64,000 nt of DNA, from positions 14,079,001 through 14,143,000 of the forward strand of contig OX387199.1 in the NCBI GenBank assembly GCA_947561715.1, in the 5' to 3' direction. This stretch comes from Ascidia mentula. Its lineage: Eukaryota > Chordata > Ascidiacea > Phlebobranchia > Ascidiidae. Position numbers and translations under genes: made by a program. Under the pieces are notes generated by a model. It was not told the DNA's origin. It saw only the letters and a program-made list of their open reading frames with translations, and searched no databases. Shown here piece by piece: positions 1 to 64,000 of the stretch; positions within the stretch are counted from its first letter, which is position 1; every line of letters begins with the position of its first letter.

Positions 1-272
1 TTCGCGATATTGTCTGTGCACTTTAAGGACATTCAAACAAAAGTAATTGTTTTCTTTGTTGCTTTAATATGTTTTCTTTGTGTGCAAGCAAGTCAAAGAA
101 CAAGGGAAACACATGAAACTTCACTTAGAATGATTGAAGCAACTGAGAGGTATCACAATGGTGTCAAATACAAATGTCCATTGCAATTCACCCGGTGGAA
201 AATTATGCAGCAGACATACATCATGATTTGTTTGAGGGGACAATACCTTACATTTTAAAACTAACTTTGCAG
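1..272 (+). pseudogene. EnSpm/CACTA transposase fragment
   Basis: This is a remnant of the DDE transposase of an animal EnSpm/CACTA element. One frame reads DIHHDLFEGTIPYILK at about 213-260. It matches the DIMHDLFEGVIP block of the better preserved EnSpm copy at 37640-37700. The preceding 150 bases also carry a family-like stretch (ETHETSLRMIEATERYHNG), but in a different frame, so the copy is broken. It starts outside the window and is cut at its right end by the Harbinger element. The base after the reading frame is CAG followed, beyond the Harbinger, by GTTAGA, so the insertion sits at or next to an exon end. It belongs to a different EnSpm lineage from the copy at 30.8-41.5 kb, since the two differ at many residues. 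Confidence 0.7.
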
Positions 273-630
273 GGGCGGCATTATGAACACTTGCTCGCTC
301 GCTAAGTTAACGAGCTCGCTAAAATAATTTTTAGCGAGGACTTTACGAGCGAGGAACTCGGTAACGTATTTGGTATTACGAAGTGTCCTCGCAAACACCT
401 CGCTAAAGCCTGACGCAGAAACGAGAGAATGCGTCAAAATCGTGAGAAAAAAGACGTCTGACTCAGCAAAATTAGGAAGTCGCGCTATGCGACATCTTAC
501 GGAAAGCTTTTTGTGTTTGTAGTTGAGCTTCACGTGGACATTGGCGGCATTGTTTTGCAAGTTTTATGACGAATCATTTTATTTCTTGTGTTTGGTCATT
601 GTGTAAACTGTAGTTTTTAAAAAGTAGAAA

Positions 631-1543
631 TTGATTATGGATACAAAAAGCAGTAAAACTGTAAAAAAGCGATCTCCAAGATGGACAGCTGTTGAAGTAG
701 AAGCATTAGTTAATGCAGTGGAAAAAAATGCAAAATGCATTCTGGGTTCATTTTCACCAGAAATTACAGTTGCTTCAAAACAACAAGCTTGGAAAGTAGT
801 GACAACTATGGTAAGATTTCAGCACAATATTTTTTTATTACTGCTCTACATAGATTATGATATTTTACAGGTCAATTCAGTCAATATCAGTGGTGTTAAT
901 CGCACAATTGATCAGGTGGAACATAAGTGGTGGGATTTAAAAAGTGGTCCAAAAAAATCAGTGTCGGAATGGAAAAAAGAATCAACCAAAACAGGTGGTG
1001 GTGTCAACAAAGCTACACCACCTTCGGATGTGCATTATCAAATAATTAACATAATTGGACAACAAGCAGTGTATGGAATAAAAGGTGCATCATCACTTGA
1101 AAGCAGTGACAGTTAAGTAACCTTTGTTATGTTACAATGGTTTGTGCACTTGTAATGCTAAATTTTTTTTTTTTGTAGAAAGTGTTTCCTAGTTTGCTAC
1201 TACTAGCCAAGCACCTAAAGATGTTGAAGAACCGGTTGCATTCACATGTTCAACTATGGATGACAGCCTTTTTGAAATAATTCAAGAACCAGTGAGCCCT
1301 GCATCATCACACTCCGAAGCATCATCACAACCCAAAGCAAAGCGCCGCCGTCGTGATCCAGAAAAGGACATAGTTGACATACAAAAAGAAATTTATGTCC
1401 AAATATCAAACATAGCTATAATTCAACAGCAACAGTTGGAACAAATGATAATAGCAAATGATTTGCAGCGACAAAAGTTGCAGTTGTCTGAAACCAGTAA
1501 AGTTGAACTAACCTGCAGTCAACCCTTCACAGTTGATGATTAG
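631..1543 (+). CDS. Harbinger Myb/SANT-like DNA-binding protein
   Basis: This is the accessory protein of the Harbinger element; in this superfamily it binds the element ends and helps bring the nuclease to the nucleus. Exon 1 (631-810) begins MDTKSSKTVKKRSPRWTAVE, with a basic start followed by a Myb/SANT-like helix pattern (W-T-x-E-x3-L). A short intron, 811-870 (GTAAGA...TTTTACAG), is spliced in phase to exon 2 (871 onward), which supplies the rest of the domain (DQVEHKWWDLKS). A further intron probably starts near 1110 and ends near 1190. The last part (1256-1543) has a basic KRRRRDP stretch that looks like a nuclear signal and a glutamine-rich helix near QQQQLEQMI. The second intron is less certain than the first. 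It faces the nuclease gene. Confidence 0.8.
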
Positions 1544-1844
1544 AACTAATTTGCATTTTCAACAATATGCTTCTTTCTGCATGTGTTTTTCAATTTTCTT
1601 TTATTCACTGCTGGTTTTAAAGGTCCAAATCTGTGCAAGTCTGTCAGGGTTTTATTCATTCTTGTTCACTGTTTTTCATTACCCTACTTCATTAGTTTCA
1701 AATTCTTCACTGTTCTTTTCACCTACCTTATGACTTTCATATTCGTTCAGTATTCTGTTACCTACTTTTTCAAGTTCATTTCTGTGTTGCTGTGCAGCCA
1801 CTTTTTTCAATAAACAAACGCAAAAACATGTCACAAACATGACT

Positions 1845-2991
1845 TTATTGGAATGTAGAAACAATGGAATCTCTCACAGTACTACCTTGTAAGTCATGAA
1901 TTTCATTTGTTGTGGTGGTGTCTAGTAGTGAATCTATGTCAGCGTTTGCTGGCAGTGGTTGAGGCAGTGGCACATTGTGAAGGCGACAAATATTGTGCAG
2001 AATGAAACAACACATTGTAATTTTACAAACTTGTAAAGGTGAATAACATAACCTTCCTCCTGTGTGATCAATAACTCTCCATCTCTGTTTTAAAACACCA
2101 AATGCCCTAAACAACAAAGCTTTATTATCATTCATGTTAATGTTATGAGATGCAAGACAAGTGTAACTAACTTCTCTATAGTTGACCGTGTTTGTTTGTG
2201 AGCCTTATTATACTTCTGTTGTGAAGGGGTACTTGGATGGCTAAGAGGTGTCATCAACCAAGGTTTTAATGGATAACCACTGTCACCCAGCAAAATGTCA
2301 TCGTGATATTTTCCACTCTCAAACTCCTGGTACACATTTGATTGTCGAAGAATGAATGAATCATGACATGAGCCAGGCCACTTGCATACCACATCCAGAA
2401 ATACCATATTGGCGTCACATATAGCCTGCAAACCGAATTTGAAGTCAAAACCAATTTATCTCAAGGGAAAAGTATGCAACTTGCCTGCACATTGATGGAA
2501 TGGTAACCCTTTCTGTTAACAAAGAGATGTTCTTCCTCACTTGGTGCAATTATGGGAATATGTGTTCCATCAATGGCCCCTATGACACCAGGAAACCGTG
2601 CAATTGAGTAAAAGTGTTGCTTTATCATTGTTGAAGACATCCTGTTTGGCATGTGGATGAATTGATGTCGTTTTGAAATCAAACTATCCATAAATCGACT
2701 TAGCACTACACTGACAGTTGGTTGTGAAACATTAATATTGTCCTTGGCTGAATTTTGAAAGCTTCCCGATGCCAAAAGTTTTAATGATATCAAAACTTGT
2801 TCTTCCACTGTAAGACATCTTTTACTGGCACTCTTTGGATTTAAATCTTGGTGCAAGTGGTTTCACAATTCCATTATCACAGCTTTGGGCATTCGATATT
2901 CTGAAATTAATTCTAAATCCGACATTTCCAGGGGATTTTGTCTTACCTTTTTTCGTTTATATGAGCGTTTAGCGGCAAAATAGACAGCCAT
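1845..2991 (-). CDS. Harbinger transposase (HARBI1-like DDE nuclease)
   Basis: This is the catalytic protein of the element. The ATG is at 2991-2989 (MAVYFAAKRSYKRKK). The helix-turn-helix-like region with LTVEEQVLISLKLLASG is followed by the three catalytic regions: GAIDGTHIPI (first Asp), LLGDSGYPLKPW (second Asp) and TRSTIEK-AFGVLKQRW (Glu). Two introns fall inside the domain. One, 2426-2484, has a GC donor (GCAAGT) and a TTTGCAG acceptor. The other, 2107-2171, has GTTAGT and TTTAG. Both keep the frame. A single in-frame TGA at 2863-2865, in a position where related sequences would carry an arginine-type codon, is the only break I see. The last exon ends near 1845. At about 340 codons it has the normal length for this family. 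Confidence 0.88.
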
Positions 2992-3183
2992 TATTAATTG
3001 CCGACGCAGCTGTGCGGCTTTGTCCGGAATATTTTGGCGTTAACGAGTGGTCTCAGCTCCTCGCTACTTAGCGAGGAGTTTAGCGAGACGGGGGTTCGTA
3101 ATACCAAACCTCGACTTAACGAGGTCGTGCGTCAATACCGAGCTCGCTAAACTTAGCGAGATGTGTTCGTAATGCCGCCCCAG

Positions 3184-5040
3184 GTTAGAAAACCATAAAA
3201 TATATAAAAAACTATTAGTGCATATTTTTGTGCACAGTTTTACTGCTTAAGTTTAGATAATTCATTATGTTGATGCAAAAGGATTGTACCCAGTTTCACA
3301 CTAAAAAACCAAAAGCGGAATATTATTCCATCTATATTATATAATCCAATGTGATTTCTTTTCAGAACCTAATAGTTGCCAAAAAGTATTTTAAACTGGA
3401 ACACTTCAATGAAAAAATTGAATGCCTAATTATGGTGTGGATAAAAAAAATAAACCCTCCACAGTTTCACATTCCAAGTTAACTGGTTCAGCTTAAATAC
3501 TGCGGATGTAGCACACTCAATTAACATTGTAGCATTGACTGACTGTGCTCAACACTATTATTTAGGTGAAAAACAAACACTATTAACCATAACTGCACCG
3601 GGAAAATTATACACAAACTCACGAGTGGCCTTATATCAAATGAATTAGTCAAATAGGATTCTGTTATTAATGGTTAATTATTCTTGTTAATATCCAACGT
3701 TAAAGTTAACAACATTTGGCATATAGGTCGCAACATAGAGCTACAAAGTTACTTCGCTACTTTATGGTTACTCACTGACAAGTAAATTACTCTAAACTGA
3801 AGTCGTATGTCTCTGGCAGACAACTTGTAGGCGATATTATATATTTTTATTGATAAACATGGAATTCACAATTACCCAGTCCATTTGGAATGATGTTATG
3901 ACCGTAGAAGTCAAAAATGACCTTGACGGCGATCACGCGGAGGCAACTACATTTACAACAAACGTGTCTGAAACGTTAATTAAATACAACGTTTATCTGT
4001 CAAAATCTGGTGAAGAGATTGTTCTTGAACGGTCCAGGTTAACAAATGAAAAAAAGTAAATGTCGGAAATCATATCACGTCATCCGAAAATTTTTAAAAA
4101 TGCCAAAAAATACTTAACAGAAGGGCTTAATCAGTGCAATGCAGCTTGATAATGCAAGCTGTTGTCAAACCACCAGTTGTGCAACCTGTTGAAATAGCAT
4201 GTGGGGAAATAGGTGAAAATGAAACGATATCATTGCATAGAAGGTTTTACACTACATTGAAGTTTTTGATTTCCTGCAAGCAACACAGCCACAAGGGAAA
4301 ATAATTAAGATAAAAGTGGATGCCGCAAATATCTATTATAAGATTTATTATATTTGCTCCAAAAGGTATATATTTATACCACTAAAGAAGTTGTCAATCC
4401 CCAGGAAAAATGGGCTTTGTTTTATTGGCGGAATCAGAAAATGCTTGGAACTATTCCTTGTTTTAATTGACACACTCAAATTTGTTGGCAAAAATGAGGT
4501 TAATCGTGACTTGTACAGTTCAATTGTTTGTGCGTGATAGGTAAAAACCTGATATCACCTGTTGAAACCTTACTAGTGGTGGCAATAAACAGTCTTGTGT
4601 GTTTCTTTGGTGTTGGTCTTTTATCAGATTTTAACAATTGATATACTTAAGAACCAACAAGTTTAAGCATCTCGCCCCATTAGGGGCATTGGGTCATTAG
4701 ACACTGTTATCCATGAGTTTTTGGCCCCATGGGTTGTGCTTCCACCCTTAATTTTTGTAATGTTTCGTTGAAAAAAAAGTTGAATGCCACAAGACACTTG
4801 AGAAATATCTGGATTTGAAGACCGTCAGCCAAAGTTGTCTCGAAACATTTGAGTTTTGTTTGAATCACATAAAAACCATGACTACTAGCGATTGTTGGGT
4901 AAAGGTCGTAACCTTGAAGTTGCGACAGGTTAAAAGATAGTTTACAGTTTTGTTTAGTGTTGCGTAACGCTATTTTTTTGTCTGCAGCGGTAACGGTTTT
5001 TAATATTGCGGAATAAACATTAAAAAAAAATATGTCTTAA
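3184..5040. other. AT-rich stretch, no recognised gene
   Basis: No domain, splice pattern or repeat boundary that I can name is present. The longest frame (3850-4059, plus, 69 codons, MEFTITQSIWNDVMTVEVKN) shows no family motif. The left part may be the rest of the EnSpm copy into which the Harbinger element was inserted, but I found no diagnostic transposase blocks. Confidence 0.4.
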
Positions 5041-5155
5041 AAATGGGATTATGCAGCAACTATGGTTACTCTGAACTTGGCCAAAGAAGAGAAAGGTGCT
5101 TTGCAACAAGCAAGACTCGAGAAAAAATAAGGCTAAATCTGTTTAGCAAGGGGCT

Positions 5156-5347
5156 TTGATTTTACAAGGTTTGAACAAGTATTGCATTTGCAGCGAGCAA
5201 CCTAAAGCAAAATGGAAAAGAATGAAATCCCATTATTACTTGGTAAAAACAAGTTTGGCCCGTTCAGGGCAAATTCCAATGGACGTAATTGGGAGTATTT
5301 CAACATCATGGATGAGATTCTTCAAAATCGACACCGTACACAAGTGA
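5156..5347 (+). pseudogene. possible Myb/SANT-like remnant
   Basis: The frame contains KAKWKRMKSHYYLVKTSLARSG, a pattern (KWKxLKxxYxxVKxxxxxSG) typical of the Myb/SANT-like proteins carried by PIF/Harbinger elements. It lies about 800 bases from a Harbinger nuclease remnant on the opposite strand, as in an autonomous element. No start, ends or inverted repeats are visible. The match is short and the call tentative. Confidence 0.35.
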
Positions 5348-6098
5348 GTTTGCAGATATAAGATGGGGTTTGTTGCAGGCACAAACAAATTTAGGCAGCA
5401 TTGATTCTACCTGCAACTGGCTTTCCTGGGAACGTAGTACAAAATATAACACTGCCGTATATCTGACAGAAACAAAGTCTGGAGACCTTGAAGATTCACC
5501 CTCGAGTTTAATTCGTTGAAACACAACGGGTCCCAAACAATAGCTCGTATAGCTAGGCGACTCTCTCTCTCTTGGTCTTTTACTCGTCTCTGGTTATTTG
5601 ATAAATTTGAATGGAATATATAGCCAGACAGAGTGCAGTTAATTGGGTTCAGGTAAAAGGAAGACTACTTAAGGTTATGATAAAATTGGTGTAGAACGTT
5701 TTAATGAGGTGCACGGAGCGCTACTTTGCAGTTTCATGTTAAACAATAGCACTGCAATGCTGGGAACTGTTCTTTAATATGACGTAATAGATAAAGTGAT
5801 CGTATACGACGACCATGAAAGTATGGTCAATGTTTAGCACTGGTTTATTTAAATTTGAATAATTTTTTTTATAGATAGCAATAGTATCATTTTTGTCTTT
5901 ATATCTGAAACTTGTTTTGCAGCAACACACACCAACTTCATCTAATGTTAAATTTGTTATAAAAGAAGACCCCTTTAACAAATACTGCCAATGAATTAGT
6001 TGTTTTTTAATCATTTTAATTGTTATATTTGTTTCCAATTTGTGAAGTATACTTTTTCTTCAATTTAATTGTTTTTTGTTGAAGCTTGAATCAAAAGA

Positions 6099-6900
6099 TT
6101 AATACTCCTTAAAATACATTGAATCCTTCTTTGAGATCAAAGTGCAGGTTATCACGCTTGTATAACTTATTTTGCGGAGCGAGAAGTTAGCAGCCAAATA
6201 ATTAAATAGCGCATTTCTTGTGCTTGTAGGATATGTAGGACCAACTATGTCGTTGCTTCCCTGCAGCAAACTGCTTTCATGCAACACGTAGTTATGATCT
6301 TCGGAGCAAATCAACACAAAGGCAATCAAAATAGGTGCTACCTGTGGTCGACTTGCATTTTCTACAACAATGCGGGCACTACTCAAGTAACAATTAAATG
6401 ATTCTTTAGCAGGTAGAAGGGCAGATCCACTGTAAGGTTTTAACAGCCAGTCCATGAGAGGATACGCCGGGTCTCCAAGAATAACGAGCGGAATAGGCAC
6501 TCCGTCGTACATCTTGTAACACTTATGAAAAACAGGTCAACATACATATAACCATAAATGACATTGTACCCGTGGCAAAGAAGCAGATTGCTTGTAAATT
6601 CTGGACTGACGTAAAACAGCAGCATCGTGAGCACAACCTGGCATTCCCACGTTGATATTTCTGAAACTTAAATGTATATCTGTAACGCAACGTACCGACT
6701 GAAGTTAATTTAAAGTTATTACATGAAATTCTGGTCGACTACAGCTTGCAGAACTATTGACAGCCAACCCTTCCGATTACAGAAATCTCGGTAACCGTCA
6801 TGTGGTGCAGTAATGGGAATGTGACACCCATCGATTGCTCCTAACACCAGAGGAAAGTGGTATCTGGCCTCAAATCTACTAGCAATTGTTTTTGCCTGTT
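6099..6900 (-). pseudogene. second Harbinger transposase remnant
   Basis: Read on the minus strand, 6740-6900 carries a first catalytic block like GAIDGCHIPITAPHDGYRDF. The 6340-6512 frame carries LVILGDPAYPLMDWLLKPY and SARIVVENA, which are the second Asp and the Glu regions of PIF/Harbinger nucleases. The blocks are in different frames and separated by non-coding sequence. Both the spacing and the sequence differ from the intact element at 1845-2991, so this is an older and distinct copy. Its terminal repeats were not found. Confidence 0.75.
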
Positions 6901-6917
6901 CTTCGTTTGGCAGAACA

Positions 6918-8428
6918 ATGAAGCCATTTTGTCTTTTTGCACATGGCGTTGAAAAATCTGGTAAAATTTGGTTATTTGGGACGAATCTTACAGTACAAAA
7001 AAGTGCTATACGTACCTATACAAATAATTGTGCACAGAGGCTTTATAGAGTGCAGCAGCCACCTGTTTCTCTTCTGAAAGGGCTGGACGCACTGCCATTG
7101 GATCCGAAATTGTTTGGACCTGTATTAGTTATGCCAGAAGATCTTCATGATAAAACAAGAACCTGGTTCCAAATCGTCCCCGAGCAGCTCTACTAGATAT
7201 CGGAACGTTGCTCGAGTAACACGAAAGTGTTCGATCCACTTGTCGTCAGTATATTCCAAATTTCCAATGACATCTTTTTTCCACCATTCGTTCGATCTTT
7301 CAATACATATTCACGTTTTACCTAAAAATTAACCTAATAGTAAATTAAATATACCTTGGCTTCATCCATATGTTTCTTGATTTTTTTTCTTGCAAAATAG
7401 CGCAACACCAAAGCTCTTCTTTTGGCACAGCATAACAAAAACCAGGATTTTGCCTCTCGACATTTGCTGGTGGTGAATGGAATAAACTTTTAGGGGCACA
7501 TGCAAAAACTGAAGGTGCATATACTTGGCGGTACCTGTCATAGGACAAAACTTTTTCATAACCTTGCAGCCAGTGTCTTTCACATACAACAATGTCTGGT
7601 CTGTCTGGAATATTGTCCCTACATCTGTTGGTAAACGAAAAGCTGTAGTTTTATCTCCTACATCATATCCACTTCTGCAAAACTTTCTACTCCTGGTTTT
7701 TCAATAAATCCTGCATGTATCATTTTCATGTATGTTGTACATGTATTGATATTAATAAATATTTCTCATGAATGCAAGTTTCAGAAGGAATAGTGATTCA
7801 ACATGATATTTTGAAACAATGACAATAATATCATAGATGGACATCTACCCATGCAGCCATTATCCTAACCAGAACCTGACTGTCTGATGATGGTGTTAAT
7901 GTCCATAGTTTTTCATCTACTGTTTTGGAAATAATGGCATGTTTAATTATCATAATAATCTGTAAACAAAAATTTAAATAGGCATCTGACCTCTTTTGCA
8001 ACAAATAATATAAACAAACTTCTAAAAGCCCAACAGGGACCTAAATGTACGCAACGACCGCCAGTTTTGAAACGAGCGCGACCGGTGTCCAGGCCTGTTA
8101 TAGAGGGCGCTATGGTATAGTGCTATTTATGATATCGAACCACCTTGTAGAAAAAGATGTTTTGGGCTAAATGCAAAAAAAATTAATATAGTGTCTGTAC
8201 CTTGCAAATAGTTGTTGAAATAGATGGTAAAATCAAAACACCACTGGTTCTGACATGTTCGTATGCTGCTGGTGATCTAGAGTAGAACTCAACAGCCCAC
8301 ATCTAATTACGTCAGGATAATAGCTCAGTCTTGTTATATGTTCATGTAAATTTAACTTTTGGTACTAAAAACATTTTTTTCCATTTATTAAAGGCAGTCT
8401 CTCTACTACTTTCATCACACCAAAACAT
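6918..8428. other. no gene recognised
   Basis: Several short frames exist on both strands, but none shows a family motif or consistent splice sites. The stretch is AT-rich and may be decayed repeat sequence between the Harbinger remnant and the repeat copy that follows. Confidence 0.4.
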
Positions 8429-9240
8429 TTAATGTCTTTGGAAATAATATTGCTGCAATAAACTTGTTGTTTTACATTTCCTGTTGCACTTCACCTCTTT
8501 AGGCCGCATATCAGTATTAAATCCCAAAAATCTAGTTTTGAAGGCTATCTCCATTAATACCCATACTGAGTGATTTGCTTTTTTGACAACAACAATTCCT
8601 GTGGTCAGTGACCCATGAAGATCTACTGGTACTATTCGTAGAGAAAAAAAATTGATTGCAGCTGCATCCGCCAAAACACAGCAAGGATCTGAGGAGCCTC
8701 CAGGAGGATCTTTTGTCCTATAGGATAGCAAAAACAGTCCCAGGGGGCAACCAAAGCAACTTTCCTGTGACAATTTTTTTTGCCATTGCGTAGAAAAGGG
8801 TTAGGGCCAACATTAAATTGCAAATTGGATGAGGTTTTTGTGATTCATTTTTTCGCAAAACCATCTTACATTTTTTTGCAGCCAATTTAGCAAAAATAAT
8901 GACTGATCGGGGCCTAAAAGACCCCTAGGTGGTGCTTTAAGCAACTATCTTGCAACTAATTTTCACCTTACTGCGTAGCCAAGAGGCGGGCCTAACATAA
9001 AATCACAAATTAAGGTATACTTCTGTGATTCAATTTTGAGCTACATCCCCTTGAACATTTTGGTGGTTTTTCAACTAAACTTTTCACAGCACCCTGCACC
9101 AAACGTCTGACTGACTGAGAAGAGCAAAAAATGCACTAAAACTGCACTAAACACGCTGAAAATCGCCCTGGCTACACCACGTGACTTCTTGCTCATTCAA
9201 CCAGAAAATTGACCCCAACGCATCACCGGTTGCCTTGTGA
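8429..9240. repeat. unclassified dispersed repeat, long copy
   Basis: This stretch recurs in shortened form at about 50637-51035 in the same orientation. Shared blocks include AGGCCGCATATCAGTATT, TAGAAAAGGGTTAGGGCCAA, a long block around GAGGCGGGCCTAACATAAAA and one around GAAAATCGCCCTGGCTACA. The second copy has lost several internal segments. A 114-codon minus-strand frame lies here, but in the other copy the corresponding region is disrupted and no protein family is suggested. The ends and any target duplication were not identified. It is probably a non-autonomous element. Confidence 0.7.
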
Positions 9241-9880
9241 CGGAACTGAGACTATCTATGACGCAGGAGTATAAGACGGGCATTCCTCGCGGGCAAAACT
9301 ATTTTAATATAATTACTGATATGCGGTCTTTAACATTACAATGTATGACTCCTCCACCTGTAGGGTTGGTTTACCATGATTCTTTCATGTCAGAACAAAA
9401 GACCATGAAATACCACCTATTCACTCAGCAAATTCACATAAACAGTTCGCAGACTAATATTCTTGCCTTCGAAAACCCCCTTACAGACATCCAGTCTTTC
9501 AATGTTCCCTAATTCAAAATAACTTTGAAAATCACTACTGTAATCAGAAGCTTACGCAAAACACTACAGAGACTTTCAAACCGTGGATTTCCAATCTCAA
9601 ATTCCCATAAATTAACCTTCCACCCCATAAAGCAATTTCAATTATGGTTGCATCATAAGCAAAAGTAACCCTAAAGAATAAATATTCTGTTGCAAAAAAG
9701 GAATTCCATAAAATTACCTCACAATCCTTGTATTTGGACTAACCTTATAATTGAAACAACATATCTTCCCTTCTTTTTTCCGCCACAAACAATCCATGAA
9801 ATTCATAAAATATCCATTAATCTACAAAAATACGTTTGTTTAAGAGGTAACGTTATTATTCTCCAAATTCGTACCTTTTA
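9241..9880. other. no gene recognised
   Basis: This is AT-rich sequence between an unclassified repeat and the first Tx1-related piece. A 91-codon plus-strand frame at 9237-9512 shows no known motif. Confidence 0.35.
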
Positions 9881-9884
9881 AAGA

Positions 9885-10435
9885 AGGGCTTTGAACAAAA
9901 TTAAACCGCGAAAATGGCAGCCAGAAGACCTCCAACCCGCGGAAGTTGTGGAAGAAGAGCAATCCTCTGCGACAGATGGCGAGGAGCGGCCCACCCCAAT
10001 TGACCAAAGTGAAGAAGACTCCACTTCATCAGGTATGTGGCGTACTACCCACCAACGTCAGCGGCTTCAAACTTGCCGCTGCCAAAACCGTACTTCCTCG
10101 AACGTCCGACGAAAACCACAACGGTGAAGACACAAGCCGTACTACCATCAACCTCCAACCCTAACAAGACCGCTGGAAACAAGAAGAGGAAGAAGAGCAG
10201 CTCCCCCAACAAGCAATTCACCAAGTGCTATCGCACTTTTACAAAACGGTGGGCAACTCAATCGACCTACAATGGTTCGCGCTGCAGCGATCCGACGTGC
10301 AATCGGCTCCACATCAGGTGCACATGTGGGCGATACCATGCAACCGCAAAAGGTGGAACGTTATTCGCGTATTTAGTGTACGCCACTCCTCCCTCTAACG
10401 CGCCCGAATAAAATAAAAATTAAAAAGAAACAGTG
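9885..10435 (+). mobile_element. Tx1-like LINE-related piece, cysteine-rich 3' part
   Basis: The piece contains a cysteine-rich coding remnant (about 10180-10360), with KQFTKCYRTF followed by CNRLHIRCTCGRYHATA. It matches the C-terminal domain of the frame at 17290-17799 and, more distantly, those at 11740-11980 and 16160-16330. It ends in CGCCCGAATAAAATAAAAA near 10405-10425, the same 3' terminus as the copies ending near 14340 and 17910. The upstream part is split over several overlapping frames, so the copy is degraded. It is either a 5'-truncated LINE or a non-autonomous relative using the same tail. Confidence 0.65.
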
Positions 10436-10804
10436 GAAATCTGTCTGCAGCTTACACAATTCACATCATTGGCTACACTTTGCTTATCTTATGAATATTG
10501 TTACATGGGGCCTGACGGCACTATTGGTTGAGCTTTGCTTGGCCATAGTGTACCTTGTTTTCACCGTAAGGTTGCACCTAGTTTGGTGCCCAACGGATGA
10601 CGGTGTTTGTATAGTCACCACAAAGTGGAAGAAGTCTTTGCTTGGCCGTTTGGTCAGCAAAGTCTTTTGAAGACAAAAGAAGCTGAAGAAAAAGACGCGC
10701 TATTATTCGTGTGTTCAGCGTCGACCCTGCAGTTTCTGAAGTCACCCGGTTACCTGCAGCATTGACAGCCCTTGTCAGGGCTTAGAGAGAGAAAGAGAAT
10801 TGGA

Positions 10805-11980
10805 ATGGCTCAGATTCGAGCGAAAAGCTATGCTGCAGCTGCATCAACATCCTCGGCACCACCTCCAGGAGGAGCACAACAAACTGGAGACGACGGCAGA
10901 GATGGTCCCTCATATAACATCGACCGAACAGGAGAGGTGGAAGCACGCTTCAACCCTGGTCTAAAGAGAGACGAGATCTATGATATACTTGACAAGATGA
11001 ATTACCCCTCGACATGGTGAAAGGATTTATTCAATATCCTGGAGGGAAGGTGACTTTCTATACCTATAATGAAAAACAAGCTCAACATTTTTAAGAGGAG
11101 CTTGTCTCCACCGGGAAACCGGTGTACGCTGAGCCATTCACGGAGGACATCGAACGGACCGTCATCTCCTACGTGCCTCCGTGGATGAGCCAGCAGACAC
11201 TCCTCCATCAACTGAAAAAACATGCACCAGTCACCAAGAACTGGAATATGCTGGACAAACGTAGAAAAGACGCAGGCAAACGAGCTTTTATGATGAAGAC
11301 TTTTCAACACTCCAGGAAAATCCAATCCCTAGAGAGGTATGGGTCGACAATGTAAAACTTTCTGTTTTCTACCCAAGCCAACCAGCCCACTGCAACTACT
11401 GCAAGGAGCATGGACATGAAAAAGAAGACTGCCCACAGCTGCTGCTGCGCAAACAGCACCCAACCCAACGCCAACCTGAAGAGCAGCAGGAGCAACCGGA
11501 GATCGAAAAAATCGTCGAAGAAGAAGAGGATAAAGATAAGATGGAAGTGGCAGAGGAGGAAGAAGAAGATCAGCAGGTCGAGCCCGACACAACCGATACC
11601 ACCAATAACACAACGTCAACAACATCAACGGGAGGAGTCCTATCGGACTCGCTCTCCACCAACAACACCGTTCCGGATGGGCAACCACCTCAAATTACTT
11701 CAACCAGCACGCCCAAGGCTCCAAAGCGAAAGGAACGAAGGATTAACAACTACACCAGATGCTGCAGAGAGCGATACCGCAGTGAGGTTAGTCTGTACGA
11801 ATGTATATGCAAAAAGACACACATTAGGTGCGAGTGTAACCGCTGGGCGCTCGAAAGCAGTTACGGGGCCAACACAAGGTGCTAGGGCTGCCAAGTACTA
11901 AGAATAAAATGTTTATGCAATAAACTGTACCGTATTCAACATAATGAACAATTTACTTGCAACTGTAGGGTCCGCCTTCC
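10805..11980 (+). pseudogene. Tx1-like LINE ORF1 (zinc knuckle, cysteine-rich end)
   Basis: ORF1 proteins of LINEs bind the element RNA. The ATG at 10805 gives MAQIRAKSYAAAASTSSAPP, then TGEVEARFNPGLKRDEIYDI, a block also found at 15340 and 18360 in the neighbouring copies. The frame is lost near 11005 and again near 11350. A CCHC knuckle (C-x2-C-x4-H-x4-C, CNYCKEHGHEKEDC) lies at about 11392-11433. An acidic and basic low-complexity segment follows, and then a cysteine-rich end with CICKKTHIRCECNRW at about 11803-11850 and more CxC pairs to about 11975. The order knuckle, charged linker, CxC domain is the same in the copy at 15.2-16.3 kb. Confidence 0.7.
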
Positions 11981-12118
11981 GAATGACTTTAACCAGACTA
12001 CAATTTAATAACCCTTGAATAATTGCACACGTATAATGGAAACCTTAATAATAATGGAATTGTTAGTATGTTTTGTTTATTTGTGTTTACACCTTTTACT
12101 AAATTAACCATACATAAT

Positions 12119-13940
12119 GACGTCATTTTTAAAAATTTGCACCTTAAACGTAAATGGCATGGGCCTGGCCACCAAAAGGCAGGCCTTGTTCCGCCATCTT
12201 TCCTCTTTAGCTTTTGACATCTATCTCCTCCAGGTGTCGCAGTTCTTCTCAATTCTCCGAACCTCCAAATTCTAAAATCTGTTTCTGACTCTGCCGGCCG
12301 TATTATCGCGGTCGACATCTCAACCCGCACCCACACCCTCCATATTGTCAACATCTACGCCCCCTCTGGAAACCCGGTTAGTAATAATTTATTTTTTAAT
12401 TCACTGTATTCCTATGTTACATCACTGCACCCTATAATTTTGGCTGGAGATTTTAATTGTGTTGAAAACCCTTCCTTCGATCAATTTCCCCCTATCAAAA
12501 CCTCTCCCCCCAGCACAATTGACTAACTTTTTTAAGTTACAAGACTCTTTTCGTCTACTCCACCCCGATTTGGTTCAATTTTCCCGTCGTTCTTTTAATT
12601 TTCAATCCCGTTTGGATCGCATTTATGTTACTCCTAATTTAACGCCTAAAAATCATTCTTTTATTACCTGCCCCTATTCCGATCATGATTTTGTTATTCT
12701 TACTCTTAATTTGGTCTCTGCTCCACCAAGGGGCAGAGGCCCATGGAAAAATAATGTCAAAACCTTTTACGACCCCTTTTTTGTTTATGATTTAAACCGT
12801 CATTATGTTATTTGGTCTTCACTAGCTCCTATGTTTAACAACCCCATTGATTTTTGGTTATCCCTTAAAGTTAAATCCCTTATAATTTCCCATTCGAAAC
12901 GTTTAGTTAAAGAATTACGTGATTATGTTTCTTCCCTCCAACAATCCCTTGATACCATCAGAACTACTCTTAATTTTTCTCCGTTGAAAGAACATTTTAA
13001 TTCCTTTTATTCCGTTAAAAAATCCTTACTTAATTTTCATTTGGAAGCTTCCCGTTCTAATTTACTTAAATCCTTATCTTCTGACCCTAATTTTAAACCC
13101 ATTATTGACAAAGACCTTTACGCAAAACTTTTTCCTTTAAAATTTGATCCCCCTATTTTTGAGTTACAAGATTCTTTTGGCCTTCCTGTAACTACCCCCA
13201 AAGAAATGCTTTCACACACTTATGATTTCTTTAAGTTGTTATATTCTAACCAAACTCTTGAGTTACCAACCCCCTCGAACATTTTTCTTAAACAACCCGA
13301 CGGTCTCAGTTTAGAGTTTTACAAACTGTTCTGGGACCTGATCGGGGCCGACCTCACATCAGCCCTTAATTTTTCTTTTCTTAACGCTTATACCCCTCCT
13401 AATTTTACAGCAAGCCACATTACTCTTATTTTCAAAAAATCTGACCCTTCTTTATTATCAAACTATCGCCCCATATCCCTTCTTACTAAAACACTTAATT
13501 TACGTATTACCCCTTTTATTTCACAGTTAATTTCCCCTAATCAGTTTGCCCAACCTGGTTTTACTTCTTCTCATGCAACTACTCTCCTCCGCGACCTAAT
13601 TCGGACTCCTTTTTTATCTCTCTTGACTTCCGAAAAGCTTTCGATTCCATCTCTCATGACTGGCTCCTCTTGCAATTAAAACTAAAACGCTTTCCCCCGC
13701 TTTTTTATCTTCACTCTATTCTTCATCCTCATCACAAGCCCTCCTCAACGGGTTTGCCACAACGGGTTTCCCGATCAGGAGAGGTGTTAGGCAAGGACCC
13801 CCTTAGCCTGGCCCTCTTCCTGATTGCTGTCGACCTGCTTCTTGCTGCCCCCAAAACCACCCTTCAATTAGATCTATTCCCGCACCATGCCGCAACGTTC
13901 CCAAAGCGGTCGCCTACGCGGACGATGTCACCCTAGCGGT
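12119..13940 (+). pseudogene. Tx1-like LINE ORF2 (endonuclease and reverse transcriptase)
   Basis: ORF2 nicks the target DNA and copies the element RNA into it. The endonuclease begins near 12119 with ICTLNVNGMGLATKRQALF, continues with NIYAPSG and LAGDFNCVENPSFD, and closes with RLDRIYV and SDHDFVILTL (about 12610-12710). The reverse transcriptase follows: PDGLSLEFYKLFWDLIG, SNYRPISLL (about 13460-13490), RRGVRQG near 13780 and AYADDVTLA near 13915-13945. This order and the wording of the blocks fit the L1/Tx1 group. The frame changes near 12240, 12450 and 13670, and the sequence after YADD is mostly missing, so it is not functional. The longest open part is 12459-13679. Confidence 0.85.
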
Positions 13941-14429
13941 GACCGGCGGTTATTTTAAACTCCACCCTTACCCATACAATATGGAAAACCCGAAATAAAG
14001 TTAAAAAGAATCCCAATTTTGCTAAGAACATCCCTAAAATATTGACCCGATCCTTCCGACAATCGCTAAACCTTAAATATCAGTTACTGCGGACAAGGCC
14101 AGACCCCCTCCTCGAGGTGGTACTTTAACAGGACCCCACAGAGTGTACCCCCTTTTTAGCGCTTTCTTCCTCTCCCAGTTAACAGTGTAACTCTCCTCTT
14201 TACTTAGTGTAATTCTCCTCTATTATGTCGCGCTCTCTTCCTGTAAATATTTGTAAATACTGTATCTATCCTTTGTTTGCGCTAGTTTCTGTTGTTTATC
14301 GTTTTTTCGTTACTCGCTGGGCACCTTTAAAGTGCCCGAATAAAAAAAAGCTCACATAATCTTACCCTATAGTTGACAATTAAGTTCTTCTGGCGTAAAT
14401 ATATATATTTTTTTTCAATGATTCGTTAC

Positions 14430-14533
14430 CAGCACTGCAATTCTTTCCGGTAAACCCTGATTTGCACAAGCAGTTGTAGTCGTAACACAAGTTCCTCTAT
14501 TTACACATGGTTCAGGTAGACAATCATATATAT
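14430..14533 (-). pseudogene. isolated EGF-like exon, frame broken
   Basis: On the minus strand a TTGCAG acceptor is followed by 104 bases coding IYDCLPEPCVNRGTC, then, one frame over, CLCKSGFTGKNCSAG, and then a GTAACG donor. Together these carry the six cysteines of an EGF-like domain in the right order. Splice sites at both ends fit a single-domain exon of a host extracellular protein. The frame shift between the third and fourth cysteine makes this copy non-coding as it stands. No neighbouring exon of the same kind was found, so it may be a stranded duplicate. It lies between two LINE copies. Confidence 0.5.
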
Positions 14534-14939
14534 CTGCAATCACAGTACATAAGCAACATATAGGGTACGGTATATTACTTTAACAACTTACCTGACGGGG
14601 CCTTCACAGGTTCCACCACGCGGTTATTTTCAGGAAGTATCAACAAAACTACACGTGTGCTGTTGTGTGGAGAGAATAATAACTTGTATGTGACAGTTTA
14701 CTTATGCCAGAAACAAGACAGAACCTAGCAGACCTTTCAGTCTGGAATCATTGTGTGGTTACTTTACTTTTAGCATAAGAAACCCTTATAGGCTTGCGAC
14801 GCTTCGCGTGAAACGCTCCATACGAGCTTTCCAAACAGCCTAAATACCAATTAACGACCAATTGGGTTTTTGAGCTCTCCTAGCAGACTGATTTACCTTC
14901 ATTTCTACTGTGCGCCCCTATAACTATCTCCTTTTAAAA

Positions 14940-16800
14940 TAACCTAACCACAAACACTAGAAAATGGCAAACACTCAGAAAAGATTATTACCCATTGAAA
15001 ACCTTCATTAATCCGTTTGACACTATCTTGAAACCGTACAAACAATACCTTACTTTTTTTTTGCTACCTGGCCGGAACCCATCCAGCAACGGAAAACGAA
15101 ACTTCGAAGATCTCCAGCTCACATCGAAGTTACCACAAACGCTGGTTTTCAAGAAGAAGAAGCTATTAAAAGGATATCGTGGAGATACCCTTTTCAAAAG
15201 AGAATATTCCTTTGAAATCGCTAGCCCTTTTCAGTGCTCGATGGAGAAGGGCGTACCCCAGCCGCGAAGTTATGCGGCAGTGGCATCTGCCAGCGACAGA
15301 GTGCGCTGATCCGTTCGCGATTGATCGTAGCGGAGAGGTAGAGTGCCGTTTCAACCCCGGCCTCAGAAGAGACCTCATATATGGCCTACTGAAGGACATA
15401 AAGTTCAACCTCAGCCTCATGAGAGGCATCATTCAACTTCCAAATGGCAAAGTGCGATTCCATACAACATCCGAACAAGCGGCGAAGAAGCTGGCAAAAG
15501 ACCTCTCAGACACCGGCAAGCCAATCTACGCTACCGCGTGGTCGGAGGACATTGAGAGGGTGGTCTTGTCATATGTGCCACCCTTTGATGTCACAGAAAG
15601 CTCTAATCAACTACCTGAGCACATTTGCTCCAGTCGCCAGGAACTGGCATGCGCTGGATGACAACCGAATCAGTGGAGGCAAGCGGGTTTTCTACATGAA
15701 GGGCTCTGCCCTTCAGGAAAAACCCATTCCACGAGACACCAGACTTGGTGTTTACAAAATTTCGGTTCACTATAACAACCAACCACCGCACTGCAACTAC
15801 TGCCATGCGGACAATCATGAAAAGGAGCAGTGCCCTACACTTAAGAAGAAAACCAATAAGAGAAATGAAGAAAATCACAGCCACCAACAAAGATCCACAC
15901 ACCATCGCAACGAGAAGGAGGAGCTGCAACAACATCAGGAACATCATGAATATCATGAAGAGGAGCAGCCCAAAGAACACCTTGACGAGGAGATAGAGGA
16001 AGAAGATGATACCACCACCACCAATATCACATCAACATCCGAAGTGCCCTCGGACTCACTGTCCTCGGGGGACGTTCCAAACAACAACAACGGAGGCGGA
16101 GCGGCAAGAACCTCCGGCATACACCAGCACACCACAACCACCCAAGAGGAAACGAAACACAAGGAACCACTACACCAGATGCTGCAGGATTCGCTACTCA
16201 AGCGAGGTCAGTAACTATGCATGCAGCTGTGATAAGCGACACATACGCTGTAAATGTGGAAATTGGTCGGTCGAAGCCAACTACCTATCTAGGTCAAGAT
16301 GCACGGGCTGTGAGGCCCTGTTGTTAAAGTTGCATCTGCGACAAAAACTACTTTGAAAACTGGTTAGCTTTGAAACTTAAAATTAAATCCCTCATTATTT
16401 TACATTCAAAACGTTTAGTTAAATAATCCCGGAATTATGTTAACACCCTCTATCAATCCCTTAATAATTTAAGAAACACCCTTATCACTTCACCCACCGA
16501 CGAAAATTTTAAGTTATTCCGTTCTGTTAAAAAAAAAACTTTCTGTTTTTCATTTAGACAATGCCCGCTCTTCTTTATTAAAATCCCTTACTTCGGACCC
16601 CAATTATAAAAACCTAGTAGACAAAGCCCTTTATTTGAAACTTCTTCCTTTGAAGTACAATCCCCCAATTTTTGAGTTACAAGACCCCTATGGACTTCCG
16701 TTAACAACACCCAAAGAACTTCTTTCTCATACTTTTAATTTCTTTCAGTTGTTGTATTCTAATAGACATCTTCGCCTGCCTGCCCTCGAGGCATTTTTGC
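14940..16800 (+). mobile_element. Tx1-like LINE copy with the endonuclease deleted
   Basis: This is a second copy of the same family. ORF1 blocks run from about 15240 to 16340: SYAAVASA, then GEVECRFNPGLRRDLIYGLL. A CCHC knuckle (CNYCHADNHEKEQC) lies at about 15798-15840, followed by a charged linker and a cysteine-rich end (CSCDKRHIRCKCGNW). The endonuclease is absent: sequence jumps at about 16355 to the linker region of ORF2, which aligns with 12830-13270 of the larger copy (LHSKRLVK, FELQDPYGLPLTTPKELLSH). The copy stops near 16800, where another piece begins. ORF1 has frame changes near 15310 and 15600, so nothing here is likely to be translated whole. Confidence 0.75.
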
Positions 16801-16804
16801 AAAA

Positions 16805-17915
16805 TTATGAGAAAATACGTTTTGTTTGCGACATATTTTATGCTTCGTCTGATAAAAAGATTTTTGATCGTCGTCCACCCAGTCCACACGCAAATCCAAT
16901 CCAGGAATACCACTGTTGCAGATGTACAGGAAATGATTGGGAGATTGGTGGATTCAGCACGGCAACTCAAAACATCCGAGCCGGCTGTTGCAAGAAGTTG
17001 TCGCTTTCTGAACCAACATACCTCTCCACGCGACCATTACAAACAAATTTACAAAGAAATGTACCGCCCGGCTACTTCTACCCTCGTTAATCAGTTTTCA
17101 AACGAAAATTTATCAAAAGTTCAGTTGCTGGAGGATGCAATCCTGTGCAAACGCGTTAATCAGGAACAGCTGATGGAAAGTTTTCCCGATGTTAACTGCA
17201 CGACAAGGAAAATTGCTCCATCCTCGCAGAAAAGAGAAAGAAGAAACACACCAAACACAACCAGATAGAGACCAAGGAGCAGAGCGAGTGTGACGGTACC
17301 CCCACTGAGGAAAATGGTGACACTTCTTCTCCCGATGAAGACCATAAAATCCACTGACAAGTTGTCACCAAATCTCATCCCCCTTATCATTGAAGCACGT
17401 GCCCAAAAACAAGCCCAAGACTCTGAACCAGATGAAATTCCAGCTGAACTCTCATGCGCCGACCAGCCACCAACAACATCTATCCCGTTTAAGCCGGTGG
17501 TAGGACGAAAACAAAAAAGGAAGAAAAGCCCCTCACCTAAGAAACAATACTCGAAGTGCTGCCGCACTATGTTCCCGCCCGACGAAAAGCACTACATGTG
17601 CAAATGCACCATCCCTCACCTTCGATGCCCGTGCGGGCAGTGGACCAAAAAACTATCTTACACAGGCACGCGATGTCTCAATCAAAACTGTAAAAGGCTA
17701 CATATACGGTGCACCTGTGGTCGTTACCATGAGACTGCAGAACCAAAAACATGCCACTGCGGAATTAGAATACCGCAGGATTTTTATACCACTATGTGAC
17801 GTGTTTTCTTTTCGATGTATTTATCGCATCGTAAACCCTTAGGCTACATTTCCCTTTAGACCCATGTTGTGTTTCCTAATTCGTGGCAGTATTGTTATGA
17901 CGCCCGAATAAAATA
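16805..17915 (+). mobile_element. Tx1-related piece with an open cysteine-rich frame
   Basis: Two overlapping frames (16807-17268 and 17290-17799) precede a 3' end GACGCCCGAATAAAATAC near 17900-17916, the tail shared with the other LINE copies. The first frame codes a helix-rich segment (LLEDAILCKRVNQEQLMESF) that I do not recognise. The second is intact to its stop and ends in the fullest copy of the cysteine-rich domain: CKCTIPHLRCPCGQW, then YTGTRCLNQNCKRLHIRC, then CHCGIRIPQDF. This copy has no reverse transcriptase of its own. It may be a non-autonomous element mobilised by the Tx1-like LINE, or a 5'-truncated ORF1 from a sister family. Confidence 0.6.
17290..17799 (+). CDS. cysteine-rich CxC-domain protein of a LINE-related element
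   Basis: The 169-codon frame has an unstructured, basic first half (KPVVGRKQKRKKSPSPKKQ). Residues from about 85 to the end form a compact domain with at least eleven cysteines arranged as repeated C-x-C pairs, each followed by an HLRC or HIRC step. The pattern suggests metal binding, by analogy with other CxC-rich nucleic-acid binding folds; that is an inference. The same layout occurs in ORF1 of the two larger LINE copies and in the piece at 10.2 kb. I cannot name the domain. Because the frame is open while its neighbours are broken, this copy may be the youngest. Confidence 0.5.
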   Translation: MTVPPLRKMVTLLLPMKTIKSTDKLSPNLIPLIIEARAQKQAQDSEPDEIPAELSCADQPPTTSIPFKPVVGRKQKRKKSPSPKKQYSKCCRTMFPPDEKHYMCKCTIPHLRCPCGQWTKKLSYTGTRCLNQNCKRLHIRCTCGRYHETAEPKTCHCGIRIPQDFYTTM

Positions 17916-18239
17916 CTTAACGTTTACACGAAGCAAATCTAAACAGCAAGCAAAATAGAAGCGGCTTTCCTGTCAAGGCAGTTTGTGAGAAGCCAAAGAA
18001 GGGTGTGCGAGAGGCCTGTCTTTGCCTCTCAGATCGGTAAGTGTTTTCTTGTGGCTTTGTCTCGAGCCTTGTGCCAGGAAGCCGAAAGTCAAAGAAAGCG
18101 GCTTGTTTTTTTTTCACGTGACCCGTGATCAGTGGAGCGGAAAATTTTGTTTATTTTCCCTCTGATTGTTTTGTTTACCGCCCGCTCCTTGGATTGGCTT
18201 GTTGTTATAGCCTAGCCCTTTTTAGGGCTGCCAAGTAAG

Positions 18240-18967
18240 GCTAGGAAGTGCAGTCCAGCCTTGACGTGTATAAATGTCTAACTACACAGCAGTAGCTGGG
18301 ACTTCTACCCCACAGAAGACAGCGTTAGACCTCCAAGCAATGTTTAAAACCAACCCATGGTGCAAGCGAGGTTCAATCCTGGCCTTAACCGTGGTCAAGT
18401 ATATGATATGTTAAAGACTATACCCGATATCAACTGGCGCATCGTCGTAGGGAAGGTCAACGGGAAACTCAGTATAGTTTGCACCAGTTATGAAAAGAGC
18501 AAGACCCTTGCTAAAGGAATTGTAGAAAAGACAAACGCCGTCTTTTGTTCAGCTTACAGACCAGACGAAGCGAAGGTGGTCCTGAAATTGTTGCCACCAG
18601 ATGTTGTGAAAGATAATCTAATATTGTACTTTAGCACCATGTACGCCCCAGTATATCGGGCCTACCCGCTGAAGGACCCCCAAAGCAAACTTTCGGGGAA
18701 GTGGGTCCTCCATATGAAGGAGTCCACTCTCAAACAAAACCCCATACCGGAGGAGGTCCACCTTGGCCCGCTATTCGCACTTGCGGAATACCCGGGGCAA
18801 CCCAGACTTTGTGGGTTCTGCAGAAAAGCAGGGCATGAAAAAGCCAACTGCGAATCGTTCCTAAAGTTCCTGGAAGGCAAAAAGACACAAAGCGGCAAGC
18901 CTTCAGAAGCGCCCAATCAGGGCGCCACAACTATGAATCCCAACAAGACTCCACTTCAGAAGCGCCC
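18240..18967 (+). mobile_element. 5' piece of a related LINE, ORF1 with zinc knuckle
   Basis: The piece begins within or before 18240. A start near 18274 gives MSNYTAVAGTSTPQKTALDL, and the frame changes near 18350 to one open to 19085. This second frame has VQARFNPGLNRGQVYDML, the block shared with ORF1 of the other copies, and a CCHC knuckle (CGFCRKAGHEKANC) at about 18810-18852. It then runs into direct repeats of CTTCAGAAGCGCCCA. No reverse transcriptase follows. The copy ends in a perfect inverted duplication. It sits in the MELK transcription unit, downstream of the last MELK exon I can identify and in the opposite orientation. Confidence 0.65.
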
Positions 18968-19101
18968 AGCCAGGGCGCCACAACTACATGTGCCAGCAAG
19001 ACTTCAGAAGCGCCCAGTCAGGGCGCTTCTGAAGTGGAGTCTTGTTGGGATTCATAGTTGTGGCGCCCTGATTGGGCGCTTCTGAAGGCTTGCCGCTTTG
19101 T
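18887..19101. repeat. perfect 81-bp inverted repeat with 53-bp spacer
   Basis: Bases 18887-18967 and 19021-19101 are exact reverse complements over all 81 positions. The spacer (18968-19020) itself contains further copies of the AGAAGCGCCCA motif. The left arm is the natural continuation of the LINE ORF1, and the right arm is followed by MELK intron-like sequence. So the right arm looks like a back-copied duplicate of the LINE end. It could also be an assembly artefact of a snap-back molecule. Confidence 0.95.
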
Positions 19102-19160
19102 ACTCACATTTTGCATATTAAATGCAAAAATTCACAAATCAACAGCAAAGGACAACATAC

Positions 19161-27867
<8,707 letters not shown>

Positions 27868-27871
27868 ATAG

Positions 27872-28034
27872 TGTAGCGATTTTGTGCTTCATTTTGTATT
27901 TGTAGTCACGTGTGTCCGTGTGTCTGGTGATGCATGTCGGTGTGTGCCTCGCCGATAATTAAGATCGGTCGAGGCGCAGTTGAATAAAGTGGCGAGCTAT
28001 AGCAACGAGTGTTTGAGAGCTGGTATCGGCTACA
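27872..28034 (+). repeat. gypsy 5' LTR
   Basis: The LTR is 163 bp, starting TGTAGC and ending GCTACA. It is directly repeated at 41736-41886. The following TTGGCGAGCACGCC, at 28035, is in the place of a primer-binding site, but I could not match it to a specific tRNA. Confidence 0.95.
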
Positions 28035-28363
28035 TTGGCGAGCACGCCAGGACCCTCTGGAATTTTCTGATATGGATGTGAGACTTTGTGCCTTGGAAAA
28101 GGCAATGCTTTCTGTAAAAATGGAGAATCGATTTCTCCGCAAAACATGCGAGGAATTGCAAGCTCGAGTTTCGGACTTAGAAGAGAGGTTATCAAAGCAA
28201 GACAGTCTTCCAAGAGCTTATATTAACGTGACTGAGTTCTTTTCCGGCGGTTCTGGGATGAATTGGCACGTATCTGTGGTCAATAATTCGAACAATCGAC
28301 ACAGAAAACGCCAGACCAATTCGGCAACGACCGCGTCGAGTAACGTGGCAGAAAAGAAAAATT

Positions 28364-30749
28364 GTGGAGGCTGAGATTGAAAAAATGCTCGAAGCAGGTG
28401 TAATTGAGCGCTGCAATGGGCCTTGGGCTTCTCCTGTTGTTCTTGTCCCTAAAAAAGATGGAACGTACCGTTTCTGTGTGGATTACCGAAAACTTAATGA
28501 AGTTACTCGCAAAGACGCCTATCCTTTGCCTAAAATTGAGGAAATTTTGGATACTTTGGGCAACGCGAAATACTTTAGCACATTGAACCTCGCTAGCGGG
28601 TATTGGCAAGTGGAGATGAGCGAAACTGACAAGGAAAAAACCGCCTTTAACGTTCCTGGAAAAGGTTTGTTTCAATTTAAAGTCATGTGTTTTGGTCTCA
28701 CGAATGCTCCTGCTACGTTTGAGCGCCTAATGGAAGAAATACTGAGGGGAATCTTGTGGGATTCGTGTCTAGTTTACATCGATGATGTTGTTTCTTTTGC
28801 TGAATCTTTTTATTCGGGAATTGCTCGTCTTCGCGAAGTGTTTGTTCGGTTACGACGGGCGGGATTAAAATTGAAACCGAGCAAGTGCAAATTGTTCGCC
28901 AAATCCACTAAGTTTTTGGGCCATATTGTATCTGACAGTGGCGTTAGCTGCGATCCAGCAAAAACCATCTCGATTAAGGAGTGGAAGACCCCAACGTCAG
29001 TTAAAGAAGTACGTCAGTTCTTGGGCTTTGCGTCATACTATCGAAGATTCATAAAGCATTTCGCAACCATTGCAGATCCCTTAACTGCTCTTACGCGGGA
29101 TAAAGTGACTTTTGCTTGGACTTTCCAGTGTCAAGAGGCTTTTAATTTATTAAAAAAATTACTTGTCACTGCCCCTGTGCTCAGTTATCCTACACGTACT
29201 GATCCCTTTATTTTGGACACAGATGCCAGTGGAACGGGTTTAGGTGGCGTGTTGTCGCAGCTTGTTAACGGCGAAGAACGGGTCATAGCTTACACCAGTC
29301 GAACACTAAACAAATCCGAACGACACTATTGCGCTACATATAGAGAGTTGCTCGCAATTGTTTACTTTGTCAAGCATTTTCGCCATTTCTTGTGGGGTCG
29401 AAGATTTGTGCTACGTACTGACCACGCTTCATTGCAGTGGCTTTTGCACTTTAAGGAACCGGAAGGGATGCTTGCCAGATGGTTGACTACATTGGACACT
29501 TACAACTTTGAAGTCGTCCACAGACCGGGAAAGAAACACACGAATGCAGATGGGTTGTCGAGGCAACGCTGTTGCCGGGAGGTATGCGTTGATTGCAATT
29601 CCGCTGCCAGCTTTCATGAGGGACAAGTTCTGCAGATTTCATCTCGTCCGAACCAAGACAGTAATTGGCTGGAAACTTGGAGTATCGAAGATATACGCTC
29701 GATGCAAATTAAAGATACTGAAATTTGCTATGTTACGATTCAAAAGCCTTAGCCAACACAAACCTCCGCTATCAAATTTCCTTGAAGAGACTGGTAGTGA
29801 GAAGTATTATTCTCAGTGGGATCACTTAGAGGTTAACCACGGAGTGCTTTACCGAATATGGTACACCGATGAAGGTGAATTCCCATTGATAGTAGCGCCC
29901 CATAGCGTAAGGAGGGACATTTTTTACCAGTTACACACCTTACGGACGGCAGGCCACTTAGGTATTGCCAAAACTTCGAAAAGAATTCGACGGCGATTTT
30001 TTTGGCCTGGAATGCTTGGGGATATAAAACATTGGTGCAGGTGGTGCGTTACTTGTGCTAAACGGAAGCCAACACATGGATGCTTTCCTTTGCCAAACCA
30101 ACGAGCTGAGTTGGTCGCCGAAACTCTGGTTAAGGAGATTTTTACTCGGTTTGGAATTCCCGTTTCCTTGCATTCTGATCAAGGCCGTGATTTCGAGAGC
30201 ATTCTTTTTGCAGAAGTTTGCCGCTTGTTGGACATCAACAAGACACGATCGACCCCTTATCATCATGCAGGTCTTGTAGAAAGATTCAATCGAACTTTAT
30301 TGCAAATGCTTTCGTCTTATGTAAATGGTAACCATAATGATTGGGATATTCAGCTTCCTTTCGTAATGATGGCTTACAGATCATCGGTCCACGAGTCCAC
30401 CAAATACACCCCTAACAGACTTATGCTAGGACGGGAAGTAAATGTTCCTCTGGATCTGATGTGGGGACTTCCTCCGAATCACCATGATACAGCATGTCGA
30501 TGTCAGTATGTGGAAGATATGCGTCAGGCAATACGAAACGCGTACGCGTTGACCAGAAGGGAATTGAAACGATCCAGTGAAAGACAGAAGAAGACATACT
30601 ACAAATCAGTTGTACCACAAGAATTTAACGTTGGCCAGTTTTTGTGGTATTACTATCCACCGCTTGGGAAGCAGAAACTCGGAAGAGGGTGGACAGGACC
30701 ATTCCTGGTGATACGGAAGTTGTCCAAAACTTTGTACCACCAAAGGTAA
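28364..30749 (+). pseudogene. gypsy pol fossil (reverse transcriptase, RNase H, integrase)
   Basis: These are fossil polymerase remains of the gypsy element. The reverse transcriptase has VDYRKLNEVTRKDAYPLP and the YIDD box near 28775. RNase H has LDTDASGTGLGGVLSQ near 29215 and ends with KHTNADGLSRQ near 29550. The integrase has its zinc-binding segment near 29950-30065 and catalytic segment near 30170-30400, followed by YTPNRLMLGREVN. The region is broken and is read in more than one frame. The sequence cannot make a complete enzyme as it stands. The C-terminal tail of the gypsy coding region is stranded beyond the EnSpm insertion, at 41522-41670. Confidence 0.9.
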
Positions 30750-31523
30750 TACACACTGACCAGTTAAGGGGATTCGAGGCAGAAACCATGCCTAATAACT
30801 GGCTACACTGTAAATGAAAAAGGTGGAACGTTTTTCAGTTCCACCTTTTTGTGGGTAAATTTATTCAATCCACCTTTTTCTGGGGGTAGATACATTACAA
30901 CAACGTTAATTTTCCATATTTTCCACCTTCTTTACAGAAATAAAAGGTGGAATTTGGCAGAGCACCTTCTTATAACGGCAGTTTATAACCTCAGGACAAA
31001 CTTCTCGAAAAATTATTTAAGTTTTTCTACCCCACTAGTGTCGTTTTCGTTGTCACCATATTTTTTCCTTGGTTAAGATTTTTTTTCCAATTCCCTTTTT
31101 CGGAATTTTATTGTTTTGGAATAATGAAAAGTTAGGCAAGTGTTAATTATTAGTATTATATGATAGTAAAGATGCATGGTTTCACCACTGATCTCTATTA
31201 GACATAGAGGTCACTGGATTTCGCAGATACATTTAATGCAAGTCACATCATCCGGGTAATAAATAATAAAGCTTAATAAGCACATCCGGGTCATTACTTT
31301 GACATTAGCAGAGGTCATTTTGTCGCCAGCGTAAGCGTAATCATAACTGAACGTGCCAAGGAGAATCCAGTTGGGTAAGTACAGTTGGTGTTTATAACTT
31401 GGCGACCCGGCACTTAACGCGATTGGCACGACAAAGCACGTCCTATTATTTATTTATTTATTTAGAACACTAGTAGCACAACCTGTGTATTACAAAAGCT
31501 AAAGTATTCCGTTTAACAGCACG

Positions 31524-32502
31524 ATGCCAATTCCATGTCCATTAGAATCGTGCTCTGTCACAAGTTCTTCCGTGCAACTTTTGTTGCACCATCTGAGAAT
31601 AGAGCATAGTAAAAGAGAATACCAATGTGGTCTTAAATGCAAAGTAGGAAATTGTGTAGCAAGATCCTCCTCCTATCATGCATACCGAATGCATTTGTAC
31701 AGACATCATGACTTGCGACATAACAGTGCATCTAATAATACAACCATTAATAACCATGCAAGTATCTCTGCACGTATTGATGCAACTAACAGAACAACTG
31801 TTGATGATGCAATGGAATCTGATGTTGAATCTGTACACCACACATCACAGTTAAGTTTGTCATTTCAGAATAAATTTGCTTTATTTTGTTTAATGTGTCG
31901 GGAAAAGTTTACTTTGCCCATTTCGGTTTTTAAATCCATTATGGATGGAGTTGTGGGACTTTTGGGTGCATACCATGACAGTTTACCACTAATGTGGGAC
32001 ACCTTGAAGAGTGAAGCAAATTACAGAAGATTTTGCCAGACTGTAGGATTTGTTGAATCTTTAACAATTTCACTTGACGAAGGTATTTCATTTCAATACG
32101 TTCCAATTTTAGAAACCCTGAAAACTTACCTATCTCATGTTGATGTGCTTTCAAGTATGTTCAAGTCAAATAATAGAGATTCATCCATACTGTGTGACTA
32201 TTCAGATGGAAACACATTTTCTTGTGATAAATATTTTCAAGGCAACAGGGATTTTTTGAGAATCCACTTGTACTGTGACGAATTAGAACTATGTAACCCA
32301 ATTGGTAGCTCACGTGGGATACACAAGATATTGTGTTTTTATTATACTGTTGGAAACATAGAACCGAAATACAGGTCTAATTTAAGGAACATTCACTTGT
32401 TAATAGTGGTTAAAAGTTCAGCTATCAAAAAGTTTGGTTACAAACCAGTGCTTAAAAGACTGGAAGACGACCTTTTACAACTCGAACAATGTGGCATAAA
32501 CA
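31524..32502 (+). CDS. EnSpm transposase, N-terminal part (C2H2 fingers)
   Basis: The frame starts MPIPCPLESCSVTSSSVQLL with two C2H2-like units in the first 70 residues (ending HHLRIEH and MHLYRHH); these are expected to bind the element ends. From about residue 185 it follows the animal EnSpm transposase closely: FQYVPILETLKTYLSHVDVL, LHIYCDELE-like RIHLYCDELELCNPIGSS, and FYYTVGNIEPKYRSNLRNIH. The frame runs on into the MULE terminal repeat and stops at 32606, but the transposase part ends at the insertion point, 32502. The rest of the protein resumes at 37334, about 4.8 kb away. It is therefore disrupted, unless the MULE were removed. Confidence 0.88.
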
Positions 32503-33467
32503 GGACCCCTTTAAATACCGCAGTACACCAGTGCCTCCAGTGCAACTTATGTGTCTTTGCCACGTTTACGTTGCATTTATCTGAACGACATAATAAGTCT
32601 CTATGACATCACAACACATATTCAAATTGTACAAGCAAACTATTGATTGACACTCATTTCATGAATTATTTGTTTTGTGTGTGTGGAAGCCAATATTTGC
32701 ATAGTTAAAACAGGTTTTTTAGATATTTAATAATTTAATATTATCTACGCACCGGCCTGGTTTTCCACCAGGAAACCACAGTATGATCAAACATGAAACG
32801 TTTGTGTTGTCGTAGAATTTTATTCGTTTTTCAAAAGATTTGTATGTGGTGATTACGTTTTAAGGTTATAAATTAAATCTTTAAACAACTCGCGTCAAAT
32901 TTTACATACCCATACCAAAACTGGGCCGAATGAAAAATATCAAAATGAAATTAAATCCGTTTAACAAGCGGTTCGAACCTTTTGATACAAGTTACTTTTA
33001 AAAATAAGACTATCGCTAACTCTGTTATTAGAAAGATTCGCTTTACCTGGCTACTTTGCCCCCACATCCTCCAACCCGGGCTATAAAACAACCGTTGCGA
33101 ATGAATTCTCAGTTTTAAAGCGTGTTCTTGGACCCCGCATCGGCACGAAGTACCGCTCGACCTCAACGCCAACGACGCACGTGTCTTTACGCTTTAGTGC
33201 TTTTGAGGCCCCACAGGACCACAGAGCAAACGATGTCTGCAATTGTACATGACATTTCAAGATATATTTGCGATGATTGTTACTAACAGCCAATATGTTA
33301 CAATTACTTCAATTTACCGAAAGTCACTGACCTAAACACCTTTGCATAACATTATAGACGCACGAATAAATCGTACTAGCCTGCTGCCTAACGCTAACCT
33401 ATGAATAACTGATTCGTTTTTATTTACAAAATGGTGCAACTGCAGGTTTTCATTTTCAATATTTACA

Positions 33468-36350
33468 ATGGATGTGCACTGTGGTGTATGTAAAAATATA
33501 TGTACCGACAAACAAGACTGCATTCTTTGCGAACTATGTGAAACCTGGCACCATGCCTGTTACGAAAATCTACACAAAGAGAAATTGAAAGAAATGGGAC
33601 AAGATGACAAACCATACATTTGCACAATATGTAAAAGCAACAAAGATATGAAAATACTTGCAATGAGACTTACAAAGGTAAAGTTATATTTTTACCAACA
33701 CTTGGAAATAATTGTACCTAAACACTTTGTGCAAAATGACAGTTGATACTACATAGAACCACATGTTGGGTATCAACACTGAAAGCGCAGCGAATATTAG
33801 TTCTTTGCAAATATTTTAGTAGTTTCAGATATCAATTATCAAACATGTGTTTATATAACAGGCAGCCAAAAAAGGGTACAACGATTTGAAAGCATGTGCA
33901 GCACTTCAGGCAACCATATTGGGAAAACAAAACTTCCCATCACAAATGGGAAATGAAGAGTACAGTGAGGACAATTATGCACAGGAGCTAATAAATAAGT
34001 ATGGGTTAGCCGAAGATAAACAGGCAGTAAAAACCACTCCAGATGGCAACTGTCTGTTCAATGCAATCAGCTTAACTTTGTGTAGAAATGAAAGTTTAGC
34101 GTTAAGATTAAGAGTTGTTTGTTGTCTGCAAATGGTGTTGCATTTTAACACATACAAACAACACCAATCAGCAAAATCAATTAGCTTGGTTTCCACAACT
34201 TTGGAAAGGGCATGTTTGGACTGTGCGGTTCCAGGCACGTATTCATCAGCTTGGACCATATTAGCTTTGACAGATGTGCTTCAAAGGCCAATCAGATGTT
34301 TATACCCGCCATGCAATGGAACAAATGATGCAGTGGTGTCAATACTATCAACCACGTATCTGCCACAAAAAGTTTGTTCACCACAAATACACATTATGTG
34401 GAGTCGAGTGTGCTCTACCACTCACAAGATGTGGTTGCCAAATCATTTTGTGGCCCTTTTTACCAAAACACCTCTTCAATGTTCCCCTCCAAATCATTCC
34501 AGCCCTAAATTAAAAAGAAAAGCAAGTGAATATAGTTGCAATGACCAGAAAAACAAGTACACACCTGACAAAATTCACATGTTGCAGTCACTTCCAAACA
34601 ACAGCTGTCATTCTCAAAAAGCAGTTATTAAAATGCTGACAGAAATTGGTGTAAAACAGGCTGCAATGATCCCTGCTGGCAAAAAAGAAAACTGTTTTGT
34701 CGTTTTTGATAATCAACTAAATTCAGCCAAAAGAAAATGTGGCCAGATGCGTCACTTTGATGATGATTGTGGGGCATGGAAGCCTGGGGCATTTTTTTAC
34801 ACTTACTTTTTAAAAACAGGTGGCCAACTAAAAAATGTGTTTTGCAAAAACAATCTTATTTGCACAAGAAGAAGAAGCAACAAAACTGTTCACTTCGAAA
34901 AACTAGATCCTCAACCAGAAAAGCATGATATCATTAAACTAGGAACCTATTACACAAAACTAGCATCAAACCAGTCTTACCAACGCAAAATATCTTGGAT
35001 AGAAGATTCTTGCACAACAGCAGCAATTGCAGAATATCTTGGTCAATTTCCTGGCCATCAGCCTCATGGCAACAGTAAACATTCGCAGGTATATGTGAAG
35101 ACAAATTCACAATCAGCAGAAGAAATGAAGGACATGTTAAAAAAATTCCTCCTAAAAAGGCATATGTTAAACAATTAAATGCAAATCAATTTAATGACAT
35201 CACCAAAGGACCTAGAAACTTACAACAAATGTACAATTTCAAACACAATGGCAAAGCAAATTCTGATGAAGGTACCTTTTCTAATGTGGCGGATGAATAC
35301 CTACAAGTAATTAATATGGTGACCACACACCCATTTGTGCAACAAGCAGCTCAAACAAAAAAAGAACCTTTTTCATCAATTCTGTATACAACCAATCAAA
35401 TGGAAGATGTGCGGCGATTCTGTATGACAGGCAAAACAGTTCTAGGAATTGACAAGACATACAACCTTGGACAAATTTTTGCAACGTGCACTGTTTTTAA
35501 ACACCTTGCCATTATACGAGCAGATACTCAGGATCATCCAATTTTCTTTGGACCTACATTCTTGCACTTGCACTCTGATGCAAAAACATATAACACCTTC
35601 TTCACACATCTTCGGCAGGAGCTGGGCATGGGAGATAATTTAGTTTTTGGAAGTGATGATGAGAAGGCAATACATAAAGCATGCCAGACAGCCTTTCCAA
35701 ATGCACAGCATGTACTTTGTTTAAACCACCTAAAACAAAATCTAAAAGTTTACCTTTGTGACAAAGTTGGGGCCAACATGACAGTAAGAAATAAGCTGAC
35801 AAATATGATATTTGATGTAGTCAAAGCGACAGATCAAATAGAATTTGAACAGAAAGAAGCAACTTGCCTGGACTACTGTCTGAATGATGTTCCAGATGCA
35901 TACCACTATGTACAGACCAGGATGATTCCAAGCCTAAAACATAAAGTATGGCCATACAAACTGGTAAATGATAAGGCATGGACAAACAATACTTGTGAAA
36001 GTGGAAATTTCATGCTAAAAGTTGAAACTGAATGGAAAAGAAAGCAAATTCCAAACCTAATATGTATTATTTACAACATGATACAGGCTATGTACACAGA
36101 TGTCCATAGGAGTTTTGTGAGATGCGGCATGTACATATTACATCCACAATTTTCCATCTTTGAAAAAAATTACAATGATTGGACAATGCTGACCAAAAAA
36201 GAAAAAGATGAACACTTCTCAAAGTTTCAGAAGAAAACTTTTAGTGCAAATGATCACATTGTATCCAAGAACAAAACATTTTGCACAAAAATTCCACCAA
36301 AACAAACAGGAAAAAAACCATGCAGCAGAAAAAATAAGAAACCACACTAA
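33468..36350 (+). CDS. MULE protein: PHD finger, OTU protease, transposase
   Basis: Exon 1 (33468 to about 33675) codes a PHD finger: CGVCKNICTDKQDCILCELC, then WHHAC, then CTICKSN. A donor GTAAAG and an acceptor ATATAACAG (33853-33861) lead to the second part (33862-35178). That part holds an OTU domain with the catalytic DGNCLFNAIS box (about 34042-34072) and, 130 residues on, the histidine in WLPNHFVALF. A single-base shift in a run of seven A near 35140 moves the frame; the sequence continues as AYVKQLNANQFNDITKG into the frame 35229-36350. This is the MULE transposase: GIDKTYNLGQIF (first Asp), FGSDDEKAIHKA (second Asp), CLNHLKQNL and NTCESGNFMLK (Glu). Apart from that shift the copy looks whole. 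The OTU domain may act on ubiquitin-type conjugates, which is an inference. Confidence 0.85.
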
Positions 36351-36855
36351 GTCCACCAGTTGAAACAGTTTCTTTATGTTCTCTTCTTTTGTATTTTGTT
36401 TCTTTTATTATATCTGCAGAAACAGCAGCTTTTTGGATTTAATTTCATTTCATTCATGATTTCCGATTCACAGATAAGACTTTGGTTACTGATACAACAA
36501 ATAAAGGTCTAGCTTCTTGAGTAAAATATCAGTTCATACAGGGATGTTAAACATTCTAGCACATTTAAAGATATTGGTGAGTTGGTGATCAGTACCAAAC
36601 TGTTGATTACTGAAATGGTATGATGGCATCCGCATCGACTCCCACAAAATCTACAAAGCAATAAGTCAAAGCTGAGCATCATGTTGAATAGAAATGTAGC
36701 ATTAATTAATCATATAAAAATGGACTCATGTGTTCAGTATAAAGTCAGCTTTAGCATAGTGAATAACTCGCACGACACATTCATCGTCGTTTAGATAAGT
36801 AACAAGCCGAAAAAGTTGTTTACACAGCAAGAAGATTCAGCAACTACCGCTCCAC

Positions 36856-37115
36856 ATGTGGTACAATATTATTAAAACAGGAACATACTACACAAAACTA
36901 GACCAGTCTTGCATTTTGACACACAAACAACACCAATTTGCAAAATCGATCAGTTTGGATTCCCCAACTCTGGAAAGTGCATGTTTGGATTGTGCGTATT
37001 CATATTCATCGGCTTGGACCATACAGATGTACTTCACAGGCCTATCAGATGTATATACCCGGCATGCAATGGAGCAAATACTTGAAAGAGCAGTTCACAC
37101 AACAAATAAACACAG
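36856..37115 (+). repeat. partial internal duplication of the MULE OTU region
   Basis: The coded segment with THKQHQFAKSISLDSPTLES and ACLDCA matches 34150-34320 (TYKQHQSAKSISLVSTTLER, ACLDCAVPG). It is preceded by IIKTGTYYTKL, which matches 34935-34970. The two source pieces are brought together here, with gaps, so this is a rearranged copy rather than a simple tandem repeat. It lies between the transposase stop and the right terminal repeat. Confidence 0.75.
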
Positions 37116-37333
37116 TCAAGATAACAATATAAAAGAGCATCGATCAACGTCTTCCACACGTGGTACGAAAAGGCACTGGTCACACTAAAACGCACACTGG
37201 CTGGCACCCGGATGGCATTTGTAGGCATCAAGTTGAGGCATCGTAGACTCAACGCCTACGATGCCTACAATAGCATTTTAGAGGCACTGGAGGCACTGGT
37301 GTACTGCGGTATTTAAAGGGGCCCGCATAAACA

Positions 37334-38684
37334 TTGTTTTGCCTGATAAATCTTCGAAAATTTTTTTTGGATGATTAAGCACGATATCTGCAGATAACTT
37401 AGGAAGTCATGACATAGGAGAGGATTCAGAAGGTGTTTCAGCAGTGGTAAAATTTGTAGGTTTTGTTTGTGCGAGTACAATGACATAAAAATAAAGCATC
37501 ATGAATCCCAGTTTTGTGTTCGCACGACTGAAACCCATTTGTACCACATGCAATCAGTAGAAGAAGATCCATCACTTATATCTGTGTATGGAGTGCGATC
37601 TTTCCCACCGTTTTCTTCCTTGCAATCATTTTCAGTGCTAGATTCACTTCCACCAGATATTATGCACGATCTGTTTGAAGGAGTCATCCCTGCTACAGTC
37701 AAAGCAGTTATAAATTGTCTAATTAATGAAAGGATTTTGGCCCGAAACCAGGTTCAAATTGATTTGTCCAAATTTAAGTTTGGTAACAGTGACATAAAAA
37801 ACAAGCCAACTGCATGGATAAGGGGGACTGGGCAAAGCGCAAGTGCATCCCAAATGTGGTGTCTATTTAGAGTTTTACCATTTTTAATAGGAAATCGTGT
37901 ACCAAAGGAATGCCTTGCTTGGAAGGTCTATTTGCTTTTGGCAAAAATTTGTGACATTGTTATGGCACCTGAAATTGCTCCAGGTTGGATTAGTTATTTG
38001 GATTCACTTGTGCATGAATTTTATTTGATCTTCATAGATTTTGCACCAACCTACATTACACCAAAATTCCACTATTTGTTGCATTACCCTCGAATGATTT
38101 TTAAGTTTGGACCACTACGGAGACTATGGTGTATGCGCTTTGAAGCATTTCATCAAATACTTAAAAAAGTGATAAGACAGTCTCACAACTACCGTAATGT
38201 TTGTCGCACCATTTCCAACAGAGTCCAGCTCAGAAAATGCTGGGAACAGTCAGAAGCTACTTGTATGTGTGACCTACCGATTATTGTCAGAGAAAGAGAG
38301 ACGGAAGTGCAAAATTTTCCTCAACTTAAAGTTTTGTGCAACTTAGATAGTAACATTGCTACTCTTACAGTTGCAAGTGAAGTTCACATAGACTGTGGAC
38401 ATTACAAAATTGGTGATATGTACGTAATTGACAATGAGTATGTGTTTTTTGAATGTGAAAACCTAATACATAATAATTGTTGGCTAATGTTGGGGAAAAT
38501 TTGGTGTGTTGAGCAATTTGATTGTCATTACCATTCATACCATGTTTCTCCTACTTCACATTGGCATTTACTGGAGGTAGGAAAAGAATTGTGTCAACAT
38601 GCTCTTGATGTGTACAATGTTGGTGAACGGCAGTTAATACGAATGCGTTACTCCATACCGTGTGAGGAAACTAGTGCTGAATAA
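37334..38684 (+). CDS. EnSpm transposase, C-terminal part
   Basis: This is the remainder of the EnSpm transposase beyond the MULE. At 37381-37420 a frame reads TISADNLGSHDIGEDSEG; near 37430 the frame shifts, and the stretch CRFCLCEYNDIK leads into the long open part to 38684. The core has SLPPDIMHDLFEGVIP (first Asp region), SASQMWCLFRVLPFLIG and APTYITPKFHYLLHYPRMIF. GPLRRLWCMRFEAFHQILKK carries the late acidic residue. This wording is typical of animal EnSpm transposases. The frame shift and a stop near 37372 mean the copy is damaged even apart from the MULE insertion. Confidence 0.88.
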
Positions 38685-38816
38685 TGTGTTCTATTTTAAC
38701 ATTATTTGTATGTACAACAGTGCTTTCCAACCAGAGTCTGCATGTTTATTGTCCTAAATGTGCTTTAATTGATTTTTAAACTGTTCAAACAACACAGTGT
38801 TTAGCTGCAGAGAAAA

Positions 38817-39068
38817 GTGCACACACTGTTTCAACCTAAATGGTCTCATCATTGCAGCTGGTGAATGTTGCGCTCAACCAGCTGGTAAGTCAGCCAGGTA
38901 CAAATTCTGCCACTTTGTGGCTGTACAATCTGTTGAGTACACATGAGTACTGAATAGATTGTACTACCACAAAGTGAAATATTTGTTCCCAGCTGGCTTA
39001 CGAGCAAGTCCAGTGCAACATTCACCAGCTGCAATGATGAGACCTTGCATGTTGAAACAATGTGTGCA
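38817..39068. repeat. long imperfect palindrome (fold-back, about 250 bp)
   Basis: The outer arms share GGTCTCATCATTGCAGCTGG and GTGAATGTTGC in inverted orientation (38840-38872 and 39011-39047). Inner parts also pair: CACTTTGTGG with its complement, and GTACAATCTG near 38925 with CAGATTGTAC-like sequence near 38960. The centre is near 38944. It lies between the transposase and the second gene of the EnSpm element. It may be a small fold-back transposon, or a structure at the end of two transcripts. Confidence 0.85.
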
Positions 39069-39264
39069 GTTTATTGTTTATAATGTTTAAAACTTTGGGA
39101 AACATCTTTTTATGTCTTTTATTTTATAAAGTGAGCTTTCCAGCCTGTTAAGTTTCCTATTGAGTACTTTTACTTGTTTTATGTGTGTGGTTTGTTTTCA
39201 AAACAAACATGAGTCTTGACTAATTAATGTCTTCACCATTGTAGAAGTTTAGTGTTTATACAAA

Positions 39265-41285
39265 ATGTATCACATAACCTATCAAGAATCCAAGAGGATT
39301 TTGAATTCAAATTTGAAAACCTGTGGTGTTGAACCTGTTGAAAAATTATTTGGAATAAAGTTGGAGAACCGCATACTCCAGTACTTCGACACTACGTTTG
39401 AAGATTGGGTTGACTGTGAAGGCAATATACCTGAACCCCCGGCAAAGTTGAGGGTTGTTGATGGTGGGAGATATTAAACTGAGATATTTTGTGGCTTGTA
39501 ACCTACATTTTTGTTTGTAGGTATTAATGTTGATACATCCTCCATAGTTGGTTCAGAAGCAACTGTGCCAATATCTTCAGAGTCCGATTTGTCATTTGAA
39601 CTGCCAACTTCAAGCACCAAAAAGTGGCCACTTACTCATGAATTGCCTGCATTTCCCTCGGAAATTAATGAAGCAATAAAAAAAATGCAATTCGGCCAGC
39701 CAGTACCCCCAGGCCTTCGGAGAAAAATTGTGAATATTTTGTACCACGACTTGTCTGCCCACACCATGTAAGTGTTGCACTTTAGTTCAAACTAAACTTA
39801 ACATTGTTTGTGTGCTATGTATGTTGTTAAGGTACCCAGAGAGGCAACAATATAACAGTGTACTTCAAGGTTTGATTGACAAATACCCTGTGTTACGGGA
39901 CCGGTTTTCAGCAGGATGCCATTATGTATGAAAAATCCTATTAGTCAAGCAATTTGTTATTCATTTTAACATTGGCCCTGTGGAAAAATTCTTTAATAGA
40001 TAAGTTCAAGGATAACAGAAGGAACCTTACTACCTCTGATTATCGGAATAAAATGAGGCTAAAATATGGGCATGAAAAATGAAAAGAAGTTGAAGTTAGT
40101 AATGAGGAATTTAGCAAGAGGAGAAAGACTGATTTGGTTTGTTGTACATGTAAGTCATATTTTTGTGAAAGTTTGACTGTAGTTTTTGCATTTTAGAAAG
40201 AAAACTTTGATACAATGCAAGGTGAAAATGAAAGTACTTTGCATTCGCACAAAAAATGGTTGCTAAATGAGTCAAAGAAAGCCAATCCCTCATTGGAAGG
40301 CATTGAGGACAGAATGAAGCGCACCTTTAGTCATAGAAGGATAGATATAGTAAAAGGCAAAGCAGTCAAAGATGTTTTGGAGGAATATCCACCACTAAAA
40401 AAACTTCGCTGGGTACGAGGTTTCATCACTAACTTGTAATGTTAACCAAAATAACCATTACTGTTAAACAGGTAACAAATGAAATGGAAATGTTAATCAA
40501 AACCCAATTGGCTGTTCAAAATGAGGAAATACTGTTCAAGTCATTCAGATATATCAAATGGAGGAATGTGACCGAAGCTATGAGGCAGCTTTCAAGTTAG
40601 TTTGTGCTTTTCCATTTTCACAAACTGCACAGTTATAAAACACTGGAAATAATCACAATTTTGGGGGCATTGTAATAATACAGTGGCTTTTTATAAACTG
40701 TTAACACAATTATTTCCAACAACAATGTTATAATGTCATCCCAAAAAGTTGTGACCATTTCTGTACTGTTTTTATTATGCTGGCCATAGACCTTCTATGA
40801 GACAAACAAAAATCAGTATTTAACCACACTGTGGGTCATTACAAATGTTTTTCTTGTCGTGAGAATTTAAAAAATATTAAAGAACAATATTTTAAAGGTG
40901 AGGACAGCAATTATTTGGCCTTACCCACGATCTTCAATGAAAATGTAGAAGATCTTGTGGCAATTGATAAGGTAAGCTCTTTTGCAACTGTGTAGAAAAG
41001 ATATTTTATTTGCTGTTTTTCTTCTAGGATGCCAAGACACCATATCCAACTATATTGTTTTGTTCGGCTACAAAAACAATAACTGTTTCAGTGGACGGGT
41101 GCATGATACAAGATGTTTTGTCTGTTCAGTCTGCTATAACGTTAATAATGTCGCTATACTGGATATTTGACATCAATTTTTCGTCATCGTTAAACAAATG
41201 TCTCACCTTCTTGGCTGTTTATGTGTACAAATTGCCAAATGTCAGACCACCACTGTCGGTGGTTCGTTTCGTCAACAAATTGTGA
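39265..41285 (+). CDS. EnSpm second gene, SAMD3-like protein
   Basis: This multi-exon gene follows the transposase. Recognisable coding blocks are 39265-39474 (NLKTCGVEPVEKLFGIKLEN), 39521-39767 (WPLTHELPAFPSEINEAIKK, ending at a GTAAGTG donor), a short block near 39832-39930 (YPERQQYNSVLQGLIDKYPV), one near 40005-40085, 40197-40437 (RMKRTFSHRRIDIVKGKAVK, LEEYPPLKKLRW), one near 40472-40600, and the last to 41285 (LLGC-like ends, ITLIMSLYWIFDINFSS). The order matches proteins labelled sterile alpha motif domain-containing 3-like in fish, which accompany EnSpm transposases. I see no clear SAM domain here. Its role in transposition is not known to me. Confidence 0.65.
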
Positions 41286-41735
41286 CCGCAGTGGTAACCA
41301 ATAAAACTAAGTAAAATAAGTGGTGTGCAACAAATGAATTACAAGTAAAGGCAGTTTCAACCTAACCACCAACATACAAAGGTGTTTTGTTGTTGATATT
41401 TCCACCAAATTTAGGTGGTTAAAAAACTCACTTTAAGGGTGGAATTGTTTCTTTCACCCTAAAGGTGGAAGTGGTGAACCACCAAAAAAGGTGGCATATA
41501 CCACCTTTTTTGTTAACAGTGTACAACCTGAGGAGGAGGAATCGCACTTCGACTCCGATGAAAATACTACATCGGACACAGACATTTCTCCCCTTGAGGA
41601 CGGTGGAACGTCCCTCCGCGGACGGGTGCGACGTTTACCGGCGTATTTGCGTGACTATGTGTTGTAGTGTGACTATGTGTGTAAAATGTACCACGTTTCA
41701 TTTCGAGGGCGAAATTATGTTAGTTGGAGGGGCAT

Positions 41736-41886
41736 TGTAGCGATTTTGTATTTGTGGTCACGTGTGTCCGTGTGTCTGGTGATGCATGTCGGTGTGTGCC
41801 TCGCCGATAATTAAGATCGGTCGAGGCGCAGTTGAATAAAGTGGCGAGCTATAGCAACGAGTGTTTGAGAGCTGGTATCGGCTACA
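41736..41886 (+). repeat. gypsy 3' LTR
   Basis: The LTR is 151 bp, a direct repeat of 27872-28034. It is preceded by AGTTGGAGGGGCAT, a purine-rich stretch in the place of the polypurine tract. The right flank is ATAG, matching the left flank. Confidence 0.95.
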
Positions 41887-41998
41887 ATAGTTTCATGTGA
41901 CTTTTGTAACATAGCTCTCGCCTCTTAGTTTTGTTGTTAACCGTTTTATTTTATTTAGTATACATCAAGCATTTTAGCTTGTGTGTAGATTTATTAAA

Positions 41999-42157
41999 AT
42001 GGAAAAATTGCACAAAGAGTTGCTACAAAGGAATCGCCTTTCACTTGCTAATGATTTGCAAAGAGATGAAGTTGTTCAAAGTTTGATTTGTGAACGCATT
42101 TTAAGTGACCGTTTGGTGGAGAAAATTGAATCTAAAACGACAGAGTTTGACAAAAAT
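41999..42157 (+). CDS. CARD-domain exon, caspase-2/CRADD-like
   Basis: The exon starts at an ATG and codes MEKLHKELLQRNRLSLANDL, followed by about 33 more residues ending KTTEFDKN. A consensus donor, GTAAGT, follows at 42158. The pattern (H-x3-L-x-x-N-R-x-x-L-A-x-x-L, then ERILSDRLVEKIE) is that of the CARD of caspase-2 and CRADD, in which an exon border also falls near this point. CARDs mediate death-fold complexes in apoptosis and innate immunity. No second CARD exon or caspase domain was found downstream in the window, so this is either the first exon of a gene with a long intron or a stranded fragment. The gypsy 3' LTR ends 112 bases upstream of the ATG and could affect transcription. Confidence 0.6.
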
Positions 42158-43257
42158 GTAAGTAAAAAGCACTACACTGCAAAAAATATTGGCTCAATCT
42201 TTAGCCAAAAACTGGTATATTAAAGTATGCGGCTCATTTTTCCTTGTTTGGCTAAGTGACTAGCCAAAATCCCTGGCTTAAGTTGGTCCAAAAAAAAATG
42301 ACTTCATTTAAGCCAAATTATTGGCTTAGCCTGTGACCAATTTGAGGCTAGTTATTTATTTTAGAATCTCAGGTGGCTCAATATTTTAGAACCCCTGTGG
42401 TATGTGCTTATGAAGAGGTTTAGAACCCCTGGTTTTACTGATTTGTTGTGTATATTTGCCATCCGCGGAAAGCGAACAATTATCGAGACAAGACAATCGA
42501 AATGTACCAGCAACGTCCAGCAGAAGCTTCACATTTGTCCTTGTACGAATTCATGCACAGCTACACTTGGAATAGAAATGGTTTGCATCCACGTGGTTTG
42601 CATCCACGTTTTTACAGCAGCACTCCCAATTCTTGTTGGTGTGAAAACAGTGAGTTTCCTCAACGGCGAGTTCTTCTTTTAGGACGCGCTGTTGCACTGG
42701 TCCATTCAGAAGCATACAAGCCTTGATCACCAAAGTATTTTTTCAATACCGCATGATTTAAAAAAAATTCGTATGCCGTGAAAAAACGATCTGATTTTTG
42801 GAGTTATGAGGATCAAATAAGAAATTTGTCGCAATCTCGTGGAGATCGGAATTATTACACTAACAAGGTTGCTTCGTATGTGCGAAACTTGTAGGATTTA
42901 TGGCATCATTGGCAACGTCGTGAAATTGAAGATGATCTATTTCAAAATCCACGTGTTGCCACTTTGTTTCTGACGTATTGTCATGTGCTCTGGCGGATGA
43001 GTAAGGTGACGTTGAACCACAATTTTTTCTCTTGTGTTTTCCTCATGGGACGGGAAAGACATTTTGCATCTGCAATTTGATATCACGTTGTTTGGCAAGG
43101 AACATGGCGGTGTGTGTGGTGACGCCGACGGGATTGCTTTCGGCGACTTACAAAAGTAAATTCAGTATAAGTCGTTCAATTTAAAACCGCAAACAATTAT
43201 TTGGAGAGAAATTTTTACTTGGGAGTCTTTATCAAACAACAGTATTTAACTGGAACG
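42158..43257. other. intron-like stretch with unclassified coding remnants
   Basis: The first 200 bases contain repeated TTGGCT or AGCCAA motifs in both orientations. A frame at 42448-42726 codes a segment (RDKTIEMYQQRPAEASHLSL, then RRVLLLGRAVALVHSEAYKP) that vaguely recalls the helicase-linker region of Helitron-type proteins, but this is too weak to name. A further frame near 42790-42960 (FWSYEDQIRNLSQSRGDRNY) is not recognised. Confidence 0.3.
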
Positions 43258-43690
43258 GTTACGTAGTGTTAAAAACTTAATGGCATCATTGTTCGGGATC
43301 CCCACCCCAAATAAATTTGTCTGTTTAAACAACTGAATAAACGCAACTACAATAAATTATAGGACAAAAACCACCCAACACTTGCTTTAATGTTCGGTGA
43401 ATAAGCGCCCCATTGTTTGCAAACATGGAGCATTTTTACGAAACAAGTACCATTTTTCGTTCAATCGGACGTTAAAAGAGACATCAGCCAACCACATGAG
43501 AGGTTTTTAATTGTTTTGTTGTTATTTCAACTTGTATTATAAACTTATGTAAGCACAACAATCCTATAATCGAAATAAGCCTGGTCTTTCTCATGTGTTA
43601 GTTACCAGATACGACATTTTTGCGACAAGCACGACAATTTTTCTCAAGATGTTCGACACGCAATAAACAATCGACGCCCTGGTTACATTT
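43258..43690 (-). repeat. unclassified dispersed repeat, copy 2
   Basis: This is the reverse-complement counterpart of 19785-20255, with the same block order and moderate divergence. It starts with the GGGATCCCCACCCCAAATAA side and ends with the GTCGAACATCTTGAG side. No target duplication was recognised. Confidence 0.8.
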
Positions 43691-44349
43691 TATGCGTTTG
43701 GCCGCATGTGCGGATGAAACTTTCGTGCCATAGAAAACGCGGATTGTCTTTAAAAAGGTTGAAAAGCACTGAGGTAGACTAAAGAAGTATGAACTTCCCA
43801 CATCCTGAATTATCCCTTGAAAATGTAAAAGATGCATGTGAATCATTTTATAGCGAACCTACTGGCCCATGTAATGTTGATACTGTGAAAGGTAATAAAG
43901 TCTGCCAACAGAAATCAAGAAAATCCCAAAATATATATCAATTAGTCACTTGCTACGAGCTGGACAAAGCCCCTCTTTAAAACAGCAAGCAACATGACTA
44001 GCTGGAATGAATTAGGAGATATAGCTTTTGAGATAGCAGAAAAATTTGCAGATGGAGCATTTCGAAACGCACATAATCTGTCTGAAGAGGAACACACAAA
44101 AAGCAGGTCCAGATGCATAGTGTAGCAAAGGTTTTTGCAGAAGTACGTTCTGATAAGGCTCCTTCCCAATTTGGCAGTACACTTCAGTTTGGATCAGTGT
44201 ATTTTTCGAGTTATAAAGATAGGCCTGTAACTGTTGAACAGGAAGTATATCAACAATGATGGTAATTGTCCTATAACAAGCCAGGACGAGTTTCAGAAAA
44301 AAAGCAGAATGTCTCGCACATTTTAGCTATTCTTACTGAAACAATAAGA

Positions 44350-44900
44350 TAATGTTGCTTGATCAGCAAGGTACTGGGTATCAGTTTTATGATCCAGAAA
44401 TTGCTTCAACAGAGTTAATGAGTGAGGACCTTAGATTTTTTAGATTTAGATTGAAGAAATGCGTTTACAGAATGTTAAAAGGAAGCAGAAACATGAAAAA
44501 GATCAGTTTACTTCCCAAGGTCCATTGTGGGTAATATCACTGGATGGTCATGACAAACTCTTGGTATATATGGATGCATGGACACATTTTCTACAAACAT
44601 TTTGTTTTTATTTGTTACGTTTTTATTGGTTACGCATTCTAATTCTAACCCCCTCAACATTGGAAAAAAATATCTTGAGTTTCTGTTTGACCTTCAATAG
44701 CTTCCACATCATTTGAGGATAGACAGAGGAACCATAAATGGCAACCACTCTTACCTATTATATGGGCCATCCAACACCAACAAAATTAAACGTTGGTGGC
44801 GAGATTTGCATGAGAGACTGGAAAAGTTCTCTAAGCATCAGTTAAGTGAACTCTTGCAGGAAATGATTTCGTTTCATAACACCCGATATATGTTATGAGA
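44350..44900 (+). pseudogene. integrase-like DDE (rve-type) fossil
   Basis: Coding remnants have the order of an integrase-type catalytic core: ISLDGHDKL near 44535 (first Asp region), HLRIDRGTINGN near 44710-44745 (second Asp) and YGPSNTNKIKRWWRDLHERL near 44760-44825 (Glu region). The wording matches a family of integrase-core proteins found as repeats in fish and invertebrates; I cannot say which element they belong to. The remains are broken and spread over more than one frame. Flanking ends were not found. Confidence 0.6.
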
Positions 44901-45199
44901 TAATAGCGGTCGAGATTTCTGAATATGTGAAGTCATTGCTGGACTACATTCTATGATGGTGGCCAAACCGCAAAGAAGTGTAAGAGTAGGAGATTCGGAT
45001 GCAGAAGAAGAGACGGAGATGGAAGATGAATGCAACATGAAGGAAAGGAAGAGGACATTATTAGGTAAGTGAATGTGCTTCAATATTAAATTGTGGATGG
45101 AGATTATTGTCTTACAGGTCAAATACTCTTCGTATCAAGTCAGTCCGGCCTGAGGACCAGGAAACGTTTTTCGTTGTTGCTTAGGACACCGCCCACTGG

Positions 45200-46290
45200 A
45201 TAGATTGTGCCCTCTGTGGACATAAAAAACAAGGACTGCAAAAGATTTTTCGATCAATTAATTAAGCAGGCAAAGGGGCTGCCGAGTACTAGGCCACGAA
45301 ACAGCGTTTTGACGGGTTATGTTGCGAAAACATATAGAACAACTCGGTTTACACGTAGCGCCAACGAACATTTTACCAGCATGTACACCAGTTACGAGGC
45401 TTTGATCCATATATTTAAGGAAAACCGCGAAACTGCTGATGAATGTGAGGAGATGAAGTACTTCATTAAGGGCGAGATTTGCTTAGTCGCAAAGTTTAAA
45501 TCAAAACGCGTGGAATATGAAGTGGTGGCCAAAGCTAAAAGCGATAATTCAAATAATGAAAGTAAACCTGTCAAAATAGGTTTGAGAAGAAACGCTTTGT
45601 CTGGAAAGCACGTAAACTGTATCAGCATTTTAACGACATATGTTCTGAGGACGGCAAGTTCTGCAACATCTAGTTGGAAGATGTTTGGGTTGTGTGCCCC
45701 AACGCCAAAGAAGTGACCAACGGACCTATCCGAACAGAAGTCATTGAATGGAGGATGCGGCAACCTTCATGTATATCTTGATGTATTTGGCCCTCTTCAG
45801 CGACTCGGTTTACAAATGCAAAGTGAAACACTCGACCCAGTTAAGGCAGTTGTAAGTGTTTCAAAGAAGGTTTTGATGTCTGCTGTTGACAATTCTGGGA
45901 ACAATGTTGATACATCAAGTTCAGATGTGAAATTGTAAATTTCCGTAGCAAAGCTACCGGCAAGATGCTGCACAGCTATCAGGGAGTGGTTTTGCATGAT
46001 TTTGATCGCCATAATGTTAACATCATTGATGTATACGCCAGCATCATTGTATCAGCTTGCAACACGATGGATTTTGGAAGGATGTTTTCCAAAGTTCTTT
46101 TTACAGAACAGAATGTAAAAATGTTTTGCACATTGTTGAGTTGCTGCTGACCACACCTTTCACAAACGCAAAACTTGAACGTATGTTCAGTAGACTATCT
46201 CGCGGTAAAACTGATTGGCGCAACAGACTTGGACAAGGGCGTTTGAATAATGTTTTAATGATCGCAGAAGAAGGCCCTACAATGCTTTAG
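45200..46290 (+). pseudogene. hAT transposase remnants
   Basis: The right end (46140-46290) codes the hAT C-terminal dimerisation segment: PFTNAKLERMFSRLSRGKTD, then WRNRL and MIAEEGP. The long frame 45207-45716 upstream (EMKYFIKGEICLVAKFKSKR) has no clear hAT motif and may be part of the same element. The dimerisation segment is preceded by broken frames, so the gene is decayed. No 8-bp target duplication or terminal repeats were identified. Confidence 0.6.
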
Positions 46291-46524
46291 TTTGATTCTT
46301 CTAATTCTATTAACCGCTGAAAAAAAGATAAAATTCGCAGGTTTACTGCGGCACCTCCACACACTTATCCCAGTAAAAAAAAGAGACACAGTGATGACGA
46401 GTTACAATATAAAATAACCTTGTGTCAAACGCATTTATTGTTAACAATACATGTTTCGCTAAAATAAATATCTTCAGTTCTAAAATAAAACGGAAAACAA
46501 AAACAAAATGCTGAAAAATAAATG

Positions 46525-47833
46525 CTAAAAACTGGCCGAACAAATGGGCTGCTGGTGGTAACCTCCAAGAGCAGCAATGTCTGGTGACCTACTTGCGTGG
46601 TGTAGCACCGCGGCCGCTAGCATGCGTTGCATGTAGATAAACCGTTGGGCATATATCGCAGGTAGTACCATTTTTTGTATGTTGATTTGTGCGTTTAAAA
46701 TTTTTTGCCATTTGTTTTCACAAATGTCCAAATGCTTCATAGGGGGTTGTTCAAGAAACACAACAGAGTAGCTTGTAGCCAAATCAGGTCTTTTGTGGAA
46801 CGTCGCTGGGTGATGTTCCTGGAAATGGCGGAGTAGCGCACTTTTGTCTCCCGCCTCATCGGTGTTGAATGTTCTCCACATTTGTCTGTGCTTGTTCCAC
46901 CGGGTGGAGAACTTATTCTTTGTTTGTCCGACGTATTTTTCTTTACATACCCTACAAGTTGCCGTATAAATGCCAAAGCTTGCACAATACAATTGGTCAT
47001 GAAGCTTGATTGCACCAGACGGTGTTTCAACCCGGTATACTTCGTCGACCATGCTGTGAAAGCCTTTGAAATGTCCACATAGGCCACATTTTCGGCATGG
47101 TTTCGAACACACTGGCCCTGTTTGGGTACGGATGGCAATCGACCTAAAAGCAGTAAGCCAGCTCTCTAATGTTCATTCCAATTCTTTTTCCTTCGACGAT
47201 AAAGTCACATAGCCGGGGAAGGATGTAGCCCAGTATACCGATGGATCGGCAATTTTGTTCTTTTCTTGTTGGTTGTTGGGCCCAAACCAAGAGAAAAATT
47301 ATATCGTCTATGTATCGTTTGAAGATTTCCGTTTTTTTCTAGTTTCCGTTTAATGCGGGTTATAATTTCATGGACTGCAATGTTGGCAACCGAGACTGAG
47401 TGGTTGTCTCCGGTGACTAGTCCATCTTTTTGTACGTAGTATTGCCCCTTGTAGGTAGTAATAACATTTTTCAAGCAAAGTAGTGTAAGTTCTACAATCA
47501 TACCTCGAGATCTTGCTGAGTATTTGGCGTGTTTTTTGAGTACGTTGTTTAGCGCTGTGATCACCAAGTCCCTGTGCAAGCTTGTATATAGTGCAGTGAC
47601 ATCAGCTGCCACTAGGTGGAGAATTCTTCCTCGATGCGATTCTGGGTGTTGTTTGTGCTTACACAATGCCAACGCATGTAAGTAGTCTTTGCTGTCTCTG
47701 CAGTACTCGTCGAATACGGATTTGCAGAATGCATTGCTTATGGGCTGGTGGTAACCTCCAAGACACTCTGAGCAGCATAGCACCGCGACCGCAAGCATGT
47801 GTTACATGTAGATAAAACCGTTGGGCATATCAC
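46525..47833 (-). mobile_element. Penelope-like retroelement with terminal direct repeats, broken
   Basis: Read on the minus strand, a reverse-transcriptase-like part (47798-47205; HLVAADVTALYTSLHRDLVI, KGQYYVQKDGLVTGDN) is followed by a GIY-YIG endonuclease part (47112-46525; GIYTATCRVCKEKYVGQTKN, then RWNKHRQMWR). This order is that of Penelope-like elements. About 100 bases are directly repeated at the two ends (47739-47833 and 46545-46655; both contain GGTGGTAACCTCCAAGA and GTAGATAAA-CCGTTGGGCATAT), as in the pseudo-LTR arrangement known for the family. The copy is shorter than a whole element and is broken. Confidence 0.8.
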
Positions 47834-48617
47834 GTGATCACATTTAATTATGTTTTTGAGATTCAGAGATGTCTCAGTCAAAATGCCTGGCAGTGTACAT
47901 GACGCATCTGTGCTGCGTGCCTCTCAATTGCAAAAAAATGCATCCAACCAAAAGTACTAAGTTTTTAATATCACTATGCTTCAACCGATTTAAGTTGCTA
48001 TTTTTGTGTTTAATAGGGCACCATAACCATCAACAATCTGTGTATCCCTTGCTGTCATGGACCGCCACACTGGGGGGTTTCCTAATTTGTTTTGAACGCA
48101 ACACTGCCTGCCTTTTCGGATACAAAATCCTCTTCGCTTGCACAACAGCACTGGTTCCCTGTCAAACGAACAGAAACGTGTCACAATCGGCAATAATACG
48201 CACATTCAATATGGTCGACAAGCTTACACAAAGAAATAATATGTTACATTAAGAAAGTCAACACCTCTTAACTCGTAACTAACACAATTTACACATTCAA
48301 TTACGTACCCAGTCATTTCTCGCTGTAACATTAACCATGTTTTCTATATTTTTTTGGTTAGTTTGTTGGCTGTCTTTTAGAAAATTTAATATATTTTCAA
48401 TGCAGGCACCCTCCTTTTCTTCATCGCTGCACTCTGAACCTTATAAAAACCATATAATATTAACTATAGCAAAAAGGGTTTCTGTAATAGTTCGGGACCT
48501 CTCGCAGGTATGCGACTCTTCTGTTGGTGCTTGGGAATTTTCTTCGGATTAAGGAAATGTTTCAGACTCTTCTTCTTTCTGCACGGGTGGCGTGACAGAT
48601 TTTTCCTTCTGGAAATT

Positions 48618-49600
48618 CTAATCATCCACCACAAACTTCCACTCCTCGTCGAAGAATCTCTTGCCGAGGTTGAAAGACAAGGGACATAAAAACAAGTCCG
48701 CGTAGGTGTTTACACACACCTCCGATCTTGGCTCAGCGAACCGCGTGTACAAGTTTCGTGATGTTTGTTCTATGTAGGTTTGTGCACATGAACATGTTAG
48801 CTTGGACGAGAGGTACACGGTCTTCTGGCAATCTTTAAATAAGACAGTTTTCTGGTTGGTGCAGCGGTAGACAAACCGTAATAGTTCCTTTCGAATTCGG
48901 TGGCTAATAGGGTTTAGGTTAGGTAACCTCATCACACAGAACTTGGTGCTTTCTGATATTGTTTACGTAGCACCGAACGTACGCAGTTCGCAACGAACTT
49001 GAGTGGATACCCATTTTTCTTTAGCAGGTTTTTTATGCACTCGAATTCTTCGTGCTGCTGATCCTGTAGACACGATGAAGGTGTGAGCTCACAAGGTTGA
49101 CTTTGTAATCCCGTGGTACAAAGCTGGACCATTTACTATAGAGACCAGTGTTGGTTGACTTCCTGTAGGTGGTTGTGGTAATGGAATCTCCCACTCGTTC
49201 GTCGAAAAACGAAATCCGTTGTTCACATTCAACGCGTTTTGTAAACTTGATGTTACGATGAATCTTGTTTACGTTTGAGTAGAAAGCGGTCAAGGCACGT
49301 TCATTGCGTACCGCAACAAACAGGTCGTCCACTATTGCGACCTATATGCCACGTAACGACACAGAACTAGGGGGCGATCGTGTGTGGATGATGGCAATGG
49401 GAGACCCCATCTTGTTTCCATTAAACTTAAAGGTGGTGTTCTTCGCTGCCCATTGGAGCAGTTTTTTAGCCTAGATTTGTTAAGGTCTTGTAATCCACTT
49501 GTGTTATCTCTACTGACCAGGCACAAGATGAGGTTGATGGTAAAGTCCTGATCAACACATTTTGTCTGTGTCAAAACAAATGTTGATCACCAATTTGTGG
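48618..49600 (-). mobile_element. second Penelope-like element of another lineage, broken
   Basis: Minus-strand blocks, in order, are NGNKMGSPIAI (near 49420), DDLFVAVRNERALTAFYSNV (49330 downward), KSTNTGLYSKWSSFVPRDYK (near 49130), and LTCSCAQTYIEQTSRNLYTR (near 48750). They match the late reverse-transcriptase and GIY-YIG-like regions of Penelope/Neptune-type elements. The sequence differs strongly from the neighbouring copy at 46.5-47.8 kb, so it is a separate lineage. The copy lacks its first half and is broken. Confidence 0.75.
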
Positions 49601-49639
49601 CCAGCTTCATAACACAAACCGAGAGACAATCAGACATTG

Positions 49640-50460
49640 CCGAGTCCTTCATTTTTTATAGTCGATAAATGTGATGCAGAGATACATGCAGTTGAGAGCG
49701 TTTTTACCACTGCGAAGAACCAAAGGTATGTTTTGAAAAGAATGCCATGTAAGATTTAAAGCAGAAAAGTCTCCATCTGATCGAAGTACAATTTTTCACA
49801 AGGAGGTTTTATCCAATGGATGGGAAATGTAAGTTGTAGAAGCAAGGTAAACAACAAAGGGTAATAGTTTTGTGGATTGGCTCTATGATGAAGTTATTAA
49901 CAGCTGTTTGTTGCATTAAACTACTAAACACCAACACACACTCACTATGTCTTTTAAGACATTGTAACAGAACGTAGGTACATTATATAAGACAAGGCAT
50001 GCACTAAACCAATGACAGAAACATGCTTCAGGACATTTACTCTCAATGAAATATTAACATGTCATTTATGCTACAATAGCTACTGGATAAAATCTTTAGC
50101 GAGATGGTAAAAGTTACCTGAAAAACCAGTGCTTCCCAACCTTTTTCAGTTCGTGACCCAAACTGTAACATTTAGAAATGTTTAGCGACCCACCTGAAAT
50201 AGCTTCGCGACCCACTGGTTGCGAAGCACTGGTGTAAACCATACTTTTATACCCTCCTAAAATTGTATTTGAATAAACCCAGTTTCATATGGCTACTGGC
50301 GAAGCGTCTGGGTAATTAAAATGCCAACGACCACAAAGAAAATCCCTTGGGCGTGGTTGGAATTTTCTTGAAATTTGTTTTAAAATGCATCACGGCGGGA
50401 TCTGCTATTGTTTTACAGGCATCCTGTCGCTACACACCTTTCAAGGCATCAACATGTGCG
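49640..50460 (+). mobile_element. deleted, non-autonomous relative of the SWIM/PHD MULE
   Basis: The stretch aligns, in opposite orientation, with several separate parts of the MULE gene at 58.7-61.1 kb. 49650-49710 matches 61020-61085 (GATGCAGAGATACATGC), 49800-49850 matches 60590-60660, 49880-49945 matches 59495-59560 (CAACACACACTC), and 50270-50460 matches 58700-58915 (CCCAGTTTCATATGGCTACT). Everything between these parts is deleted. Part of the core is kept with high similarity, so the two copies are close relatives. A small hAT-type insertion lies inside it. Confidence 0.8.
50127..50231. mobile_element. hAT-type MITE, about 105 bp
   Basis: The ends are inverted: CAGTGCTTCCCAACC at the left, and CAGTGCTTCGCAACC read inward from the right. 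A CAGTG start and short length are typical of hAT miniature elements. The 8-bp flanks (TGAAAAAC and GTGTAAAC) agree only in part, so the target duplication is uncertain. Confidence 0.65.
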
Positions 50461-50636
50461 ATTGATCGTCAACAAGACCTACGATGTCTCAACATGCAGC
50501 TGATCCCAACCACTTTCACCTGATTTGTTCTTATTGGTGGCTTGTCCATTCGTATTATCCTACCTGTCGCCATGTGTGCTCACCACCTCACCCGGAAATA
50601 ACAGTTGTTCTGTAAGATAATAGGTCTTAACTTACC

Positions 50637-51035
50637 TAATAGTGTTTTTCCTTTAGGCCCCATATCAGTATTTTGCTTTTTTGCCCACTATAATTCTTGT
50701 AGTAAAGATCTACTGCTACTATTCAAAGAGAAAACGGGGGGGACCTGGAGGATCTTTTTGTCCAAAAAAAGAGTAGAAAAGGGTTAGGGCCAAATGGACG
50801 AGGTTTAAGTGACTCATTTTTTCGCAGTCTTAGAGGGCGCTTTCAGTAACTATCTTGCAACTAATTTTGACCTGAATGCGTAGACAAGAGGCGGGCCTAA
50901 CATAAAATCACAAATTTAGGTATACTTCTGTGTATCAATTTTGAGTTACATTCCAAAAAAAGTGCTGAAAATCGCCCTGGCTACAGCACGTGACTCCCAG
51001 CTTATTCAACCTGAAAATATCACCGGTTGCATTTA
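50637..51035. repeat. unclassified dispersed repeat, shortened copy
   Basis: This has the same family and orientation as 8429-9240, with internal deletions. The best kept block is the one around GAGGCGGGCCTAACATAAAA and GGTATACTTCTGTG. No coding capacity is shared between the two copies. Confidence 0.7.
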
Positions 51036-51795
51036 TATGCGGTCTTAAATATAGGGCAATTTCACCAGAATCCCAAACGGCCAATGCGATTCAATGGGTA
51101 TTCACCTATCACACTAGGCCCGTTTACATGTGCGGCCGGAAGGGAATCGAATTTACCGGAAATGAGATGAATTGTAACATCTCAATCCAATCCGTTATTC
51201 GCCTCTTTTCACGCGCTCAATAATTTTTTCGCAACTACGCGAGGTTATATGTCTTGTTGCAAAAAAGTAGGCGTAAAACAGCTATTTCTTGAATGATTGC
51301 GGCGGGCACTTTTATTTTGTTGCGATAAGCAGTCGCAGGCGGTTGAGGAAAAAATGAACAATAACGTGAAGTTTGCCGTTATGCCCTTGTTTAAATACGT
51401 TTCTTGGAGAACAAAAATTCATGCGCGTTACATTCATATGAGGAAGATTGTGCACAATTTTATACAGGAGTGGAAACTGTTGGGAAACAGACGTTCAAAG
51501 ATTAAGGGTCGAATTCATAAACCCCGATCAAGGGTCAGATCAGTTGATCCGGATCAGTTTTCACAGATCCGTGTTCATAGGAAGATACTTTTATCCACGC
51601 CTATGTAACATAGAAATCTGTGCGAATATTAAAGCTACGATTTCGTGTAGTATTTCAACTGTTATTTATAAACAAAAATAACAGGCGGTGGCCCTGTTCA
51701 CGCCTAATCATTAAAATTCGCACAGATTTCATTCTATTTGAATAAGGGATCCAACGGAAACTTAGGTTACTATAAGCTTTAAAAAAAAATAAAAA
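51036..51795. other. no gene recognised
   Basis: Short frames occur at 51297-51681 but show no motif. A small cluster of GATCCGGATCAG-like palindromes lies at 51520-51575. Confidence 0.35.
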
Positions 51796-51801
51796 ACATA
51801 A

Positions 51802-52549
51802 ATGGCACCTCAATCTGTTGCCACCATATCTGCGAAAGTGGATAATTTATTATTGGAACTGTTAAGCAACAAGAAAGTGATGAATGAAAAATTGAACACA
51901 GTTCTAACAGATCTGCAAGCATAAAGGAAAGTCAGGTCTATCTTTCCAATAAATATGATGAGCTGGAAGAAAAACTAAACAACAAAGATAGAGAGCTCAA
52001 GGTACTTACAAATGAAAACAAATCACTAAAAGAAGACGTTGCACAACTTAAAAAAGAAATGATTACAAACGCTGAACAAATAAACTCACTTGAACAATAT
52101 GGAAGAAGGGAATGCTTGGAAATTAAAGGAATACCAAATACAGATGATATTGTTTCTGCAGTTGCCAAAAAAGTTGGAGTAGCAATTGTCAAAAGCGATA
52201 TCAGCATTTCGCATCGATTGGGGACAAAGACATCAATGCATGGAAAACCCCCAACAATAATAGCAAAATTTAACAGCAGAAAAATAAGAGACAAAATATA
52301 CAACAACCGAAGAGAGCTTTCGAAAAACAAACATTGTGAATCACAGAATCCAATCTTTATGAATGAAAGTTTAACTCGGCAAAACAGAAAAATTTTCAAT
52401 GCTTGTTTAAATTATAAAAGAAAACATGGTTTCAAATTCATATGGACACTGAATGTAACAACTATGCTGAAGAAAAATGAATCATCCCCCTCATTGGCAA
52501 TCAAGACTGAAGAGGAACTTCAAAAGCACAATATCCCATTGGAGAACTA
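51802..52549 (+). pseudogene. CR1-like LINE ORF1 (coiled coil, RNA-binding)
   Basis: The ATG near 51802 gives MAPQSVATISAKVDNLLLEL. The frame shifts near 51920, and the sequence continues with a heptad-like coiled coil (DELEEKLNNKDRELKVLTNE, LKKEMITNAEQINSLEQYGR). A fold typical of LINE ORF1 proteins follows: RRECLEIKGIP, then ISHRLGTKTSMHGKPPTIIA and KFNSRKIRDKIYNNRREL, ending at 52550. Such proteins bind the LINE RNA. The long frame 52059-52549 is open, so damage is limited to the first part. It is followed after 230 bases by the endonuclease frame. Confidence 0.75.
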
Positions 52550-52779
52550 GGTACATGAACAAGCACTTGAATAGATCTTTGACAAATGTGCACCACTGCA
52601 AATTTTGTGCAAAATGTGTCACTTTTCATTTGTGTAAAAGCAATATTACATTACTTTTTGGGGTAGAAACTTACACACATTGCATGTTTTTACTATACTG
52701 CATGTTGTCATAACATTTCACATCCCACACAGCGCTTCGAAAAACTGCTTAGTAAAGTAAACCCCCAAGTTACTTTGAC

Positions 52780-53904
52780 ATGACTGACATTAGAGGGTCC
52801 CAATATTATGACACCAGCAAGTTTCATTCACTCATTAGTTGCATGGGAAAACAAGATTTATTACTGATGCATTTAAATGTAAGAAGTCTATCACGCATTT
52901 TACCATTTCTGGAAGAATTGCTTGCTTCATGTCAATTACTTCCACATGTAATTGCAATATCAGAAACCAGGCTTAGTGCACAAACTTCTGACAATGTTAG
53001 TCTTCCTGGTTACATATTTCTGCAAGAAAATTCAGTGACCAATGCTGGTGGAGTGGGATTATATATTAGAGATTATTTGCAGTATTGCAAAATAGAAACT
53101 TACCACATTGATATCCCCAAATGCGAAAATTTATGGATACAGCTGCATGTTGATGACAGCGTTTCCATCATAGTTGGTGTTGTGTATCGACATCCCGACC
53201 ATGCCATTGATTTATTTTCCTCACAGATGGAAAATAACTTTTTTAAGCTAAATAAGAGCAAAACAAACTACTACATACTTGGTGACTTTAACATAAACAT
53301 CACAGACAACAACTTAAAAACTAAGGCATATAAACTAATGATTGAAAGTTTAAACGGACAAGCCAACACACACATCACCCTCATCCACCATATCTATACA
53401 AATGATTTAACACATGACATCACCCCAGGAATAATATATATATATCTGATCAACTTTATATATATATCTGATCACATGCCTGTATTTGCTATGATAAATC
53501 AAACAGTCACAACCACTCTGAAATCTTGCAAAACAAATAGAAACTACAGGCAATTCAACTTAGAACAGTTCATGGAAAATATCATTAAAATCGGCAACGC
53601 TGTATCACATGAAACAAATGTTCATATAAAATGTAAAATTTTAATCACTCACCTCCAAAGCACTTCTGTCACCACTTAACTACTTGAAGAACTCTACATC
53701 AAACTCCTTTGTCTTTATAGACATAGAGGAGAACGAAGTTTTCAACACAATTTCAATGCTACACACAAATAAGGCTACTGGTCCATATGACCTCCCAATA
53801 AAGCTCATAAAACTAGCAGCTCCGACACTGACACCAATTTTATGTAATCTTTACAATACCTGCATAGCCAGATGTACTTTTCCTGTTTAAAATCGCAAAA
53901 GAGG
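52780..53904 (+). pseudogene. CR1-like LINE ORF2, cut within the reverse transcriptase
   Basis: The frame starts MTDIRGSQYYDTSKFHSLIS and carries the endonuclease of CR1-like LINEs: LLMHLNVRSLSRILPFLEEL, ISETRLSAQ, GGVGLYIRD, VGVVYRHP and LGDFNINI. The last block, SDHMPVF near 53470-53490, is preceded by a short duplication of TATATATATCTGATCA. The open frame ends at 53679. Reverse-transcriptase sequence begins at about 53700 (FNTISMLHTNKATGPYDLPI, LCNLYNTCIARCTFPV). It breaks off near 53905, after a block like KIAKEVT, where LINEs of this group continue with KKGD and NYRPIS. A matching later part of a CR1-like reverse transcriptase appears at 63885. Confidence 0.85.
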
Positions 53905-54482
53905 TGACAGCTAAATTCACCAGCAAACCAAGTCTCAACGCCTTCAAAGAGCAGCTGTTCAAGGACTTTAGCTACCCGGAGCTCTTAGCTAGACGTGCTT
54001 ACAACTGCGCAACGTACGGCAGAAAAAGGAAACTCTTCGACAGAGTCGCGGAGAAAATGGCAAAAAAGATAGCAAAGCCACTAGAGGTAGAAGAGGCCTT
54101 CCACGTGTTTCATTCCATAGTGGATGGAGCGAAAGATATAAGATGGAACGGCAAAAGATTAACAGTACAAGACCTAAAAGTAATCCTAATACAAGCAGCA
54201 CTTGAAGCCCGCGATACCGTGACTGACGGTATATTGCGGGCCCCTCATGTGCTGCTTCATGGATCAGCTGGTAAGGGAAAGACCCTACTCGGCCAACTTC
54301 TCTTTCCACCGGAAGTTGCAAGTATCCTTACCAACGACAGTGCCGGAGTAGGGCAGATGGCCTTGCGATTCCAACACAAGGTACTAAAAATAGATGATGC
54401 GGGGGAGGCATTTCTCGGCAGTGACCAATTGGTATACATGTACCACGCGGAAATTATACTAACGTACACTCGGATTTTTCAG
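53904..54482 (+). other. SF3-helicase-like reading frame of unknown, possibly viral, origin
   Basis: About 193 codons are open. There is no ATG at the left end, which adjoins CR1-like sequence. The second half has a Walker A box (GSAGKGKT, residues 120-127 counted from 53904) after a hydrophobic strand (APHVLLH), and a Walker B box (KVLKIDDAG, residues 159-167). The spacing is like that of superfamily 3 helicases of small DNA viruses and replication proteins of mobile elements. The first half (SYPELLARRAYNCATYGRKR) is not recognised. A CAG/GTAACT splice donor occurs at 54482/54483. It could be part of an old viral copy or of an unfamiliar mobile element. It appears to be a partial copy. Confidence 0.5.
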
Positions 54483-54603
54483 GTAACTATCACTCCTTAG
54501 TTTCCCCGTAACATTTGTATTGGTTTCGATGCGGACTGGGGAATGTAAGGAAAAATAGCGGGAGACAACGTCGTACGTACATTGTGAAACCTGTTGTACG
54601 TCA

Positions 54604-55100
54604 GTTTAAGAAATTCATTGCGTTCAACGTACACGCTGGTTTTTGTGTACAGTTGCAAGCGCTTTAAGTTAAGAAATTCATTGCGTTTAACATCCACTCT
54701 AGTTTTCGTGTACGGTTGCAAGGGCTTTAAGTTAAGAAATTCGTTGCGTTCAACGTACACGCTGGTTTTCGAGTACAGTTGCAAGCGCTTCAAGTAATCA
54801 GTTGTGCTTGACGACAACTGCATTATTTGTGGACAATGCTATGTGCTTTTAGTCCAGAAACGTATTGGGATTAACTTCTGCTGTAATATATGTGTACAGT
54901 TGCAATGGTTTAAAGTTAAGAAATTTATTGCGTTCAACGTCCACTCTAGTTTTCGTGTACGGTTGCAAGGGCTTTAAGCTAAGAATTTCATTGCGTTCAA
55001 CGTAAACTTTGGTTTTCGTATACAGTTGCAAGGGCTTTAAGTTAAGAAGTTTTTCGATGGTCTGTACAGATGTAACGTAGATTAGATTTTGTTGACAGCA
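54604..55100 (+). repeat. array of 63-bp units, left
   Basis: Six units begin at 54604, 54668, 54731, 54915, 54978 and 55041, each starting GTTAAGAAATT or a close variant. Each contains GCGTTCAACGT and TACAGTTGCAAGGGCTTT. The period is 63 bases (one interval is 64). A 120-base interruption lies between the third and fourth units. The same unit recurs in inverted orientation at 63781-63878. Confidence 0.92.
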
Positions 55101-55259
55101 CATAATCCGTCGATCGCTATTATGTTCAGCCATGCATTAGCTTATGTATGTGGCAAAAAATTGGCATGACTTGAAAATAAATGGTTTGTTTGCGCAACGT
55201 TGATTAATTGCCGTTATTTGTTTGCAGGAAATTAACTGCCAGTTAAAGTAGAAGGAAAA

Positions 55260-58200
55260 ATGGAGATTAACTGCCAATTTAATTTGCAGTATTTTCACGG
55301 CGATGCGCCGCCCATCCCGTGGGTAATGTCACAATTTTAACGTTTTATTCCTTCTACTTTAACTGTATTTTTTGTTTTTACTTTCAGCATCAAGGTCAAG
55401 AACAAAAAATGTGCGTTTCGTCATATTTGTTTTTGAATAATTTTTACCCATTGCGTTTTGTTGCAGATGGCTGCCTCATCATGTGTTTGAGGAGCTCAAG
55501 GGGTAAGTGGGCTGATTATGATAATTAAGACTGATTCGAGTTGAGAACTGATTAAAACGCTATCTTTTTTTCTTGTTTAGACAAAACAAAATTCCGCAGG
55601 CCGCTGTGTAAGTATATTGTGTTTCCTGATGTGAGTCAACCAAAATGTTGTGATGCCAACCGAGTCTTATTTTGTAGGTGGCTGCCAAGGCAACAATTTT
55701 ACGAAAGGGTAAATTTCCATTCTAATTATGTATAGTCATAGGCGTAACCAGGATATTTGAAAGGTCGGGGTCCAATTTTTTGGGAGAAATTTCCCGATTT
55801 TCGGCTGTAAGGTTAATTGTGGTCGAGCATTGCCAGTGTTGGCGTGAACCGTCGCTTGAACGATGGCTTCCAGGCAAGGAACACGCCAACGAGAGTTTTT
55901 GCGGTGGTACTTTCGTCGTAGCTTTATTACTACTGCTTTGGAAGAAAGGCTTGAATTCATTTGTAACGAATAGGATTATGTGAGCTTTCATATAAACAGA
56001 ATTAAGCTATTTTCCGTGCGGTGGTCTTGTATAAATCGTCGTTAAATGGTTGTAAATACGAATTGTTCAAAATGTGCAAAGCAATTTGTAGTTAAAAAAT
56101 GTTTACATGAACTCAAGGAAGGGTACGTGGAATAAATAAGGTAGTTTGAAAAATATAACTTGAATTTGTTTAATTATCTTTTGGGGGCGGGGTTAACAGG
56201 GAAGGGGTGTGTAAATCATATTCTATGCAAATTGGTTTAGAGTTGTAGGGGTGCACACCAACCACAAAGCTACAAATACTTATTAAAATAAAATTGTTGC
56301 CTTTTGTAGGGGCGAGGTGGACAGAGGAGGGTAAGTGTGTGTAATTTATATTTGGCAGGTAAATCATGTACAACGTTAATTTGTTGGGGGTAGTAGGGGG
56401 TGCTCACCACAAAGCTACAAATAATTATTAAAATAAAATTGTTGCCTTTTTTAGGGGCGAGGTAGACAGAGGAGGGTAAGTGTGTGTAATTTATATTTGG
56501 CATGTTAATCATGTACAACGTTAATTTGTTGGGGGTTGTAGGGGGTGCTCACCACAAAGCTACAAATAATTATTAAAACAAAATTTTGCGTTTTTTCAGG
56601 GGCTAGGTGGACAGAGCAGAGTAAGTGTGTAATTTATATTTGGGACGTAAATCATGTGCAACGTTAATTTTTTGGGGGTGTGAAGCTGTACAAATGAGTT
56701 CCTCCGATCGAATACCAGTGCTGGGATCTAACATTTATTCTTGTCATAACTTAGCAGCCTTTGTTTGCAACTCTTTAACAAGCATGTCAACAGTATTAAG
56801 CATGACACTAAGATGTTTTTCTTAACAAACAAAAGTTTGTCCAATTCTGGTTATGATTACATGAAAGAGGTGTCTAACGTATCAGATAATGGTCTCGCAG
56901 ATATATGATAATTATCATGACTCGATTCGCTTCCACTTGTTATGAACTTATCCAACTGTTGGCTGTGAAGCCTGTAAACCTAACAATCTCGATACAATAG
57001 CTGTATATGGTTTGTAATGAATCTTATTCAGCTAAATCGTAAATTTTTTTCCTGATTTGCTTAACCGACTTTTTGTTAAAATTGCCAAAAAATTAAGTAT
57101 ATTCTTTTCAAATGGTCATATACGTGATTGATTACCCTATTGCCATTAATTGGATGTATATCGAAATAATGTTGTTTCACAACATCTATACCAAGTCAAC
57201 ACTATTTTCTGGCTCTATTTAACTGTATGACTTTTTCGCGACTTCACCCAAAAACCTCCAACTCTGCTCCTTCCACAATTCCCCTGTGATAAACATTTGT
57301 GTTTTTACTACGTTTATTTGTTCATATTTCCCAAAACCAATCAAAGCCTTTAGCCCAGAACATTTTACCGAAATGCGAGTGCTGTTTTTACATTCACGAA
57401 ACATTTGTGTTCATACTGTTAATCTGTTTTTTATTCTTTATTTTTACAATCAAGAAGTCCCTCGTATAATGTAAGTGTATAAATGTAACTTATACTGATA
57501 TGTTGTTACCACTTTCAACATTAACTCATTTCAATTTTTTTTTCATTCTCTGAAAGTGTTTTCCTATTGTACTTGCACAACCTTATATGTTTAACAGAAA
57601 CCAATTTCATTTTAGGAGAGAAGTCCCCTGCGCAATGATGTCGTAAGTACATTTACACATTACACCATAGTAAAACTTTTCATTTTCACCTAATCCCTTC
57701 TTTTTACATGCTTCTAACAGCCAAGAAGACATCAACAACGTAATGCAAGTGCTTTTAATATATAAACAACAAAACACCAATTTCAACCTTTTTTACACTT
57801 TTTACCACCATCTTTTTACACCATCGAAGCATGGCCAGTTTTATTATATGTGTTTTTGTACTATTTTTAATGATTATGTTTCATGTATAACCTAGTTTTT
57901 AATTTTAAAGTCCCTTGCATGATATCAGGGATCTAAAACTACCATATATTTACCAAAACTTGTTATAATGAAGTAGCATACCACATTAACTAGCATGCCA
58001 ATAGCACTTTTCATACACATTTTTTTACAGCCAGAACAAGGACAGAATGTTAACAATGTAAGTGCTTCAAAAATTTTAAAAAGCATTTCTTTAAACCAAA
58101 CTAATCTTGTTTAAACATTTTTTTACAGCCAGAACAAGGGCAGAACGGTAACAATGTAAGTGCTTCAAAAATTTTAAAAAGTATTTCTTTAAACCAAACT

Positions 58201-58410
58201 AATCTTGTTCCAAAATTTTTTTACAGCCAGAACAACAGCTAGAAAACGTGTAAGTGTTTACAGTTTTTTGAGTATTTCTTTGTTGAAATAATTTTGTTTT
58301 TTTTATAGGTGAGGAGTGATGCAAGTTTTGTTGTGTTTGCCAACATACATGATTTTAACCAACAAAAATTTGTTTAGGTTGTCACAATAAAAGAATTTCA
58401 TTCGTTTACC
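55260..58410 (+). CDS. micro-exon gene, unknown product, about 124 codons
   Basis: A chain of very short exons with splice sites at both ends: 55260-55322 (from an ATG; or 55290-55322 from an internal TTGCAG), 55388-55410, 55467-55502, 55581-55607, 55678-55708, 56310-56330, 56455-56475, 56600-56620, 57616-57642, 57721-57744 (GC donor), 58031-58057, 58129-58155, 58227-58249, and a last exon from 58309. The phases agree throughout and no stop is met until TGA at 58310-58312; AATAAA follows at 58386. The peptide has WLPHHVFEELKG and WLPRQQFYER, then seven-residue units (GRGGQRR, GRGRQRR, GLGGQSR), then PEQGQNVNN, PEQGQNGNN and PEQQLENV. I do not recognise it. No signal peptide is visible at the ATG used. 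The upstream helicase-like frame ends at a phase-0 donor, so the true first exon could lie further upstream. Confidence 0.55.
55730..55995. other. insertion-like sequence in a long intron of the micro-exon gene
   Basis: This stretch is richer in GC than its surroundings and interrupts the otherwise uniform AT-rich intron between the exons ending at 55708 and starting at 56310. Its first bases (GTCATAGGCGTAACCAGG) resemble the start of some non-autonomous transposons. No terminal repeat pair was confirmed. Confidence 0.3.
56165..56690 (+). repeat. 145-bp tandem units, each with a 21-base exon
   Basis: Four units are present. In the last three, the exon acceptor sites are at 56309, 56454 and 56599, exactly 145 bases apart, and each exon (GGGCGAGGTGGACAGAGGAG plus one base, or a variant) is followed by GTAAGTGTGT. 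The first unit is degenerate: its acceptor reads TTTTGGGG in place of TTTTGTAG. The intron parts share ACAAAGCTACAAATAATTAT and GTTAATTTGTTGGGGG. Confidence 0.93.
57455..57930 (+). repeat. diverged copies of a second exon unit
   Basis: AAGTCCCTCGTATAAT followed by GTAAGT (57455-57476) and AAAGTCCCTTGCATGATATC (57909-57928) resemble the exon at 57616-57642 (AAGTCCCCTGCGCAATGATG). Only the middle one has a clean acceptor and a length divisible by three. The outer ones look like decayed duplicates. Confidence 0.5.
58020..58260 (+). repeat. 98-bp tandem units, each with a 23- or 27-base exon
   Basis: Acceptor sites TTTTTTTACAG end at 58030, 58128 and 58226, exactly 98 bases apart. The exons start CCAGAACAA in all three. 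The first two are 27 bases long and the last 23. The intron parts are nearly identical (GTGCTTCAAAAATTTTAAAA, CCAAACTAATCTTGTT). Confidence 0.95.
58386..58391 (+). terminator. poly(A) signal of the micro-exon gene
   Basis: AATAAA lies 74 bases after the predicted stop codon in the last exon, on the plus strand. This fits the end of the gene model. Confidence 0.6.
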
Positions 58411-58668
58411 ACTGTTTACAATTTTCCCGAAAAGTTATTTTTTTTCTGTATTAATACATACATCACAATAAGTCAACTTAGGTGAAGGTGGCATAATTTA
58501 AACCATGAAAGGTCTTTACTGTAAGCATCAGTTTCTGCAAAAAATGCACGCAAAACACTGCTGTGGAGATAAGAAAAAAAGCACGCTCACACGTAACCGT
58601 AAAAACCTGAGCACAAACGAGTGTAATTAGTAAGAGGTAACATCAAAATGTAATAAAAATTATTGGCC

Positions 58669-61600
58669 TCACAAATCAAAGACTTTGTTCACACTAAGAT
58701 CCGTCTTGTTGATGATCATACAAATGTTGAAGCCTTGAATGGTGTCAAGTAACAGAAAGTCTGTAAAACAATAACAGATCCTAACAAAATACATTCCACA
58801 ACAAATTTAAAGAAAATTCCAACCACGCCTAGAGACTTTTCTTTGTGGTCGTTGGCATTTTTGATGACCCAGACGCCTCGCCAGTAGCCATATGAAACTG
58901 GGTTTATTCACATGCAATCATAAAACTAACGCACAAAAGTTTTGCCAAAGCCATAATGTTACAGTTTATTTCGGGACAATTGCAACACAAAAAGTATGGT
59001 TTACACCCTAAGGGTAATTTCTACCATCACTCTTGTGAGTGTTACACCAATCAGGTCGAAACCTAAGAGGTACGGTTTACACCCATTGGGTAATTTCTAC
59101 CATCACTCTTGTGAGTGTTACACCATTCAGGTCAAAACCTAAAAGGTACGGTTTACACCCTTCGGGTAATTTTTACCATTGCTCTTGAGTGCTACACCTT
59201 TGTAGCAGAAAATGTTCAATGAAATCATTTAAACTTACAACAAACATACAAAACTTTTGTCCCTTTTTGCCTGTTTTAACGAAAAACTGATACATTTGAT
59301 GTGAAACCACTGTCCACACCGAGTGCACTCAATCCAGTGTGTCAAGGGGTCGTCACCTTCAACTCCACATTTTTTGCATGTTTCTTTGTTGTATGTGCCA
59401 CTTAAGCATTTTCCAGCGATTACATTTAGGATTTCCAAATATTTTTAATTGAAGCTCCTCTTTGTAGGATTTGAGCTACAGTTGAACAGACATAGAGTGT
59501 GTGTTGGTGTTTAGTAGTTAATTGCCACAAATAGCTGTTAATAACTTCATCATAAAGCCAACCAACATTGAATCTGCTATCATGCTTCCTCAGGTCACAA
59601 ACTTCATGTGGGGGTAATGTGTCATCAAGAGATTTTAACTCCAACAAAGTCATTGAATGAGGGCCATTTTTCAAAACCTTTGCATCAGCATCGTTGCTCT
59701 TGATGTAAGCTGTGATATTTTGCTGTTTCGATGCTGTATTGTGGTTTGTAGCTCTCCAAGTAAACTCTTGACAAGAGGACTCATTTTGACCACAGGGTGT
59801 TGGTGTCTTTGATGTTGCTTGTGTTGCTCTTGGCTTGGTTACAGGAAATAAAGTAGTGACTTGGTGAAGAGGTTGCATTAGATTTGCAAAGCGCCCCACA
59901 CGTGAAGTGTATGGGTTTTGGACGCTTGCGAGGCAGCTCATCATGCAAAGCTTTTCCAGTGGCTGCTGATTTTCGCTTCCTTTTCAAAGATCTTACCTTC
60001 GGAAGCTGTGTAATTCGAAGTCCAGCATCATAGGAACAAGCTTTGGAAAACTTGGAAATAATTGCTTCAACATCTTCAATTACTTCACTTAAAACACTTG
60101 CAACAGAAATGCGGTCCACAACATCAGGATCCAAAACCATGTATACTGAGCTGTGATACCATTCTGGCAGGTTGTACCATCCTATATCATCATACTTGTT
60201 AAACACTGCAAACATGTGCTTGCATGGTAAAAAATTGTGCAAAAAATCAAAACAAGAGCACTTTGGAAACATGCTGGCTGATCCTAGATTTACTATGTAT
60301 ACCTGGGTTGTCGAACTGCTCACCACAGTAAATGTGTTGTCCCCCTTTCTACAAATTTTACCTGCCTCTATTTCTGCAGACTCTCCTATTCGCTTAATAC
60401 AATGTTTTACCACCTTTCTTGGTCGATTTCTGAGAAAGCTGGGAATATCTGTGTTGTAACTACGGTAATTGCCTGATGATCTGAGGTTTTCTTGTTTGTA
60501 TCTGCACAAGGCAGAGAAATAATAACTTTTGTAATTACTCGTTGCAGGATTTAATCATTTGATTACTACATAAATGGAAAAAAAATATTGTTGTTAACCT
60601 TACTTCTACAACTTACTTTTCCCATCCATTGGGCAAAAACTCCTTGTGCAAAATTGTAATTAGACCAGATAGAGACTTGTCTGTTCTAAACCTCACATGG
60701 CATTCTTTTAAAACACGATTTTGTCTCTCTACTCCATTGTTGGTACGGATTAGTACCTTCAACTGGTCTGCACGATAAACCCATAACCATCTCTACAAAC
60801 AAACAAAAATATCTTCAGTGCTAATCATATTTCACTGGCATATTCCCCATACTTCCTTTTCCTTTAACCAAATATTGCTGAAGTACTTTTGCAGTTTTAC
60901 AATGTGAGCTTGACTGAAAGACCTGGAGTGCTTTTTCATAGCTGTGTTTGCATTCAGCACTGGCAATCTTTCTCATGAGTGCAAGCACTTCATCCTTATC
61001 TTCATGCTTATGTACCGGTAAAAACGCTCTCAATAGCATGTATCTCTGCATCACATTTGTCGACCATAAAAAATGAAGGATTCCATTCAGGAGTCCATTG
61101 TTTTAATATGGCCAGTGCTTCTTCAATGTCTATTTGCCTCTCGTTCTGTGTTATAAAGCTGGCCACAACTTGGTAGCCAACATTTGTCTTGACACAGAGA
61201 AAAAACAGTGGAAGTTTTGTATGTTGCATCCATTAGACAAATGTCTTGACCATAGCGCAAAAGCAATCTGCGCTGCCAAGCAAACTGATGAATAAACAGC
61301 ATGGTTTGCTCAGATTCAATTACTGGTGTTGCCTCTCCTTTAACAACATTAGGTTCAATGCTGGAAATATATGGTCGAAAATATATTTTGTCATCAACAT
61401 TCCCTGTCTTTGTCCATTCATCCACCAAACACTGCACGTTTGTCTGATCAATCTTTGCAAGCTTATGCTTTGAAAATGACCGATAGTAATGGCTTTGGAT
61501 GTCCTTTTTGGTTGGATAAAACCTTCTGTTGGAAAGGGATGGCGCCTCTTCATTTTTAAACAATTCATGGGTAAAATAATGCTTCAGACTTAAAAATTTC

Positions 61601-62900
61601 GTAAAATTTCCTCAACACTGTGGACACCATTGTCCACCAATTCATCAATTCTGGCTATTAACCTTTGATCCACAGGTTGAAGGAATCCTGCCGCCTTTTA
61701 GAAGTTAATATGGTTAAACATGTGTTTCTGCAAATAATTGTGCAAATGACAAAACACTTGCCTCTCCCAAAACATGACCTGTATGAGCGTCTTTTTCGGG
61801 AAGGCATATACTGCAGGCAAACTGCTTTATCAGGTGTTCATCATTAGTTTTTAACATATCTTTAATGATGATACTTGACTTTGTCATGACAGACCAACGT
61901 TTCATTGATACCTGAAACATAATATGTTCAATAGTTTAAGAACATCACACCACAACTGAGGATTCACTTGGAACTGTGGAAATTTCATGATTTCTTGAAT
62001 AAAAATTTTTGCTTTACTAAGAAAAACATTGTTAAAATGTGTTGCTCCTTATCTTTCTCAATACAGTTCAAATTTCATACCTGTTTTATAATGGGTACTT
62101 TGCGACTTTCATTATAACTCTTATTTCGATCAAACAACTTAATATGAAGAAAAACTGTGCAAATGTGAATATGAACAAAATGACTTTATGGTGAGTCCTT
62201 CAACACACATATTCATGTTCACTGCTAAAAGTACTTTAAATACTATGTTGTGATAAACATGCCAAATGTTTCCATCTTTCTCACGATATGTTGAACCACT
62301 TGTCGTGCTTGATCAAATGAATAAACCCACTGCAGAAATGTTTGTTTGTTTAGTAAGTATTAATATGTATTGAACCTTAAACAGTCACCTACTTGTAAAT
62401 TTTTTTCTTGTTTTTGCATATGGACTGGTGCAAACGTCTGTACATATGTTAAGTGCCAACATGCATGTGTATATGTACACATTAAACAGAACCACAAACC
62501 TTTTTATTTAAACCTGTTGCCCCTTTGAACTCCCTTTTAAAAATTTTCACAAAAAATGCTGTTTCCTTTGTTGGGCACGTATCGTTGCTTTCAAGCCTTT
62601 TTCTTATTACATTGTTTGCTGTTCGCATTTGGGAACTTGAACTTTTATTCTACAGACAATGGATAATAATAGGATAACAGCCTAAGGACAGGCAAACTGT
62701 TTGTATGAGGATAGAAATACCACATTTTTGTATTGTGGACAGAACACTACATCACATATAGTAGCTTCGTATTGGCATTCACTTTCAGTGCAAGTTTTGT
62801 CCTTGATCCAAAATGATATCCTATACTTTGCATATGGAATGCCAGAGTCGTGTGTCCAATGGACTTGCATTTTCCTTAGGTCTGCATACAACAACAAAAA
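58669..62900 (-). pseudogene. MULE transposase gene with SWIM and PHD-like fingers, decayed
   Basis: Read on the minus strand, an N-terminal block (62897-62690; KMQVHWTHDSGIPYAKYRIS) is followed by 61900-61780 and 61690-61570 (QPVDQRLIARIDELVDNGVH). The core follows: RRFYPTKKDIQSHYYRSF, then LLLRYGQDICLMDATYKT (first Asp, about 61240) and FFMVDKCDAEIHAIE (second Asp, about 61050). The acidic block is NNGVERQNRVLKECHVRFR near 60700. A SWIM finger (CSCFDFLHNFLPCKHMF) lies near 60260-60210, a PHD-like finger (CKKCGVEGDDPLTHWIECTR) at 59380-59300, and a last exon LLDTIQGFNICMIINKTD at 58760-58669. About 13 bases are lost after DATYKT, shifting the frame, and the segment between the second Asp and KDEVLALMRK is deleted. 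The gene is therefore dead. Its deleted relative lies at 49640-50460. Confidence 0.82.
58992..59212. repeat. 76-bp tandem repeat, about 2.9 copies
   Basis: TACGGTTTACACCC-type starts occur at 58995, 59071 and 59147, exactly 76 bases apart. Each unit contains GGGTAATTTCTACCATCACT and GAGTGTTACACC. The array lies in an intron near the end of the MULE gene. Confidence 0.93.
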
Positions 62901-63780
62901 TACTTTTTAAATTATAATTAGATAATGTTGCCCACATTTATTCATAAATTTGCGAGTTTTTGTCTGAATAGAAGAACTCCAACATGTAAGTGTTCACTAA
63001 ATGAACATGACAAACAAGATTTAAACAAAATGAAATGACGTGTTTATATTATGAAACTGCAAAAATTAAATATGTTTACTGTTTGACCACAAGATTTACC
63101 AAAAATTTTATCCAAACAGTCTTTCCAACCAAGTGATAACGAACTTGCAAATTGCTGCATGAAATTGTTTGCTTCCTGTTTGAACTGAAACCACTACAGT
63201 AAAATACAAAAAAGCAAAGTAATGAAGCTGGTAGGATATTTTGAGAAGTACTGTTTTGTTACGCACCCTTATCACAGTGTTTGCAGCTGAAAAAATTAAT
63301 AATTACAAAAATTCACGAAAGTTCTGTGCAATGTCACCTTATTGGGCCTATGCCTTCCACCCAAAGGGATCTTGGCACAGGTATGCAAGTTCGGCAATGA
63401 CGTGACTCTCGGTCATCAAAAAAACCCACCAAAAAGTAAAAAAATTTTAACAAGCTCATTTTTGACAACCTTTTTATTCATGAACCAAAAATACAATAAA
63501 CCTGTTTTACATGTCATATTTTTTTGGCAATTGTCAACAAATTATTAAAAACATCAACATTTGGCAAATATGTCATGAAATACATAGTTATTTCTTAACT
63601 GGCTGCTAAAAAATTGTCCAAATTAAATCTACAAACAAATTTACATATTTATCTTCCATTTCTTAGAAGTGGAACAACAACAATAAAAGATTGTCAGATG
63701 TCAAAATTGAAATACAATTTAGTATTACAGCAAGATGAAAATACATCCACAGTAAACCTTCAAAGTCATGTAAAGAAAAT
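62901..63780. other. AT-rich stretch, no gene recognised
   Basis: This lies between the first recognisable part of the MULE gene and the right 63-bp array. Short frames at 63342-63548 and 63614-63796 show no motif. It may hold the 5' untranslated part and promoter side of the MULE gene. Confidence 0.4.
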
Positions 63781-63878
63781 CCAGAGTGTACGTTGAACGC
63801 AATGAATTTCTTAGCTTAAAGCCCTTGCAACTGTACACAAAAACCAGATTCTACGTGTTACGGAATAAATTTCTTAAC
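63781..63878 (-). repeat. 63-bp units, right, inverted
   Basis: One full and one partial unit in reverse orientation have their GTTAAG or GCTAAG starts at 63878 and 63815, 63 bases apart. They align over nearly 100 bases with the start of the left array (shared CTGGTTTTTGTGTACAGTTG). The right edge meets CR1-like sequence directly. Confidence 0.9.
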
Positions 63879-63884
63879 TTTTTT

Positions 63885-64000
63885 TCGAGGGACAACTTGC
63901 CATTTTCTTCAAAGCTACCTGCAACTAAGAAAACAATATACGATGGTGCATCAAGAAAGATCAACGTTGCAAGACATCTCATGTGGCGTCCCACAGGGTT
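63885..64000 (+). pseudogene. CR1-like reverse transcriptase, continues beyond the window
   Basis: The frame reads RGTTCHFLQSYLQLRKQYTM, then LQDISCGVPQG, to the window edge. SYLxxRKQY and CGVPQG are fixed blocks of CR1-like reverse transcriptases. The orientation is the same as the CR1-like piece ending near 53905. Roughly 110 codons of the domain are missing between the two pieces. They may be one element split by an insertion with loss of sequence, or two separate copies. Confidence 0.75.

Follow-up and report, generated by a model that had tools for sequence, protein, structure and literature searches.

A ladder of very short exons in Ascidia mentula as a candidate accessory gene of a Mutator-like DNA transposon

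When a run of very short segments, each with an acceptor and a donor, joins in one phase into an open frame, is it a gene, and if so, whose gene is it? The question is raised by positions 55,260 to 58,410 of a 64,000-nucleotide window of the Ascidia mentula genome (assembly GCA_947561715.1, contig OX387199.1, positions 14,079,001 to 14,143,000, forward strand; coordinates below are those of the window). A first-pass annotation had described there a ladder of 21- to 36-base exons, likened it to the micro-exon genes (MEGs) of schistosomes, and by implication placed it among the animal's own genes.

Gene model of the ladder

All segments named by that annotation are present with the splice sites it gave, and 13 exons joined in the window sequence yield the open frame that it had announced, 124 codons plus a stop, followed by AATAAA at 58386-58391. 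The claimed size range holds for the internal exons and not for exon 1; in order, the lengths are 63, 23, 36, 27, 31, three times 21, 27, 24, 27, and 27 nt, plus the terminal exon. The model reads as follows.

55228..55259, + strand: 5' UTR portion of exon 1 behind a TTTGCAG acceptor, which may serve cis-splicing or spliced-leader trans-splicing; from the sequence
55260..55322, + strand: E1, 63 nt, MEINCQFNLQYFHGDAPPIPW; in six genomic places, substitution test
55388..55410, + strand: E2, 23 nt, HQGQEQK(I); splice-site scan and joined model
55467..55502, + strand: E3, 36 nt, WLPHHVFEELK(G); splice-site scan and joined model
55581..55607, + strand: E4, 27 nt, QNKIPQAA(V); splice-site scan and joined model
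55678..55708, + strand: E5, 31 nt, WLPRQQFYER; resembles E3 by eye; in copies C and D, not in B
56310..56330, + strand: E6, 21 nt, GRGGQRR; unit 1 of a 145-bp array
56455..56475, + strand: E7, 21 nt, GRGRQRR; unit 2 of the 145-bp array
56600..56620, + strand: E8, 21 nt, GLGGQSR; unit 3 of the 145-bp array
57450..57470, + strand: ghost exon; copy B has it intact (SRSPSYN), whereas the AG of its acceptor is gone from the window copy; alignment and scan
57616..57642, + strand: E9, 27 nt, ERSPLRNDV; alignment, scan, and model
57721..57744, + strand: E10, 24 nt, PRRHQQRN; GC donor (GCAAGT) in the window copy, GT in B and C
58031..58057, + strand: E11, 27 nt, PEQGQNVNN; 98-bp array
58129..58155, + strand: E12, 27 nt, PEQGQNGNN; 98-bp array
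58227..58391, + strand: E13, the terminal exon, PEQQLENV, stop, 3' untranslated part, and AATAAA; sequence and model

Upstream of the ATG of E1, stops stand in all three frames by reading, including an in-frame stop within the same exon; trans-splicing occurs in tunicates. At the other end a stop follows the last codon either way, the TGA of the first-pass annotation if 58249 is joined to 58309 and TAA if the end is left unspliced.

Six ladder exons belong to two tandem arrays, each repeating a complete exon-intron unit (145 bp × 2.9 and 98 bp × 2.2; TRF), and eight internal exon types remain when the array exons are counted once each. Because the lengths of E6 to E12 are multiples of three (E10 via its GC donor), gain or loss of such units would leave the frame intact, and the best reading of the sequence is that the gene changes by tandem duplication of exon-intron units, like Arabidopsis VANC.

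The predicted product of 124 residues is basic (pI 10.4; 16% Q, 12% R, 11% G), and the motifs GRGGQRR and PEQGQN recur in it. It matched nothing in Pfam (E up to 1) or in the PDB (E up to 10), which agrees with the earlier remark that no homologue was recognised, and E1, judged by reading, has neither a signal peptide nor a hydrophobic run.

Chance expectation and substitution pattern

The case for the ladder had been built on phase, and the phases were given correctly: the exon at 56455 contains a stop only in frame +2 and that at 56600 only in frame +1. The test was called strict, but it is weaker than claimed, since by simple arithmetic about seven in ten 21-nt exons would be open in any one frame by chance. 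We determined how long an open chain of 15-60-nt exons could be assembled at the ladder, in 158 further overlapping windows on both strands of this 64-kb stretch, and, as a second null, in 200 dinucleotide shuffles. At the ladder the chain reached 12 exons (327 nt), against a maximum of five in both nulls; 11 of its 12 exons are common to the model, with 56607-56646 in place of 56600-56620, and the model's own 12 internal exons (308 nt) all fall within the candidate set. The donor list was wide and included GTGCGT and GCAAGT, chosen after sight of the sequence; with donors restricted to GTAAG/GTGAGT, the chain was nine exons long, one of them ending differently from the model, against maxima of three in the windows and four in the shuffles.

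Sister copies elsewhere in the genome add a record of substitutions. In E1, 22 synonymous stand against 14 nonsynonymous changes over five copy pairs (p = 5e-5), and in E2-E11, 19 against 27 (p = 0.023); the synonymous share among sister copies is 0.45-0.49 in the predicted frame and 0.10-0.18 in the other two. Not all exons look constrained, since E6 alone shows 3 synonymous and 15 nonsynonymous differences. Exons diverged more than introns between copies A and B (25/149 vs 13/196, p = 0.005) and between A and C (23/180 vs 18/266, p = 0.04), with no significant difference in A-D, D-C, and B-C; as base composition was left uncontrolled, we did not take this to point to positive selection. What is supported is a gene of micro-exons that all agree on a single phase, a model beyond chance whose sister copies show a coding-type substitution pattern, and the ladder looks like a real small gene.

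The host element and its copies

The ladder gene starts just inside the left end of an element and faces, on a converging course, a minus-strand transposase gene; the ladder (+, 55260-58391) and the transposase pieces (-, 59238 to 61935) both lie between the left terminus and a right stub.

54449..55051, + strand: left terminal inverted repeat; terminus GGAAATTATACTAACGTACA at 54449, also found at each end of copies B and C
54606-55048, + strand: sub-terminal 63-bp minisatellite, 7.1 copies (TRF)
58989..59198, no strand: 76-bp tandem repeat in the gap that separates the converging genes
59238..59444, - strand: transposase gene, PHD finger part (PF00628, E 2.5e-8)
59781..60554, - strand: transposase gene, SWIM zinc finger part (PF04434, E 6.9e-7)
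61011..61611, - strand: transposase gene, ALS2CR8-like and RNase H-like/MULE part; two overlapping frames, broken; under cut-off
61714..61935, - strand: transposase gene, probable further exon (ALS2CR8, E 0.0081, under cut-off)
63769..63880, - strand: what is left of the right terminal inverted repeat, with 63-bp units in inverted orientation, truncated by sequence that by eye is LINE-like

Judged by these features, the host is a Mutator-like (MULE) DNA transposon. Its copies have the termini GGAAATTATACTAACG in common, with terminal inverted repeats at both ends in B and C and at the left end in the window copy and D (the right one being truncated in the window), and the 63-bp array is found in A, B, C, and D. 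Other genomic places with the terminal repeat include C2:15338732, C71:15196866, C71:14802476, C52:9484613, and C70:5032613. Target-site duplications of 9 bp, within the 8-11 bp expected of MULEs, flank copy B (GTTATAAAT/GTTATGAAT, 8/9 bp identical) and copy C (ATTTAAGTC/ATTTAAGTC, 9/9 bp). The left terminal inverted repeat is probably the promoter side of the micro-exon gene. A P-loop ORF at 53868-54500 was considered as a 5' exon of the ladder and set aside, as most of it lies outside the element terminus at 54449.

The SWIM and PHD matches of the window transposase are over the cut-off, and its ALS2CR8 and RNase H-like/MULE matches under it (74-aa frame: PF21056 E 6.3e-6, PF10551 E 8.7e-4). 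The latter part is 91% identical over 67 aa to a relative, L050, whose ALS2CR8, ZSWIM RNase H-like, and MULE matches are all over the cut-off (PF21056 E 1.9e-12, PF10551 E 1.3e-8); across the transposase stretch, L050 and the window share 80% identity. A PHD finger is found in L060 (PF00628, E 1.6e-7). A 133-aa stretch of the transposase has 77 matches genome-wide, a figure that includes fragments belonging to a single copy. Such relatives moved recently, since L050 is 98-99.6% identical over about 3.3 kb to L051, L052, L053, L056, and L059. In this recently active relative (L050/L060) no accessory gene is recognisable in the 0.9 kb where it would be expected, on the side examined, so one lineage has either acquired the ladder gene or lost it. 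BLAST finds no match between the 57-bp array of L060 and the window's 63-bp array, although L050 is that similar to the window in the transposase.

E1 occurs in six genomic places. In five of them (A, B, C, D, E) it is preceded by the terminus or by clear 63-bp units, while in the sixth, H, element sequence is weak (short matches of 42-56 bp at 77-83%). Among the sister copies seen, none keeps the whole ladder. In copy B, E5 is missing and the frame does not hold farther downstream; C is without E6-E8 and has an E9 of 25 nt; in D and H the match is limited to the 5' part of the ladder; and E is degenerate. The 3' part of the terminal exon is kept in B, C, and the C72 copies; among the C72 copies, one is interrupted by a stop and another is missing an acceptor. 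The window copy, with low divergence from D (exons 8/180), is probably a recent relic itself, given that its transposase and right end are damaged.

The portion of a MULE survey drawn on here gives limited chordate evidence, one Ciona savignyi sequence, and could not confirm earlier lancelet and horse reports (PMC6446971). Matches to a MULE transposase are many in the A. mentula genome, and one lineage of these elements carries a candidate extra gene of 21-36-nt exons.

Whose gene it is and what it resembles

We read the ladder, with a probability of roughly 0.55, as an accessory gene of the MULE-type transposon, which moves it from the animal's own genes to the place of an element's second gene. 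Its product is then probably a helper protein for the element, not a protein of the animal, and likely a basic protein that binds nucleic acid and acts as a helper or against silencing. The gene would be transcribed from the terminal repeat and the transcript spliced in the animal's germ line or embryo; the product would bind nucleic acid of its own element, for example the fast-changing 63-bp terminal repeats, and binding would aid transposition or prevent silencing, as is thought for mudrB and VANC in plant MULEs. Poly(A) RNA-seq of this specimen is available under ERR10378036 (PMC11109543).

Among the rivals, the view that splice-like sites line up by chance, with tandem repeats contributing, could appeal to the origin of six exons in two arrays and to the donors picked after viewing the sequence; chains of 12 exons against five, and with strong donors of nine against three and four, together with the codon-pattern tests on other copies, make it hardly credible, and we rejected it. 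Kinship with schistosome MEGs, which would make the product a secreted variable protein of the animal, is very improbable and was likewise rejected, although the micro-exons fall inside the MEG range of 3-81 bp (PMC10526429) and the central exons are mostly multiples of three: MEG proteins share a signal peptide (PMC10526429) that exon 1 by reading lacks, a stop lies in frame upstream of its ATG in the same exon, the host is an ascidian, and the context is a transposon.

Two further readings are unlikely to a similar degree, and neither is negligible. The gene could be a host gene captured by the transposon, a Pack-MULE-like passenger with no role for the element, as MULEs are known to capture host sequence (PMC6446971, PMC8277862), and on the side examined the gene is missing from the active relative; against this, neither DNA queries that covered its two halves nor a protein query made from exons 1-3 found an element-free copy in the genome, though a diverged parent would escape such searches and the element is weak at copy H, and a survey of 100 animal genomes, in the portion used here, reports no Pack-MULE (PMC8277862). 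Or the ladder could be a dead relic, its splice-like sites and open frame left from an older accessory gene with no present expression or selection. The broken transposase, truncated right end, lost acceptor, and GC donor of the window copy fit a relic, as do the incomplete or broken sister copies seen, and at so low a divergence from D few stops would be expected even without selection; yet 124 codons remain open, and the synonymous excess in the predicted frame shows past selection on the family as coding sequence.

A bolder form of the accessory-gene reading, that a chordate MULE independently evolved VANC-like self-recognition, in which a fast-changing DNA-binding protein, built from micro-exon-intron units duplicated in tandem, recognises the equally fast-changing terminal minisatellite of its element and blocks silencing, is doubtful. 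Repeated 7-mers common with the 63-bp array number 0 in the 145-bp array (p = 1.0), 1 in the 98-bp array (p = 0.68), and 3 in the 76-bp array (p = 0.08); none is above chance, so no target motif common to the terminal array and the gene's own arrays supports the idea.

Set beside known systems, the ladder shares with schistosome MEGs the short-exon build, with many exons in multiples of three and coding sizes (21-63 nt) inside the MEG range, and differs, in a comparison by features, in its lack of a signal peptide by reading, its transposon context, and its phylum. Features are also shared with Rehavkus of insects and annelids, described with a PHD finger in the transposase, a minisatellite before the terminal repeat, and a 9-bp target duplication (PMC6446971); of these, the PHD finger is present in the window and L060, a minisatellite of 63 bp in the window and of 57 bp in L060, and the 9-bp target duplication at copies B and C. 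Rehavkus is listed, in the part of that survey cited, with one ORF (PMC6446971), whereas the A. mentula element carries a probable second gene. Likened by features, the A. mentula elements, in a chordate host, further differ in having SWIM and, in a relative, a C48 protease.

In maize MuDR, mudrB and the transposase gene converge, as do the two genes here; a micro-exon build is not known for mudrB. MULEs with extra ORFs include those with mudrB, vanB, and vanC, and MuDR, with its second small gene (mudrB, MURB) beside the transposase gene, resembles the present element in this respect (PMC6446971) and differs in its plant host, the sequences being compared via Pfam alone. With vanC of the Arabidopsis VANDAL/Hiun MULEs, which encodes VANC anti-silencing proteins and was compared via Pfam, the differences are a ladder product without a Pfam match and the lack of a motif above chance shared by the terminal and gene arrays. 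The likeness to vanC is as follows: it is a MULE accessory gene, as proposed for the ladder, with non-coding tandem repeats that differ between related elements, an exon-intron organisation that changes with tandem repeat formation, and a protein with tandem peptide motifs, and VANC targets are fast-changing tandem repeats (PMC5735166). If the accessory-gene reading is true, tandem duplication of a unit of intron and 3n exon would be one route to micro-exon ladders, and the ladder would be the second MULE accessory gene, after those of plant VANDALs, to change by duplication of exon-intron units.

A ladder of short exons in a single frame

The first-pass annotation had claimed a ladder of very short exons that splices into one frame, and this holds throughout the putative gene (window 55260-58391, plus strand): all 13 exons (E1-E13) are present and, when joined, give 124 codons and a stop. 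The genome is taken to be that of the sea squirt Ascidia mentula; COX1 on its 19,461-bp mitochondrial contig was judged to read best with AGA/AGG as Gly, as in the ascidian code. Chains of exons of 15-60 nt, each with an acceptor, a donor, and an open frame, were searched for in the window (C52:14079001-14143000; genome searches covered 195.8 Mb), and the longest chain at the ladder had 12 exons; neither 158 other overlapping windows within these 64 kb nor 200 dinucleotide shuffles gave more than five. When only strong donors were allowed, the ladder chain had nine exons versus three in the other windows and four in the shuffles. The candidate exon set included all 12 internal exons of the 13-exon model, 11 of which were common to the best-scoring chain. 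Separately, a dispersed repeat lies within the fifth intron (55737-56033), where ~30 of the 50 matches listed fall, and 44 bp of the long intron (56961-57005) recur at 86-93% identity in at least 36 places among the matches listed.

The Mutator-like element that holds the ladder

The exon-1 region was found at six places in the genome, listed below; one further DNA match, the seventh, spans 36 bp:

Window: copy A
C52:9428312: copy B
C52:7584998, minus strand: copy C
C52:9557702, minus strand: copy D
C52:17653715, minus strand: copy E
C71:12854742: copy H

Copies B (7,982 bp) and C (11,120 bp) have a common terminal sequence, GGAAATTATACTAACGTACA, present at both ends in inverted orientation, and are flanked by 9-bp direct repeats (9/9 identical in C, 8/9 in B). 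Each terminus is followed inwards by an array of ~63-bp units whose number varies widely between copies, with 7.1 units in the window copy, 2.6 on the left (longest row) and 9.5 on the right in B, and 24.1 and 51.6 in C; such units are also present at C72, while copy H has short 63-bp-like matches only and none was seen at the C1 fragment. The terminal 159 bp has 18 matches in the genome. By position, the ladder gene is part of this Mutator-like (MULE) DNA transposon, starting 0.2 kb past the terminal array in the window and within ~30 bp of it in B and C, and running towards the transposase gene. The window copy contains:

54449: left end of the element
63769-63880: right end, an inverted stub only, then sequence read as LINE reverse transcriptase
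Minus strand: PHD finger (E 2.5e-8)
Minus strand: SWIM zinc finger (E 6.9e-7)
Minus strand: ALS2CR8 match, under cut-off
Minus strand: RNase H-like/MULE matches in a 74-aa stretch, under cut-off

Just outside the left terminus is a P-loop-like ORF fragment (53868-54500, plus strand; GSAGKGKT), for which nothing exceeded the Pfam cut-off and no PDB match was better than E 0.25. LINE-like parts, recognized by an endonuclease match and, for the reverse transcriptase, by eye, lie on either side of this fragment and the MULE stretch (52756-53870; 63880 onward), as if a LINE had been split or partly replaced by one insertion.

The 74-aa stretch is 91% identical over 67 aa to L050, which with the adjoining L060 forms a related MULE elsewhere (G000:C2:6800302-6807985) that has matches to ALS2CR8, MULE/RNase H-like, SWIM, C48 Ulp1 protease, and PHD; ALS2CR8, ZSWIM1-3 RNase H-like, and MULE are all over cut-off in L050, and the C48 (Ulp1) protease and PHD finger lie in L060. 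The window transposase changes frame after DATYKTS, and the protease part of L060 has no counterpart in the window (the L060 alignment skips 3362-3703), so the window copy is unable to make a whole transposase. A 133-aa transposase stretch had 77 genome matches at E up to 0.001; some of these are fragments of a single copy, and the weakest are not necessarily MULEs. L050 is 98-99.6% identical over ~3.3 kb to L051, L052, L053, L056, and L059, which indicates that close relatives of the element moved recently. Among chordates, MULEs are reportedly rare (PMC6446971). The L050/L060 element bears a 57-bp minisatellite, and no accessory gene was recognizable in the ~0.9 kb between this array and the transposase 3′ end on the L060 side of that one copy.

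Coding signal among sister copies

Exon 1 carries 22 synonymous and 14 nonsynonymous changes across five pairs among the six copies, compared with a synonymous share of 0.35 expected if those changes fell at random (p 5e-5, 20,000 draws), with copy C in four of the five pairs, which are thus non-independent. E2-E11 carry 19 synonymous and 27 nonsynonymous changes (expected synonymous share 0.30; p 0.023), and among copies A-D synonymous changes make up a share of 0.45-0.49 in the predicted frame versus 0.10-0.18 in the two other frames. E6 by itself (3 synonymous, 15 nonsynonymous) counts against a coding signal. Across 55260-55708, exons in the A-B and A-C comparisons diverge about twice as much as the intervening introns, despite the over-representation of synonymous changes. 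Copy H (locus L015, G000:C71:12854742) has exon 1 and intron 1 only (MKINCNFTIQYFNGDVPPIPW), placed before unrelated sequence, and fragments at C72 and C1 match other parts of the gene only.

Whole exon-intron units are repeated in tandem within the ladder:

E6-E8: 145-bp tandem repeat
E11-E13: 98-bp tandem repeat

This repetition is probably young in the window copy, because copy B has a single exon of the GRG type and, where the 98-bp array lies, one of the PQEG type and a last exon with an early stop. The window copy differs from copy D at 8/180 exon and 6/269 intron positions, a divergence low enough that its open frame could persist without selection. Given its broken transposase, one lost acceptor, and one GC donor, the window copy likely represents a recent relic of a gene on which selection acted in the family.

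Predicted product and relation to known elements

The predicted product is a basic protein (pI 10.4) in which Q, R, and G are abundant and GRGGQRR-like and PEQGQN-like repeats occur, features that suggest nucleic-acid binding and little fixed fold. Identity as a schistosome micro-exon gene was considered and rejected. The limited literature searched yielded neither a micro-exon gene inside a transposon nor a two-gene MULE from an ascidian, which leaves their absence unproven. In features, the element resembles Rehavkus, sharing its PHD finger, minisatellite, and 9-bp duplication, but Rehavkus is listed with one ORF (PMC6446971).

Extra genes of known MULEs listed there include mudrB, apparently needed for integration, and vanB and vanC, which act in anti-silencing (PMC6446971). 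Because the anatomy resembles that of MULEs with VANC (the vanC product), we favour a role in which the ladder product would act on its own element as a helper or anti-silencing protein; no shared repeat motif pointing to a specific target was found. VANC binds fast-changing, non-coding tandem repeats within the element that encodes it, and VANC genes carry tandem peptide motifs and shift their exon-intron structure with tandem repeats (PMC10398659, PMC5735166). The ascidian elements have a similar layout, in which relatives bear different terminal minisatellites and the ladder gene grows by tandem exon-intron units.
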